DNA from: Citrus sinensis
Lineage: Eukaryota; Streptophyta; Magnoliopsida; Sapindales; Rutaceae
Reading direction: 5' to 3'
Length of the DNA stretch: 64,000 nt
Assembly (NCBI RefSeq): GCF_022201045.2
Contig: NC_068558.1
Coordinates: forward strand, 868,001-932,000
The translations under genes were made by a program, and so were the position numbers. Below are positions 1 to 64,000 of the stretch, in pieces; position 1 is the stretch's first letter; each line of letters starts with the position of its first letter. A model generated the notes under the pieces. That model was given only the letters and a program-made list of their open reading frames with translations. It did not search any database and had not been told where the DNA came from.

Positions 1-424
1 GTTCATTATAAAAATTTAAAATTTGAAAATTATTTTTTTACTAATTACTTTTTCTCTCGAATAAAATAGAAATGACGGTAACTTCAATGTCTTTGCCTTT
101 CGTAAATAACAAATAACGAAAAGCCGGCAGAGAAGATAACACAACGGAAACAGACTTTTGTGTCGACGGAACCATTGCAAGAAAGGAAGAAAATCTTTAA
201 ATTAATAAGCTGAAAATTTGAAGACCAATAATCAACACACCAATGACACTGTTCCAAATAAGGGAATGCCTAGATAAATCTTCACAGTAGAAGATTGTAT
301 AGGGGACCTTCTATTGTTGTACAATACCACAAGGTTTTTCAGCTTAAAAATCTGATAATTAAGTGTACAGAATAGACACTGTATATTGCGAGGAACTACT
401 AATAAGGATGACAAATGACAGTTA

Positions 425-4201
<3,777 letters not shown>

Positions 4202-4385
4202 GGAGTCTAACGGAGAGACCAATCAGAAGAACCAAAAAAAAAAAGGAACAAAGTACACGAAAAATTGAAGAAACGGGGGAATTACGAAGGAAGTGATGAG
4301 ACTTGGGCTTGGCCTCGCGCTCAGAGAAATTTAAAGGAAAAGAAAAAAAATGAAACTGACGAAGAGCAGAGGGAAAGAGGGGCGA

Positions 4386-4393
4386 ATTTATAG
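4386..4393 (-). promoter_or_regulatory. Probable TATA box of the epimerase gene
   Basis: On the minus strand this reads CTATAAAT. It lies about 185 nt upstream of the epimerase ATG, which leaves room for a typical short 5' UTR. It is the only good TATA match in the first 300 nt upstream. This is inference from position and sequence. Confidence 0.5.
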
Positions 4394-4812
4394 GGAATAT
4401 TGGGGGTTGGCTAATTTCAATAAGGACGAAATTCTATTAAGGGGAGATTTTGGTTTCAACGTCTAGCGAGGGGATGACACGTGGAGGTGTGTGATTAGTT
4501 GTGCAGCGGTAAAAACCGTTGGGTGTATGTGGCATGTAACAGGGGAGTTTGAGCGGATCATGTCGAGTTTCTGGCACTGGATTGACTCAAGTAGCCTTAT
4601 CTTTGCTTCTTATCGACCTATGTGTGTCTCCGCTTGCTGGGTAACCGCTTAGGGGTACTTTCGTCTACACGGTGGGTTTTCTTGAAGTTGCTATTCGAAT
4701 CCTGACCTTTCTTGAGACGCGGTGGACTTTTTTTAGCTTTTTGATCCCTTTGAGACTTGAGTTGAGAAGAGAAATTTTTTGACTAACGTGTGCTTATGGC
4801 ATTATTTTACTA

Positions 4813-5040
4813 TTTGCGGTGAGTTTTGACGGAATTAATTGATTAACTAAATATATCAATAAATCTTTTCATTTCTAGAAATTAAGATCTTTATTGGCGG
4901 AGAGTTTTTAAGAAATTAATTGATTAATTAAATATATCATTTATAGAAATTAAGATCTTTATTTGCGGAGAGTTTTTAAGAAATTAATTGATTAATTAAA
5001 TATATCAATAAATCTTTTCATTTCTAGAAATTAAGATAGG
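4813..5040. repeat. Three-copy tandem repeat, unit about 68-83 bp
   Basis: Three head-to-tail units start near 4813, 4895 and 4964. Each contains GAGTTTT, then AATTAATTGATTAA, AATATATCA and AGAAATTAAGAT. The middle unit has lost about 15 bp (the ATAAATCTTTTCATT part). The repeat lies upstream of the epimerase promoter. No coding potential is seen. Confidence 0.8.
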
Positions 5041-6300
5041 AAAAATTTTATTCGATGTACATAGAGGTAAATCAGATCTATTTTGAAACTAATATTATCA
5101 CCATATCGTAAAACAGTAATCTACTCCTTTTTTTTTTCAAATTTATTTAGTAAAAAACTATACCAAGTAAAGTCATTTATAGGTATAAATTTCAACAAAC
5201 AGGTGGGCGAGACTGAAGAAATATTAAATTATCAAATTGAACCTAATGAAAGAATCATTGAAAAGGAGGGAAAAAAAAATTAAAGGAATCCACACATTAT
5301 TCATTAATTTCATTGATTTGCGACACTAATTCTTTTTGTGACAGTGACGGAAAATCCACAAAATTATAGTCTCACCCAGATCTCAAATGCCATAAATAAA
5401 ATTTGCTACTTTACACGTGTGTATAACGGTGGAAGAGCATGACACGGAAGTGATCAGTTCGTGCTTTTCGCATGAAATGCCGCTGGAGCCAAGAATATGG
5501 ATGCTTTGAAAACGAACAAACAAAACGTGGGTTGCTTTTATTGCTGGATATATTCCAACTATCGAAAGTTTTGACCCTTTTTTTTTTTTTTTTTTCCTGT
5601 ACAAAGTTCAGCCATTCAATTAACTTTTTACAAATAATATGATAACTGGATGATGCATAAGACTTGTATATTTGTTGCTTTTTTATCTTATATTCTAAGA
5701 GATAAGGTATACTTTTGTCCTTTTTGATAAGCTCGGTTTGATTCCAGAATTTCTTCTATCAAAAGGACACATCATACATAAGAAAAGGAATAAGAAAGGA
5801 ATTTTTCTTTTTCTAATGAATTTTTTTATTGGACCTGCATTCCACCGACCTAACGACCAAGAGCTACGAAGAGATAAAATAAAGAAGACGGTTAATGTCA
5901 TTTTTAAATGAGCTAACTTTGCTCCGTGTGTTTAGTTGGACCAGCAGCAAGCCTTTGATAACCTAGAGCACAGGTGATTTGATGAGCGAACGACACGTGC
6001 TAATCTCTTGTTTAATTAAATAAATAATAATAAAATAAAAAAAGAGTTAAAGGTCAGCTGAGAAGATGAGAATGTGGACTAAAATCTGCAGCCTGCACGC
6101 AACCTAAGTGCAACTTTTTATTATAAAATTCCCTAGCGAATACTTTATGTAGTAGAAACGTTAAAAATATATATAAAAAAAAAAAGATGATCTGTATTTT
6201 CTGTGCATAACATCATTGGCTTTCATACGTAAGAATTCTCCACTGTTTATACAAATCTGAAATCTGTTTGTCCATGTGCAGCACTTGGCCACTTACAAAC
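5041..6300. other. AT-rich intergenic DNA, nothing recognised
   Basis: Short open frames occur here but are low-complexity and lack splice or family support. The stretch contains poly-T and poly-A runs and no gene or clear mobile element that I can identify. Confidence 0.5.
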
Positions 6301-6311
6301 TAGGCAATTAT

Positions 6312-6406
6312 AACCAACTGGGTCCAGTGGTCAGGATCTTGTACTTACAACTGTAAACGCAGCGATTTGAGTCCCCATAATATATGTAGGGGTTTATTTT
6401 TTTCTT
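6312..6406 (+). mobile_element. Short tRNA-derived SINE fragment (probable)
   Basis: The sequence shows an A-box-like AGTGGTCAGGATCTTG and, about 40 nt later, a B-box-like GATTTGAGTCCCC, followed by TAGGGGTTTATTTTTTT. This is the layout of plant tRNA-derived SINEs, which often end in GGGGTTT plus a T run. A possible 7-bp target duplication CAATTAT lies at 6305-6311 and 6407-6413. It is short, so the call rests mainly on the two box motifs and their spacing. Confidence 0.45.
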
Positions 6407-6434
6407 CAATTATTAAGTGAAGACAGTCTTCTTC

Positions 6435-6574
6435 TTAGTAGACACCCCTCGAATATTAGAGAGGGTAAAATCTAGACAGTATTATATAAAAATTAATGTA
6501 AATTAGTAGACACCCCTCGAATATTAGAGAGGGTAAAATCTGGGCAGTACTATATAAGAATTAATGTAAATTAG
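6435..6574. repeat. Two-copy tandem repeat, period 68 bp
   Basis: The units begin TTAGTAGACACCCCTCGAAT at 6435 and 6503. They end in AATTAATGTAAA and differ at only a few positions, so the duplication is recent. The first 20 bases of both copies are identical. The following stretch to 6680 ends in a poly-A run and may be the rest of the parent element. I cannot name the family. Confidence 0.75.
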
Positions 6575-8149
6575 GTCTAGTAATTATCTGATTGTAAATA
6601 TTAGTTGTAAATCTCATATAATATGAGTTGTAATCTGAGCATTAGTCTCGTGTAATTAAAAAAAAAAAAAAACAAACTAGTCAATTATATCTTTTAGGGT
6701 GGATTAAATATGCAACCCTTGGTGGAGCATAATTTCAAAACTAAGCAAAGCTTATTTTCTTGCGTCAAAAATGTGCTCGAATCTGGTATTTAAAGACTAT
6801 TCTGTGGGCATAGCTTGGGAATCTTTCTGCCTCTTCATTTGCTTCAGCTTGCAGCCTCCAATCCTGCATCAAATTAAGGAGAATAAAAAGCAAAACTTCA
6901 TGCCTGCTGCTGCTGCACAAGAAATCATGGAAGATTAAGAGCAATTGCTGAATCATTAAGATCATAATAAAAAAAGAAAATATCAGCAAAAGCATGCCTA
7001 GATCTAGGGAAATATGATTCTATCCTCTGTGTGCGCATTTGGTTTACTTTGTTTATGTGAGGAGTCAAGTGTGCAATTTGCTACTTAGAGAGAGTGGTCC
7101 CAAGCAATTTCATTCTTTTTCTGTACATATATTCTCGTGAGTTTTGCTCAAACAGTCTAATCAAGAAGTTTCTCATTTGTCTCTGCTTAAGTGTCGGAAG
7201 ATCTATATGATAACACCCCCAGGATCCGGCAAGATTTCAATCAGCGAACTCTGTACTCTAAAAAATGACAATTCTGAGAAAATTAGACTTTCTCACATCT
7301 TATTTATTTCTCAATTCTTCCTCTATGCCAAAATTTTTGTATCAACAATGGGTACAGCTACGTTAGCACAGGCGGTAATGTACTCCCAATTTTGTTAGTT
7401 TGCGGAACAGCCTTTAGATTTTCACCCAAGACTTGCAGTCAACAACTGTAGTTTAAAATTTGAAGAACACTTAAAATTACGGGCTACTGTGAGAGCCTGG
7501 CACTCTAGAATTGGAACAAACTTGATAGTTTTGCAGCAAGTTGAGTGATGAAGTAAATCCGGTTAGAATGTGAAGTAAAAACTTCAACTTTTTATGCCAA
7601 CCATGCATCCATCATTTGCGTGCCAACAAACCTGACCTGGATAGAGTTTCAGTTCCTATACATCCGATCACCTTCCTTCGTGAAAGTTGTTCCTTCTTCA
7701 CCTCCATGTCAACACACTGCTACACCGTCTACATCCCTTTAATTTATATCCTGACAAATCAACTTTTCAATGATGCCGAGCACTTGATACTTCCTAATTA
7801 AACTATCTCAGCCGTGATTAGTTGTTTCTCTTGGCCAATAAAAGCTGTCCTGGACCGTTATATTGCCATTCTTTTTTTCATTTGCTTCTTTGAATATTTG
7901 GTGATATCAGTTTTGCTAAGGAAGCACAACCACACATTGGATCCAAGAGCCTTGATCAACCAGCACTTTGAATGATATTGACGCGTCAGCAAGCTGTGAA
8001 AGTCAATGCCAGCTTACCAGAAGTTCATTAGTTCGTTTAAGTTGTAATTTGTTAGGTTATAATTCATTTGTGTCTATTAAAAATCAGATCTAGAGTAGAA
8101 ATGTTTTCCTTTCCATTGTCTCTGCTGCCAAACAGTATCAGTTTAGTCT

Positions 8150-9025
8150 TTTTATGTTGTGTTTACTTGCTGGAGTGGGAGTGAGGAGTGTGGATTCCTC
8201 CTACTTCAGTGTTTACTTACTTAAAATGGGGAGGGATTGGGAGTTCCACTCCGTGGGCCCCACCCATTTTTGGAGTGGGACTCCCATTGGTCACTCCCAC
8301 CTCTCCCATTTCTACCTTTTTTTATTTTATTTTATGTTTTATAATTAATAAAATAAAATAAATAATATTATATTTATTTGAATAATAATATTATATTTAT
8401 TTAAATAATAATATTATATTTAACTAAATAATAATTTACATTGATTCTAAGTTAAAATTATTTTAAAATAATATTATTATATTAATAGAGAATTAATAAA
8501 TATAATATTATTATATTTATTTTAAAAATAATAGTACTATATTTATTTAATATTAATAATAATAAGTACTTTATTCTAAGAAAATATTAATTTTGTACTA
8601 AATAATATTATATTATTATTTTATATAATAATAAATTTAATATATTTATATTAAATAAAATAAAATAACATTTCATTTTATATTAAAATTACAATTAATA
8701 ATTTATTGTTCATAATTAAGAATATTAATAATTATAATAAATTTACAAATATAATAAAATAAATATTATTCATTAAATATATTTTTTATTAGTTTTGTAA
8801 TTAAAAACTATAATTCTTTAAATAAGGATAAAATTGTAATTTGAAACTATTTACTCCCAATCTAAGACAAAGTAAACACATAAATTGGATTCTGATCTCC
8901 ATTCTATGCTTCCATTCCAGTGTAAGTAAACAACATACTCCCACTCCCACTCCACACTCCCAATCCTAAGATTTTCACTCCCCAGAATTCTCAATCCAAT
9001 CCAAAAAGTAAACTCTACCTTAGTT
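8150..9025. mobile_element. Palindromic AT-rich insertion with CACTCC-rich ends (MITE-like)
   Basis: The left end contains GTTTACTT and GGAGTGGGAGT boxes. The right end carries the reverse complement of the same boxes (ACTCCCACTCC, AAGTAAAC). Between them lies about 550 bp of almost pure A/T. The ends are inverted relative to each other, as in a non-autonomous DNA transposon, but I could not fix exact termini or a target duplication. It lies inside the decayed gene copy. Confidence 0.45.
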
Positions 9026-9780
9026 TTATTACCAGTTATAAACCTAAACGCTGCCCTTATGTTTTAACCGGTCTTCTGCTGCTTCGCTTGGTTTTCTGGT
9101 TGCCACACTTTCAACTTGCTATTTACCGAATTGGCCATTGGATTTCATTGTTTATACTTTATAATCCAACACGCTGGGCCAACTAGGCGACAAAGTCAGG
9201 GGGATGTAACCCCCGGGCAACTTAGTCGCAGCCCCTATATAAAATATGTGAATATGTTGCACATACTGCATTAACTGATATTGCTCACTGCTTCACAGAA
9301 GAAATCTGACAAATAGCATATAGACTTAACTTACGGCATTATTGAAGAAAGTATTACATATGTGTAGGGTGGTTCCCTTCTCATAACCAAAATATTCCCT
9401 TGCATGATAAATGTCAGTCAGCTGAATCCGTCCCATTAGTTAATCATTTGAAAGACCCCTGATTGAAAATATTTTATGAGATTTGTTCAAGCAAATCCAA
9501 CAAAGAATTGGATTCAATACAATCCAAGAAAATTGTTAGATGACCAATTGTGTTTCTTGACTAAGAAAAAACACAAAAGACCAAGAAGCAAACAAGAAAA
9601 GATGATCAAACAGCAAAGGAATGAAACCCAGAAAATAAGGACAATCAAACACAGTGCACAAAGCAGAAAATTCGATCTACCAGAACAGAGCTTCAAGCTC
9701 TTTATTATTAACATAATTGAATGCAAGTATACAGAGGGAATTACAAGCTTCCAATGACTCGCTTGCATCTAAGCTCTTAA

Positions 9781-10304
9781 GGCTACATTTGGGACGCATG
9801 ATGAACTATTATTAAGACTAGATTGACTTAGATTAGATTAGGTTGGATTACATATAAGACTGTCTTTTATTTGGTATAAAGTTAGTCGGACTAGGTTAAA
9901 TTTAATAAAGTTATTAACTATTTAAATAGTATAACTATTTTAAATTATATTACTAATTTTTAAATTTTTTATTTTGTAAATAAATTATTAAATAAAATTT
10001 TGATATTTAATCCTATATTATTAAATTAAAATTTTAATGTTTGTATAAAATTTTAGTTTAAATAACTTACAAAATTAATTTTTTATATGTATTTATATGA
10101 ATATTAGTATAAATAAACATAAAAAGAGTGATAAATAAGATTTTATCCTAAATTGAAATAGGGAATAATAGTTTCATTACTTTTGGATTAAAGTTTGGAC
10201 TAATCAACTAGTTACGACAGCCAAACATGTCTAAGATTTGATTAATTTTTTTATCCCAAAAATTGGTCAAATTCTACCTTTAATCCTAGTATCAAAACAT
10301 GGCC
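9781..10304. mobile_element. Tourist-like (PIF/Harbinger) MITE, copy 1
   Basis: The element is 524 bp. It starts GGCTACATTTGGGACGCATG and ends AAACATGGCC, and is flanked by the 3-bp duplication TAA (9778-9780 and 10305-10307). The interior is AT-rich and non-coding. It is closely related along its length to the element at 27250-27837. GGCC-type ends with a 3-bp TAA duplication are typical of PIF/Harbinger MITEs. Confidence 0.85.
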
Positions 10305-10699
10305 TAAATTTTTAAAGAGTTGTGCCCTAAAAAGATATGGCAACAACCAGTTAAAAGACCTTAAAAAGTCAAACTTTGGCCAACGACTCTGCCAGAGAAT
10401 TTTCTAGTAATTAAAAAAAGCCTAAAAATGTCTTGAAACTATATAAACATACACCCAACACTAGATTTCAATCATACATCAACAATAGATTCTTAAGAAG
10501 ACACATTTGTTAATCAGACTTTTACATTCCTTTTCAGAGAAAAGGAATTTTTGGTTTTATAATTCAAAATTGTCTTCTTCTTTTTTTCCTTTGAAAATGA
10601 AAGTGATATCAAGTCTATCTTTCTTCAGCCGATTATTTCAGATCCTTGGTATGAGTCTGAAGCAATTCATATTGAGATGAAAATATTTCTTCGATCCAC

Positions 10700-11290
10700 T
10701 AATCTTTGTAGTTCAAACAGTGACTCAAGCAAAAACTTAATGTGATATTCTGCCGTCTTTGTAGTTCATCCCTCATTTCGCCAAGCTACTTGGATATCAG
10801 TGTATGCCTCCTTGTCAATCATCTTAACAAAATTATCTATATAAGCAGAGACATCAGTTGGCTTGTTCTCTAGAAATGCCTTTAGTTTATATCTGTTGCC
10901 TGGGAAGCTCAGTAGTAAACGCACTACTTTTTTTTTTGTAATATCGAATTTATCAGCTTGTCATTCTCTTTGTCAAAGAATTTAAGTCCTTTGCTGTCTC
11001 TCCCGCCCAAAGTGGCAGCAAAATGTCATCTGCTTCTGAGGTGTAGATCACACTGCACTACTTGTTCATAAAAGCGGAGCCTACGCAGTCGCTTCTAATG
11101 TCGCTCGCCATTATGTAGCCTTTTGGAAGTGCATTGACGACCAGTTGTCTGGCGGTAACACACTTTAAAAAATTGAATCTTCCCATCACTGTACAATAAA
11201 ATAACAAAATAATAATGATAAAATTAGTAATTCTTGTCAACTTAAAAAAAAAAAAAAAAGACTTTTAATTTCATACTGTTATTGTTTTTT
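10700..11290. other. Non-coding stretch with unidentified coding-like remnant
   Basis: On the minus strand, around 10770-11040, short broken frames read like old coding sequence (for example KMIDKEAYTDIQVAWRNEG). Stops and frame changes interrupt them and I do not recognise the family. The T run near 10928 and the A run near 11245 are low complexity. Confidence 0.3.
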
Positions 11291-11765
11291 TAGCAGGTGA
11301 TTGACCTTTGCAAAATGCCACAACTTTGTTATTTTGGCAGGGAAAACCAAATTCAGCTATTGTAAAATACTGTTCTTGTTTCATCAGCAGAAGATTGGCC
11401 TTTGCAAAATGCTACAACTTCGTTATTATGGCAGGAAAAACCAGATTCACTTATTGGATCGCACGAGAAAACAGCTAATGTACAAAATGTGTGTTGACCT
11501 TTGCTGTTAACTCGAATCAAATGGACAAATGGTTACTATTAGAATAGTTCAAAGACCCTAAAACGACACTAGAACTATAGAAGTAAAGATAACCAAAGTT
11601 GTAATTACAAAGTAGACTTATACAAATTTAGCTAGTGCTCATAGTTGAAGTATACTGTTCTTGTTTCTTCAGCAGAAGATTGGCCTTTGTAAAATGACAC
11701 GGCTTCGTTATTATGGCAGGAAAAACCAGATTCATTCACTCGATTTCACTAGAAGACAAAATGGC
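11291..11765. repeat. Three diverged copies of a ~90-bp unit next to the F-box pseudogene
   Basis: Units at about 11291-11365, 11384-11475 and 11665-11760 share GATTGGCCTTTGCAAAATG and TTATTATGGCAGGAAAAACC or close variants. The last unit runs into the 3' end of the F-box/DUF295 pseudogene, where the coding strand reads EAVPFCLLV. The others therefore look like local duplications of the gene's 3' end region, though the exact history is inference. Confidence 0.65.
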
Positions 11766-12794
11766 ACGGCTTCGTATACGCCAGTATCGTATGGCGGTAC
11801 CACATTGGAAGTTTGTGTTAGACAGGAATCATCAGCGAAATAAATACAATTTGCTTTGAAATAATTTCCTCCTGCAGCAACCAAAGATTTTGAAGTACGC
11901 TTGCCCAATAAAATTGCATGATTGCCGATATTTGTCACCTCAGCCCATTCTTGCATATTCCAATCCAATTTGTAGACCTCGAACGCACACGTCCCACTCA
12001 CCCAAATTACATATCTTGAAACAAGCAGCAAGTCGCCATTCAACTCTAACAAGTAGTTAGTCATCGTATTGGAATACTGCTGAAATTGATGTTTCTGAAC
12101 CGGCAATGCTTCAGTTGAAGAGGGAGAATGATGATGAAGACCAAATTCAAATCTTATACGATAGATGGTACAACAATCACCGATATAATAAAAATTACCC
12201 TTATAAAAAACAGTATCCTTACCAAGACAACAGTCGCTATAATCGTAACAAGGGGGCATGTGTTCTTGTACCTTGGTCCATGACGATGTGTCTCCGGGTC
12301 TGCACATGTACGGGACATTCTAAAGCAAGAACTAGGCAGTTGGGATCTTGAGGGCGTGCAGATGTGATCACTTTCAAGCCGTTGAGTGTGCAGAAGGATT
12401 CTGTCTCTTGTGGATGTGGTGGTGGTGGTAACTCGACTTTGGACTTGGTAAAAGGATTCCAGAGACAAATATTTTGTGTTGGACTTCCAACTGTTAGCAG
12501 CCATCCAAAGAATGTACTCGAAAACCATCTGCCCTTTAATTCTTCTGGCAATGATATTTCATATGTTTTATTTGTCTGGGGTTTGAAGAAGATGCAAGAT
12601 TGAGTGTTTGTGGGAATTTTATATTCGTTGTAGTTGGAGAGCAATAAGAAAGGAGGGGATATCAGTTTGAGTTTCTGAAAATCCGTTTTAATGGCAGATC
12701 GCCATGCCAGACAGACTGCTGAACATCTTGCGATATCATCCCAATCTGTCAGGTTTTGGAAGACAAGGAATAAGAGTTCACTTGGAATACTTGA
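11732..12794 (-). pseudogene. F-box/DUF295-type protein gene, frameshifted
   Basis: Reading down the minus strand from 12794, an F-box helix region IPSELLFLVFQNLTDWDDIA is followed by ARCSAVCLAWRSAIK. Then come FKPQTNKTYEISLP, CLWNPFTKSKVELPPPP and SWTKVQEHMP, and lastly KLDWNMQEWAEVTNIGNHAI. This is the order of plant F-box proteins with a C-terminal DUF295 beta-propeller-like domain, which act as substrate adaptors of SCF ubiquitin ligases. Two defects are visible. There is one frame change around 12307-12330, between ALECPVHV and CRPGDTSSW. There is also a TGA directly upstream of the F-box (12795-12797) with no start codon in frame, unless a distant exon supplies one. The stop is at 11732-11734. 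It is probably a recent pseudogene, since most of the protein is still readable. Confidence 0.8.
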
Positions 12795-12915
12795 TCATGA
12801 GAAAACCGGCGATGCCATAACCCATACCATTGACAAAGCGAAATACAACGTCCTGTCACCGGTGCGTGGAGGATTATTTTTTGTTTTTTTTTTACTCTTT
12901 ATTTATAGAATTTGA

Positions 12916-14040
12916 AACAAACACGATTAGGGTAAGCCGCATTAAATTAAATAATTAATGAATTTGGATGTCCTTCTAATTTAATCTTTCTTAATTTTAG
13001 AAGGAGATTTTCATAAATGTGATTTAAATAATTTTATGGATAAGATTTAATTTACTTTTATCTCTTCTTAATAAAAACAAAAACACATCATTTGGATTTT
13101 AATTAAAATTTTGGAACTACTAACAACGAACAAATTTTAGTATATCATAATTTATATGTTTTTATTTTTTATATCTAAGACTTTTTTCTTGATATTTTGA
13201 TAAAAATAATTTTTTGATATTTATTAACTTTTATGATTAAAAAAAATTATTGATGTTTATTTTTAAATGGTGAATTTTGTTTCTCTTACCTAATGATACC
13301 AATTGTTTGCAGCTAAAAGAATATATTTGAATGAATTGATAAAAATATGAGAAATTGAGAAGAGAAAAAAAATTAACTAAGTAATTTTTTCAGAACTTAT
13401 TTAAATAATAAAATTCTTAATTAAAAAGGGATATAGAAAGTAAATTAGTGGACTTAAATAGCCCACTCAAAAAAAAATCTTGATAAATAAATTATCATTA
13501 AAGAATACACACGACATAAATTTTTTTTTTTTTTTAAAAACATGACATAAAATTATTAAAAACTCCACAGAGGACCTAATCCTTAGTCCATAAAGTATAA
13601 ACATCATGGCCTTTACCACTCATTATAGAATGATACAAACAAAATGCTGCGTGTTTATATAAATGCATGTATTCACCAGTCATCACTTACAAAATAGGCA
13701 ATGAACTTCACTATTACAATTTGCACGGGACAGTAATGTACATATGAATTGCAATTTACTCAAATTGCCTGCTGAAACGGACATTCTCCGTGAAAAACCA
13801 AGCATCTAACATCTCATTCCACCATTCCTTGATTTCCAATCATGCATAGATTAAAATCTTTTCAAGTCATTTGTTAAGCATATTAGTGTTCAGAATCATA
13901 TGATACTAATTTAGGAAGAAATGGCAGCCCGTTTTCAACTGATCCAACCAAAATCATCTTTTGGAGAGGAAAGATGGAATGCTTCAAGAAACACGGTTTT
14001 GATAATAAGCAAAGCGTATTTACGAGAGTCAGATATACTC
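12916..14040. other. AT-rich intergenic DNA
   Basis: Long A and T runs and short low-complexity frames occur here, and no gene is seen. From about 13980 the sequence resembles 6720-6790, so it is the 3' flank shared by the gene at 14052 and its decayed copy. Confidence 0.5.
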
Positions 14041-14051
14041 CAAGCATGTAG

Positions 14052-17000
14052 CTAAGACTGTTCTGTGGGCATAGCTTGGGAATTAATTAGTCTTTCTGCC
14101 TCATCATTTGCTTCAGCCTGTAATCTCCATTTCTGCAGTAAAAGAGGATGGAGGAGAATGAAAAGCTGAATGCTATGCAAGTTGCATAAGAACTCAAGGA
14201 AGATTAAGACCAACGGATGAGTTATGACATCATCAAGATCATAATGAAAAGAAAATATCAGGAAAAGTATACCTAGACCTACGTGGAAAATAATGTGTGT
14301 GTGCGCATGAGGTTTTGTGCGTCAACAAGGAGTCAAATGTGTAATCTCCCATAAGCAGAGGAAATTAAGTGATGCCTAGGTTGTTTCAACTTTCAACTTG
14401 CTTTTCAAAGGTAAATAACTAAATATTCATGTGAGCTTTGCTTAAACGGTCAAATCAGGCAAGTTTCACTTATATAAAATGATTAAAATCCAAGTCACTG
14501 GGGAAAAATTGCTTCAAGTGAAGGAAAGATGCCTCTTCAAGATTTTCAAGTTCCATGATTTGCTGTATCTGTTCTGAAATGCTTTCCTGGAAAAAAGAGT
14601 CACTTGGTCAAATAATTTTATTGGAGCAGATGGAGACATAAAAGAGGTTTTATATGAATATCACATACTGCACTGCTCACTGATTCCGCAGCAAGAACAT
14701 CAGAGTCCATTTCTATCTCAATTTCAATCATTGAAGAAATCTGAAAAATAAATGGCACCAGTATACATTAGGTGATTGCATTATTTAAGAAGAAACTGAA
14801 TATACAGTGGTGAGGGAGTAACATATCCCTTCTAATTATCAAATATACCCTTGCATAACTGTCAATCAATTCAATCCGTCCCCTTAGGGAATTTTGCAAG
14901 CCTTCTCGTACCCTTTTGACTCTACTTTTCCGAGCACTAAAAAGGAGGAAATGTGTGGTTTCAGCCTAAAAAACTACAGCCACTTTCGATAAAAGAAAAT
15001 AAAAAATACTAATAAATTACAGCCAAAATACCCTCAATGTCCTAACGAATGTAGTCAATTAAATGAAATTTTGAAACAACATTCAGCAATCATTATGCGC
15101 TATTAAGGAATTCTAGGCAAGTTCAGAGGATTTCACCGATATGAAGGTTCTCCTACAGCATAAATTTTGTTCTCTAGTTGACACATCCGAGCCAACATCC
15201 AAACCTACATATCAAGACAACAAACTTGTCATATACATCAAATGCTCTGGTGGATCCATGAAATATTGAAGTAAAATTAGTTAACCGTAATTCTTATTAT
15301 TGTGTGATGCGGTGATTAATTGCATCTGAATGTATAGCACTGACAACTTGTCAGAGGACAGAACATTGTTGATGAGAGAATATCCAAGATTTATTTTGAA
15401 GGTTAAATGATTCTATTAATCTACTTATAAGAAGAACTCATCTCAAAATATTTTACGAGGCAATTCTTTACCACACAGTCATATTTATTAATCAGATTTA
15501 CATTCTTCACTTTTATCATTTCAGCAAAAGATATTTGTTCCCATAACTTAAAATTTTTCACTCAAAATATAGGTGCATACCAAGTTTCAATTAGGAAGGA
15601 AGAGTACCTCTTTTTCAGCAGCTTCTTTTAGGTCCTTGATGCGAGATTGAAGCAAGTCATACTGAGATAAAAGCTGTTGCCTGATAGCAATTGTGTCTAC
15701 GGACTTTTGAGGAAGCTAACGTTTGAAAAATGAATTAAGCAATATGTACTTGCATTCTCTCGAATGATACAGTCTTAAAGAATACTTGGAATTCAGTCAA
15801 GCAATATTTCAAAAGGTAAATACAAGGAATGAAAATGTAGTATAAATGTATGATACTAGCTTACCTGACTCAGCTGGGGGAAAATCAAGTTGTTTAAAGT
15901 TACGCCAACTGCAAGAGATGCAACAGCTGCAACTGAAAGGAACTGAGGCAAGCTGGGATCAATTACTCTTGAGGCAGCATCTCCAGTGGCAAGAACTGCC
16001 AGAAGAGGAACGAGGCTGACTGGGTTAAGTAAAGAATGGTTTCTATCTTTAGTTGGGGCTCTTAATAATTGTGATTCTCGGCCATCTTTATGGTTTGTAA
16101 GGCACAAAGGTTCTCCAGGGTAGAAATTGAGGGCCTTTGGAGAAAATTTAAAGGGGCCCACCTCCCTATAGACATTCGATGGGGCTGCCGAAGAAACTGT
16201 TATCCTTTCCCCTACTTGTGCGGGGAGATCAACTGTTTCGGTAGCAAACCTATGTGTACGTGCCATGCCAGAAGGAGTCTGAACCTGGCAAATGAAGAAA
16301 AGAACTGATTACAGAAGGTTCGAGTGGAGCAAGTCCACTGCCAATAATACAGATGATCAGCTAAACTTTGTTACTTTTTCCGTTCGTCATATTGGCAAGG
16401 TGAAACTAGACCTGATAATTTTACAGGATAGAAGAGTTTTCATTTAGACACTCTGATTTCAGAATCAATGAAACTATACCACTATAGAGTGAACTGCAGC
16501 AGGGATTCTTTGCTTCATTATTTGCAGAAATCTTAGCCCCCTTTTCCAAGCTGGAATATCCATGCTGCGTTCGGCAGGAGCAGTTCCTTAGAAAAGTGAA
16601 TATCCAGCATCAACACCATACACGAATTTAAATGTCATCAACAAAAAACTGTAAAATGGTAAAATGGAATATAACGCTTCAAATTGTATTTTTATCAATA
16701 GCAGGTATGCTCTGGGCTACAAGTTTGAAGTTGTTTTATGTCGCACAAAAAAAAAAAATTTCCAAAACAGAAACCCAAGCAAAACCAATTGGAAAAATAC
16801 TGTGAGTGACAGCTCACTTGACAGAATTAACTAGAAGGAGCAAAAAGCAACCTGATTTCTTCTGAGTGAATACTAACTATGTCACCAGATACAAGCTCAT
16901 ACTTGTAGCGGCATTTGGCACAAGATACAATCTGCAGCAGCAACATTATTGCATCTCTATAAATAACGGAAAAATAATAAGCAGAATGCAGTCCATAAAT

Positions 17001-17630
17001 GTTCATGTGACCAGAACAAATAGATATTTCAGAGAAGAAAATCACACTTGAAGTCACTGGCGTGATTCACTTATGACCTGAACAAATATACTAAGAGAAT
17101 ATAGATATTTCCAAAGCAGAATAGATACCAAATAATCATAAAAAATGTTGTGGGTAACATATATACCTGAATACCATGTTGAGGCTGAGCAACAGCTACA
17201 GCTATCAAACAAGTGGGACATCTCACGACTTTCCCAAAGGGAACCTGCTCATAATACACTTATTTATTAAAGCAATCTCCAAGAGAGAACTCCAATAGAG
17301 TACATTCATAATGCAATAGCTTCAAGAGACAATCATTAGAATAAATAATGGTACTTGTAATTTTATTCGCAGTTTGCTTGTACATCAGAGAAAAAAAGTA
17401 CCACTTTTTACCTCTTCGCCAGGAGAAACTCCCACCCGGCTAATATCGTCAATCAACCTAAGGGCATCTGAAACCTTTAATGAAGCTGCAAGACTTTGAA
17501 CTAATGATGTGTACACACTTACATCCGGCCTCGACCATTTCCATCTGTCGACTAAAGTGCCATTTTCACTAAAACCTGCCCATGTACATATTATATCAAC
17601 GATGTCATTGTACTCTAATCACCCATGGAA

Positions 17631-17696
<66 letters not shown>

Positions 17697-18571
17697 TAGT
17701 TATAACAATAATCGGTCAACAACCAAAATGGGATTTAAGACATATTTGTAACAGAGTGCTTATCTAGAGTAGATGTTGGCATTTTGAAAAATTATAGATG
17801 CAAAAGTTTCAACTTATTATACATAGTGAATTTCATAATTTATTATTTTTTAATGACTCCTTATACAAAAAAGTTACCCAAATGCATTAAAATAATAATA
17901 ATAATAGCAGCAAACATCCACTCTAGACAACCTTGAACTTTTGTGCTTCCGTTTATTTATGTATATTTTATTTTATTTTTGAACTTTGCAATTGAAGTAG
18001 AGTATATTTTTACTTAATAAGCGGCTAATGTTTATGTACCAAACACCGAATTATGGTCAATAGCTAGTGATATTCCCTTCCAGTGGCAATTCATCCAAAA
18101 TCACAAACATATCCATAGTGATAAAAGGAAAACGAAAATTGTGCCTTAAATAAATTATGTATCCGTACCTTGATCAAAGCTAGAACGCATGGCATAGAAA
18201 ATGGACAAAGCCAAATCAGTATTACCACGATCAATGGCAGCATTAATGATTAAACAACATTCATCAACAGTTAAAACGCCACCACTTCGCTTGGAACTTT
18301 CAGCGACTATCTCGAGCACTTCACTCGCATCCTTTGCACCCGATACTCTACTCAGCAACTCCTCCTCCACAACGCCGTTTTCGCTTTCACTCAACGAAGC
18401 TTCTATTCTAAAACCTCTTAATCTCGTTGCTTTCTTGGCGGCTAGTAGAAATGACAAGAGAGCACTAGTATTATTGTTTGGATTTGAAGATGTTTCATGA
18501 ATTTTCCCGAAGCGTGGTGTGGAAGAACTGGAGATAAAATTAGGAGAGCACAAGCTTAGGTTTAAAGTCAT
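14052..18571 (-). CDS. Unnamed plastid-type protein: zinc ribbon, two hydrophobic segments, coiled coil; 12 exons
   Basis: Exons are 18169-18571, 17412-17575, 17167-17244, 16852-16931, 16480-16564, 15865-16284, 15608-15715, 15137-15204, 14849-14936, 14669-14740, 14533-14586 and 14052-14132, totalling 1701 nt and 566 aa. The N-terminus (MTLNLSLCSPNFISSSS) is rich in Ser and Thr, like a plastid transit peptide. Residues about 75-190 look helical and weakly PPR-like (TVDECCLIINAAIDRG; RPDVSVYTSLVQSL). A CxxC-x17-CxxC zinc ribbon spans Cys198 to Cys222. Two hydrophobic segments lie at about 359-378 and 385-404. The C-terminal third is a charged coiled coil ending in WRLQAEANDEAER. All introns are GT-AG except the last, which must use a GC donor (GAG|GCATCT at 14533/14532) to stay in frame. 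The domains suggest a membrane-anchored plastid protein. I recognise the general type but cannot give a name or function. Confidence 0.85.
17631..17697. repeat. (TAA)n microsatellite in an intron
   Basis: About 20 uninterrupted AAT/TAA triplets lie inside intron 1 of the plastid-type zinc-ribbon gene. They are likely to vary in length between individuals. Confidence 0.9.
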
Positions 18572-19391
18572 TTTTTTTTATTTTTCTTTTTCCTTTTTTC
18601 AGGTGACTGAGAACGAAAACTCAAAGTGAGCCTTTGTAAACGGTCCGCCAGTGTTAGTTGCGATAAGATAACGATGAGTAACTTGAGGTCGTTTTTCGTT
18701 AAAATTAAAGGACGGTACAAGGTGTGCGTATGTCATGAATCCACGTAGCCATCTTCGATTGCCATCCACATTTGTTCCGGTAACATTCATTTTAACTTTG
18801 AAATTTTTATCTTTACTCTTTTAATAAAATTTTTAACCATTTATCCCGTCAAACAAATCTAACGACGAGGATCCAACGCCCACAAATAGCATTAATGTTG
18901 GTACGCACGGGAGACGCAGGCTGGTACCCCGCAGCAGTTGTTGGACGGTCGATAGACACACAATGGGCATTTCCAACCACAAGCAGCATCGTAACGAATC
19001 ACATTCGTGCACAACGGTGAAAGTTTACAGTAACTTCCACTGCCTGCAGTAGATAACTCAGAAGTACGGGCAGCCCAATGCTACAGCAACATATGTTTCA
19101 CATGCGCAATTCAAGCGAACCAGACAGTGATCGAAAGACTGCTTCTATACATTGCTCAAATGGAACACCAAGAAGAATACAAGTAGTCTCATATCCAAAA
19201 TGTTGAAGACAAAGGAAGCAAAACATTTAGAAGGAAGAATGAAGAAACACTAGCTTTTAGATTTGGGCATTCTGGGCTAAACCAACCTCCACTGACTGGG
19301 TATGGAAGAAAAAAAAAATCAACTGCCATAAGTACCACCATTCAACTCATAGTACAGAAATATGAATCAAATCCTTTGAAGTAACATGGCA

Positions 19392-22300
19392 TTAGTTGCC
19401 AAAACGGCCTCTAGCCCAGGGCACTCTCGGACGTCCACCACGGCCACCCCCATTGAGTTGTACACCACCACCATTATTTGCGGGTGAGAAGGCTTTCATC
19501 CTCCGCTCCTTCATATTAGCAAAAAGCGAGTCCAGCGTTTGAGGCCTCTGCTTTGGCACAGCATTATCCTCCTGACGCAGGTGCTGTTGTTGCTTCATCC
19601 GTGGCTGCAAAGCAGATACTCTATCAAGATTGATGACTTTCAAATCATTAAACCTCAAGCAAAATAATGTTTAACACTTTGGGGACACATATTGCTAAAT
19701 CACAAAGTCATAAAACAGTTTTAAAAGCAGCAAATTAATATTTAACACTTCGGAGACCCATAGTGATAAACCACTAAGTCATACAACAAATTTAGAAACA
19801 GTCAAGTAAATCTACTAGTTGATTACTATTATCAACCTAGAACGTTGATATCCTCACCACTAAGTCATACAACAAATTTAGAAACAGTCAAGTAAATCTA
19901 CTAGTTGATTACTCTTATCAACCTAGAACGTTGATATCCTCACATTCTAGTTAAGTTTCTATAATGTAAATAAAGCTCAATGAGCACTCAGAATTGGTCA
20001 ATTCCAAATGAACCTAAGTCGGTCATACACATACCCAAGCCATATGAAAACACGTGCATTATTAGATGCAAAATAACACCATTCATCTAGAAAATACTCA
20101 TAAATCTACCTTTCTTACTCATAGGACACAACTGTTATTTTGTAGAATACATCTTAGTGGAAAATAGAAAATTAAATGGAAAGATACCTTTCCAGCAAAG
20201 CCCCCATTTGCAGCCCTCCTCTGAACAGGCACAGCTCCAACCCTGCATACATAAATATAAAGGGGATAATGATTGGAGAATTGAAACAGCATATACAATC
20301 AAGAGGCTGTTTCCGACAAGAGATGCAAGTACCATCCAAGAGGTATTAATCAGTCACTCGAAAGCACTATACACAACCACTCAGTTCAAGACTAGAGAGT
20401 CTTACCATCATGGATCCTTATCATATTGAACTAACAAAAAGATAAGAAAAACCATTGCAGGATAAATAAAGGCACTTCAAGAAGAGGAAAGAGCTATTCT
20501 CCCGTTTCTTTTTAATCCACAATAGTTTTCCAATCGCAGACAAACTGTGGGGCTCAAGCTCATACAGTAAATGAAATGCTCTGATATCACAAATAAGGAG
20601 ACAACCATGTAGCAGCAGATCAGGGACCAACCGCAAGGGCCAATTCTCCAAGCAGTCCAAACCAGCAAGTTCCCCCTACACAACTGCCAATCCTTCTTGA
20701 AAACAACAAAAATAACACACCAGCCATACAAACCTATCTACCTACAGGAGACCACAAATTCTGCTCCCACACCCATCTAAGGTGTACCCTCCATTAACCA
20801 TTTACACCCATTTAAAATGTGCCCTCCAATAACCATTTACAAGACTCCAAGAGCCTCCAATTGATTATGACCATTTACAGCACAAAAATTTCAGTTTCGC
20901 CCAAAATTCAGAACTCAGATTTTGTTCACAACACCAACCTTCACCCAAACATCCTTGTCAGTTTTGTAGGTTCCAGTCAACGGTTCTTAAAGCAAATGAC
21001 AACCAGTTATGGGACAAAACTAGGAATACACAAAGATGTGGCATCAGTCAACTGACTAGAGAAACAAGGGAAGTTCCACAGTCCAGAAACCCCCTTTAAA
21101 AGATTAGCACCAATGATGCACCCATATGCTCATTCAATAGCTTCCCACCTGGTGAAAGATACTTGAATTTCCAAGTAAATTGGTGGAAAATGGATAAAGG
21201 AAAACAGATGAACCAGCAGCAAATGACATGACTCTGGAGAGAAAGCAGGTAGCAGAATTCATCATCGAGTACAGCCTCAAGAGAATACTGATGATGCAGG
21301 TGAAGACATCATAATCACAACTCTTCAGAACAACAAAAAAGCATAACCAACTAATCTAAATTACAACAGCCACGCATGATAGTGTAACCAAAAACCCCCT
21401 TGATCATAGCTTGGTAGGAAAAGAAATTATCTATCAATGCAATCAACCAGCTAACATGCAGAGCTATAATTTGCACAATGCGCAAATTATAGCTCTCATC
21501 AAAATACTATGCTTGCCACAACATCAAAACCCCATATCAGACTTATTGTATGTTTGCACCCATCTCCATTGCATCATATCTTCTTGCTCATCGCATGGAA
21601 CCAGATTCTTCACAGCCAAACAAAAAAATATGACAGCTTCTCCAAAGGAGCCCACAAATGGCCAAAAGATATGTGTGCCACTTAACCTAATTGGCAAAAC
21701 TCTTCATATCACATTTATGAAGACTATTATGCAGACATTCTATTCTTTTATGGCATGAACCGAAACAGTCTATTTTAAAAAACTCTCAATCAGATTGGCC
21801 ACTTGCTACCAAAACCAGGAGTACTATAAAATACACGAGCTGACATAAATTTAACCCGAAGCACATAGGAGACACCATCAATATTATAAGACCATGATTT
21901 ACCTGCAAAATAGTAACCAACTTTACTCATAATTTCATTGTCACTAAATTTAAGGATTTGGATTTAATCAAGAGCAGCTTAATACCTTGCTCTGCTCATT
22001 TTATTAGCCACCATGCTACCATTAAAAGCTCTATTGCGAGCAGCAGCAACCGCAGTCATCCGTGCTACCTCAGTTGCCATAGGGAAATGGTTACGCTGGA
22101 AATTTGACCTTCTCTGAGCTAAAACACCCTGATGATCAAACATCAAGCAGTCATATCAGAATCCATCAACAAAGCTCAAACATAACAATTTAGCACTGCC
22201 AGCAGTCTTTACCTGTCTAAGAGATGATCTTGAGCTCATATATTGTCGCACTTTCAAAGACTTATCCTGAACAGCATTATTAAAAACTTTCCGGCTTTTG

Positions 22301-22637
22301 TTCTGTACAAAAATACAATAAACATTAAAACATTAGTCATATAACAAAAAAACTACCAGGAACATATCATACCAAATGAATAAACTTGTTTCTAAGTGTC
22401 TAATATCTTACTGGAGCCCTTTGCTGCTGCTTAGCTTTAGTTGAAGTATTTTTGGACATTTTAATAATGTCATCTATTACGACACAAAAACAAAAAATCC
22501 ATGAGTAGACAATTAATTAAACAAAAATCTGACACAAAGAAGAAAAAAAATCCAAAAATTAATCGCATACCAAGAGTCATGTCCATTTTCTTTTCTGTGA
22601 GAGCAATTGCCTCGCTAGAGAGAGGTTTAGTTGCCAT
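19392..22637 (-). CDS. UIEF: UAP56-interacting mRNA export factor (UIEF1/2-like), 6 coding exons
   Basis: Exons are 22571-22637, 22412-22473, 22213-22302, 21986-22128, 20188-20242 and 19392-19604, totalling 630 nt and 209 aa, all GT-AG. The N-terminus carries a UAP56-binding motif, KMDMTLDDIIKMSK (residues 17-30), which in this family docks the DEAD-box helicase UAP56 of the TREX complex. The middle is basic and Arg-rich (RQYMSSRSSLRQ, RRSNFQRN), as expected for RNA binding. A second conserved stretch, TLDSLFANMKERRMK, precedes a Gly/Arg-rich tail (GGGRGGRPRVPWARGRFGN). The expected role is nuclear: helping to load mRNA onto the export pathway. The acceptor directly abuts the ATG (TATCAG|ATG), so the start is clear. 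A 783-nt intron sits in the 5' UTR. The family assignment rests on the binding motif and on synteny with At4g23910/At4g10970 as I recall it. Confidence 0.88.
19771..19943. repeat. 86-bp tandem duplication in an export-factor intron
   Basis: Two nearly identical units start CCACTAAGTC at 19771 and 19857, with one or two differences. A weaker, older third unit is visible at about 19665-19740. All lie in the last intron of the UIEF-like gene and have no coding role. Confidence 0.85.
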
Positions 22638-23420
22638 CTGATAAAATGCAACAGGGTTATGTATGGAAACAAAAAAAAAGAAAAAAAGAACAGAGCAAGA
22701 AATGGCAACTAAATACAAAAGTGGTAAGCCTATGAGCAAGCTACATTGGAAAATCAGGGCAACAAAGAGCTAGCTCTACTTTTACCAACAAAAAGCAAGG
22801 AGGTGGGGGCTTATTAGCAGGGAGCTCCATCTTCCACCGTTAAAAAAATAAATAAATAAATTTATAAAGCACAAAACATCTCAGTTACAGTTACAAATTA
22901 TCCAGCTTATCACTTGTTGTGCAGCTTAAATCAGTTAAAAATATTTTCAAGACTCTTTTAGTTTAAGAATAAAGGAGCATCAAATCTGAAGATACAAAGT
23001 TAATCTTTCATCCCCCATTTTCTCACCAACCAAGCAGAGAATTACATATAACAACAAGAGCTATAGATGAAACATATAATTACAGCATTAAAAGCTACAA
23101 ACTAAACATAAAGAGCAGCTCAGCTACAAAACCTAATTTTATCAAAAGAAATTTCACGCAAAAACTAGAATAGTAAAAAAAAAAATTAACTTTTTAACAC
23201 TTTCATACTTCCTCTGTTCCTCAGACAAAAATTACTATAATGCAATAAGAAAATAAAAAATGATAATAACAATTCTATATTAAACGAATTACCAAACTAC
23301 TACCATCTATCAAGAGACTACTTCTCAAAGCAGATAACAGATTCACCAAAAGAGAAACAATCGCATGCATACAGCGATAGGATTTTCGCCAACAATTGTC
23401 GCATGAGTAGAGAAACTTAC
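22638..23420 (-). other. 5' UTR intron of the UIEF-like gene
   Basis: The donor CTCG|GTAAGT lies at 23421/23420 and the acceptor TATCAG directly abuts the start codon at 22637. Introns in the 5' UTR often raise expression of plant housekeeping genes; a role here is inference. Only low-complexity frames occur inside. Confidence 0.75.
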
Positions 23421-23457
23421 CGAGTTGAGTGAAAAGATGAGAGATCGTTGACGAAGC

Positions 23458-23471
23458 TAGGGTTAGGGTTT
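23458..23471 (-). promoter_or_regulatory. Telo-box in the 5' leader of the UIEF-like gene
   Basis: The minus strand reads AAACCCTAACCCTA. Such telo-boxes (AAACCCTA) are common in plant promoters and leaders of genes for translation and RNA processing. This one sits about 37 nt upstream of the 5' UTR donor site, in the first non-coding exon. Confidence 0.65.
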
Positions 23472-23559
23472 CGGAGATGCTTTTTAAAAAAAAGAACGAA
23501 ACAAAATATCTTCTTTCGAACGCGACAGGAAACACGAGCGACCGCGTTTAGAAAACGGG

Positions 23560-24160
23560 ATTATTTATAGATAGTCGGTGGATTACTGACTACTCGGCGG
23601 ATTCCAAGTGCCAGTCAAAATCAATCTTTTTATCTATGTGTTTCAGGTCCGCCTGGAATTACCGCAGTTATTGCGTCACCCCTCGCTTGAGGGAAGATCC
23701 AGTACGCGAGTAGTAGGAAAGTGCATAGGAACCCCAAAGTAACAGGTGCGCCACGTCACTGGGATTAACTAATCCCATGGTCAAAAGAGATACAATGTAC
23801 GACGTGGCTTGTAATGATGATGTCAATGATTGATTAGAGAGAGTCAGGATATTTTGTCAAAGCGGTAATGACGTTTTTCTAAATTTATGGTGTCTTTGCT
23901 TTTTGGGATTAGAGAATAAGGATTTAATGACAGTATTTACTTCATATTTTGTGAGTAAGAAAATGGAAATCAATACTGTAATATCCAAAGTAATTTGAGA
24001 TTAAGGAGTTCCCATTCCTCTGATTGATCAAATCAAACTACTCCGATTTAATTTTCAATATACCCAAATTACCTTTAATTAAATACAAAAATATAAATAA
24101 AATAACTGTAAATCTCTTAATTCTCTCACCGCGAACCCAGCACCTCCCACCAAAGCCAAC
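23560..24160. other. Promoter and intergenic DNA, nothing recognised
   Basis: This is the region upstream of the UIEF-like gene. It is less AT-rich near 23600-23800 and then AT-rich. I see no gene or mobile element. Confidence 0.4.
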
Positions 24161-24161
24161 T

Positions 24162-24780
24162 AGGGGTGGGCAAATTTCGATTTAGTTTTATTAAATTAAA
24201 TGTTTTTAAATTTATTTGTCTAATGAACCGAACCGAACCGAACCGAATTATTTTGAGTTAAAATCAATAGTATATTTCTCTCTCACATATTCTCTCATTA
24301 ATTCAAATATATCAAATCAAATATTTTAAATAATTACTAAAAAAATTAAAGTAGAAGCCATTGTTCTTCTACCACTCAAAACATTAAATTTGTCATTACA
24401 TGCATCCTCACTCAGATCAACTAAATATATTTTCACCTCACTTTTCTCCGTAGTCTCTTTCTTACTCTTTTTTCTTTTAAAAGCTTCTTCTGTATCATAT
24501 GTATTTCCCTATGACTCATTTTCCTCTGCATTCACATTCACATCACGTGACAAAAACATTTTGGTTGCCAAGTAATTTTCACAAACCTTAAGATGATTGT
24601 TCATATTAGTTCTCTCGTTTCTTACAGGATGACAAGCATAAGTTTTACCATAAGAATTATATGCAGCACTCAGTTCTCCTTCGCATCTAGTAAAATGGAC
24701 CCATGCATCCGACACTTTCTTTCTTGATTTTTTTCTTTCAATTGAACTGTACATTGCTCCGTACTTTGCTTCCCTACATT
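24162..24780 (-). mobile_element. Remnant of a hAT transposon with a BED zinc-finger fragment
   Basis: At 24162 the plus strand reads TAGGGGTGGGCAAATTTCG, the same end as the hAT MITEs elsewhere in the window, followed by repeated GAACCGAACC at 24225-24246. On the minus strand from about 24754, a frame contains VSDAWVHFTRCEGE, then GKTYACHPV and NNHLKVCENY. This matches the layout of a plant hAT (RICESLEEPER/Ac-type) BED finger: W, then C/C, then H and C. The first zinc-ligand cysteine of a normal GxCxxC pair seems to be changed (AAYNSYGKTYAC). The catalytic core is absent. It is a small relic of a possible source element for the MITEs. Confidence 0.5.
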
Positions 24781-27249
24781 ATCTCCATACGAGAAAATGA
24801 AACAAGAATAGTTCGCAAGACATATTTATACTTGCTTTGGACAACCAGTACAAGAATATAAACTATTTGTTATATACTCCAACTAACTTAATAATCTCAC
24901 ACGTGCATAAATAAATAATCTAACTAACATTAATAATTCAACGTATGCATAAATAAATAATCTAACACATTTTGAATTGTCAAGATGACGGGTGTAAGTG
25001 TAACACACATAAAGACGAGCAAACAGAAAAAATAAATAAATTAATTGAATCAAACATTGGTTAAACAGTGAAAATATAATGCCTGATTGGCAATTATCAA
25101 ACCACCATCATAATTATAATTAACAAATCATCAACTTTAGTAGACTCTGATTCATCTACTAATGCTTTTTTTCTTTTCATTTTTTTTTACTCAGATATTG
25201 AGAATTACTATAGAACTTGGTACCCTGTGCATGAAATTAAGATATTAATTTCATGTAATTCAACGGTGGAGGATATAATATCATAAAATGTTACTTTAAC
25301 TTTCAATATTGACCATTAGATTGTGAACAATTAAGAGTATTTTGTGTCAAAATTTTAAGTTGAAATATTCCGAACCATGTTTTTATAATAGAAATATAAA
25401 AACATACAATGGATTTTTTTTCTCAATTTGTCCTTAAATAGTATTGGACATAATATTTTATTTATTGTCACCATTAATTATCATAATATAAATAATGAGT
25501 TTTAGTAACAATAAGTCTCATAATTACAATCAAAGGATAACAATAAAATAATCTTTCATGATTCATAAGCTAAAGCTAATTAGGAATATATGTTAGATTT
25601 AACTTTTATGAAATTACAAAGTGATATGCGAAAATAAAATGAAAATAGTCTTGTGAAATTTAAATTTTATAAGGCTTGAATAATTTCCTATCATGTGAAT
25701 AAAAATAAAAAAATATACAAAGAACTTTTTTCTCATTCTTTTCCAAGTAAATATTATTGTAGGTAATATTTTATTTATTGTCATTATTAATTACCATAAC
25801 AAAAGTAATGACTCTTAGTGACATAAAATTTTAGAATTATAATTAAAGAATATCAATAAAATAATCGGTCATGATTCATAAACTAAAACTAATTAGAAAC
25901 ATATATTAAATTTAACTTTTATAAATTTAACAAAATGATATTCGAAAATAAAATGAAAATATATAGGATTGTATTACTTAGATTTACACTTTCATTTAAG
26001 AATATTAATTGTAAGATAAACAATAAATTCATGAAATAGATATGCTAAATGAGTGTTAAAAGTAATATATACTTCGTAATCAATTATATAATGGTCCTTA
26101 GTAGAATATAACATAGTGAGTACTTTAATATACGATATTAAATTATATTAAAACATGTGTGATCAACTATTTTTTATTTTTTTTTTTACAAGCAATCTCA
26201 CTCATGAGTTTATTGATGTAATTATGACATTAACTTAAATATACATACATAATTGTGCCGTTTATTGGTGTTATGTCATATATAAATCTTACAGTTGCGA
26301 CTTATTTATTTGATTTGTGTTAGATAACCTGCTAGATACTATATTTTATGTTTAATAGTAATAGATTTTGAAACATTTATTTTTAAAAAATTATCACATT
26401 ACGAATTTAAAGGAGGGTTGAAAAATGATTTTTGAATAAAATATGTTATTCAAGTGAAATTATTTCAAACTTCAAGGGTGGCTACAGTTGCTTTACAAAA
26501 ATTCTCCACCCGTTTAAATGGTTAAGACAGGTTACAATTATTTTTAAGTTATTTTTTTAAAACAAATATTGTATACCATTGATTAAATCTAATGGTATAC
26601 AATTAAAACATTATCAATGCTAAAAAAAAAATTGCAGCATCATAAAGGAACCCTAATAATAATTATAATATCTCTCTAAAAGAGAAAGAATAATAATGAC
26701 AACAACAATAATAATAATAATAACAACAATAACAAAGTAAGGGTATTTTAACAATTTAAAATAATTTAAAGTAAACACATTAATGATACAGTCTATTCAT
26801 ATTTTATTTCCAACTGCTCAAATAAACAATCGGGTTATTCTAATCAAGTCCATTTCAATTCCAATTCATTTCGATTTTTGATTGGTAAATGGATCATTAG
26901 CATTTGGGGCTTTTTTTAATTTTTTTAATAATAACGAATTATATTACTTAGACAATATGCATAGAACATAATTAAATTTATAAATTAGAGCATCTACATG
27001 AGAATTTGTAGATATTTATGAAGATAACAGATAGTTGATTCTCTTCTAACTCTTTGACTCCCCTTATCATATGCTATTTCTGTATTTCACATGACGTTTC
27101 TAGCACCACTCATTTGAAACCATTCCCCCATCTCATCTGATAAATGTATCATCAAACCCACGCATGAAATTAGCATTATACAATTCAAGAGGATGCGTTT
27201 AAAATCTCTTTTTCTGGTTTACAAATAAAACATGATTGTAATAACTCAA
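24781..27249. other. Long AT-rich intergenic stretch
   Basis: No gene is seen. The stretch contains a diverged tandem duplication (25400-25960, listed separately), short (AAT)n and (AAC)n runs near 26700, and many low-complexity frames. Confidence 0.5.
25400..25960. repeat. Diverged tandem duplication, period about 314 bp
   Basis: The units cover about 25400-25645 and 25715-25960. Shared landmarks in the same order are ATATTTTATTTATTGTCA, then ATAAAATAATC, CATGATTCATAA and GAAAATAAAATGAAAAT. They look roughly 80% alike by eye. It is non-coding and AT-rich, perhaps part of an unrecognised element. Confidence 0.65.
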
Positions 27250-27837
27250 GGCTACGTTTTGGGACGCATGCGTAAATTAAACTAATTATTAGGATTAAAA
27301 TTGAATTAGATTAAATTAGATTAGATTATATTAGATTATATATAATTTTGTCTTTTATTTAGTATAATATCAGATATACTATTTTAAATTTAATTTAGTA
27401 AAGTTAATTAACTATTTGAATAGTATAATTATTTTGAATTGTATTACTAATTGTTGAATTTAATATTTAATATTTTTATAATAAATTATTAAATAATATT
27501 TTGGCATTTTATACTAAATACTATTGTAAATAAATAATTGAATTAAAATTTTGATATTTATATCAAATAAATTTTAGTTTAATTTAGTTTGATATTAAAA
27601 TTTTAGTTTAAATAAATTACGAAATTGATTATTTATTTATTTATTTATATGAATATAGTTTTAAAAAAACGAAAAAAAAAGTGATACAGAAGATTTTATC
27701 CTATTTAAACCCAAATTGAAATAAGGAATAATAGTCCCATTACTTTATTTTAGACTAATCAACTAGTCCTAACAGCCAAACATGCATCCCAAAAATTAGT
27801 TCAATCTTACCGTTGATCCTAAATTCCAAACGAGGCC
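27250..27837. mobile_element. Tourist-like (PIF/Harbinger) MITE, copy 2
   Basis: The element is 588 bp, starting GGCTACGTTTTGGGACGCATG and ending AAACGAGGCC. It is flanked by the 3-bp duplication CAA at 27247-27249 and 27838-27840. It is collinear with the element at 9781-10304 (shared TGTCTTTTATTT, AACTATTTGAATAGTATAA-like, ACTAATCAACTAGT and GACAGCCAAACATG-like blocks). It has no coding capacity and lies just downstream of the NDPK3 gene. Confidence 0.85.
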
Positions 27838-28077
27838 CAAAGATTTACAAGAAACAGTTTATCAAAATTCAAAAACATGATGAGCTAAGAAAATTTGGAA
27901 ATATTGGAGTCCATAAAGAGGTGTAGCAAATTATTGCCGAAATTCAATTTTGGATCGTAACAAAGTTGTGTTTTACCTCATCTCAACAGAAACAATTTTA
28001 TTCCACCAATTTATGCTTCTAATCCCACTATTCATGTAGGACCTAAGTTTCTAATAAAAGTAAGAGAAAAATTGTAA

Positions 28078-30397
28078 TCAGTTGGATTCATAGACCCACT
28101 TCTCTGCATTGCTTGTGTAATTAACCAAGTCTTCGGGTTTGAACCACAATTTAATCTCATCCTTGGCGGTCTCGGGGCCATCACTTCCATGAATGATGTT
28201 TCTACATGGGAAATCGGGTGAAAGAAGATGCAAATATTAAAGGGTGAAAAGGCGATTTGTTAAGATTCAAATAACATACAATTATGTCTCGGTTAAAAAG
28301 TATACCTTCCAACAACAACAGCTAGATCGCCTCTGATTGTTCCAGGTTCTGATTTCTGAGGATCTGTGGCTCCAATGAGTTTGCGACCATACGTAATAAC
28401 TCCCTCTCCTTCCCATACCTGCAAAAGTTGAATGCTTTAGCAAGCTGAAAAGGTTGATGTCAAAAAGGTAATATAAAGTTGATATTCCTACCATGGCAAT
28501 GACTGGACCAGAGCTAAGGAACTCGCACAGGCCATTAAAGAAGGGTCTTTCCTTCAGATCATGATAATGTTTTTGTGCAAACTCTTTTGATGGAACTACT
28601 ATCTTAATGGCCACAAGCTTAAAGCCTTTGCGCTCAAAGCGAGAGATGATTTCTGAAATCTGAAATACAGAACTATATGTATGAGTAGGTACTAGTCAAG
28701 CCCAACCGAAAAGAAATTTTAGAAAAAAGTAATGAAACACACACAGTCTCACTCATGGGGAGAGAGAATGAGGGTTAGAGACAGGGGGAAAAAAAAAAGG
28801 AACTCCGGAGGAAGCATGACATGTTGCCGCAAACAAAGTTTTTTTTTATTCACAAATGTGAAATTTAGGTCCCCGCAATAAACTGATCATTGAAGTTGCT
28901 TGTCTCTATCCATGGCAAAGAATTTGAGAAGCCATAATTTTCGAACAAAAATTGTAGGTTTGATGCTTATCTTACCAGTCCTCTTTGCACCCCATCTGGC
29001 TTGATGGCAATGAAAGTGCGTTCCATCTGAAAAGAAAAGAGATATGTTATTATATGAAGAAAGACAACCCAAATGAAAAACAAAAGTTGCAACTGTAAAA
29101 AGTAAATTAGATACGGACTTAGATCAGTGATTAAAGTACCTCTGCAGCATGTACTTCCTGCTCCTGGAGCATGTAAGCTGCAATAATAAAGAAAAGCACA
29201 AAGGAAAAATTAAGATCAGAGATTTTGGAGGAAAAAGGAAGGCGCAACTTCGTGCAATTAATATTCAAAGCTATGATGTCATAAAGTTACATAAAATATT
29301 TCCTATTATTGTTCTCTTGAAGAGATAAAATTGTGAAGAAATGGTTATCCAAGCTTTTATCAACAATATTAATTTCTTCTTTTAGATCCACCTTTAGTAA
29401 AGAGAGTGAAGGTTTTATCAGATTGATAAGAAACTTTGACTTGCAGATTTTCATAATATGAAGTGCAGTCAGTAACAACTTGCAAAACAGACATAAAAAT
29501 GGATCAGAAAACTGTTTGATCACTGCAGAAGAATGAGCTAATTGATAAAAAAATCATATTTTGGTGAGTGAGATAGAATGTCGGGAGAAATTTAGAGGAT
29601 AAGTGAGAAATCTAAAGTGCATCCAAAGCCAATTATTTCACCCATTACCATGGTTAAGACCAAGGTAATTTACTGTGGAAGAGGTCCCAGAAGCCACAAT
29701 GCTAATACTCAAGCAAGGGACAAGGCTCCTCTTCCTTTTCTTTTTCCACAAACCACAAACACCCATTCTCTGCTCAGACCTTTTACAATTATGCCATCAT
29801 CTCCTTTCCCTCAAAACAAAACCAAATTCTAGATATTTCATTATACTAAATCAAAAACATATAAAAAGCCTGTGCAGAAATACACAAAGTCTCAAACTTT
29901 TCAGAGTAAAATTGCAATGAAGAAACATGCACAACACACGTAACCTGCAGCAGGAATTGCAATGGCTCCCGAGAGCCATGATCGAGATGCAGTTGAGGAA
30001 CCAGCCCTCCCAAAACTTGAAACAAGATAAGGCAACTTCCCACTGAATGTAACTGCCGCTGCAGCAGATACAGCTCGCCCTTCTGCAAAAAGTTTGAAGA
30101 TTTCTCAAATGAATCTAATTATTAACGGTCAATATGATCGATTTTCCAATAATAGTAGACACAAGATTCAACATTTTCTTTGGATGATATAATAAATATC
30201 GAAAAAGAATAATATCGTCGAATCATTTCTCAGCGATCTATCAAAGCAATGTGAATCAAACGATTCAAATGTACAAGTGAAATAAAAAGTAAAAAAAAAA
30301 AGGATTTACCGGAGTAAAAGCGCGAATTCTTGGAAGCTGAAAGCAGAGACCTTGCGGTTGCGGCTCTAGAAGCAGATCTAACTATCTGAGAGCTCAT
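28078..30397 (-). CDS. NDPK3: Nucleoside diphosphate kinase 3, mitochondrial type, 7 exons
   Basis: The enzyme passes the gamma-phosphate of ATP to other nucleoside diphosphates through a phosphohistidine. Exons are 30310-30397, 29945-30082, 29140-29177, 28976-29026, 28492-28659, 28306-28418 and 28078-28201 (720 nt, 239 aa, all GT-AG). Residues 1-88 are an Arg/Ser/Ala-rich targeting region with a short hydrophobic stretch ([12 protein letters not shown]), as in organelle NDPK3 proteins, which sit in the mitochondrial intermembrane space. The kinase domain starts at [17 protein letters not shown] (residue 89). It contains [11 protein letters not shown] and the active-site motif [12 protein letters not shown], with His203 as the phosphorylated residue, and ends EKWVYESN. 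The length and both halves fit the family. The exact compartment is inferred from the leader. Confidence 0.95.
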
Positions 30398-30920
30398 ACT
30401 TGGGATTGGATTGGATTCTCAAGACTCAAATTTAAGCTGAAACAAGAGAGTAAGTAAGCCCAACAGAGAGCAACAGAGTGATAAGACTTGAAAGAGAGAT
30501 ATGAAAAATATATATATACGTGTCTCCGTGGGTTACTATATCGTGATTGTGTGGTCCAGTCAAACCCCTACCCTAACTTTAGGAACTTGTGGAGCTCTCC
30601 GGTTCTCATGTGTACAGTAAAGGCTTGTGATACCATTTAAAATTGTATTATTTGCTATTTTACTTACTTTTACTTTTATGAAGTTTCCCTAATGGTTTCC
30701 CCATTTTTGTGGATGCAAAGTAAATGGGAAACTTCCCCTTTTGTCAGTACTTAAGTTTGATATTTTCTAAATAAATAAATAATAAAGTTTACTTTAGTGA
30801 TATTTTCTAAATAAATAATAAACTTCCCCCTCTTGACAGAGTAATTATTCCCTTTTCTTCTTTTCATGAGAAAGAGTATTTATTCTTTGCCTTAACTACA
30901 AACTAACCATTCTTCCCTCT

Positions 30921-31175
30921 TTGATGGAGAAGGACAAGAAAAGAAGAAGAAAAGCAGCTTTGTGCTGGTCCCTCACGACCTCTTTGATTGATAGATCTAC
31001 CGATGGTTGCCAAAGAGTTAAAAGTAACTTTCCTAACACCCCAATGCTTTTCACTTGGTGCTGCACAATTTGCACAATTTTAACAGGTGCTTTTGTGATT
31101 CATCATTCATGCGGCATATGCTGCGAGGATTCGTCGGATCGGCGTGGAGTGTTTAAGTACCCCTATGATGAATGA
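30921..31175 (+). CDS. Possible small open frame, 84 aa, unsupported
   Basis: The frame starts MMEKDKKRRRKAALCW, has a Cys-rich hydrophobic segment (LFTWCCTICTILTGAFVI) and ends FKYPYDE. It lies alone between the NDPK3 promoter and the 3' end of the PH-like gene. I do not recognise a family and see no clear promoter. A chance frame is at least as likely as a gene. Confidence 0.15.
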   Translation: MMEKDKKRRRKAALCWSLTTSLIDRSTDGCQRVKSNFPNTPMLFTWCCTICTILTGAFVIHHSCGICCEDSSDRRGVFKYPYDE

Positions 31176-31654
31176 CCCCACAACCTTGGATGCTTGCTTT
31201 TAGTAACCAAAGAAAAAGTACAAATGGAATTACTTATAAAAGATTATTATTCAGGAAATGGTTCTTCGTAAGCAAAAAAATTCAGAAGCTTTCCTGAATA
31301 AATAGACGCACCAATTGAAAATATGTGAGTGTGACAACAAAACACCGATGCTTGCAAGAAATGACAAGTTTCTGGTTTGCTAAAGTAGCCCGAGCAAGCA
31401 TCAGAACTTCGCTATGCCAGTAAGTTTGATGCATCTGTTCATTTTTTTGTTTTTGTTTAGATTGCAACGCTTTAAGCAAATCTTCATTGGAATGCCAAGT
31501 ACATGGCTTGTTACGTGGCATAAATACCATTCAGATGTCTGGCAAATGCAAGATGATGAGAAATGAGTTTGTGCTACAGTCGAAGATATGTACAAATATT
31601 CCACTAGAACGTGGAGTCTTATGTACAGAGACACAAAGAATAAGTTAGTGCTCT

Positions 31655-33089
31655 CTATCTAATTTCAGTTTTCTTAACCCATGTACAGATTTGACAGTTA
31701 TTTTCACTTGACCCATTTGGAGTGCTTGGTTCATAATCCAACTTGCAATCAGTTTGTAAAGCTGACAACCAAGAGTACACCTGAGAACAAGGATAATTAA
31801 TTCAAATCATAAAGACATTTAAAAGATTGGTGCTGTAATAAAATCAAACACCATTCACACATAAAGGTAGATGAGAATTACTAATACCTGTATCTTAGAA
31901 ATACTTGAGCACTCAATTCGTAGTCCATGACGTGTTAAAATATAGAAGCAATATCGCATCTCACCATTTTCTCGTGTGATGCTTGGCAAAGAAGCTACTT
32001 CAACAACATCAGATAAGACAGTGGAGTCCTGAGGGCTCAAATCTACATTATGTATCATTTTTCTCTAGTTAGCACATAAGAAGCATCAGGGTTTTAGCTG
32101 AATAAACAGAGAAGCTGGTTGTGACACAAATCATGACAATAAAATCTCAGGAGAATCACAAAGAACCAACTACCTGTTGACAACAAATAGAAGAAAATAC
32201 ATGATCCATGAAGAACAATAAAGCGCGGAAGCCAGTCATCAACATCAGTATCATCTATAGGTGGAGGTTCTCCTGGTAAAGGCTTCCACCTCTGGAAAAG
32301 GAAATAAAAGAGGAAAGCCTTAAAGTAGGATCATTGCAAGCACAAACTCATGAACAATAAGTTGATACAATGGATCATCAACAATAATTAAAGCGACACT
32401 GAGGACAATTACAGTTCGGATGTACAAATAGCCAGACAAACGTGCAGACCGCAAAATTTCATCAACATGTTCCAACCTGTACTGAACATAAAGAAGTCAA
32501 GGATAAACCTCAAAGAAGAAAGAATGATATATTTTTGAAGTCAAGCATCATGTTTGTCTTACTGAGCTTTCAAGTGAGCCTCCCTGTCTTCTAAATCTGC
32601 CAACTCTGATCGAAGTGATTCTAATTCTGTAGCAGTCAACTCAACCTGAACATCAAAACAATGCGGGGATTCAAAAAGACAGAAGTTTCAAACATGTCAA
32701 TTTGCAGGTGACGAGAAAGTTTCAACAAACCTTTTCCTGGCCATCAGAGCTTGAAACCCAGGGCAGCCCACGCAAACTAAACATATTCAACATGACTGCA
32801 GCACTTTTCAACTTTCGTCGAGTCCAAGAATGGCTATGCAATTGCAACCTATGCTAGACCAGAGTAAGAAAACTAAACAGAAATCAATTCAAAGTTTCTT
32901 AATCCTAGTCTCTATAATTTATTTATTTTTTCCCCCTTCTTCTTTTCCTTCGGAATAGAAATACCTCAAACTACTATCAGTACTTGGCTGTGAAGCAGAT
33001 GGAGTATTAATTTGAGGAGAGTCCTCACTAGGAGTTGGGACTTCAAAGTGATCTGAAATAACCTTTATCTTACCAAGATTACCTTCCAT
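31655..33089 (-). CDS. PH-like domain protein with coiled coil, 7 coding exons
   Basis: Exons are 32965-33089, 32731-32848, 32563-32645, 32413-32476, 32174-32291, 31888-32042 and 31655-31780 (789 nt, 262 aa, all GT-AG). The N-terminal 60 residues are Ser/Pro-rich and probably disordered. Residues about 82-120 (ELESLRSELADLEDREAHLK) form a coiled coil. The rest, from SGYLYIRTRWKP to VYSWLSALQT, reads as a pleckstrin-homology-like fold: strand-rich, with WLPRFIVLHGSCIFYF and YCFYILTRHGLRIEC. PH domains commonly bind phosphoinositides or proteins; no specific ligand can be read here. The first ATG of exon 2 (33089) is used because the leader exon has no open in-frame start. An intron of about 1.0 kb (33131-34129) sits in the 5' UTR. 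By position it matches At4g23895 as I recall. Confidence 0.85.
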
Positions 33090-33130
33090 GAAGCTATTTT
33101 CAATGGAAGGAAAAAGAGCAGGCCTATGAC

Positions 33131-34129
33131 CTGAAAAAAATAATGAGTTATTTAATAGGGAATCTAACTTGATACAACAACAAAGTCAAAATATAGCATA
33201 AAGCACTAGATATTCCAATCACTGTCGTCTATTTCACTTTGAACATTTGTGCTAGTGCCAAAAGGAATTCAAGAACTCTGTATTGCCAAGGGAGGATCGA
33301 TTTCCAGAATTTTGACATAAAGTTTTATGATACTTTCCCCTGATTTGTACACAAATTTCCCTCTGCTTGTCTAATTATAGGCACCAAAGTGGAGAGAGTG
33401 ATGTCTTGAAAGAAGAATCATGGTTCTATATCTAGCAGAATGTAATACTAAAGCACCAATTCAACCCATACTTTTCAGTTGCCCAATATCTAGAGACTAG
33501 CCGCAGCACAGTTCTGACTAGTTGAGCTGATAATAATTCAATGAACACGAAAGCTTTGAGAAGAAATATAGTGAAATAGCCAATATTTGGCATAGATGAG
33601 GTGGGAAAGTGTTGCCGAGCAAGATTGTGGCATTGATAGAAGAATCTTCAGATAAATAAACGAAGTTGAGCATGATCTAGATACTCCAGGAACAAAAGAA
33701 GAAAAAATCAATAACACGGTTCATAATTCATTAACAAACGACCTTATTTCCCTCTACTTATTTCCACTCCTTGATGGAGAAATACAACCATAAACAGCCA
33801 AATCACTTAAAAAACTTAGGATACAACAATATATAAAGAGCTTTAGTTTTCAACTACATAAGATCTAGTGAAAATTAATCAATCAAACCAAATATTCTCC
33901 AATAAACTCTTAAGTGGGAAAATAACTCTCAGAACAAACAACCTTGAACTGAACCAACTAACCTCAGAAAATCATCCAGTCAAAAAGGAATAAGAAAAGA
34001 CAAACACGATCACGTTTTCCCCTGAATCTGATCAAAACAATACAAAGCTAATATTCGTAGCAGCGTAACTTAATATAAAAGAAAAGTAAGTAAATTGGGA
34101 TTTCACCAATTAATTGAAGAGACGTTTAC
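33131..34129 (-). other. 5' UTR intron of the PH-like gene
   Basis: The donor is CTCCG|GTAAACG at 34130/34129 and the acceptor TTTCAG|GTCATAGG at 33131/33130. The first non-coding exon runs upstream of 34130. An ATG in that exon opens a short frame that stops at once, so it could act as a minor upstream ORF. Confidence 0.65.
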
Positions 34130-34661
34130 CGGAGAGGAAAATGAGCTGATGCTGTAGAGGATCAGGATCTTTTCTCTCTTCGTGGAAAGTCGTTTGACTC
34201 CCTTTCACACATAACTGTATACACGAACACGGCTGGTCGGTAAAGTAGTTTAGTTTCATTATGCAGGCGGCAAAGACCTTTTCGCCCCTGCAGGGTTGTT
34301 GGCCGTGGACATGAATTCTTTATTAATAGTACATGACTGTTTTTATATTGCGCATATTAATTAGCGGAATGCGCTGAAATCATAATAAATTGTTTATTTT
34401 TATTATAGTAATTGGAATTAAAATAAGTTGTATTATTGTTAATGTGTTTATTTTATCGTTGAATTTGAATCAAAATTAACTAAATTGTTACCAACTACTA
34501 AAAAATCATTAATTTATTATTGTCATAATTATTATTTTGTATTTGATTATTGTGATAAAGATAATGATGAATATTATTATTATTTGCATTAATTAATTAA
34601 TGTTAATAACAACAACATTAATATTAAGTAATTATAATACTTTTATCATTAATAATAATAA

Positions 34662-35303
34662 TAAGGGAAATTTTTAACCTACCCCCAAATAAATTGACAT
34701 TTTACACCATGCACAAAACAAAATGACGTGTTGCACCGAACCCCCAATTCCGTTAATTTTTCAGTTATTTCTAACGGTTCCGTCTAACTTTTGATTGAAT
34801 GACAAAAATGCCCCTCTATGTAAAAAAAAACAAAATTTTTAGCTCATTTAATTTTTTTAAGGTTTTTATTTCAATTGCAATAAAAAAATTTCTTGTTACA
34901 TGTACATTGTCACCACTATTATTTTTTCTTTAATTTTTTTAAGATTTTTATTTCAATTACAATAAAAAAAATTTCTTGTTACATGTACATTTGTCACCAC
35001 TATTATTTTTCCTTTAATTTTTTAAGGTTTTTATTTCAATTGCAATAAAAAAAAATTCTTGTTACATGTACATTGTCACCACTATTATTTTTCCTTTAAT
35101 TTTTTAAAGATTTTTATTTCAATTGTAATAAAGAGAATTCCCATTAAAATTAATTTAATGAATGAACTTTCAATTTTACCCTTCCACCGTTAAACATAAC
35201 TGAGAAAATAACGGAATTGAGGGCGCGGTGTAACAAGTCAAATTTTTTGAGAACGCGGTGCAAAATGTCAATTTATTTGAGGGTAGATTAAAAATTTCCC
35301 TAA
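34662..35303. mobile_element. Long-TIR non-autonomous DNA element with internal tandem repeats
   Basis: The first and last ~120-150 bp are inverted copies. Both ends, read inward, give AAGGGAAATTTTTAA (or TAGGG...), CTACC, CAAATAAATTGACATTTT, CACC, CAATTCCGTTA and AACGG. Between them lie about four tandem copies of a ~75-bp unit (listed separately). Both flanks are (TAA)n, so the exact end and duplication cannot be fixed. Long TIRs suggest a Mutator-type MITE, but a 9-bp duplication cannot be shown here. Confidence 0.75.
34849..35135. repeat. Four tandem ~75-bp units inside the long-TIR element
   Basis: Each unit has TTTTTATTTCAATTGCAATAA (with changes), a run of A, TTCTTGTTACATGTACATT and GTCACCACTATTATT. 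The fourth unit is partial. Internal satellite-like arrays are known in some plant non-autonomous elements. Confidence 0.85.
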
Positions 35304-35309
35304 TAATAA

Positions 35310-36280
35310 TAATAATCAAAATCATCATCATCAGCAACAACAACAACTAAAAATCATCATCATCATTGACAACTCATCATCTTAATTGGATCAGAACTAG
35401 TGGTTATGCAAGAATTACCGCTCTTGCTTATTTGACCTAACGCCTAGTAGTGGTGGCTCATCGCCATAAGTCTTGTTGTTCGAATTGGATCAACCATAGA
35501 TGAATATATGGTTTCGATTGATTCTCATTATTTTCATTTTTAATTATTATTTAAATCGAAAATAAAAAAATTAAGACAAAAAAGTAATTCCTAGGAACAG
35601 GATTCTGATTTCGAACCCTAGGAAATTATATCTCTGAAAAGAATTTCAAGCATTAATTTTATAAGTAAACGTATCATTAATTTTGATTTCATAATTTCTA
35701 TTGTGATTACTTGCAAGTAAATAAGTAATCCCATCGTCAAGCACATAGATTACTTTACACATAACAATAATAGAATATACAAACTTGCTTTTAAGATGAC
35801 TGTAATGATGGGTCCATCAAATATTCTTACTTTAATTGATTTCTTTTTTTTTTCTTTTTTTCTTTTTTTGGGAAAGGAAATGCATCCTTTAACCTTTTCA
35901 TGCCTTTGTCCCATTAATCTATGATACATTATCTCCTGTATTGACATCACTCATCAAATCACAAGGATGCTATATAACTTATCTTTCATTGATATTTTAG
36001 TAGTATTGTAGCTTGGTCTTGACCCTTCTATTGAGATGGCACAATTAATTGCCTTCTGAAGATTGGCATGGATTGCAGATAAGTTTTCACTGGGAGCTTG
36101 TGGATGAAATTTATTCAAGCACTATAAGCCTTGAGGTAGAAAAAATGGGAGGGCTAAATCTGGAAATTAAGATGCAATCCGCTTCTTAATTAATAACAAC
36201 TCAACGGATGCTGAACAAAACAATCCAACCGACCGAAGTCAAAACGACATTCGAGTATCTGACCATCCATCCCACAATGG
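35310..36280. other. Intergenic DNA with triplet microsatellites
   Basis: ATC/CAA triplet runs occur near 35320-35380. Around 35395-35630 a stretch with TTCGAACCCTAGG resembles tRNA-related or SINE-like sequence but cannot be delimited. No gene is seen. Confidence 0.4.
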
Positions 36281-36287
36281 AAAATAG

Positions 36288-36988
36288 TAGGGGTGGGCAT
36301 ATTTTAACCGAACCGATCCAAACCGACCATTTGGATCGGTTTGGATTGGTTTTATTAGTAAAAAAATTAGTTTTGGTTTATTATATTGCAAACCGATATC
36401 ACTCGGTTTGGATTTCGGTTTGGAAGGATTCAAACCGATCCAATCCAGAAATATTATATAATTACATTATATTCTAAGTTAAGCAATCTAATTAATTATA
36501 TTTATCATTTTATGCAGATTTTGACAAATCAAAAGTAATTGGGCCATAAGTTTTGACAGACAAGATGCACAATATTTTAATTGTCAAATATTGTTCAAGT
36601 TTATTTTAATTTTGTGAGTTTGTTTTGAATGAACATGTTAAGAACTTCTTTATTAGGATGTATTATGCTGTAAACTTGTATGGATGTATATTTGAATTGT
36701 TATGTAGATATCAAAGTAGATATGAATAATATAAAAGAAGTATCAATTTGGATTACGGACACAAAAATAACAAATAATTTAGGTAAAATAATATAAAAGA
36801 AGTGGGCTTTTAACTAATAAAGTCAAACTGAGGATCCAAACCGATCCAAACCAATCTAGTCGGTTTAGATCGATTCGGTTTGAAAAAATTTTAAGTTGAT
36901 ATCGGTTTGAAAATATTTTAAACCGATAAATTTAGATCGATTTGAGAATATGTCTCCAACCAATCCAAATCGAATTTGCCCACCCCTG
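36288..36988. mobile_element. hAT MITE, TIR TAGGGGTGGGCA, copy 1
   Basis: The element is 701 bp. It begins TAGGGGTGGGCATATTTTAA and its other end read inward is CAGGGGTGGGCAAATTCG. The flanks GAAAATAG (36280-36287) and AAAAATAG (36989-36996) form an 8-bp target duplication with one difference. Both subterminal regions are rich in AACCGATCC/CGGTTTGGATTGG pentamer-type motifs, probable transposase contact sites. It is non-coding inside and lies just upstream of the NdhS gene. Confidence 0.8.
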
Positions 36989-37322
36989 AAAAATAGCATT
37001 CAATAGAGCGAATCGAAAGGCTTAAACACCTGGAGCCCAAGTTGACGCTTAAACCGGCCCAGACCCGCCTAAAAGGCAGCTCTATCGATTGGCGAAGACC
37101 CAGGGCAAGAGTCGACAAACTGACAAAGTAATTGTAGCTCAAGTATATGTGTTGTCGACAACTCATGAAAAAGACAATTCTGTGCAGATAAAATAGGATT
37201 CACACATCTGTAAGTGACAGAATAATCAACCCTATCCAATAAAAGCTACTTCGTGGCTAAAATTATACGGCAACAATTTCCCTTCTCTCACAGAAACTGC
37301 AACTCTGGTTCCTGCAACAGCC

Positions 37323-38039
37323 ATGGCTTCTTCAATCAATCTCCACACCCTTCAAGGTCCCCTGCTTAAATCTCACTTTCTTGGCCAAAATCAAGTCTCC
37401 TACAGACCTCAGAAACCATATTTGGCCACGCCAAAACAACCATCAAAGGTTCTGAAACCTTGTGCTAAATTCGACCTATTTGAAATCATGGGAGGCAGAG
37501 GACTGTGTAATGGAGAGAAAGGTATAGAACTAGAGCTGAAGAGAAATGTAACGGAACAAGAATCACAAGTTGCTGATAAAGAAGAAGAAAGTTCAGCTAG
37601 TACTGCAATGCCGTCAACTCTTAGTGCACCGGAAGGTGCATTTGAAAAAGAGATGATGGGGCTAACTGGAGGATTTCCGGGTGGGGAAAAGGGATTGCAG
37701 CTATTCATTGAGCAAAACCCACCTCCCCAAAAACCAGTGACTGCGGATTCAGGCGATGTAGTGGCTCTCACTACCACGAGGAAGCCGAAACCGCCTGAAT
37801 GGCCACTTCTAATGCCTGGTATGTTTGCCATTGTGAAGAATCCGAACAATCCATTTTACATGTACTGTGGTATTGTTCAGAGGATCACAGATGGAAAGGC
37901 AGGGGTTCTTTTTGAGGGGGGAAATTGGGATCGGTTGATCACTTTCAGGCTAGATGAGCTGGAACGCAGAGAAAAGGGTCCTCCAGGAAGAAATCCCAAG
38001 TCCGCTGTCCTTGAAGGAATGATCAAGAAACAAGAATAA
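37323..38039 (+). CDS. NDHS: NAD(P)H dehydrogenase-like complex subunit S, plastid (NdhS/CRR31), single exon
   Basis: NdhS is the ferredoxin-binding subunit of the thylakoid NDH complex, which drives cyclic electron flow around photosystem I. The frame is 238 aa without introns, from ATG 37323 to TAA 38037-38039. Residues 1-50 form a transit peptide (MASSINLHTLQ..., Ser/Lys-rich). FDLFEIMGGRGLCNGEKGI follows, a block conserved in NdhS, then a variable acidic linker and EKEMMGLTGGFPGGEKGL. The C-terminal ~80 residues (WPLLMPGMFAIVKNPNNPFY onward, with GVLFEGGNWDRLITFRLDEL) form the SH3-like fold that binds ferredoxin, with the conserved Arg-containing surface present. The length is normal and nothing is broken. 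Expression would be expected to be light- and leaf-linked, but no element here proves that. Confidence 0.95.
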   Translation: MASSINLHTLQGPLLKSHFLGQNQVSYRPQKPYLATPKQPSKVLKPCAKFDLFEIMGGRGLCNGEKGIELELKRNVTEQESQVADKEEESSASTAMPSTLSAPEGAFEKEMMGLTGGFPGGEKGLQLFIEQNPPPQKPVTADSGDVVALTTTRKPKPPEWPLLMPGMFAIVKNPNNPFYMYCGIVQRITDGKAGVLFEGGNWDRLITFRLDELERREKGPPGRNPKSAVLEGMIKKQE

Positions 38040-38317
38040 AAATGATCTGCCCCTCTCTTCCCCATGTATGTAAGTTTACATGCCTTTTGTGAGCATTTGT
38101 ACTTAGGATAAACATATTCAACAAAAATAAAACAGAGAAAGGTTTTCACTTTCCTGCTATGTGTATTATTAAAGTCAATTAGATGTTTCTTTCTTTCATA
38201 GCGTATCAAATCCTTACAATGTAACAGCTACTGAACTTCGACATTGAGAAAAGGGAAAGAAATGAGTTAAAAAAATAACCATACATCACGGTCTCTTCTC
38301 AAAGCTCGATCACAAGA

Positions 38318-39393
38318 TCAGATACAGCCACCCAACTGCCAAAAGACAATCAATTAGTAAGAAATCATTCCCAGTCTAATGTAATGAACAAACATTAAAA
38401 GGGTTGGTGTTGGGGGGGGGGGGGGGGGGGGTGGGGAATCATTCTTCCAATGCATTGTAGACTAATTTTGTTATCATAATAATACAGTATGAATGTACAA
38501 TTAGTTCAGGACTTTCACTTTCGTGCAGATTACAGGTGAAATGTTCGGTAAATTTCCACTCAGAAAACCAATGATATGACATGACAAGAAAAATCATCTA
38601 CCACATTCACTCTTAACATCAAAACTAAGCCAGCTATCATCCATCCCTGAAAAACTAGTGAACCAAACAAATAACATGCACATTGCTCTATACGAACAGA
38701 GATATAAATTTTTTGTTGAAATCATTTACTTGAATACACACACAACGTTAAAATTTTAGTGTCTTTCTTAGGGGTACAAGATACAACTAAGCCTTAATCA
38801 GATTATCTCAACCGGTTAAATCTTCAAAGGGAAACCAGAATATGCTTGAGAAGGAGATTATTCATACCAAAATAGCCTCAATCTCCTCATTGGACGGCGG
38901 CATTCGTTTGGGCTGAAGAGAAGCTTTGCCTCCAACAGTTGTAGAGACCTTTGACCAGTTATTTGGATCAACATTAGCTCCAGCTTGCGACTGGGATGCA
39001 GAACCTGCAAAATATATCTCTCGATACTTCTTTATAAGAATCACAGCCGTTACTAATTTCTTGCAATTATATTATAGCAATGGGTTCAACTTTCACTATA
39101 TAAAAAATTGAAAAAAATAAATAAATAAAAGCTTCAGGCTTGACGTCAAAATCTAAAATCTTTAATTTCATCAAGAATTTTAAAAGAAATAAATAGTAAA
39201 TACACGACTTATGAAACATTAATAGGACCAGATTGAAAAGAAACAAGAATATAGTAATAATGACAATAATAAAACATGATCATGAAAGAAACAAATTGAA
39301 GGTGAACAAGACAAGAGACGTACCAGAAGATTTAGGGTGTCTCTGAGGGAACTTGATGCGAGGGATTCTCTTCAACGCTTGTGTTCCAGCCAT
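38318..39393 (-). CDS. Conserved 74-aa plant protein of unknown function, 3 exons
   Basis: Exons are 39324-39393, 38868-39004 and 38318-38335, totalling 225 nt (74 aa), all GT-AG; the last exon encodes only LGGCI plus the stop. The protein starts MAGTQALKRIPRIKFPQRHP, is basic at the N-terminus, and ends with MPPSNEEIEAILLGGCI. I recall this small protein as widely conserved in plants (At4g23885-like); the function is unknown. An upstream in-frame ATG at 39528 would add 45 residues that are mostly Arg/Glu from a GA repeat, so the ATG at 39393 is preferred. Without splicing, the last 18-nt exon would be missed, which makes it easy to mis-annotate. Confidence 0.82.
38412..38431. repeat. 20-base poly-G run
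   Basis: This is an uninterrupted run of 20 G in the convergent space between NdhS and the 74-aa gene. Such runs can form G-quadruplex and often vary or are mis-assembled. Confidence 0.85.
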
Positions 39394-39418
39394 CTCTCTC
39401 TCTCTCTCTCTCTCTCTG
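39394..39418. repeat. (TC)n repeat in the 5' leader of the 74-aa gene
   Basis: A CT/GA dinucleotide run directly abuts the start codon, reading GAGAGA on the coding strand. GA-rich leaders occur in many plant genes; the UBR7-like gene here has one too (52132-52158). Confidence 0.85.
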
Positions 39419-39544
39419 CGGGATGCAGCAATAAAATTCTTGCCCGATTGACTCTGACCATTGCTCCTTATGGGTCGAAACGACGGCGTTCCTTTAGGCT
39501 TTCGGCTCTGAGCTGGTGGGCCAAACATTAAAGCCTACTACTAC

Positions 39545-41760
39545 TACCTGGCGCTGTGGGTAGGCCTGGATTGGACCTGGCTAGTATGTAATAAGCCCAG
39601 CCGGAAACATTTTTAAGTTTTTTTTTTTAGGAGAAAAAAGATAAAACAATTTCTGTATTTATAATTTCATATTATGAAACATGAACCCGTGCGACACTCC
39701 CTATGTGGGCTATGGCAATTGGCAAAGGCACCACAGAAGACGTTAAGTGTTGAAAAGGTGAAAAACGAGGGACATATATATCTGAATAAAAGACGTGAAA
39801 GGTGGTTTTGACCACTTGGACTCATTGACGTAATAAATAAAGGTTTCATAATACAAAGAAACCACATAATTGAAAAATCATCGTATGATATTATTAATGT
39901 CATTGTCTTTTATCTGTATCGATGGAATTCACTGCAAGAAAGAGATTTTTTTTTTATAGTTATTTATTTATAGTTATTTATTTTAACAAACTTTAGAGAT
40001 TAAATAATTCCCTTATCATGTACGTATGATATTTTTGTTTGACATTTTACAAAATAAATATGTGTACGACAAGATTTTACTGAACTGTTAGAATAAAAAA
40101 TGCAATGCTACCAAAGTCTTGATCATCCATTACCCCCAAAGCTTAAAGTTTAATTCCAAAACAAAAACGCGTTGTTAGAAATTGACAACCTCATGTGAAT
40201 CATGTCAATTTCCGGTTGTCAATTTTCAATTGAACAAGTCGTCGCTCCCAAGAGCCTTATGAATTTATTGGACTGAAGATTAATTAATATTGTACTTGTA
40301 TTGAATTAAATATTTATTGAGGATAATAGAATAAATAAGTAGTTATTTGATAACGAGATACTATAATTTAAAAACTACGGATGATGTAAAATAAAAGGTA
40401 CAACTGTCAAAAAAAAATCATGCATATTTAGTAAACACTATTTATATTGTGTAAGGTTTGGTATAAATTTTTTTATGCAGAAACATAGGTGAAATAAAAT
40501 AAGTTATTTAAATAAAAACCAGCTGCCAGCCACTGCCCAGCTGAATTAATTAACATCCACGTAATTTGAAGATCCGACGCAATATATATTGTTTTCAATT
40601 TATGGTAAAGAAGCTTGAAGATCGAAAAGTCATTACAAGCTCGTTTACAAGTTTTCGTTACAGGTGACTAGCTATGACAATGAAACGATTTCAAAGTTAC
40701 AAGAGAAGAAATTGAAAATTATACACCTATTTTTCGTTTTGATTGTGAGTCAAAATATGTTAAGAAGAAAGAAAATATATATATATATATATATTGACAC
40801 TCACTTCCATTCAATAAATTATTTTTATAAATTTTTTGAAAATAACTTTTCATCAAGTTCCTCATCACCACGTCAGTTTTACAAAGTAAAATGGAAGATT
40901 GTTAGTTTTCTTACTGAAGTCAATATATATCATTTATCTCTCTAATTTTTTTTATAATATTTAAAATTTCCTTGGCAGTAAAAATGGGAAGGAAAAGAGG
41001 GATAAATGGGCCATACGTTTGATAATTTATTTTGGGAACATAAAATGTATATTTATTTTAAGAAAAATATTTTAAAAATACAAGAAAATATGTTGTTATT
41101 AATTCTTTATTCACACCCAAATATAAACGTATATTTCTTATTTTTAGTACTTAATTTTTTTTTATTTTCATTCATATTATCTATTTTATTTATGATAAAT
41201 ATGGATAAAAATATATTTAAAAATAAGAATAATGTTGTGAAATTATGCTACCAAAAATATTTATTGGTTATTATAAAAGTAATAAATAAATAGTATATGT
41301 TGTACGGAAAAACTGGCAATCTCAAAAAAAGAAAAGAAAAGAAAATTGGCAACATTTTCACTTGTCATCGAGTTAATTTCTTAGTTATGACTTTGTCAAT
41401 TTGCTGTAAATCATAAAAGGAATTGACAACCCTTCATATAAACCAAAACTTGACCCTTTCAAAACGGGGATTTGGGTGTTAGAAAAAATTCTCCAATGAT
41501 CGACCATGAATTATTTTCAGTGAATAGCGAACAGCTGAGGCCTGCGCTGAAGAAAGCGTAACTTGCTTAGATGAAGACGTTCTTGACTGTTGACTTGAGA
41601 CTTGTCATCCACTTGCAGATTGAAATAATAATTACCTATTCTGAAGTGATCAATACGACACACGAAAATCACTATTAGTCTTGAAACACATTTTGTTTGC
41701 AAGCGAGACGCATTTAATTGTTGCAGTCACCGTACGTCAACCTGCACCATATCTTCCTAA
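39545..41760. other. Intergenic DNA, no gene recognised
   Basis: AT-rich sequence with a short (TA)n run near 40775-40793 and poly-T runs. Open frames at 40664-41293 are Lys/Ile/Phe-rich and look like chance frames in A/T-rich DNA. Confidence 0.5.
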
Positions 41761-41762
41761 GT

Positions 41763-41774
41763 TTCTATAAATAC
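41763..41774 (+). promoter_or_regulatory. Probable TATA box of the 143-aa gene
   Basis: TCTATAAATACC lies about 155 nt upstream of the ATG at 41923 and is followed by a pyrimidine-rich leader. The position fits a plant core promoter. Confidence 0.6.
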
Positions 41775-41922
41775 CTGCTCACTGACCATTCTCCTCGCAC
41801 ATTCATTCACGCCTCATCTTGCACTTCATCTAGATCCTTGGCTTAATTATACAACCACTATCGCTCTCTTTTTAGTTTTTATTTCTCTTTCTTCTTCTTA
41901 TAAAAAAAAAAAAAAAAAAATT

Positions 41923-42354
41923 ATGTTGAGCTCTTTTGTAGCTTTCTTCAGTAGGGATTTTTCTTATGAAAAAGCAGAACAAAAGAAAACTAATAATAAG
42001 GTCACGAATCTGTTGTTGTACAGAGATGCATACTTGATCAAGAACAAGAAACCAAAGAAAGGAGACGCTGATGACGGCGGGAAATTGGAGAGAAGAAGCC
42101 GCCATGCAAGCAGCGCTGGTACTGCTGTTGCTGAAGAAAAAATTGGATCGGGGATTAGAGTAAAAGTAAGGATGACGAAAGCAGAAGCAGCTCGATTATT
42201 GTCAAAGTGTAAAGAAGGAGGAGTTCTTGGATTCAAAGACGTAGAAAATGAGCTCGTACAAATCCCCATGAATCGTATTCATGTTTTGCCCCCTGCCACT
42301 ACCACTACGTACACCCGCGCTGCAGTTCTTAAGAGCATCCCCGAAGAGCCTTAG
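41923..42354 (+). CDS. Small basic plant protein of unknown function, 143 aa
   Basis: This is a single-exon frame with a TATA box upstream. The N-terminal 70 residues are Lys-rich and probably disordered. The C-terminal core reads IRVKVRMTKAEAARLLSKCK then GFKDVENELVQIPMNRIHVL. This resembles the core of the 110-aa protein at 44806-45138 (LKVKIVLTKQELQWLMLQLK), so the two are distant relatives of one plant family of small proteins (I recall it as a DUF7890-type family). No catalytic residue is visible. An A run (41901-41918) lies just before the ATG. The conserved core and good promoter argue for a real gene; the function is unknown. Confidence 0.75.
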   Translation: MLSSFVAFFSRDFSYEKAEQKKTNNKVTNLLLYRDAYLIKNKKPKKGDADDGGKLERRSRHASSAGTAVAEEKIGSGIRVKVRMTKAEAARLLSKCKEGGVLGFKDVENELVQIPMNRIHVLPPATTTTYTRAAVLKSIPEEP

Positions 42355-42359
42355 CCCTA

Positions 42360-43037
42360 ATCAATAAGTTTAATACATATGTATATAGTTAGGAGATAAT
42401 TACTTCATTTTAATTTGGGCAGTGCCTTGCGCTGTAGTTTGAAGTTAATTACTGAATGGAATGGAAGCTGGCTTACTAATAAATATCATTTATCAGTTTG
42501 TCTCTTGATAACTCTTATCTCTGCAATTTTGTCAAACGACAACATTAACTGCTGGTCCATGATGAAGTATTTGAAAGTTGCAAGTTGAGTTCGGAGTTGC
42601 AACCTGCAACTAACAGCAATTAATCCATGACCCACTCGCTTTCGCTTAGAGAAATTTTCTATTTTACCTAGATTAAAATAAATTCCTTCTCATTCTAGAG
42701 CTCAAGTATGTTGGTCGCATCATAATAAAATTGATTTAGCCGGGTAAATGTTCCTTTAATCTCTTAATTTGAGTCAATCACCTAGTTAGTCCTTGTATTA
42801 TTACAAATTATCTAAAAATGTCTCTATTATATAAGCGCATCTATTAAAATCTACTTAATTATTAATTATTTAAAAATTTCAGTTATACACCATACATAAA
42901 CATATTTTACTCTTGAAAAAATAGATTCAACAATGATAAAAATCATGACAAGTGCGTCTGAGATAATTTAAAAAATTACATGGACTAATTAAGTAATTCG
43001 ATTAAAATTATTCTGGGGACGAAAAAGAGCACTACCC
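42360..43037. other. Intergenic DNA
   Basis: This is the 3' flank of the 143-aa gene. The sequence is AT-rich and no gene or element is recognised. Confidence 0.4.
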
Positions 43038-43045
43038 CTCAAAGG

Positions 43046-43734
43046 TAGGGGTGGGCACGGTTCGGTTCGGTTCGAAATTAAGTAGAACCGATTTAAATTG
43101 GTTATTTTATAAAAAGAACCGAATAAGAACCGAACTCAATAAGAACCGAACTCAAACGGTTCTTTTCGGATCGGTTCGGTTCGGTTCGGTTTTTTCGGTT
43201 CTTGGCCTATTGAGCTTATTTTGAATTTTTAATTTTTTAGTCCATTGGGCCTCATGAATGTAATAATTTTTTTCAACAATTAATTTATCCTAATTTTATT
43301 ACAAATATTAACAATAAATACAAAGTATTCAAAACACATTTTATCACTAATATCTTACTAACTATTAATAAGATACTCCCAAAATATGAAATATTAAAAT
43401 TTCAAAATACATAACCAAACTCCAATACTCCATCTATATAAACAAAATCATAATGTTATAAAGAGAAATAACACATGTTTGATTTGAATAAAATCATGTT
43501 TGATTTGAATAAAATTATTAACACATGTTTGATTTGAATAAAATAAAAAAATAATTCGATTTTTCGGTTCGATTTTTCGGTTCAGCTAAGTGAACTGAAT
43601 ACCGAACCGACATTTCGGTTTTTTTTACAAACGGTATATTCAATTTTTTTTAAAAATAAAAACCGAACCGAATTAAAAAAAACCGTCGGTTCGGTTCGAT
43701 TTTTTTAACACTACGATTTTTTTGCCCACCCCTA
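43046..43734. mobile_element. hAT MITE, TIR TAGGGGTGGGCA, copy 2
   Basis: The element is 689 bp, starting TAGGGGTGGGCACGGTTCGG and ending TTTGCCCACCCCTA, with a perfect 8-bp target duplication CTCAAAGG at 43038-43045 and 43735-43742. Subterminal regions on both sides carry many CGGTTCGGTT / AACCGAACCG repeats. It is non-coding inside. The perfect duplication points to a fairly recent insertion between the two related small-protein genes. Confidence 0.92.
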
Positions 43735-43742
43735 CTCAAAGG

Positions 43743-44800
43743 CTCAATTCACCTTTTTCTCAATGGGTAGAGTTAGATTTATGAAGTAAATGAAATAATG
43801 GACTGGGCCACAAGCCCACGACGGTGTTTTTCAAAGGTCAAAAGCGGCATTAACATTTTGCCATCCCCTTGGTGGGTGCCCAAGGGCGAGTCCTCCAATT
43901 TAATGGAGAAAACAACATAGGAAGAGAGTATGGGTCTATTGCTGTCGGTAGAAGATTATAGATTTGATGTGTATTAAAACAGAAGCTACTCACTGGCCTT
44001 ATTTTGCATCATTTTGAGAAGAAAAACAACCCTTTGATTTTTATCAGTGGTAAATGAAACCTAAATTATTATTAAAGAGGTATTGTTGGCCATCCATGGA
44101 TTATATTAGCCATTCTTCTTCATCGAGAAATTAATCAATTATCAAAAGCTAAGATGGTAAACAAAGTTTGTGAAATTAATGTTACTTACCAGCAGGCAAA
44201 GACGAAACTACCTGCAATGATTCAAGGGAAAAATTTATGATTGATTACACAAGTTTGAACCTCTAAATCAAGAAAAAAAGACTTTCACTTTTTAATATAT
44301 CGATATCATCATTTGATTCTAAAGGAACCATTTTGATCCGATCACCCCAAAAAAAGAAAAAAATCCGATTCTTATTTCTCGCGTAAATAGAATATATTTC
44401 CGCTAACTAATTTATTTGGCCTCACCAAACAAAAAGCAACATACATCACCATGTTATTTTACAATAAACAAAGAATACTATTTTTTTGTTCATATAACAT
44501 CACTTCGTATAAAGAGCTTGCAAAAACTCAAGTATGCATACACATATGCATACATACAACTCCACGGACATGAAGAAAAATATCAGGACAAAAGATGATA
44601 AGTCCAAAAACCTACTAATCTCTGTTGGAATGGCTTCTAGTCTTCATCGTGATTTCGATAGAAAAACCCTCGAATGGAAGGACGATGAGACGAGGAAGAT
44701 GATACCAAAAACCTCAAATAAAGCTAAAGAAGATTATGAATCCTAGTTAAGCAAAGAGAAAGCATGATAGAAGAATCTGAATCTAGATCAAAGAAGATTA
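43743..44800. other. Intergenic DNA
   Basis: This is the 3' side of the minus-strand 110-aa gene. No gene, RNA gene or element is recognised; short open frames here overlap that gene's 3' flank without support. Confidence 0.4.
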
Positions 44801-44805
44801 ATTCT

Positions 44806-45138
44806 TCATGATCTATCCATTTCACGTGCTTCAGGGCACTCCATTATACATTCCAGAGAAGGTTTCCAAGCTCCAGCTTTGATATTGTTATTTCTCTCTC
44901 TTCCAATTACTCCCAAAAAAGCCTCTAACCCCTTCCCTTCATTATCCTTCAGCTGAAGCATCAACCATTGTAGCTCTTGTTTTGTAAGCACTATCTTCAC
45001 CTTCAAACTGCTTTTCTGAAAGGCACTTTCCTGAACAAACTCTTTTCTAGTACTTGTTTCCTCTTCTTGTTTGATCTCTTCTATCACCATTTCTTTTTCT
45101 TTTTGCACATTCTTGCAGCCCTGCATGCAATTCCCCAT
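44806..45138 (-). CDS. Small plant protein with N-myristoylation signal, 110 aa
   Basis: This is a single-exon frame. The N-terminus MGNCMQGC has Gly2 and nearby cysteines (Cys4, Cys8), the classic pattern for N-myristoylation plus palmitoylation, so plasma-membrane attachment is likely. A Glu/Lys-rich spacer follows, then LKVKIVLTKQELQWLMLQLK, NEGKGLEAFLGVIG and a C-terminal GAWKPSLECIMECPE. The core resembles the 143-aa protein at 41923-42354. A TATA box (TATAAATA, minus strand) is present at 45318-45325. The function is unknown; the family is plant-specific as far as I recall. Confidence 0.82.
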   Translation of the reverse strand: MGNCMQGCKNVQKEKEMVIEEIKQEEETSTRKEFVQESAFQKSSLKVKIVLTKQELQWLMLQLKDNEGKGLEAFLGVIGRERNNNIKAGAWKPSLECIMECPEAREMDRS

Positions 45139-45317
45139 GATTTTGGAAAATTTTCCCTGGCTACTATATTTCTAGTGAATCAATAGTGATCTAACAGATC
45201 GAAAGCTTGATTTTGGAAAAAAAATTAATTTTAAGAAAATGATTCCCTGGAGAAGAGGAAAAGCAATTTATTTGTAGAGGTTGGTGTCTTATGTGAGGTG
45301 TGGTGAGGAGAGACAAG

Positions 45318-45325
45318 TATATTTA
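45318..45325 (-). promoter_or_regulatory. Probable TATA box of the 110-aa gene
   Basis: The minus strand reads TATAAATA about 180 nt upstream of the ATG at 45138, a typical plant spacing with a short leader. Confidence 0.6.
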
Positions 45326-45462
45326 TAGACGATCCTTGAAAATAAATAATTTTAATGTTGATTTTCTTTTACTTATTGGCTAGCTCATATATGGCTCTGC
45401 ATGTAGGATATATATATATATTAACAATCAGAGTTACGTTGCATCATATTATGTCCCAATCA

Positions 45463-45681
45463 ACCCACAAAGTGTTGGCTTCACTGTCAATGGAGTCCCC
45501 TTAAGTGGCTTGACTGAGTTTGCTCCCTAGTTCGAGTCGCAGGGAAGTCGCCTTTGTTGGGAGAGCCTGTGCCTTTTGGTTTGAGCGGGGACTTTTAGTC
45601 TGGGTTGTGGTACGGGCTTAAAGGTACTTCCCACAGTTGGGGCCTTCCCCAGGATACCTCGTGATCAAAACAAAAAAAAAA
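45463..45681 (+). mobile_element. tRNA-derived SINE with 15-bp target duplication
   Basis: The element is 219 bp and ends in an A-rich tail (CAAAAAAAAAAA). It is flanked by perfect copies of ATTATGTCCCAATCA at 45448-45462 and 45682-45696, the mark of LINE-driven retroposition. A B-box-like AGTTCGAGTCG lies near 45533 and an A-box-like TGGCTTCACTG near 45476. There is no open frame. It lies in the promoter-side flank of the 110-aa gene. Confidence 0.88.
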
Positions 45682-45696
45682 ATTATGTCCCAATCA

Positions 45697-47300
45697 TTAT
45701 TAATTGACCAAAAACGCGTTCATACACATTTTATTTAGGCACGTCAATGATCAATCGGTATAGCCTGCTCTAGCTTAAATTGTTTATATATAAAAGGTAG
45801 AGGGGTGGGTAAAACCCAATCAATTTTTTTAAGCCCTACCTCTCCATGAATAATATTAAAGTTAATAAAGAGAAATTTGAAATATTGATTTATCTAATTA
45901 GAGAGATCAAATGGCATGGCAATTGATTCAAACAAATCATAGTTTTAGACTAATCAACCCTTTTTTTTAATGCAATTTGTTGTGCTTAACGATCCAATAT
46001 TGGAACTTATAAGTACAAATAATTGATGAATAAATTTATAATTTTTTTTTTCATTTCTTTCTCCTTCTCTCTTTTCTTTTTTTCAATGGATTTGACCATG
46101 CTGAAATTCGTGGAAAATGAAGGATAAAGCAACTGTACTCTTTCATGTCAATTTAATAATAAGATCCCATTGTCACGGTTCAAAGACATCAAGGAGGTAT
46201 AGCAGTCCCCTCCTCACAAATATGTAATAAATCTTGCGGAAAATATAAACGGAATTAAGAAATTAATAATATTAATACAGTTTTCTTATCAGAAAGAGTT
46301 AAGGGCCGACGGACGACAAGTTTATTATTATTATTTTTCTTTCTTTCTTTTTTCGAAACCAACACAGGATGGGATGTTAGGCGGGTACCCTTTTGTTTGT
46401 AGATTAAATACAATATAAGAAAATTTATTTGGAATGGGACCTAAACCTAAATCTCCAAGCTAAATAACAAACACAGCCAATAAAAACAAAATAAATAGCA
46501 AAAGTAATAAAATGACAAAACTCAAATTAAGGAAAAGCTTGACAAAAGAAACCATAAAAAAGTGAGCTAATGCCCATAACACGGTTTAATACTGTTATTT
46601 TCTTTTACTTTTTTTTTTTTAATTTTTATATAACTCGTCGCATTAGAAAACAAAATTAAGAGATTTTGCTTAAACTAAGGTAATTAAACTTATAGATATC
46701 ATCAAATTAAGATGGTAAAATCTTTTGTGTTAAAAAAATTTAGGGTTCAAACCCTATTCACATGGAGGCCAAAAAAAATTAAGTTACAATTAAATTAAAT
46801 TAAAAAAATGACTGCACTTGACTAATAATTGTCTATAAAGTGGTTGATGAAACTTTATTTCTTTAACATTTTAAGATTGACTCTATGACTAGTATGTTTT
46901 ACCGGGTCTATGTGACGGTATCGAATTTATTAAAATCGATCTTATGTGGGTTTACTTTGTCAACAACAAGAGCTTCTGGTTATTATCTACCTTTTGCTAG
47001 TTTTTAATTGCAAATTCAAAAGCAAAGAAAATGTATAGGAAAACAAGACGAAACTTTCCATTAACTCTCTTTAATCACGACCACTACAGTCTACAGTCAA
47101 ACGCCTTTATATGAAAGTGAATTTCATTAATCTAATTAGTTTCTTCATTACTTTCCTATTTGAATAGTTTATTTGAAGAGTGGAGTTAATATGACAAGTA
47201 ATTTACACGTAGTTTCTATTTGAAAAGATTATTCATTATTATTTAATGAATAGTTAGACAAATAGTAAATGACAAGTAATTTAGTCATAACTGCAAATCA
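45697..47300. other. Intergenic DNA
   Basis: AT-rich. Near 46680-46770 a stretch with GGGTTCAAACCC has a B-box look and might be a worn SINE, but it cannot be delimited. No gene is seen. Confidence 0.4.
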
Positions 47301-47307
47301 ATATTAC

Positions 47308-47401
47308 TACCGGTTCATGTCTTTCTCTAGCTAACAAAGGTTCTTTTCACCGTTCCCTCACGGTACTACTTCGCTATCGGTCGTCCAGGAGTATTTAGCC
47401 T
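47308..47401 (-). other. Fragment of organelle 23S rRNA gene (probably plastid) in nuclear DNA
   Basis: The minus strand reads GGCTAAATACTCCTGG, then CCGATAGCGAAGTAGTACCG, TGAGGGAACGGTGAAAAGAACC and, after a small deletion, a degraded ACATGAACCGGTAG. This is the well-conserved domain I/II part of 23S rRNA, and GATAGCGAAGTAGTACC fits plastid better than bacterial or cytosolic versions. It is far too short to be functional: a nuclear plastid DNA insertion. Confidence 0.8.
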
Positions 47402-48960
47402 AACAATTAACAGTACAACTTTAATGGAAAAAGCCGAAAATCAAGTAGTTGAATTTTGTCGTTTTTGAAGATGATTTCGTATAGAATACTAGAGCCATAT
47501 CTCACATAAGAAATGGTGATTCAAATTTAAATGTTTAAATCTTTAGAACATCACCATAACACTCTTTAAATAAATTTTATTATTTATTTAAAAAATAGTA
47601 TTAACAAAAAGAATTTTAAAAAATTCTCTAAATAAGTTTCTTTAAAAAACTGTCATGAGCAAACTCTTCAAAAATTTTAATTTATTATTATATTATTTTT
47701 TATTTAATTATTCTTGATGAGAGAGAAGTGTTATAATTATAATTATTTTAATAAAAAAAAATTAATTAAAGTAACACAAACTTATTTTTTTATTGAAGAA
47801 TTTTACTAGTGATGCTCTTACATCTGTTGATACAGAAAATTTTGAAGAAAAGAACAAAAGAGAGAAGCATTCTGGACTTTTCTAATTAAATAACCAAACT
47901 TGGGTTTAATTAAGAAACCCTGGACAAGTTAAGTTTAATTAATTCGCTATGATTCTGTTGATTTTCTTCCCCACGCCACGTGGTCAGCACAGTGTGTGAA
48001 CATGAATATGCGAGAAGACTTTAGCCTCGAGGTTTGATTTGTCAACAGCCATCAGCTGAGGATGGAACATGAATATGCGAGAAGACTAATCTCTGCTCTG
48101 CGAGGTGACTTCCTTCAACTGCTCTCTTAATCTCCACTTTGGAACAGTAATGATGGAATTACGATCGTATCATTTTCCTATTTTTTTCAACTTCATGAGT
48201 TCCATCAGTCTTGCATTTGTTAAGACTAGTACCAAATCGCCTGTTTTCTCAGGATTTTGACGATTCGTAATGGGACTTTTACCTTTTCACAATTTTTGAT
48301 TTAGAATTGCAAACCCCCCACGCCCATGGGCCATGGTCAATTAATTTTCTTCGTCACATGAGGTGAGGGAGTAAAGGAGTTTATGATGAGGTAAGATTGA
48401 TCTAATCATGATGCTCTTTCATCCACTCAAGTTCTTTAGAACGATAGATCGATTGCATTTGGTTCACAAAGAAACGGTTTCAGAATTGAACATTCAAGAA
48501 AACATCGTTTTCATTAATCGGTGAAGCAATAAGTCACCCGACAGTCCCCGAAGTTTAGGTAGATCAATGACTTATTTTTATTTAATTCAAACAAAATCAA
48601 CTGTAGAGACACATGAAAACAGCCTACACAAATTATTGTTGTTGTTGTTGTTATTATTATTGTTGTTGTTGTTTTTGTTCATATCTATTATTTTGTAACG
48701 GCAGAAGAAATTTACCTACTCCAAAGAAAGAGTCTGCATCAGTTTGGAAAATGAAAAAAGACGGCATCAAGGCAGCTAATAAACACAAAATTCTACATAT
48801 CGAAGCAGTTGGTACTTAGATAATTTAAACCTAAAAAAGTTAAAACAGTCTGAAACCAGAATGCTTTTATCAGTTCCAAAAGCAACCACACATGAGGTTT
48901 AAGTTGACGCATGCAACACAACTGCAGTTTAAAAAAAAAAAAAAAAAGAAACCTTCAAAG
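47402..48960. other. Intergenic DNA with (GTT)n microsatellite
   Basis: A GTT/ATT triplet run lies near 48635-48680. The frame that overlaps it (Cys/Tyr-rich) is produced by the repeat. The repeated phrase ACATGAATATGCGAGAAGAC (48000-48019 and 48068-48087) is a short local duplication. No gene is seen. Confidence 0.5.
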
Positions 48961-48964
48961 AGTT

Positions 48965-51853
48965 TCACTCACGCCTACGCTTCTTTGCAAGATTCTCAAA
49001 AATCTGATGAACATCATCAGATGTGATTGCTTTTGATGGGTCAAATGATTGCTGCAAAATGAAAATTTCTACAATCATAACCGTAATTAACTAGTGGTAC
49101 AAAGAAAAAGATAATTTATGTCAAGTTACTGAAAACATACCAGGAAGTTATGAAATTCATCCTTCATGTCTGCAATCCCATTCAGAATCTCCATTTTCTC
49201 CACATGACCAAGTTTGTTCAAAAAAGTTAACTCAGCACCCTCTTGTTGCTGCAGCTTTTCTTCCCTCTTTTGCTTTGCTGTTCTTTCATACTCTGCTATT
49301 GAGTCCTCCTCATCAATAAGATAAGGAACACGCTTTTGCTCGTACATACTTAAGCATTTTTTGCATCTACAGAGAGTAGCCCTCCAATTTTTGGAAAGGA
49401 ATAGGGGTTTAGTTAGTGAAATAGAGCCATCAACCACTATATTATCTCCAAAAAGACAAGCAATATGCGCACCACCATCATTCATGCATTGAACTAAATC
49501 AAAAATTTTCTTGGAACTTTCTCCAGTAACACCCTTCCCACCAGTCACAGATTCAGCACTAGTATTAGCAATTGCATTATCTTCTCTAGGGGAACCATTA
49601 GAACAAATACCATTTTCAAGCTTTCCAGAACCACCAGCTGAAGGGATCTCTTCCAATACATCTTTATCCTTGTTAGTATTACAACCAGCATTTCGTCGCA
49701 ACCCAGCTGCCCATATGGTTTGAGGATATGTGCTCAGAAAAGAACAAACTGCCGAGCATGCCTTGCATATGAAATCCTCATACACTGGCTCTCCTTCATC
49801 ATCTCTTGGAATCTGATGCAGAAGTGAAAGAATGAGTAAGATTACAATGATATTACAAGATTTAGTAAACAAAGAATTATGCAATTTTTAAGGAAACCTG
49901 ACAAGAAATCATAGGCTACCAGAAGAAGGGGCAGGGGGGTAGGGAAAGCAAATTCACCACAATCCAAGTAAAACTGCCAACCTCATCAGACGGCTCGAGA
50001 CCAATATGCTCCTCGTGAAACCAGTCCTCACAGATACAGCATTGTATCATCTCAACTTGTTCTTCAACATCTGGATCAGGATAGGGGCGGTTGCAAGTAC
50101 AGTATACACCTTTAAAGTTATGATTATATGAATTCTCAGCATTTTCTACATCTTTACTGGGGAAAAGTTTGCAGAAGAACTCCCCAAACTTTGAATTTCC
50201 ACAATCACACCTAAAATTTCTCTTGGTCCACAGCTCCACGATCTTGTTGATGCACAATAATGAAAGGCAATTAGATAGAAGCTAATATTCACTTTAAAAA
50301 AGAAAAGGCAGGAATACGCAACATAATAGACATCATTCCTTTTGATAATCATGCAGAAAATGCAATTTAAAGCATCTACATAACATCAACAAGTGAAAAT
50401 GGCTGAACACCATGGTTTGATATTTTACAATAAAAATATGAATCAAAGATTAAGAACAAAAACAAAAATGGATTAAGACTCTGTAACAAAGTGAAAGAAA
50501 AGCAGTTAAAGAGATAAAGGTGCTACAAATGTTCTAGTTCAGACACACTCCAGGCCAGCAGGCTCACAGGATCAGGGTAAGAGAAAGACTAAAATCAAAC
50601 ACCATAATTAATAAAACCCATTATAGCCCCTTGGTGTATTTTCAATCGAATACTCAGAAGCAAGGTATAGCCACCAACCTTGCATACAGATGAGCTCATA
50701 ACAACACAATGCCACCACCAACTCTGAAACACAACTTGGAAAACAATACAACAACACCAGATTTAAACACAAGCTGAAAGACCCCAATTTGCAGACTGTA
50801 GGAAAGACAAATAAAAGCTACCAAGTTTTATCAGCACATTTTTAACGCAAGCCTTGAGAATTTCCGGGCCAACAGCATTTCATTTCAATGTTAAGCCATG
50901 AACCATCTACAACCAAATCTTCAATACTGTAAAGAATATCCAAAGAAAATACCTCGTGTCCATCATGGCAAGTCAATGAGCATGCTGTGCATACTCCAGC
51001 ATTTCCTTCTGGGGCACAACTAAGGCATGAGAAAATAGCTTGTCTCTTCATATAACCTTTACTATAGGTACATTCCTTGCCCTCATCTCCACCCAAAACC
51101 AAATCTGCCTCCTTAACATAATGAATTGCACAACACCCAGAAATTAGCCAATAGAAGTTCAAGAACAGGGACAAATTCATTTAAGTAACAAATAAATCAG
51201 ATATTACAATTATTCAGCAATTGTATCAATGCAATCTAGAAAGAATTCAAGAGATGAAGCTGGATTAAAAGCATTAGGAAACAAAAGGTTAAATTACTAG
51301 ATTTGTAGGTTTAGAATACCAGTCTGCCATACAAATTTCATCAAGGACTCCCCTCAAGCAAAGTGAAAAGACTGAGAGCAGTGTATTGTGTATCAATTCA
51401 CATTCCATACAACCCATTCAGAAGATTATAGAACATATTTTCCACCTTCAAACTCACCCTTATCTCTAATGTGTGCCAGGTTTCTACCTAAGGCCTCTTC
51501 TACAACCTCAAGAGACCTCAACAACTGACATCACAATCATTTATCAATCTTGACACACCACATGTAATAAAAAAGACTAACCCATGAATATAGTTCATTT
51601 AAACAGGGTTAGGAAGCATGGCATCATAGCTTCATAATCAAATCAAGTAGAATTAAGAAATGTAAGCCCTACTTTCTTTTCTTTTCCTTTTTTTTTGGGG
51701 GGGCAAAAGCAACAGTATGCATGATATTCCTCGATTGTCCTGCAAAAATTATAGTTAGGGATTTACCAGCTCCTTCTCTTCGACATCGTTAAGGTACTCG
51801 TTAATTGAAATGGTTTGCTCTGCCTCCACGTCGTCATCAAGCTCGCCAGACAT
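48965..51853 (-). CDS. UBR7: UBR7-like protein: UBR box plus PHD finger, 5 exons
   Basis: This is a putative E3 ubiquitin ligase or histone reader; human UBR7 ubiquitinates histone H2B. Exons are 51767-51853, 50953-51111, 49982-50242, 49141-49812 and 48965-49051 (1266 nt, 421 aa, all GT-AG). After an acidic start (MSGELDDDVEAEQTISINEY), the UBR-type zinc region spans residues about 43-105 (ECTYSKGYMKRQ, CLSC, CTACSLTCHDGHE, CDCGN). An atypical PHD finger spans about 128-165 (VYCTCNRPYPD, MIQCCICEDWFHEEHIG). The next exon has FICKACSAVCSFLSTYPQTI, a Ser/Gly-rich spacer, and RATLCRCKKCLSMYEQKRV. The C-terminus (DDVHQIFENLAKKRRRE) is basic and may be a nuclear signal. By position it matches At4g23860. 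The protein appears intact. Confidence 0.93.
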
Positions 51854-52127
51854 TTTCCAAAAACCTGTTCATAAATAATTAAATAAACAATTTTGCAAAC
51901 AAGCCTAGCCTACTTCCCAAAATTCAATCACACAAAAGCCAAGCATCAGTGAACTCTTTTAAATTAAAGATCTATTTAAAAAAAAGGGTAAAGATGATAA
52001 ATAAAAAATAAAAGAGACAAACAAGGAAACCCTAAAATTTATGAAGACAAAGGAACAAATTCCAGATGAGTTACCACTTACCTGTGATGGTTATCAAAAC
52101 CCTTCAGGGATTTTAAATGTTAATTTG

Positions 52128-52131
<4 letters not shown>

Positions 52132-52158
<27 letters not shown>
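52132..52158. repeat. (GA)n repeat in the leader region of the UBR7-like gene
   Basis: About 13 GA units lie roughly 280 nt upstream of the UBR7-like start codon, on the promoter or 5' UTR side. Confidence 0.8.
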
Positions 52159-52423
52159 TGTATTTGTGTGAATGTGTGCGATTGGGCTTTATTTGTGAAC
52201 TAAGGACTATACGGACATTTTCCCGCCACTATATGTCCCAAACTACGAAGATTTTTTTTCCGATTCCCTCCCTTTTTATTCTTTATTCTTTATTTTTTGG
52301 TTTCTTCCATCTGTTGTGAATTAAAATTTGTGTTATGTTTCTTGCAACTAAAAAATGTCACTAAATTGCCAAAAGAAAAATTAGAATAAAAATCCATGCA
52401 CTTGTTAAGATCCATTTCTTAAT

Positions 52424-52612
52424 GAGTAATAATATAGTTATAAATTTTTGTATAAATTTATTTTGTACAAACTGATTTAACATTATAAAATTGATTGAAT
52501 TAAATATTTTTGGGCCCACATGATTTATTTTTATTCAACTAATAAATTAATATCAAATCAAGTTATACAAGATAAATTTATTGTACAAAAATTTATAGCT
52601 ATATCATCACTC
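52424..52612. mobile_element. Small MITE with 9-bp target duplication
   Basis: The element is 189 bp. Left arm GAGTAATAATATAG...ATAAATTTTTGTA and right arm read inward GAGTGATGATATAG...ATAAATTTTTGTAC are inverted copies of about 55 bp. The flanks TTTCTTAAT at 52415-52423 and 52613-52621 are identical. A 9-bp duplication fits the Mutator superfamily. It is non-coding. Confidence 0.85.
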
Positions 52613-52749
52613 TTTCTTAATTATTACTAGCTAAACAAGCATAGTTCTTGATGAAAAATGCATAACATTGCCGAATCATTTGCGTTTGGGCTGTTGTATG
52701 TTTTGAATGTGAAAGAAGAGCTCTAGGAAAATAAGTAGTGATGATAAGA

Positions 52750-52880
52750 CAAAACTATGGTGCAATTATGGTACCATACCGTAGTTACACCTAGTCATTG
52801 TATCCAGTTGCACACATGTACTATAGTTGGATCCAATGGCTAAGTGCAGCTATGGTATGGTACCACAGTTGCACCATAAC
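52750..52880. mobile_element. Palindromic foldback element
   Basis: Two inverted arms of about 50 bp share CTATGGTGCAATTATGGTACC (left, with changes) and TTATGGTGCAACTGTGG (right, read inward), then ACCATACC, TAGTTACAC/TAGCTGCAC and AGTCATTG/AGCCATTG. The spacer is only a few bases, so the single strand would fold into a hairpin. A target duplication is not clear (GTGATG is possible). It is probably a MITE and could also be a source of small RNA. Confidence 0.65.
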
Positions 52881-52899
52881 TGGACTCGTGATGTTACTA

Positions 52900-54070
52900 G
52901 TCTTGCCACTTTAATGAATTTATGAATTAACTACATAATTCAGTACTTAACCTTGGAAAGAAAAATGTTTATTAAATATGCACTCCAAAAACAACTGCAA
53001 TTTTTTTTTATGGAATAATGATAATCAAAGTTCTTCTAATTCATAGGAGCGCACTTTGAAATTTATGTGTCTAATTAATATGGTTTGCTTAATGGTCATA
53101 AGTATTTATTTAATCTCATAAGAGCTTTTTAAATTTTTAGTTTATTATTTAATTTTTTTTAGCAGAGTTTTTGAAAATTAAATAAGATATTTTACATCCA
53201 ATAGCAAAAGTTCAAATTTTAGGTTTTTTTGGGGGGAGGGTAAAGTTTGAAAAGTTTTTTAAAATTTTAAAATATTATTTACTTATTTGACAATCATATT
53301 TCATAATATAATTTTAAAAAATTTCTAATTAAAATAATTTTTAATAAAAGTTCTCATTGACAACCAAACAACTAATTTTTTTTAATAAAACCTCTATTTG
53401 TAAAAGTTTTACTAACAAAAGCACTATTTATAAAATTTTTTAATTTTTTTAATAAAAACCTATTAAAAAAGCTATACTAAACGGAGCTTAAATCTCAAAC
53501 CTATTATTTCAACTTAATAAATTTTATGCATCTAAGACAATAGGTCTAAAATTATATTATGATGATATTTGTCAAAAAAATTATAAAACAAAGTCATAAG
53601 AATACACAATTTGATTTAATTGACTATTTTTCAAACTTTTTTCTTTATTTGATTTTTAAAAAAATGCATTTGTTGTAATTATATTTTTAAACTAGGGTGA
53701 GTTTACAAAAACTAAAATGTAAATTTTTCATAATATAAACATATCATAATCTAAAATGTTAGCTCATCATAAATTTGAACCAACCTCACATATTTTGACA
53801 TACTTGAACCTTTGTGCTCTCAAAAATTATGTGAAAGTTTTCAATGCCTTAGGAGCTTATTTAACTATATATATATATATATATAAAGCTGGGACTTAAG
53901 GAGGTGATATGGCATCACCATTTCTCATATTTGTATATTCTTTATTATCTAATAAATAGAGAAATTTTCTTTTAGATTTGGCTTTTCATCTTCTCATAAT
54001 CAATTTGATTATTATTACACAATAACAATTATGTAAAGATTTTAATGAGACATACTTTTGTAATGAACAT
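52900..54070. other. AT-rich intergenic DNA
   Basis: Low-complexity sequence with a short (TA)n run near 53866-53884. No gene is recognised. Confidence 0.4.
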
Positions 54071-54075
54071 CCAAG

Positions 54076-54395
54076 GGGAAGTGTTATGAATTTATTAAAA
54101 TAAATGTAGATGTTCATAACATATATCTCTTAGTCTCTCCACTATCTCCCATTAGCAACTTTTAGCTTCCCTATAACTCCTACTATCTCACAAGGAATTA
54201 TAATCCATAATTTTTCATAAATTTCATGGAGTGATTATGTAACTATAAAAGGAGAGCTCATCTTTTTGTTTTGTACACACACAATTGGAATGAATCAAAT
54301 CACTCTATAATATATTCTTTCATTTTATTCTTTATCTTGCGTTACTTCTTTATTTGTATTGCTGACTAATAGCTTTTTTGTTTTTTATAAGGCTG
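54076..54395 (+). mobile_element. LTR-type fossil, probably Copia, one LTR
   Basis: A purine-rich tract (CCAAGGGGAAG) is followed by TGTTATGAATTTATT..., which resembles the junction between the interior and 3' LTR of plant Copia elements. A TATA-like CTATAAAAGGAG lies inside at about 54245. The interior is not present, and the right end is approximate. It is an old, broken element. Confidence 0.45.
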
Positions 54396-55680
54396 CCTCA
54401 TCTTAAAACAAATCAATTCATATTTTTTATCAGTTTCATCAAGTGTAAAGTAAAAAAAAATGATAATACTAAATTCTTTTTTCAAAGCCACGTGAAGCGC
54501 GGTTCTATTTTCTAGTGTTAAAATAATTGGGAGCTAAAATAAACCCTTTAAAAAATGTAAAAACATAACAAAAAAAAAAGACATTTTCTGAGAGCATAGC
54601 CTCCCAATGGAAGTTTGCCATGCATGAAATCATGTAAGGTGAACGACCTCGCTCAATTGAACATCTCCTCCCACAATAAATCCATTAAGCAAACCCAGTA
54701 TCGGGTTGTGCATATCGCATAACATTAGGCCTACCAATGGGTCGTGTTTAAGTAGTTTCGTGTAGTGTTCTTATCTTGTCATGTTAAATTACGTATATTT
54801 AAACCCACCCATTAATTTATTGGATCAAAAAATGAGAACTCAAACCTATTTGTTATCGTTATCATGTTATTCAAATCGACCGATTCAACCTATAAGTTTT
54901 GGTATTGTATCTTCAATTTAAAACAAAAATATCAATTTGTAAACCAAAGCTCTTTACGAATATGATACCAAACAAAGAAAATATCAATAGTCTTTTTTTT
55001 TAACATCATCAAATCATGTATAAAAAATCAACTATTCAATTATATGCACTATATCGTTGATTAAAATCTTATGAGGGAAAGAAAAATTATAGAAAGAAAA
55101 TTACGTTACATGAGAATATGCAAATATACAATGGTAGCTATAATTTTTACAATAAATACTTTTGAATTTTAGGTTTATCGTAACTTTACACAAGTAGTCA
55201 ATTTAAAGTCAAATTTTTGTTTTTCTTCAAATATTTATGATTTAACTTATAAAATTTATTAATTATTTATAATAAATGTTAATGGATAATAGGTGAAATG
55301 AGCTTTTGATCTTATACCCGAACTCAACCCATTAAAAAATGTGTTATAATGGTTTGAACTATTAACAACCTAACTCTATAAAGGTCAAACTATTGAACTA
55401 TTTTTTTCGTATAAGTTTGTCTTGTATTAATGGATCGCATGATCTTTTGCCAGGACTACATACCACGACACCCTTATACACTTCTTGTCTGAAATGTGCT
55501 TCCATTTATAGTGGAGATTTAAACACCTTTATAAAATCCTTACGACATCACTTTTGAAATTTATTACCTAAAATATTATAGTTTAATTTATAAAATACAG
55601 ATCCGTACATTAAAATTAATTAAAGTTGGTGTCAGTAGACACGTATTATTCAATTGAATATGAGCGTGGATGCCATTTGG
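54396..55680. other. Intergenic DNA, possibly worn mobile DNA
   Basis: Around 54700-54900 phrases such as CCAATGGGTCGTGTTTAAG and ACCCACCCATTAATTTATTGG suggest an old terminal region of a DNA element, but I could not match two ends. No gene is seen. Confidence 0.35.
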
Positions 55681-56905
55681 TAGGGGTGGGCATATCGGGT
55701 TTCGGTTCGAGTTGTTCGGGTTTCGGTTTAAGTTTTGGTTTGGGTTTCAATCCGATCGGGTTGTAAAATTGAACCCAATCAAGTTGAAAATGCCAACCCG
55801 AACCAAATATTTTAATCGGGTTGGTAATTCGGGTTAGAACGGGTTGCAACATTTTAATCCACAAATTCTACAAAAAATCACTTAAAATTCAAAAATTTCA
55901 AATCCAAACATCCTTAACAATATTTGAACAAGTCTTTTTAAAGTTAATAAAACATAAAACATGTAGTGAAAAAGATTTTTTTTTGTTTAATACATATATA
56001 TATATATATATATGTTGATGCTGAAATCTGCTCGCCTCTTGACCGACCAGATTCTTTCACCAACGTTTGTGTTATCTACTGTTGCTCGTTCACTGAGATT
56101 GGAATCGTCCTCCTTTCTCTCAATAGACCTGCACTCACTAAAAATAGATCAGAGATGCCGGTGGTTTTGCCGGCGTAAACCCTCTGATGCCTAAGTTAGC
56201 ACAAGGTGTTTACGGGAAAACAATGTAATTTGGATTCCAGGAGTTTATTAAAAATTTGTAAGGAAATGGCCTAGTTGCAATTTGGCAGCGTTTTCCCTCT
56301 CTTTTTTTTCTATCCCCTTTCTTCACCGATTTCTTCTTTTTTTATAGCCGCTGTCCCCACGTTTCCGTTTGCCATTCATCCCACCTTTTTCGGGTAGTGG
56401 CAGCCCCTCATGGGATTTTAACTGCTTCATTGTGGGCAAGCGTGGGATCTCGCATCTCCCACAACGGTTTTGGGAAAAGCGCAACTACCGCGATTCTGTG
56501 GGATCGTGTTTCCGCTTTTTGGGGGACGGGTACCGGCTCGGTATATGACTCTGGTCGGTATTCGTCTATGATCAGCTCATGTTACCCCCTGTTCTGCTCG
56601 TACCATTTGGCTGAGGTGATTCATGCCGGGGTGGAAATAGTAGCATGGCCGACCTGGTGCTTTTATTTGCTTAACAATATATATATTTATTTATTTTTAA
56701 AAGCCAAAACTTAAAAAAAAAAATTCAACCCGTTCGGGTTAAAATTCGATTTAAGTTCAACCCGAACCGAATTTTAACCCAAATGAATTAATAGTTTGAA
56801 TCTGTTCAGGTTGCACAAATTAACCCAAACCGAACCAAACCAGAAATAAATTTCAGGTTCGGTTCGGTTAGGGTTAACCCGATCCGAACGCCTGTTTGAC
56901 TTATA
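55681..56905. mobile_element. hAT MITE-like element, TIR TAGGGGTGGGCA, copy 3, carrying an inserted LTR-like piece
   Basis: The left end TAGGGGTGGGCATATCGGG and subterminal GGGTTTCGGTT repeats match the family of 36288 and 43046. The right subterminal part (AACCCGAACCGAATT, GGTTCGGTTCGG) is present near 56755-56890, but the right TIR is degraded and no 8-bp duplication is visible. The middle (56013-56676) is unrelated sequence, described separately. Confidence 0.55.
56013..56676. mobile_element. Possible solo LTR fossil inside the hAT MITE-like element
   Basis: The piece is 664 bp, starting TGTTGATG and ending TTAACA (TG...CA ends), with AT dinucleotide runs on both sides that could hide a 5-bp duplication. 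The phrase CCCTCTGATGCCTAAGTTAGC resembles a motif seen in many plant LTRs. It is more GC-rich than its surroundings. No coding part is attached. The family is uncertain. Confidence 0.35.
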
Positions 56906-57450
56906 ATTTTGATCACTTTGACGATCACTTTGATCCAAAAAGCATGTAAAATCAAATGTTTTAAATGATTTAAAATCGGCCCTGCTAGCCAAGCTAATTG
57001 TTAGCATTAAACTAGAAAAGATAACCAAATATAATTGCTAAACTTTATCAACACTAGTTGTAAAAATCGAGCCATTAATTTAGCTTCATACTGTAGAATC
57101 TAATCTATTAGGTGTTTTTCGAATAGTTAAACTATACTTGAACCTTCCTCAGTTCTTTAATGTCGGAATAAGCTTAATAACTAAGTGTATTCTCATTCTT
57201 AAGCAAAATATCTAATATTATTTCCCCTTTTTTTGTCAACAAAATCATTGACAATCAATCGGAGAGCTGGAGTTGAAGTTTTTTCTATTTATGGAAGTAA
57301 TCAAAATTTTGTGAGAAAATCCACCAATAAAACTTGAGAATTAATAAGTTAAAACACACATTTGCTCCTTAATTTACAACTCTTTATGCATTGTGCAACA
57401 TTTTTTGCTTATCATATTGACTTATATGTATGGATTGCAATTTTTCCTGA

Positions 57451-57699
57451 TGGGATGGGATCTTGCGGGATCTCATCCTATTTGGGATAAGATTGTGATA
57501 TATTTTTGCTCCACAAAAGAATATAGGGACGAGAGTAGGATATTTTTTTATCCTACTTGTATATACGGGACGGGACTGAGATTAGTAAATTTCGTCTCAT
57601 CCCGTCTCATTGCCAACTATAAATGAGATTTTTTTTTAATTGGGATGGGATCCCACAAGATCCCATCTTTTTTAGGACGGAATTGAGATATATTTTTGT

Positions 57700-57766
<67 letters not shown>

Positions 57767-57850
57767 AACAGGAGTAGGATATTTTTTATCCCATTTGCAT
57801 ATACGAGACGAGACTGAAATTGGTAAATCTCATCCCATCTTGTCCCATTG
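57451..57850. repeat. Two tandem ~190-bp units split by a long (AT)n run
   Basis: Both units start TGGGATGGGATC (57451 and 57641) and share GATATATTTTTG, AGAGTAGGATATTTTTT-like, TATACGGGACGGGACTGA-like and CTCATCCC blocks. The second unit has gained an (AT)n run of about 60 bp at 57702-57764. It is non-coding and may be part of an unrecognised element. Confidence 0.75.
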
Positions 57851-58433
57851 TTAATCCTACTTATATGTAGTCCAAAGGAGATTACTAACTATAATTGTTT
57901 AAAAATAGTGTTATTTTGATTATTTCAACGCGGTTTTGACACTTTATTTATTACTAATAATTTTTTTTTAAAGTAGAGGTTATTTAAATCAAATCAATTT
58001 TTTTTTTAATTTACTCTCATCTTTATTAGATCAAAGTGGAGTAGTTAAATAAACATACTTTAAAATCACTCCGCCAAGCACTAGTGATAGTAATTTTGAC
58101 TTTGAATGAAAATTGAACTAAATACAAAATAAAGATAAAGGAGTATGATTGTAATTCATAAATTAATCCTGGAAGGCTCGAACTCTATTGTTGATTGTTG
58201 CAATGAAATTTATTCTGAAATAGATAATAATATTAAATTTTGCATTATTTCATAGAAAAACAATTTGCAGCAGCTGTAACCAAGCATACTTTGGTTTTTT
58301 TTTTTTTTTAAAGTAGTTGACGAATTAAAATGAGGTCAAAGAGTCGAGCCACCAAATGGGCAAATAGTATGCATGCGATCACAAAAATCTGCATTAAATT
58401 TTAATTATCTTCGGTGACCAAGTGACACGGGTT

Positions 58434-61400
58434 CAGTGGCGGACCCAGGAAATAAATTCAGAAGGGGCTTAATATAAATTGATAAAAAAATTCGACAAGA
58501 TAATAAAAGCCAACTGAAAAAATAATAAGTAAAATATTCAATTTTATTGACATAATCATTTTTAAAACTTCTTCAACTGTTCTCGACGTGTTTTCATATT
58601 TTGAAAACGTCGAATAATATCTTCATTGTCAATACAAGCAAATACATCTTTTTCTATGTATACAACTAAGTTATCATTCAGCCATTGATCACCCATCCGG
58701 TTTCGAAGTCGATTCTTCACAAAATTCATGGCTGAAAATACTCTTTCTACAGTGGCAGTAGCTACAGGTAGAATTAAAGCCAATGTAACCAATTGGTAAA
58801 CTAACGGGTACACTTTGTCCTTTTTAGTCTTAACCATTGTCCTTGCAAGTTCACCAATCCCTTTCAATTCTGAAAATTCTGCACTAGATCGTAAATCCAT
58901 AATGTATACATCAAGTTGCATCTCAAGTGCTATAAGATCTATTGCAGAAAAATCTTTAGGATAAAATTCAGCAAGTCGCAGTAATTTTTCCTTGTCAAAA
59001 ACTGCAAACAAATCATTTGGACATAGACAAGCCAAACAAATAAGCAACTGAGTATTTGACTCATTGAAACGATTATTTAGCTCTTGAAGTTGCATGTCTA
59101 AGACAGCATAAAATAACTCAACTCGATACCGATGTAAATTTGTGATCTCTCGAGCTTTACGGCGTGATCGCCCTGGAATTAAAAACAAATCATCCATATC
59201 TAAAACATCGATATCATGCTTGCTACAGAAAGTAGAAACTTGACCAAATAAAGAATCCCATCCACTATCTCTCAACTTCTGAAGGTTATGCTTATAAACT
59301 TCAACCAATTTTACAGCATTCAAAATATCTTGATCTTTCCTTTGTAGTGCTCGTGACAATTCATTTGCATAGCCAAGAATATTTTTCATTAAGAATAAAC
59401 AAAATACAAAATCAAATGATTGCATCAACTTCAATAGCGTATTAGCTTGAAATCTTTGTTCAGAATTTCCTTCAACTTCAATTACCTCAAGCACATCAAC
59501 CACAGATGGAAACATAGAAATTATGCTCATTAACATACCATAATGAGAAGACCAGCGTGTATCAGCAGGACGCTTTAAAGTAATCTCCTGATTTAAACCT
59601 TGTCCACTTGAAAGCTCGCCTTTACCTAATGCTTCAATAACTGCAAGAGCATGTTTCTCATGTAGAATGTCACGACGTTTAGCTGACACTCCAACAACAT
59701 TAATTAGCATTGAAACTAAATTGAATAAAGAATTAACTTCCTCATGCTTTTTTGCCACGGAAATAAGAGCTAACTGAAGTTGATGAGCAAAACAATGAAC
59801 ATAATAAGCAGATTCATTCTCCTCTAAAATGAGCGTTTTCAAACCATTAAACTCACCCTGCATATTACTTGCCCCATCATAACCTTGCCCACGTAACATT
59901 GACAAACTCAATCCAAACCTTGAAAACATATTGTCAAGAGATTCTTTAAGTGAGGCAGCTGTAGTGCTAGAAACATGTTCAATGCCTACAAAACGTTCAA
60001 CCACATATCCATTCTTATCCACATAACGTAATACAACAGCCATTTGCTCTTTTGTAGATATATCACGAGACTCATCAATTAGAATAGAAAATAATGCACC
60101 ATCCATCTCTCTAATAATAGCATTAGTAGTTTCAGTTGCAACACAACTTACAATGTCTTTTTGGATCTTTGGAGATGTCATTTGCAGATTTAGAGGAGTA
60201 TTTTTGAAAGTAACAGCATTAATATCTTCATTATGATCAGCAAGGAAGTGTAAAAGCTCAAGAAAATTCCCTTTGTTGCTTGAACCATCAGATTCATCAT
60301 GCCCACGAAATGCTAGCCCTTGATTTAAAAGAAATCGAATACAATCAACAACAGCATTCAAGCGAGTTTCATATTCACTTTGAGTTTTCTCGGATTGTCT
60401 TTCAAAAAATGTTGCAATATGTTGTTTCTGATTCATCAACCTTTCACATTTCTGCCTAGCTCGATTATGGGCACTATTGACACCTCCTTCATGAATCTTT
60501 AATTTTTCTTTTTTTTTCCAATTTTTAAATCCTTTCCCAGTAAAAGTATCACTACCTGCTTGATCACCATTATCTTCTTTGAAAAGATAACAAAAAAGAC
60601 AATATGCAGACTCTTCTTTTATACTATATTCCAGCCAAGAACCAAATTCTTTGAACCAATCCGAAACAAATCGTCGTTGTTGATTTCCAAATTTCTCAAA
60701 TTTAAAATTGTGCCCCTTAGGTTGAAAAGGACCCCTTTGTAAGTATATTCTTCGGACTTGATCTCGAATATTACAATTATAACTATCAATACAAGGTCGT
60801 AAGCCAGGGTCAGCAGGCAAATTTTGTAAATTGACTTCATATGAACCATGACTAGTTCCTTCTAAAGGAGATGGGAGCTGTGGTTTCTTTTTAAAAAATT
60901 TTTCCATATCTGTTTCAAATCAAATAAAACTATTAATTATTAGATTAAATTTCACAGTAAGGCTAAATCCTAACAAAATAACGAACAAGAATAATTAATT
61001 TAATACAAATTTGATATTATAAAAACATTATTTGACAACACACCCAATGGGGCTCACGGGAAAGATACATGATTGTAAATTTTACTTTTTCAATTGCTCA
61101 TTTATTTGCATTAACAAAGTGATTGCTTTTAATTATAATTTATATAATAAATTATACACCACTTAAAACTTTAATCATTTCACAGAGCACCTAGTGGGTG
61201 CCACCCACTGTCCCACCACTTTCCCTTTCAATTTTAATATTAAAGAATTGCTCACTTTTCACAAATCAACTTTTACTTTTGGAATTTTGTAGATAGCTAT
61301 CAGAATAAGAATTGATGAACGAAGTTAGAGAGATGCAGCACATTCATTCGACCAGAATCATTAGTCAAACTTCAAAACAACATTCAAGCACAATACCTGT

Positions 61401-61837
61401 TTCAATCTATGGGCTATGGCTGATCTAGCAAGGGACGAAATCATCAAAGGCTCAGCGATCGCGGCAACAGATAACAACGAGTTGGTGGCAGACTGGCAGC
61501 AGGAATGGAAACGTTCGTCGGTGGCGGTGGCCGGTCTTTGTGATTTGGTGATTCACAGTTTCATGATTTTGGGGTTTGTTTTTTTATTCCTTTAATTTTT
61601 TTATTATTAATATAAAACGATGAGTTTTGTAAGTTAGTTTTAAATTAGAATTTGATTAAATTAAAAAGTTTTTATTATTTAAATGGGTTTAATTTCAAAG
61701 CCCAAAATACTTTGTTTTTGTTGAGAAAAGTTATTGGACTTAATAATTAAAAGGGGTTTTATGGGCTAAATTTAAAAAAATTTTAAGGCTCAGGGGGGGC
61801 TTAAGCCCCTCCTGGGCCTGAACTGGGTCCGCCCATG
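58434..61837 (-). mobile_element. Apparently complete hAT DNA transposon
   Basis: The element is 3404 bp with terminal inverted repeats (CAGTGGCGGACCCAGG at the left; the right end read inward is CATGGGCGGACCCAG) and a perfect 8-bp target duplication CACGGGTT at 58426-58433 and 61838-61845. Both ends carry an imperfect inverted GAAGGGGCTTAA / GAGGGGCTTAAGC block just inside. It contains one open 781-aa transposase gene on the minus strand. The two TIRs differ slightly. All parts needed for an autonomous hAT element seem present, though activity cannot be judged from sequence. Confidence 0.92.
58562..60907 (-). CDS. hAT transposase, TTF-type zinc finger (ZMYM1-like), 781 aa, uninterrupted
   Basis: The protein would bind the element's ends and cut and paste it. 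The frame is open from ATG 60907 to the stop at 58562-58564. A TTF-type zinc finger spans residues about 75-150 (YCLFCYLF with Cys103/Cys106; His139 and His147). A DUF4371-type RNase-H-like core follows, with LIDESRDIS (Asp278), GQGYDGASNM (Asp344) and HCFAHQLQLAL (Cys372, His375). A PADTRWSSHY block comes next, then the C-terminal hAT dimerisation region ATATVERVFSAMN (Glu721) with KNRLRNRM. The candidate DDE residues are therefore all present. Upstream, a GAAACAG|GTATTG donor (61396) and a GAAACAG|ATATGG acceptor before the ATG suggest a leader exon at about 61397-61540 and one 5' UTR intron. This is not a domesticated gene by context, since it sits between TIRs. Confidence 0.93.
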   Translation of the reverse strand: MEKFFKKKPQLPSPLEGTSHGSYEVNLQNLPADPGLRPCIDSYNCNIRDQVRRIYLQRGPFQPKGHNFKFEKFGNQQRRFVSDWFKEFGSWLEYSIKEESAYCLFCYLFKEDNGDQAGSDTFTGKGFKNWKKKEKLKIHEGGVNSAHNRARQKCERLMNQKQHIATFFERQSEKTQSEYETRLNAVVDCIRFLLNQGLAFRGHDESDGSSNKGNFLELLHFLADHNEDINAVTFKNTPLNLQMTSPKIQKDIVSCVATETTNAIIREMDGALFSILIDESRDISTKEQMAVVLRYVDKNGYVVERFVGIEHVSSTTAASLKESLDNMFSRFGLSLSMLRGQGYDGASNMQGEFNGLKTLILEENESAYYVHCFAHQLQLALISVAKKHEEVNSLFNLVSMLINVVGVSAKRRDILHEKHALAVIEALGKGELSSGQGLNQEITLKRPADTRWSSHYGMLMSIISMFPSVVDVLEVIEVEGNSEQRFQANTLLKLMQSFDFVFCLFLMKNILGYANELSRALQRKDQDILNAVKLVEVYKHNLQKLRDSGWDSLFGQVSTFCSKHDIDVLDMDDLFLIPGRSRRKAREITNLHRYRVELFYAVLDMQLQELNNRFNESNTQLLICLACLCPNDLFAVFDKEKLLRLAEFYPKDFSAIDLIALEMQLDVYIMDLRSSAEFSELKGIGELARTMVKTKKDKVYPLVYQLVTLALILPVATATVERVFSAMNFVKNRLRNRMGDQWLNDNLVVYIEKDVFACIDNEDIIRRFQNMKTRREQLKKF

Positions 61838-62023
61838 CACGGGTTCCATACAAAATATAACAAGATCAGTCTAAAAGTCGCAATTCCTCGACGAATAAAA
61901 ATTCCACATGCACCTCTATAATTATAAACATGAATCTTTTAATTAGAAATCCTTAAGCTTAAGCCTCCTGGCCGACCTTCAACTCTCTTTTGTGACACAA
62001 AAATTTATTATAATAAAAATAAC

Positions 62024-62507
62024 ATGGCTTCCTCAGAAGCAGAAGCACAAGTATTCCTCTTCTCCATTTGTATTGTACTGTCATTTATTCACGGAGGCGG
62101 CAGTACTGCTATCACTTGCCCCATAAAATGCCGGATCAACGGGCCGGAAGTTCAGTTTCCTTTCCGGCTTATCAATCAACCCGAGCGCTGTGGCTACCCG
62201 GGTTATGATCTTTCATGCAACAACATGACCAGAACGGTCATACAACTGCCGAATTCAGGGGAATTCATTGTCCTTAGCATTGACTACTTGAGCCAAACCT
62301 TAATACTCAACGAATCCGAGCCCAACAGCTGTCTCCCCGGCCTGTTCCTTGACAAATCATTTAGTCTAGCCGGGTCTCCTTTTGATGAGCAAGAGTACCC
62401 TTCAGAGTTCACGTTTCTTAACTACTTGTCTGATGATCAGATACTAACCACTATTAGTGGATTATTAAGAATCGTTGATTGTCTAAGCGGAGAAAACTTC
62501 ACTGTTT
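62024..62507 (+). pseudogene. Truncated ATL21/ATL22-like gene (galacturonan-binding ectodomain only)
   Basis: The frame starts MASSEAEAQVFLFSICIVLS, a signal peptide. It then has the Cys-rich GUB_WAK-type domain CPIKCRINGPEVQFPFRL, RCGYPGYDLSCNNMTRTV, LPNSGEFIVLSIDYLSQTL and GLFLDKSFSLAGSPF. This is the N-terminal half of plant RING-H2 proteins ATL20-22, whose ectodomain resembles that of wall-associated kinases. Normal members continue with a second Cys-rich part, a membrane segment and a RING-H2 finger; none of these is present. From about 62508 the sequence is CACTA-like transposon sequence, which supplies the last few codons and the stop at 62531-62533. The remaining half is uninterrupted, so the break may be recent. 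Confidence 0.8.
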
Positions 62508-62720
62508 ACTACTACAAAAATGACCTTTACTGACACTTCGTTTCTGACACTTTGTAAAAAGTGTCAGTAATGGTATACATTTGGATCATTTTTTCCATTT
62601 AACAAATATGAATCATAAATTACTGGTACTAAGGTGTCAATAGCATAAAACTCAGTAATTACCGATACTTTAGTATCAGTGATAAAAACAAATATTATTC
62701 TAATTATGTTTTTACTTGGA
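62508..62720. mobile_element. End of a CACTA-like transposon
   Basis: The start ACTACTACAAAAATGACC resembles the CACTACAAGAAA ends of plant CACTA elements. It is followed by inverted GACACTTTGTAAAAAGTGTCAG repeats in the subterminal region. The far end is not found, so length and completeness are unknown. It cuts the ATL-like gene. Confidence 0.55.
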
Positions 62721-63760
62721 CTCGAACTCAATATCTCCGAAGTTAAAATTTTAATTTCAAACTACAAACCACTTGTGTGGATATTTTCTTTTTTTGGTTA
62801 GACCGTATATAATTAACTACAAACCCTTTGCTATAATTTAACACAAAATTTTTGATCTCCCTCCACTAAAATTTTTTCCCTCTCAAACAAACTAAAATCC
62901 AAATCCCTAAAATTCCAAGTGCCTAAATCCCTAACTCTCCCTAAGCACTAACCAGCAGCAGCCCCTCTCTAAGGCCTTACCAGCACGCACGATGACAACG
63001 GCACACGCAGCCTGCGCGGCGGCAGCCCAGCAGGTCGTACCACACACTGCAGTAGCTCGCTCGCTTTCACTCTTTCTCTGAAGGCACACACAGTAGCGGC
63101 AACCCCTCTCTTTCAAGCTCGTTTAGTCGCTCTCACTTTCTCCGTCTTTGGTCACCATCTCACCCTCCATTCTAAATTATTGCCGTTGCAGCCGCGTTCA
63201 GCCGTAGCTATCGCGCTGGGCGCTTGAGACAGTGAGTTGAGATTCCACTTTTTAATTTTTTCATTAATTTTTTGTCTGAATTAGATTAGTCAAATACTCA
63301 AATTAATTGAGTTGTGAGTATTACTGCAATAATTTAATTTGCCCCGCATCCCCTGAAGAAGGTAAGCAACTCCATTTTTAGGGTTCGTGTAGTAGTTGTC
63401 TTGCCTGAATCGCCTTTGTAATCATAAGGTCGATTTTCTCAAGAAGGGCAACTTCGATCTTTTGGCATTTTCAGTGCTTCTTCTGAATCTCTCTTCACTG
63501 TAGCTTGCTTCTGCATGTGATTTGAGGGCCAAGAATTTATCTTAAGGGCGAATCATATTATGTTTCAATTCTCTGTTTGACCCTTTTAACTTTTGAATTT
63601 CAACATTATGTGTTTAGTGTTCCGTTAGTTGTTTTATCAAATACATAGGCCTCTGGGCTTTAGACACTAGTGTTGAAAATTGCCATCTAGTTTTTATGGT
63701 ATCTTTGAGTAGGGGTTTCGCTTCATTTGCTTGAATATATAAAAGATCAGTTTTTATTGT
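62721..63760. other. Unassigned stretch with leader-like sequence
   Basis: From about 62880 to 63240 the DNA is richer in C and G and looks like a gene leader (CTCTCTTTC, then GTAGCTATCGCGC). A possible splice donor (GAAG|GTAAGC) is near 63360. No coding exon could be tied to it; it might belong to a gene beyond the right edge. Confidence 0.3.
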
Positions 63761-63761
63761 C

Positions 63762-63987
63762 ATGGATAAAAAAAAAAAAACAAGGCTTTGGCCAATGGTA
63801 CCTCAGGAGGTCAAAGCCAAGGCTTCCAAAGACAATGTTCCCACGATCGATGTGACTCAGTTTGGCTACTTTAAGGTTTTGGGTAAGGGCCTTTTGCTTG
63901 AGAACCAACTCGTTGTAGTGAAGCGTTTCCAAAACAGCCAAGAAGAAAATTAAAAAAGCTGGTGGGTCTGTTGTGTTTACTGCTTAG
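63762..63987 (+). pseudogene. RPL27A: Ribosomal protein L27a fragment, frameshifted
   Basis: The frame from 63762 reads [17 protein letters not shown], then [20 protein letters not shown], which is the C-terminal half of eukaryotic large-subunit protein uL15 (L27a). After VVVK the frame shifts: a second frame gives [18 protein letters not shown] and a stop at 63985-63987, exactly the normal C-terminus. A few bases are missing between the two. The N-terminal ~80 residues are absent and an A run replaces the expected upstream codons. It is therefore a broken fragment, probably from a processed copy. Confidence 0.85.
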
Positions 63988-64000
63988 GTTTATTGTTATT

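What the first reader, a model, noticed from the sequence alone, without database searches (positions are those of the whole stretch)
58434..61837. Apparently intact hAT transposon with perfect 8-bp target duplication
TIRs, an uninterrupted 781-aa transposase with all candidate catalytic and zinc-binding residues, and an exact CACGGGTT duplication occur together. Most plant hAT copies are decayed, so a whole one is a candidate for current or recent activity. The 8-bp duplication and conserved motifs are seen directly; activity is inference.
Basis: partly seen in the sequence, partly recalled or inferred. Interest (0 to 1): 0.75.

Follow-up and report, generated by a model that had tools for sequence, protein, structure and literature searches.

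The report
Structurally complete Tip100-type plant hAT transposon
This stretch of a plant genome holds a whole-looking jumping gene of a well-known type, inserted just upstream of a receptor-like gene; nothing available here can show whether it still moves, and such copies are ordinary in plants.

Summary
A 3,404-bp element (58434-61837) has inverted ends (CAGTGGCGGACCCAG / CATGGGCGGACCCAG, 13 of 15 alike) and an exact, non-extending 8-bp duplication CACGGGTT. Its one uninterrupted 781-codon frame matches Pfam DUF4371 (2.1e-83) and Dimer_Tnp_hAT (4.5e-8). Alignment to Hermes transposase puts D278, R451/W452 and E721 on Hermes D180, R318/W319 and E572. Ends, duplication length and sizes resemble Tip100 (PMC12511174): a new member of a known kind. 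Corrections: the ends are not identical, and the predicted leader-intron acceptor is 60910, not 60913. One intact copy is not rare: in grapevine 96 of 594 near-full-length hAT copies of the eight multicopy families kept a potentially functional frame (PMC2528002). If the frame drifted neutrally, it allows about 0.03 substitutions per site since insertion under assumed rates, so the copy is fairly young or was kept by selection. Activity is untested: no genome is held, and copy number, empty sites, dN/dS and expression stay open. The insertion lies 178 bp upstream of the ATG of a GUB_WAK_bind gene, head to head.

The parts
58426..58433 (+). left copy of the target site duplication, CACGGGTT
58434..58448 (+). 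left terminal inverted repeat CAGTGGCGGACCCAG
58463..58472 (+). left subterminal motif AGGGGCTTAA, shared in inverted orientation with the right end
   Evidence: read; GGGCTT counted 4 times in the two ends (130 and 290 bases, both strands) and 0 times in the interior
58562..60907 (-). transposase frame, 781 aa, no stop: TTF-type zinc finger region (about 88-147, recalled motif), DUF4371 120-355, D278, D344, C372xxH375, R451/W452, E721 in the hAT dimerisation region (696-754)
60910..61396 (-). predicted leader intron, GT...AG, 487 nt, with TTGAAACAG at both borders
   Evidence: predicted only, no transcript data
61397..61560 (-). predicted untranslated leader exon, richer in G+C than its surroundings; its start is not known
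61783..61822 (.). right subterminal palindrome, arms of 20 nt, 85% complementary; holds the right copy of AGGGGCTTAA (61810-61801, minus)
   Evidence: motif read
61823..61837 (-). right terminal inverted repeat, CATGGGCGGACCCAG read on the minus strand
61838..61845 (+). right copy of the target site duplication, CACGGGTT

Best explanation
This is a structurally complete, potentially autonomous cut-and-paste DNA transposon of the hAT superfamily, Tip100-like, in a plant (a flowering plant, by inference from its genes). By analogy with Hermes, Ac and Tip100 (mechanism recalled), its single transposase would bind the two ends through its N-terminal zinc finger and subterminal motifs, cut with a D278-D344-E721 RNase-H-like active site leaving hairpins on the flanking DNA, and join the element to a new site with staggered cuts 8 bp apart, leaving the CACGGGTT duplication. 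Shown here: the ends, the duplication, the frame, the domain matches and the alignment of two catalytic acids. Inferred: the chemistry, the zinc finger's role, expression and present mobility. My estimate that this copy could still encode an active enzyme is about 0.5-0.6; that it moves today, much lower. The confidence below is for the identity (structurally complete hAT element), not for activity.
For: Exact 8-bp duplication and inverted ends. Uninterrupted 781-codon frame. DUF4371 over all 237 profile positions at 2.1e-83 and Dimer_Tnp_hAT at 4.5e-8, both over Pfam's cut-offs. The four best of 7 matched PDB sequences, at 5.9e-6 to 9e-6, are two named Hermes transposase and two named only 'TRANSPOSASE'; D278 falls on Hermes D180 and E721 on E572 (ungapped stretch). 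Published Tip100: 3.8 kb, 11-bp ends CAGGGGCGGAG, 808 aa, 8-bp duplications (PMC12511174, passages). The 11 outer bases here differ from it at 2 positions at each end (left 4 and 11, right 3 and 11). DUF4371 is reported in BuT2, a Tip-group transposase (PMC3942097, passages). Plant host: NdhS and GUB_WAK_bind matches in the window.
Against: No second copy, empty site, transcript or related sequence was available. The ends differ at positions 3-4, which could weaken cutting at one end. The Hermes stretches do not pass on their own (E 2.4 to 29 each). The structure prediction without an alignment failed (mean pLDDT 34.4). Placement beside Tip100 rests on ends, size and DUF4371, not on a tree. 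One paper says that DUF4371 proteins are absent in plants (PMC3985635, passages), which does not fit this window.
Confidence: 0.93

Rival explanations
1. A recently inserted but now immobile copy: the frame is open only because too little time has passed, while the element is silenced or its right end is impaired. This agrees with the identity above and differs on activity, so its odds are not exclusive of it.
For: 363 one-step nonsense changes, 67 of them transitions: an open frame is still 6% likely at 0.03 substitutions per site counting nonsense changes alone, and 4% at 0.01 with indels at an assumed 0.1 per substitution. The right end departs from the left at positions 3-4.
Against: Nothing here shows silencing. 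Imperfect ends also occur in active hAT elements (recalled for Ac).
Confidence: 0.4
2. A domesticated transposase gene kept by selection for a host function, with old ends still visible.
For: Long intact frame; grapevine has single-copy hAT-derived genes (PMC2528002, passages).
Against: Domesticated transposons in general lack ends and duplications (PMC2528002, passages); here both are present and the duplication is exact.
Confidence: 0.04
3. A chance assembly of end-like and duplication-like strings around an unrelated frame.
For: Two short end repeats with two mismatches, taken alone, could mislead; 1 of 100 shuffles also had two end-like matches somewhere.
Against: Both end-like matches lie at the two borders; chance of the duplication about 3.5e-5; transposase domains lie between them.
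Confidence: 0.005

Closest known systems
Tip100 (Ipomoea purpurea), hAT superfamily, Tip group
   Same: 8-bp duplications; similar ends (9 of 11 positions at each end); one long transposase frame of about 800 aa; element of 3-4 kb (PMC12511174, passages)
   Different: 3,404 bp against 3.8 kb; 781 aa against 808; activity shown for Tip100, not here. Protein identity not measured, as no Tip100 sequence is held.
BuT2 (Drosophila), Tip group
   Same: DUF4371 plus hAT dimerisation region; 8-bp duplications (PMC3942097, passages)
   Different: 643 aa in five exons, 12-bp ends, 2,775 bp, insect host
Hermes (recalled as the Musca domestica hAT element; also named so in PMC3942097)
   Same: weak sequence match over three stretches; D278, R451/W452 and E721 fall on D180, R318/W319 and E572
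   Different: 612 aa; overall similarity low, each stretch below significance on its own

Membership tests
hAT superfamily | 8-bp target site duplication | tested here: met
   exact, non-extending CACGGGTT
hAT superfamily | short terminal inverted repeats (10-25 bp), element 2.5-5 kb | tested here: met
   15 bp, 13 alike; 3,404 bp; ranges from PMC3942097 (passages)
hAT superfamily | C-terminal hAT dimerisation region | tested here: met
   PF05699, 4.5e-8, residues 696-754
hAT superfamily | RNase-H-like D, D, E active site | tested here: inconclusive
   first D and E align with Hermes D180 and E572; second D by motif only; structure model unusable
Tip group (Tip100 type) | transposase falls with Tip100/BuT2 in a tree | not testable with these tools
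   no Tip100 or BuT2 sequence at hand; no relatives found
Tip group (Tip100 type) | DUF4371 domain (reported for BuT2; whether it defines the group was not checked) | tested here: met
   PF14291, 2.1e-83, full profile; BuT2
Tip group (Tip100 type) | ends like CAGGGGCGGAG | tested here: met
   similar, not identical: 9 of 11 positions at each end
Ac group / Buster group | duplication of the form nTnnnnAn (Ac) or nnnTAnnn (Buster), both recalled | tested here: not met
   CACGGGTT, compared by eye, fits neither on either strand; one site is weak evidence
currently active element | polymorphic insertions, near-identical copies, transcripts | not testable with these tools
   no genome held

The most novel reading that the evidence does not exclude
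A currently mobile autonomous Tip100-type element whose insertion 178 bp upstream of a wall-associated-receptor-type gene changes that gene's expression, and whose leader intron arose as an inserted segment flanked by a 9-bp direct repeat (TTGAAACAG at both splice borders).
Probability: 0.04. Interest if true: 0.5.

Novelty: new member of a known kind. Interest (0 to 1): 0.15.

Why it matters
If active, it would be a natural source of new insertions and a possible tagging tool in this species, as Tip100 has been used for transgenesis in medaka (PMC12511174, passages). As it stands it is one well-formed copy of a common plant transposon type, useful mainly as a reference copy for annotating its family and for asking whether its insertion affects the neighbouring GUB_WAK_bind gene.

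Tried and rejected
Relatives were sought in viral contigs and genome contigs with the protein (5 and 43 pattern matches, none confirmed by tblastn) and with a degenerate pattern for the QGYDGAxNM motif (none), and in plasmids and phages by tblastn (none). By their descriptions these are not plant collections, so the misses say little about plants. The structure prediction from the single sequence had mean pLDDT 34.4 with 781 of 781 residues under 50 (some searches were waiting calls), so no fold search was run. Seven paper searches were made. Those for the end sequence did not help: one search matched 5,235,307 papers because 'hat' was found inside words; one search listed 11 papers, none of which looks like a paper on a plant hAT element from title and start of abstract (listing only). 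Four papers were opened, by passages only, plus section 6 of PMC2528002. The bacterial promoter scan is not meaningful in a plant and was ignored. Rfam at gathering scores and the tRNA scan gave nothing in the window. A nested element in the leader intron was considered: I saw no convincing terminal repeats among those listed. A NADPH_Ox match (E 0.092), an MreC match (E 0.05) and three PDB matches (E 0.34-0.73) were treated as chance.

Full report
What is there. The element runs from 58434 to 61837, 3,404 bp. Its left end reads CAGTGGCGGACCCAG and its right end, on the minus strand, CATGGGCGGACCCAG: 13 of 15 positions agree, the two mismatches being positions 3 and 4. The left 16-mer finds only these two places in 64 kb at up to three mismatches; 100 shuffles gave a mean of 0.05 matches, and 1 of 100 had two. 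CACGGGTT stands immediately outside both ends (58426-58433, 61838-61845), and the identity does not extend beyond 8 bases. The ends also share AGGGGCTTAA in inverted orientation (58463-58472; 61810-61801; read), the right copy within a 40-base palindrome whose arms are 85% complementary.

The protein. The minus-strand frame 58562-60907 encodes 781 aa without a stop; 200 single-base shuffles of the element reached at most 138 codons stop to stop, against 785. Codon positions differ strongly in G+C (0.49, 0.32, 0.23), as expected of a coding sequence in an A+T-rich genome. Pfam finds DUF4371 over its full length at 2.1e-83 and Dimer_Tnp_hAT at 4.5e-8. Among solved structures the four best of 7 matched sequences, at 5.9e-6 to 9e-6, are two named Hermes transposase and two named only 'TRANSPOSASE'; no single stretch passes on its own (E 2.4 to 29 in the two alignments shown). 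Numbering that alignment puts D278 on Hermes D180, and the ungapped stretches put R451/W452 on R318/W319 and E721 on E572. That these Hermes residues are catalytic or needed is recalled. D344 (GYDGAS), C372xxH375 and the TTF-type zinc finger residues are motif readings from memory. One paper states that DUF4371 proteins carry an N-terminal TTF zinc finger and usually additional domains including the hAT dimerisation region (PMC3985635, passages); it also says that they are absent in plants, which this window contradicts.

The host. A frame with NdhS (37218-38039) and one with GUB_WAK_bind (62024-62533) point to a plant; that it is a flowering plant is inference. The species was not identified.

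Leader. TTGAAACAG occurs at both borders, and 12 of 13 bases agree across them. Among 13,935 pairs of an AGGT site and an AG site 200-1000 nt downstream, both strands of the window, 3 share the nine bases before the site and 1 reaches 12 of 13; the intron's own pair falls within that scan, so it is that one. The test was made after the fact, and the repeat may be chance.

Age and activity. The frame has 363 one-step nonsense changes, 67 of them transitions. If it had drifted neutrally since insertion, an open frame has a 6% chance at 0.03 substitutions per site counting nonsense changes, and 4% at 0.01 if indels occur at 0.1 per substitution (the transition share of two thirds and the indel rate are assumptions). 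So the copy is fairly young or was kept by selection until recently. This does not show that it moves. A copy count, empty sites, dN/dS and transcripts would bear on it, and none could be had: no genome is held, and the searches of viral, prokaryote, plasmid and phage collections found no relative.

What it is. Published Tip100 is 3.8 kb with 11-bp ends CAGGGGCGGAG, an 808-aa transposase and 8-bp duplications (PMC12511174, passages). The element here agrees at 9 of 11 end positions on each side, and roughly in size, and in duplication length. [quoted passage not shown] Membership of the hAT superfamily is firm; the Tip placement is likely but was not tested by a tree.

How unusual. In grapevine 597 of 1,459 hAT copies keep at least 90% of the transposase gene (PMC2528002, passages). 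Summing Table 2 over the eight multicopy families (Hatvine-1, -2, -3, -6, -7, -9, -10, -11), 96 of 594 such copies have potentially functional frames (section 6; the five single-copy families, Vinesleeper-1 and -2 and Hatvine-4, -5 and -8, were left out of the sum). This is one species, and it may not be the one in the window.

Neighbourhood. The right duplication ends 178 bp before the ATG at 62024 of the GUB_WAK_bind frame, and the two genes point away from each other. An effect on that gene is possible and untested.

Noticed in passing
60910-61396 (-): The predicted leader intron is flanked by a direct repeat, TTGAAACAG, at both splice borders (12 of 13 bases alike), as an inserted segment with a duplicated border would leave; may be chance.
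   Followed up: partly
61397-61560 (-): G+C-rich leader exon with an upstream ATG at 61444 whose frame reads MISSLARSAIAHRLKQ up to the donor and, by hand reading, is out of frame with the transposase; a captured host exon or an ordinary upstream frame are both possible.
   Followed up: no
62024-62533 (+): GUB_WAK_bind frame (Pfam 3.5e-18) with the transposon's right duplication ending 178 bp upstream of its ATG; the rest of the gene was not traced beyond.
   Followed up: partly
63735-63953 (+): Frame of 72 codons that, from memory, resembles ribosomal protein L27a and may be a gene fragment or retrocopy; no Pfam match at E 0.01.
   Followed up: partly
11732-12794 (-): F-box plus KIB1-4 beta-propeller gene whose parts lie in two overlapping frames, as if frameshifted.
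   Followed up: no
34844-35139 and 19770-19941: Tandem repeats: copies spaced 83 bp apart (three 130-nt matches), and an 86-bp unit twice at 99% identity.
   Followed up: no
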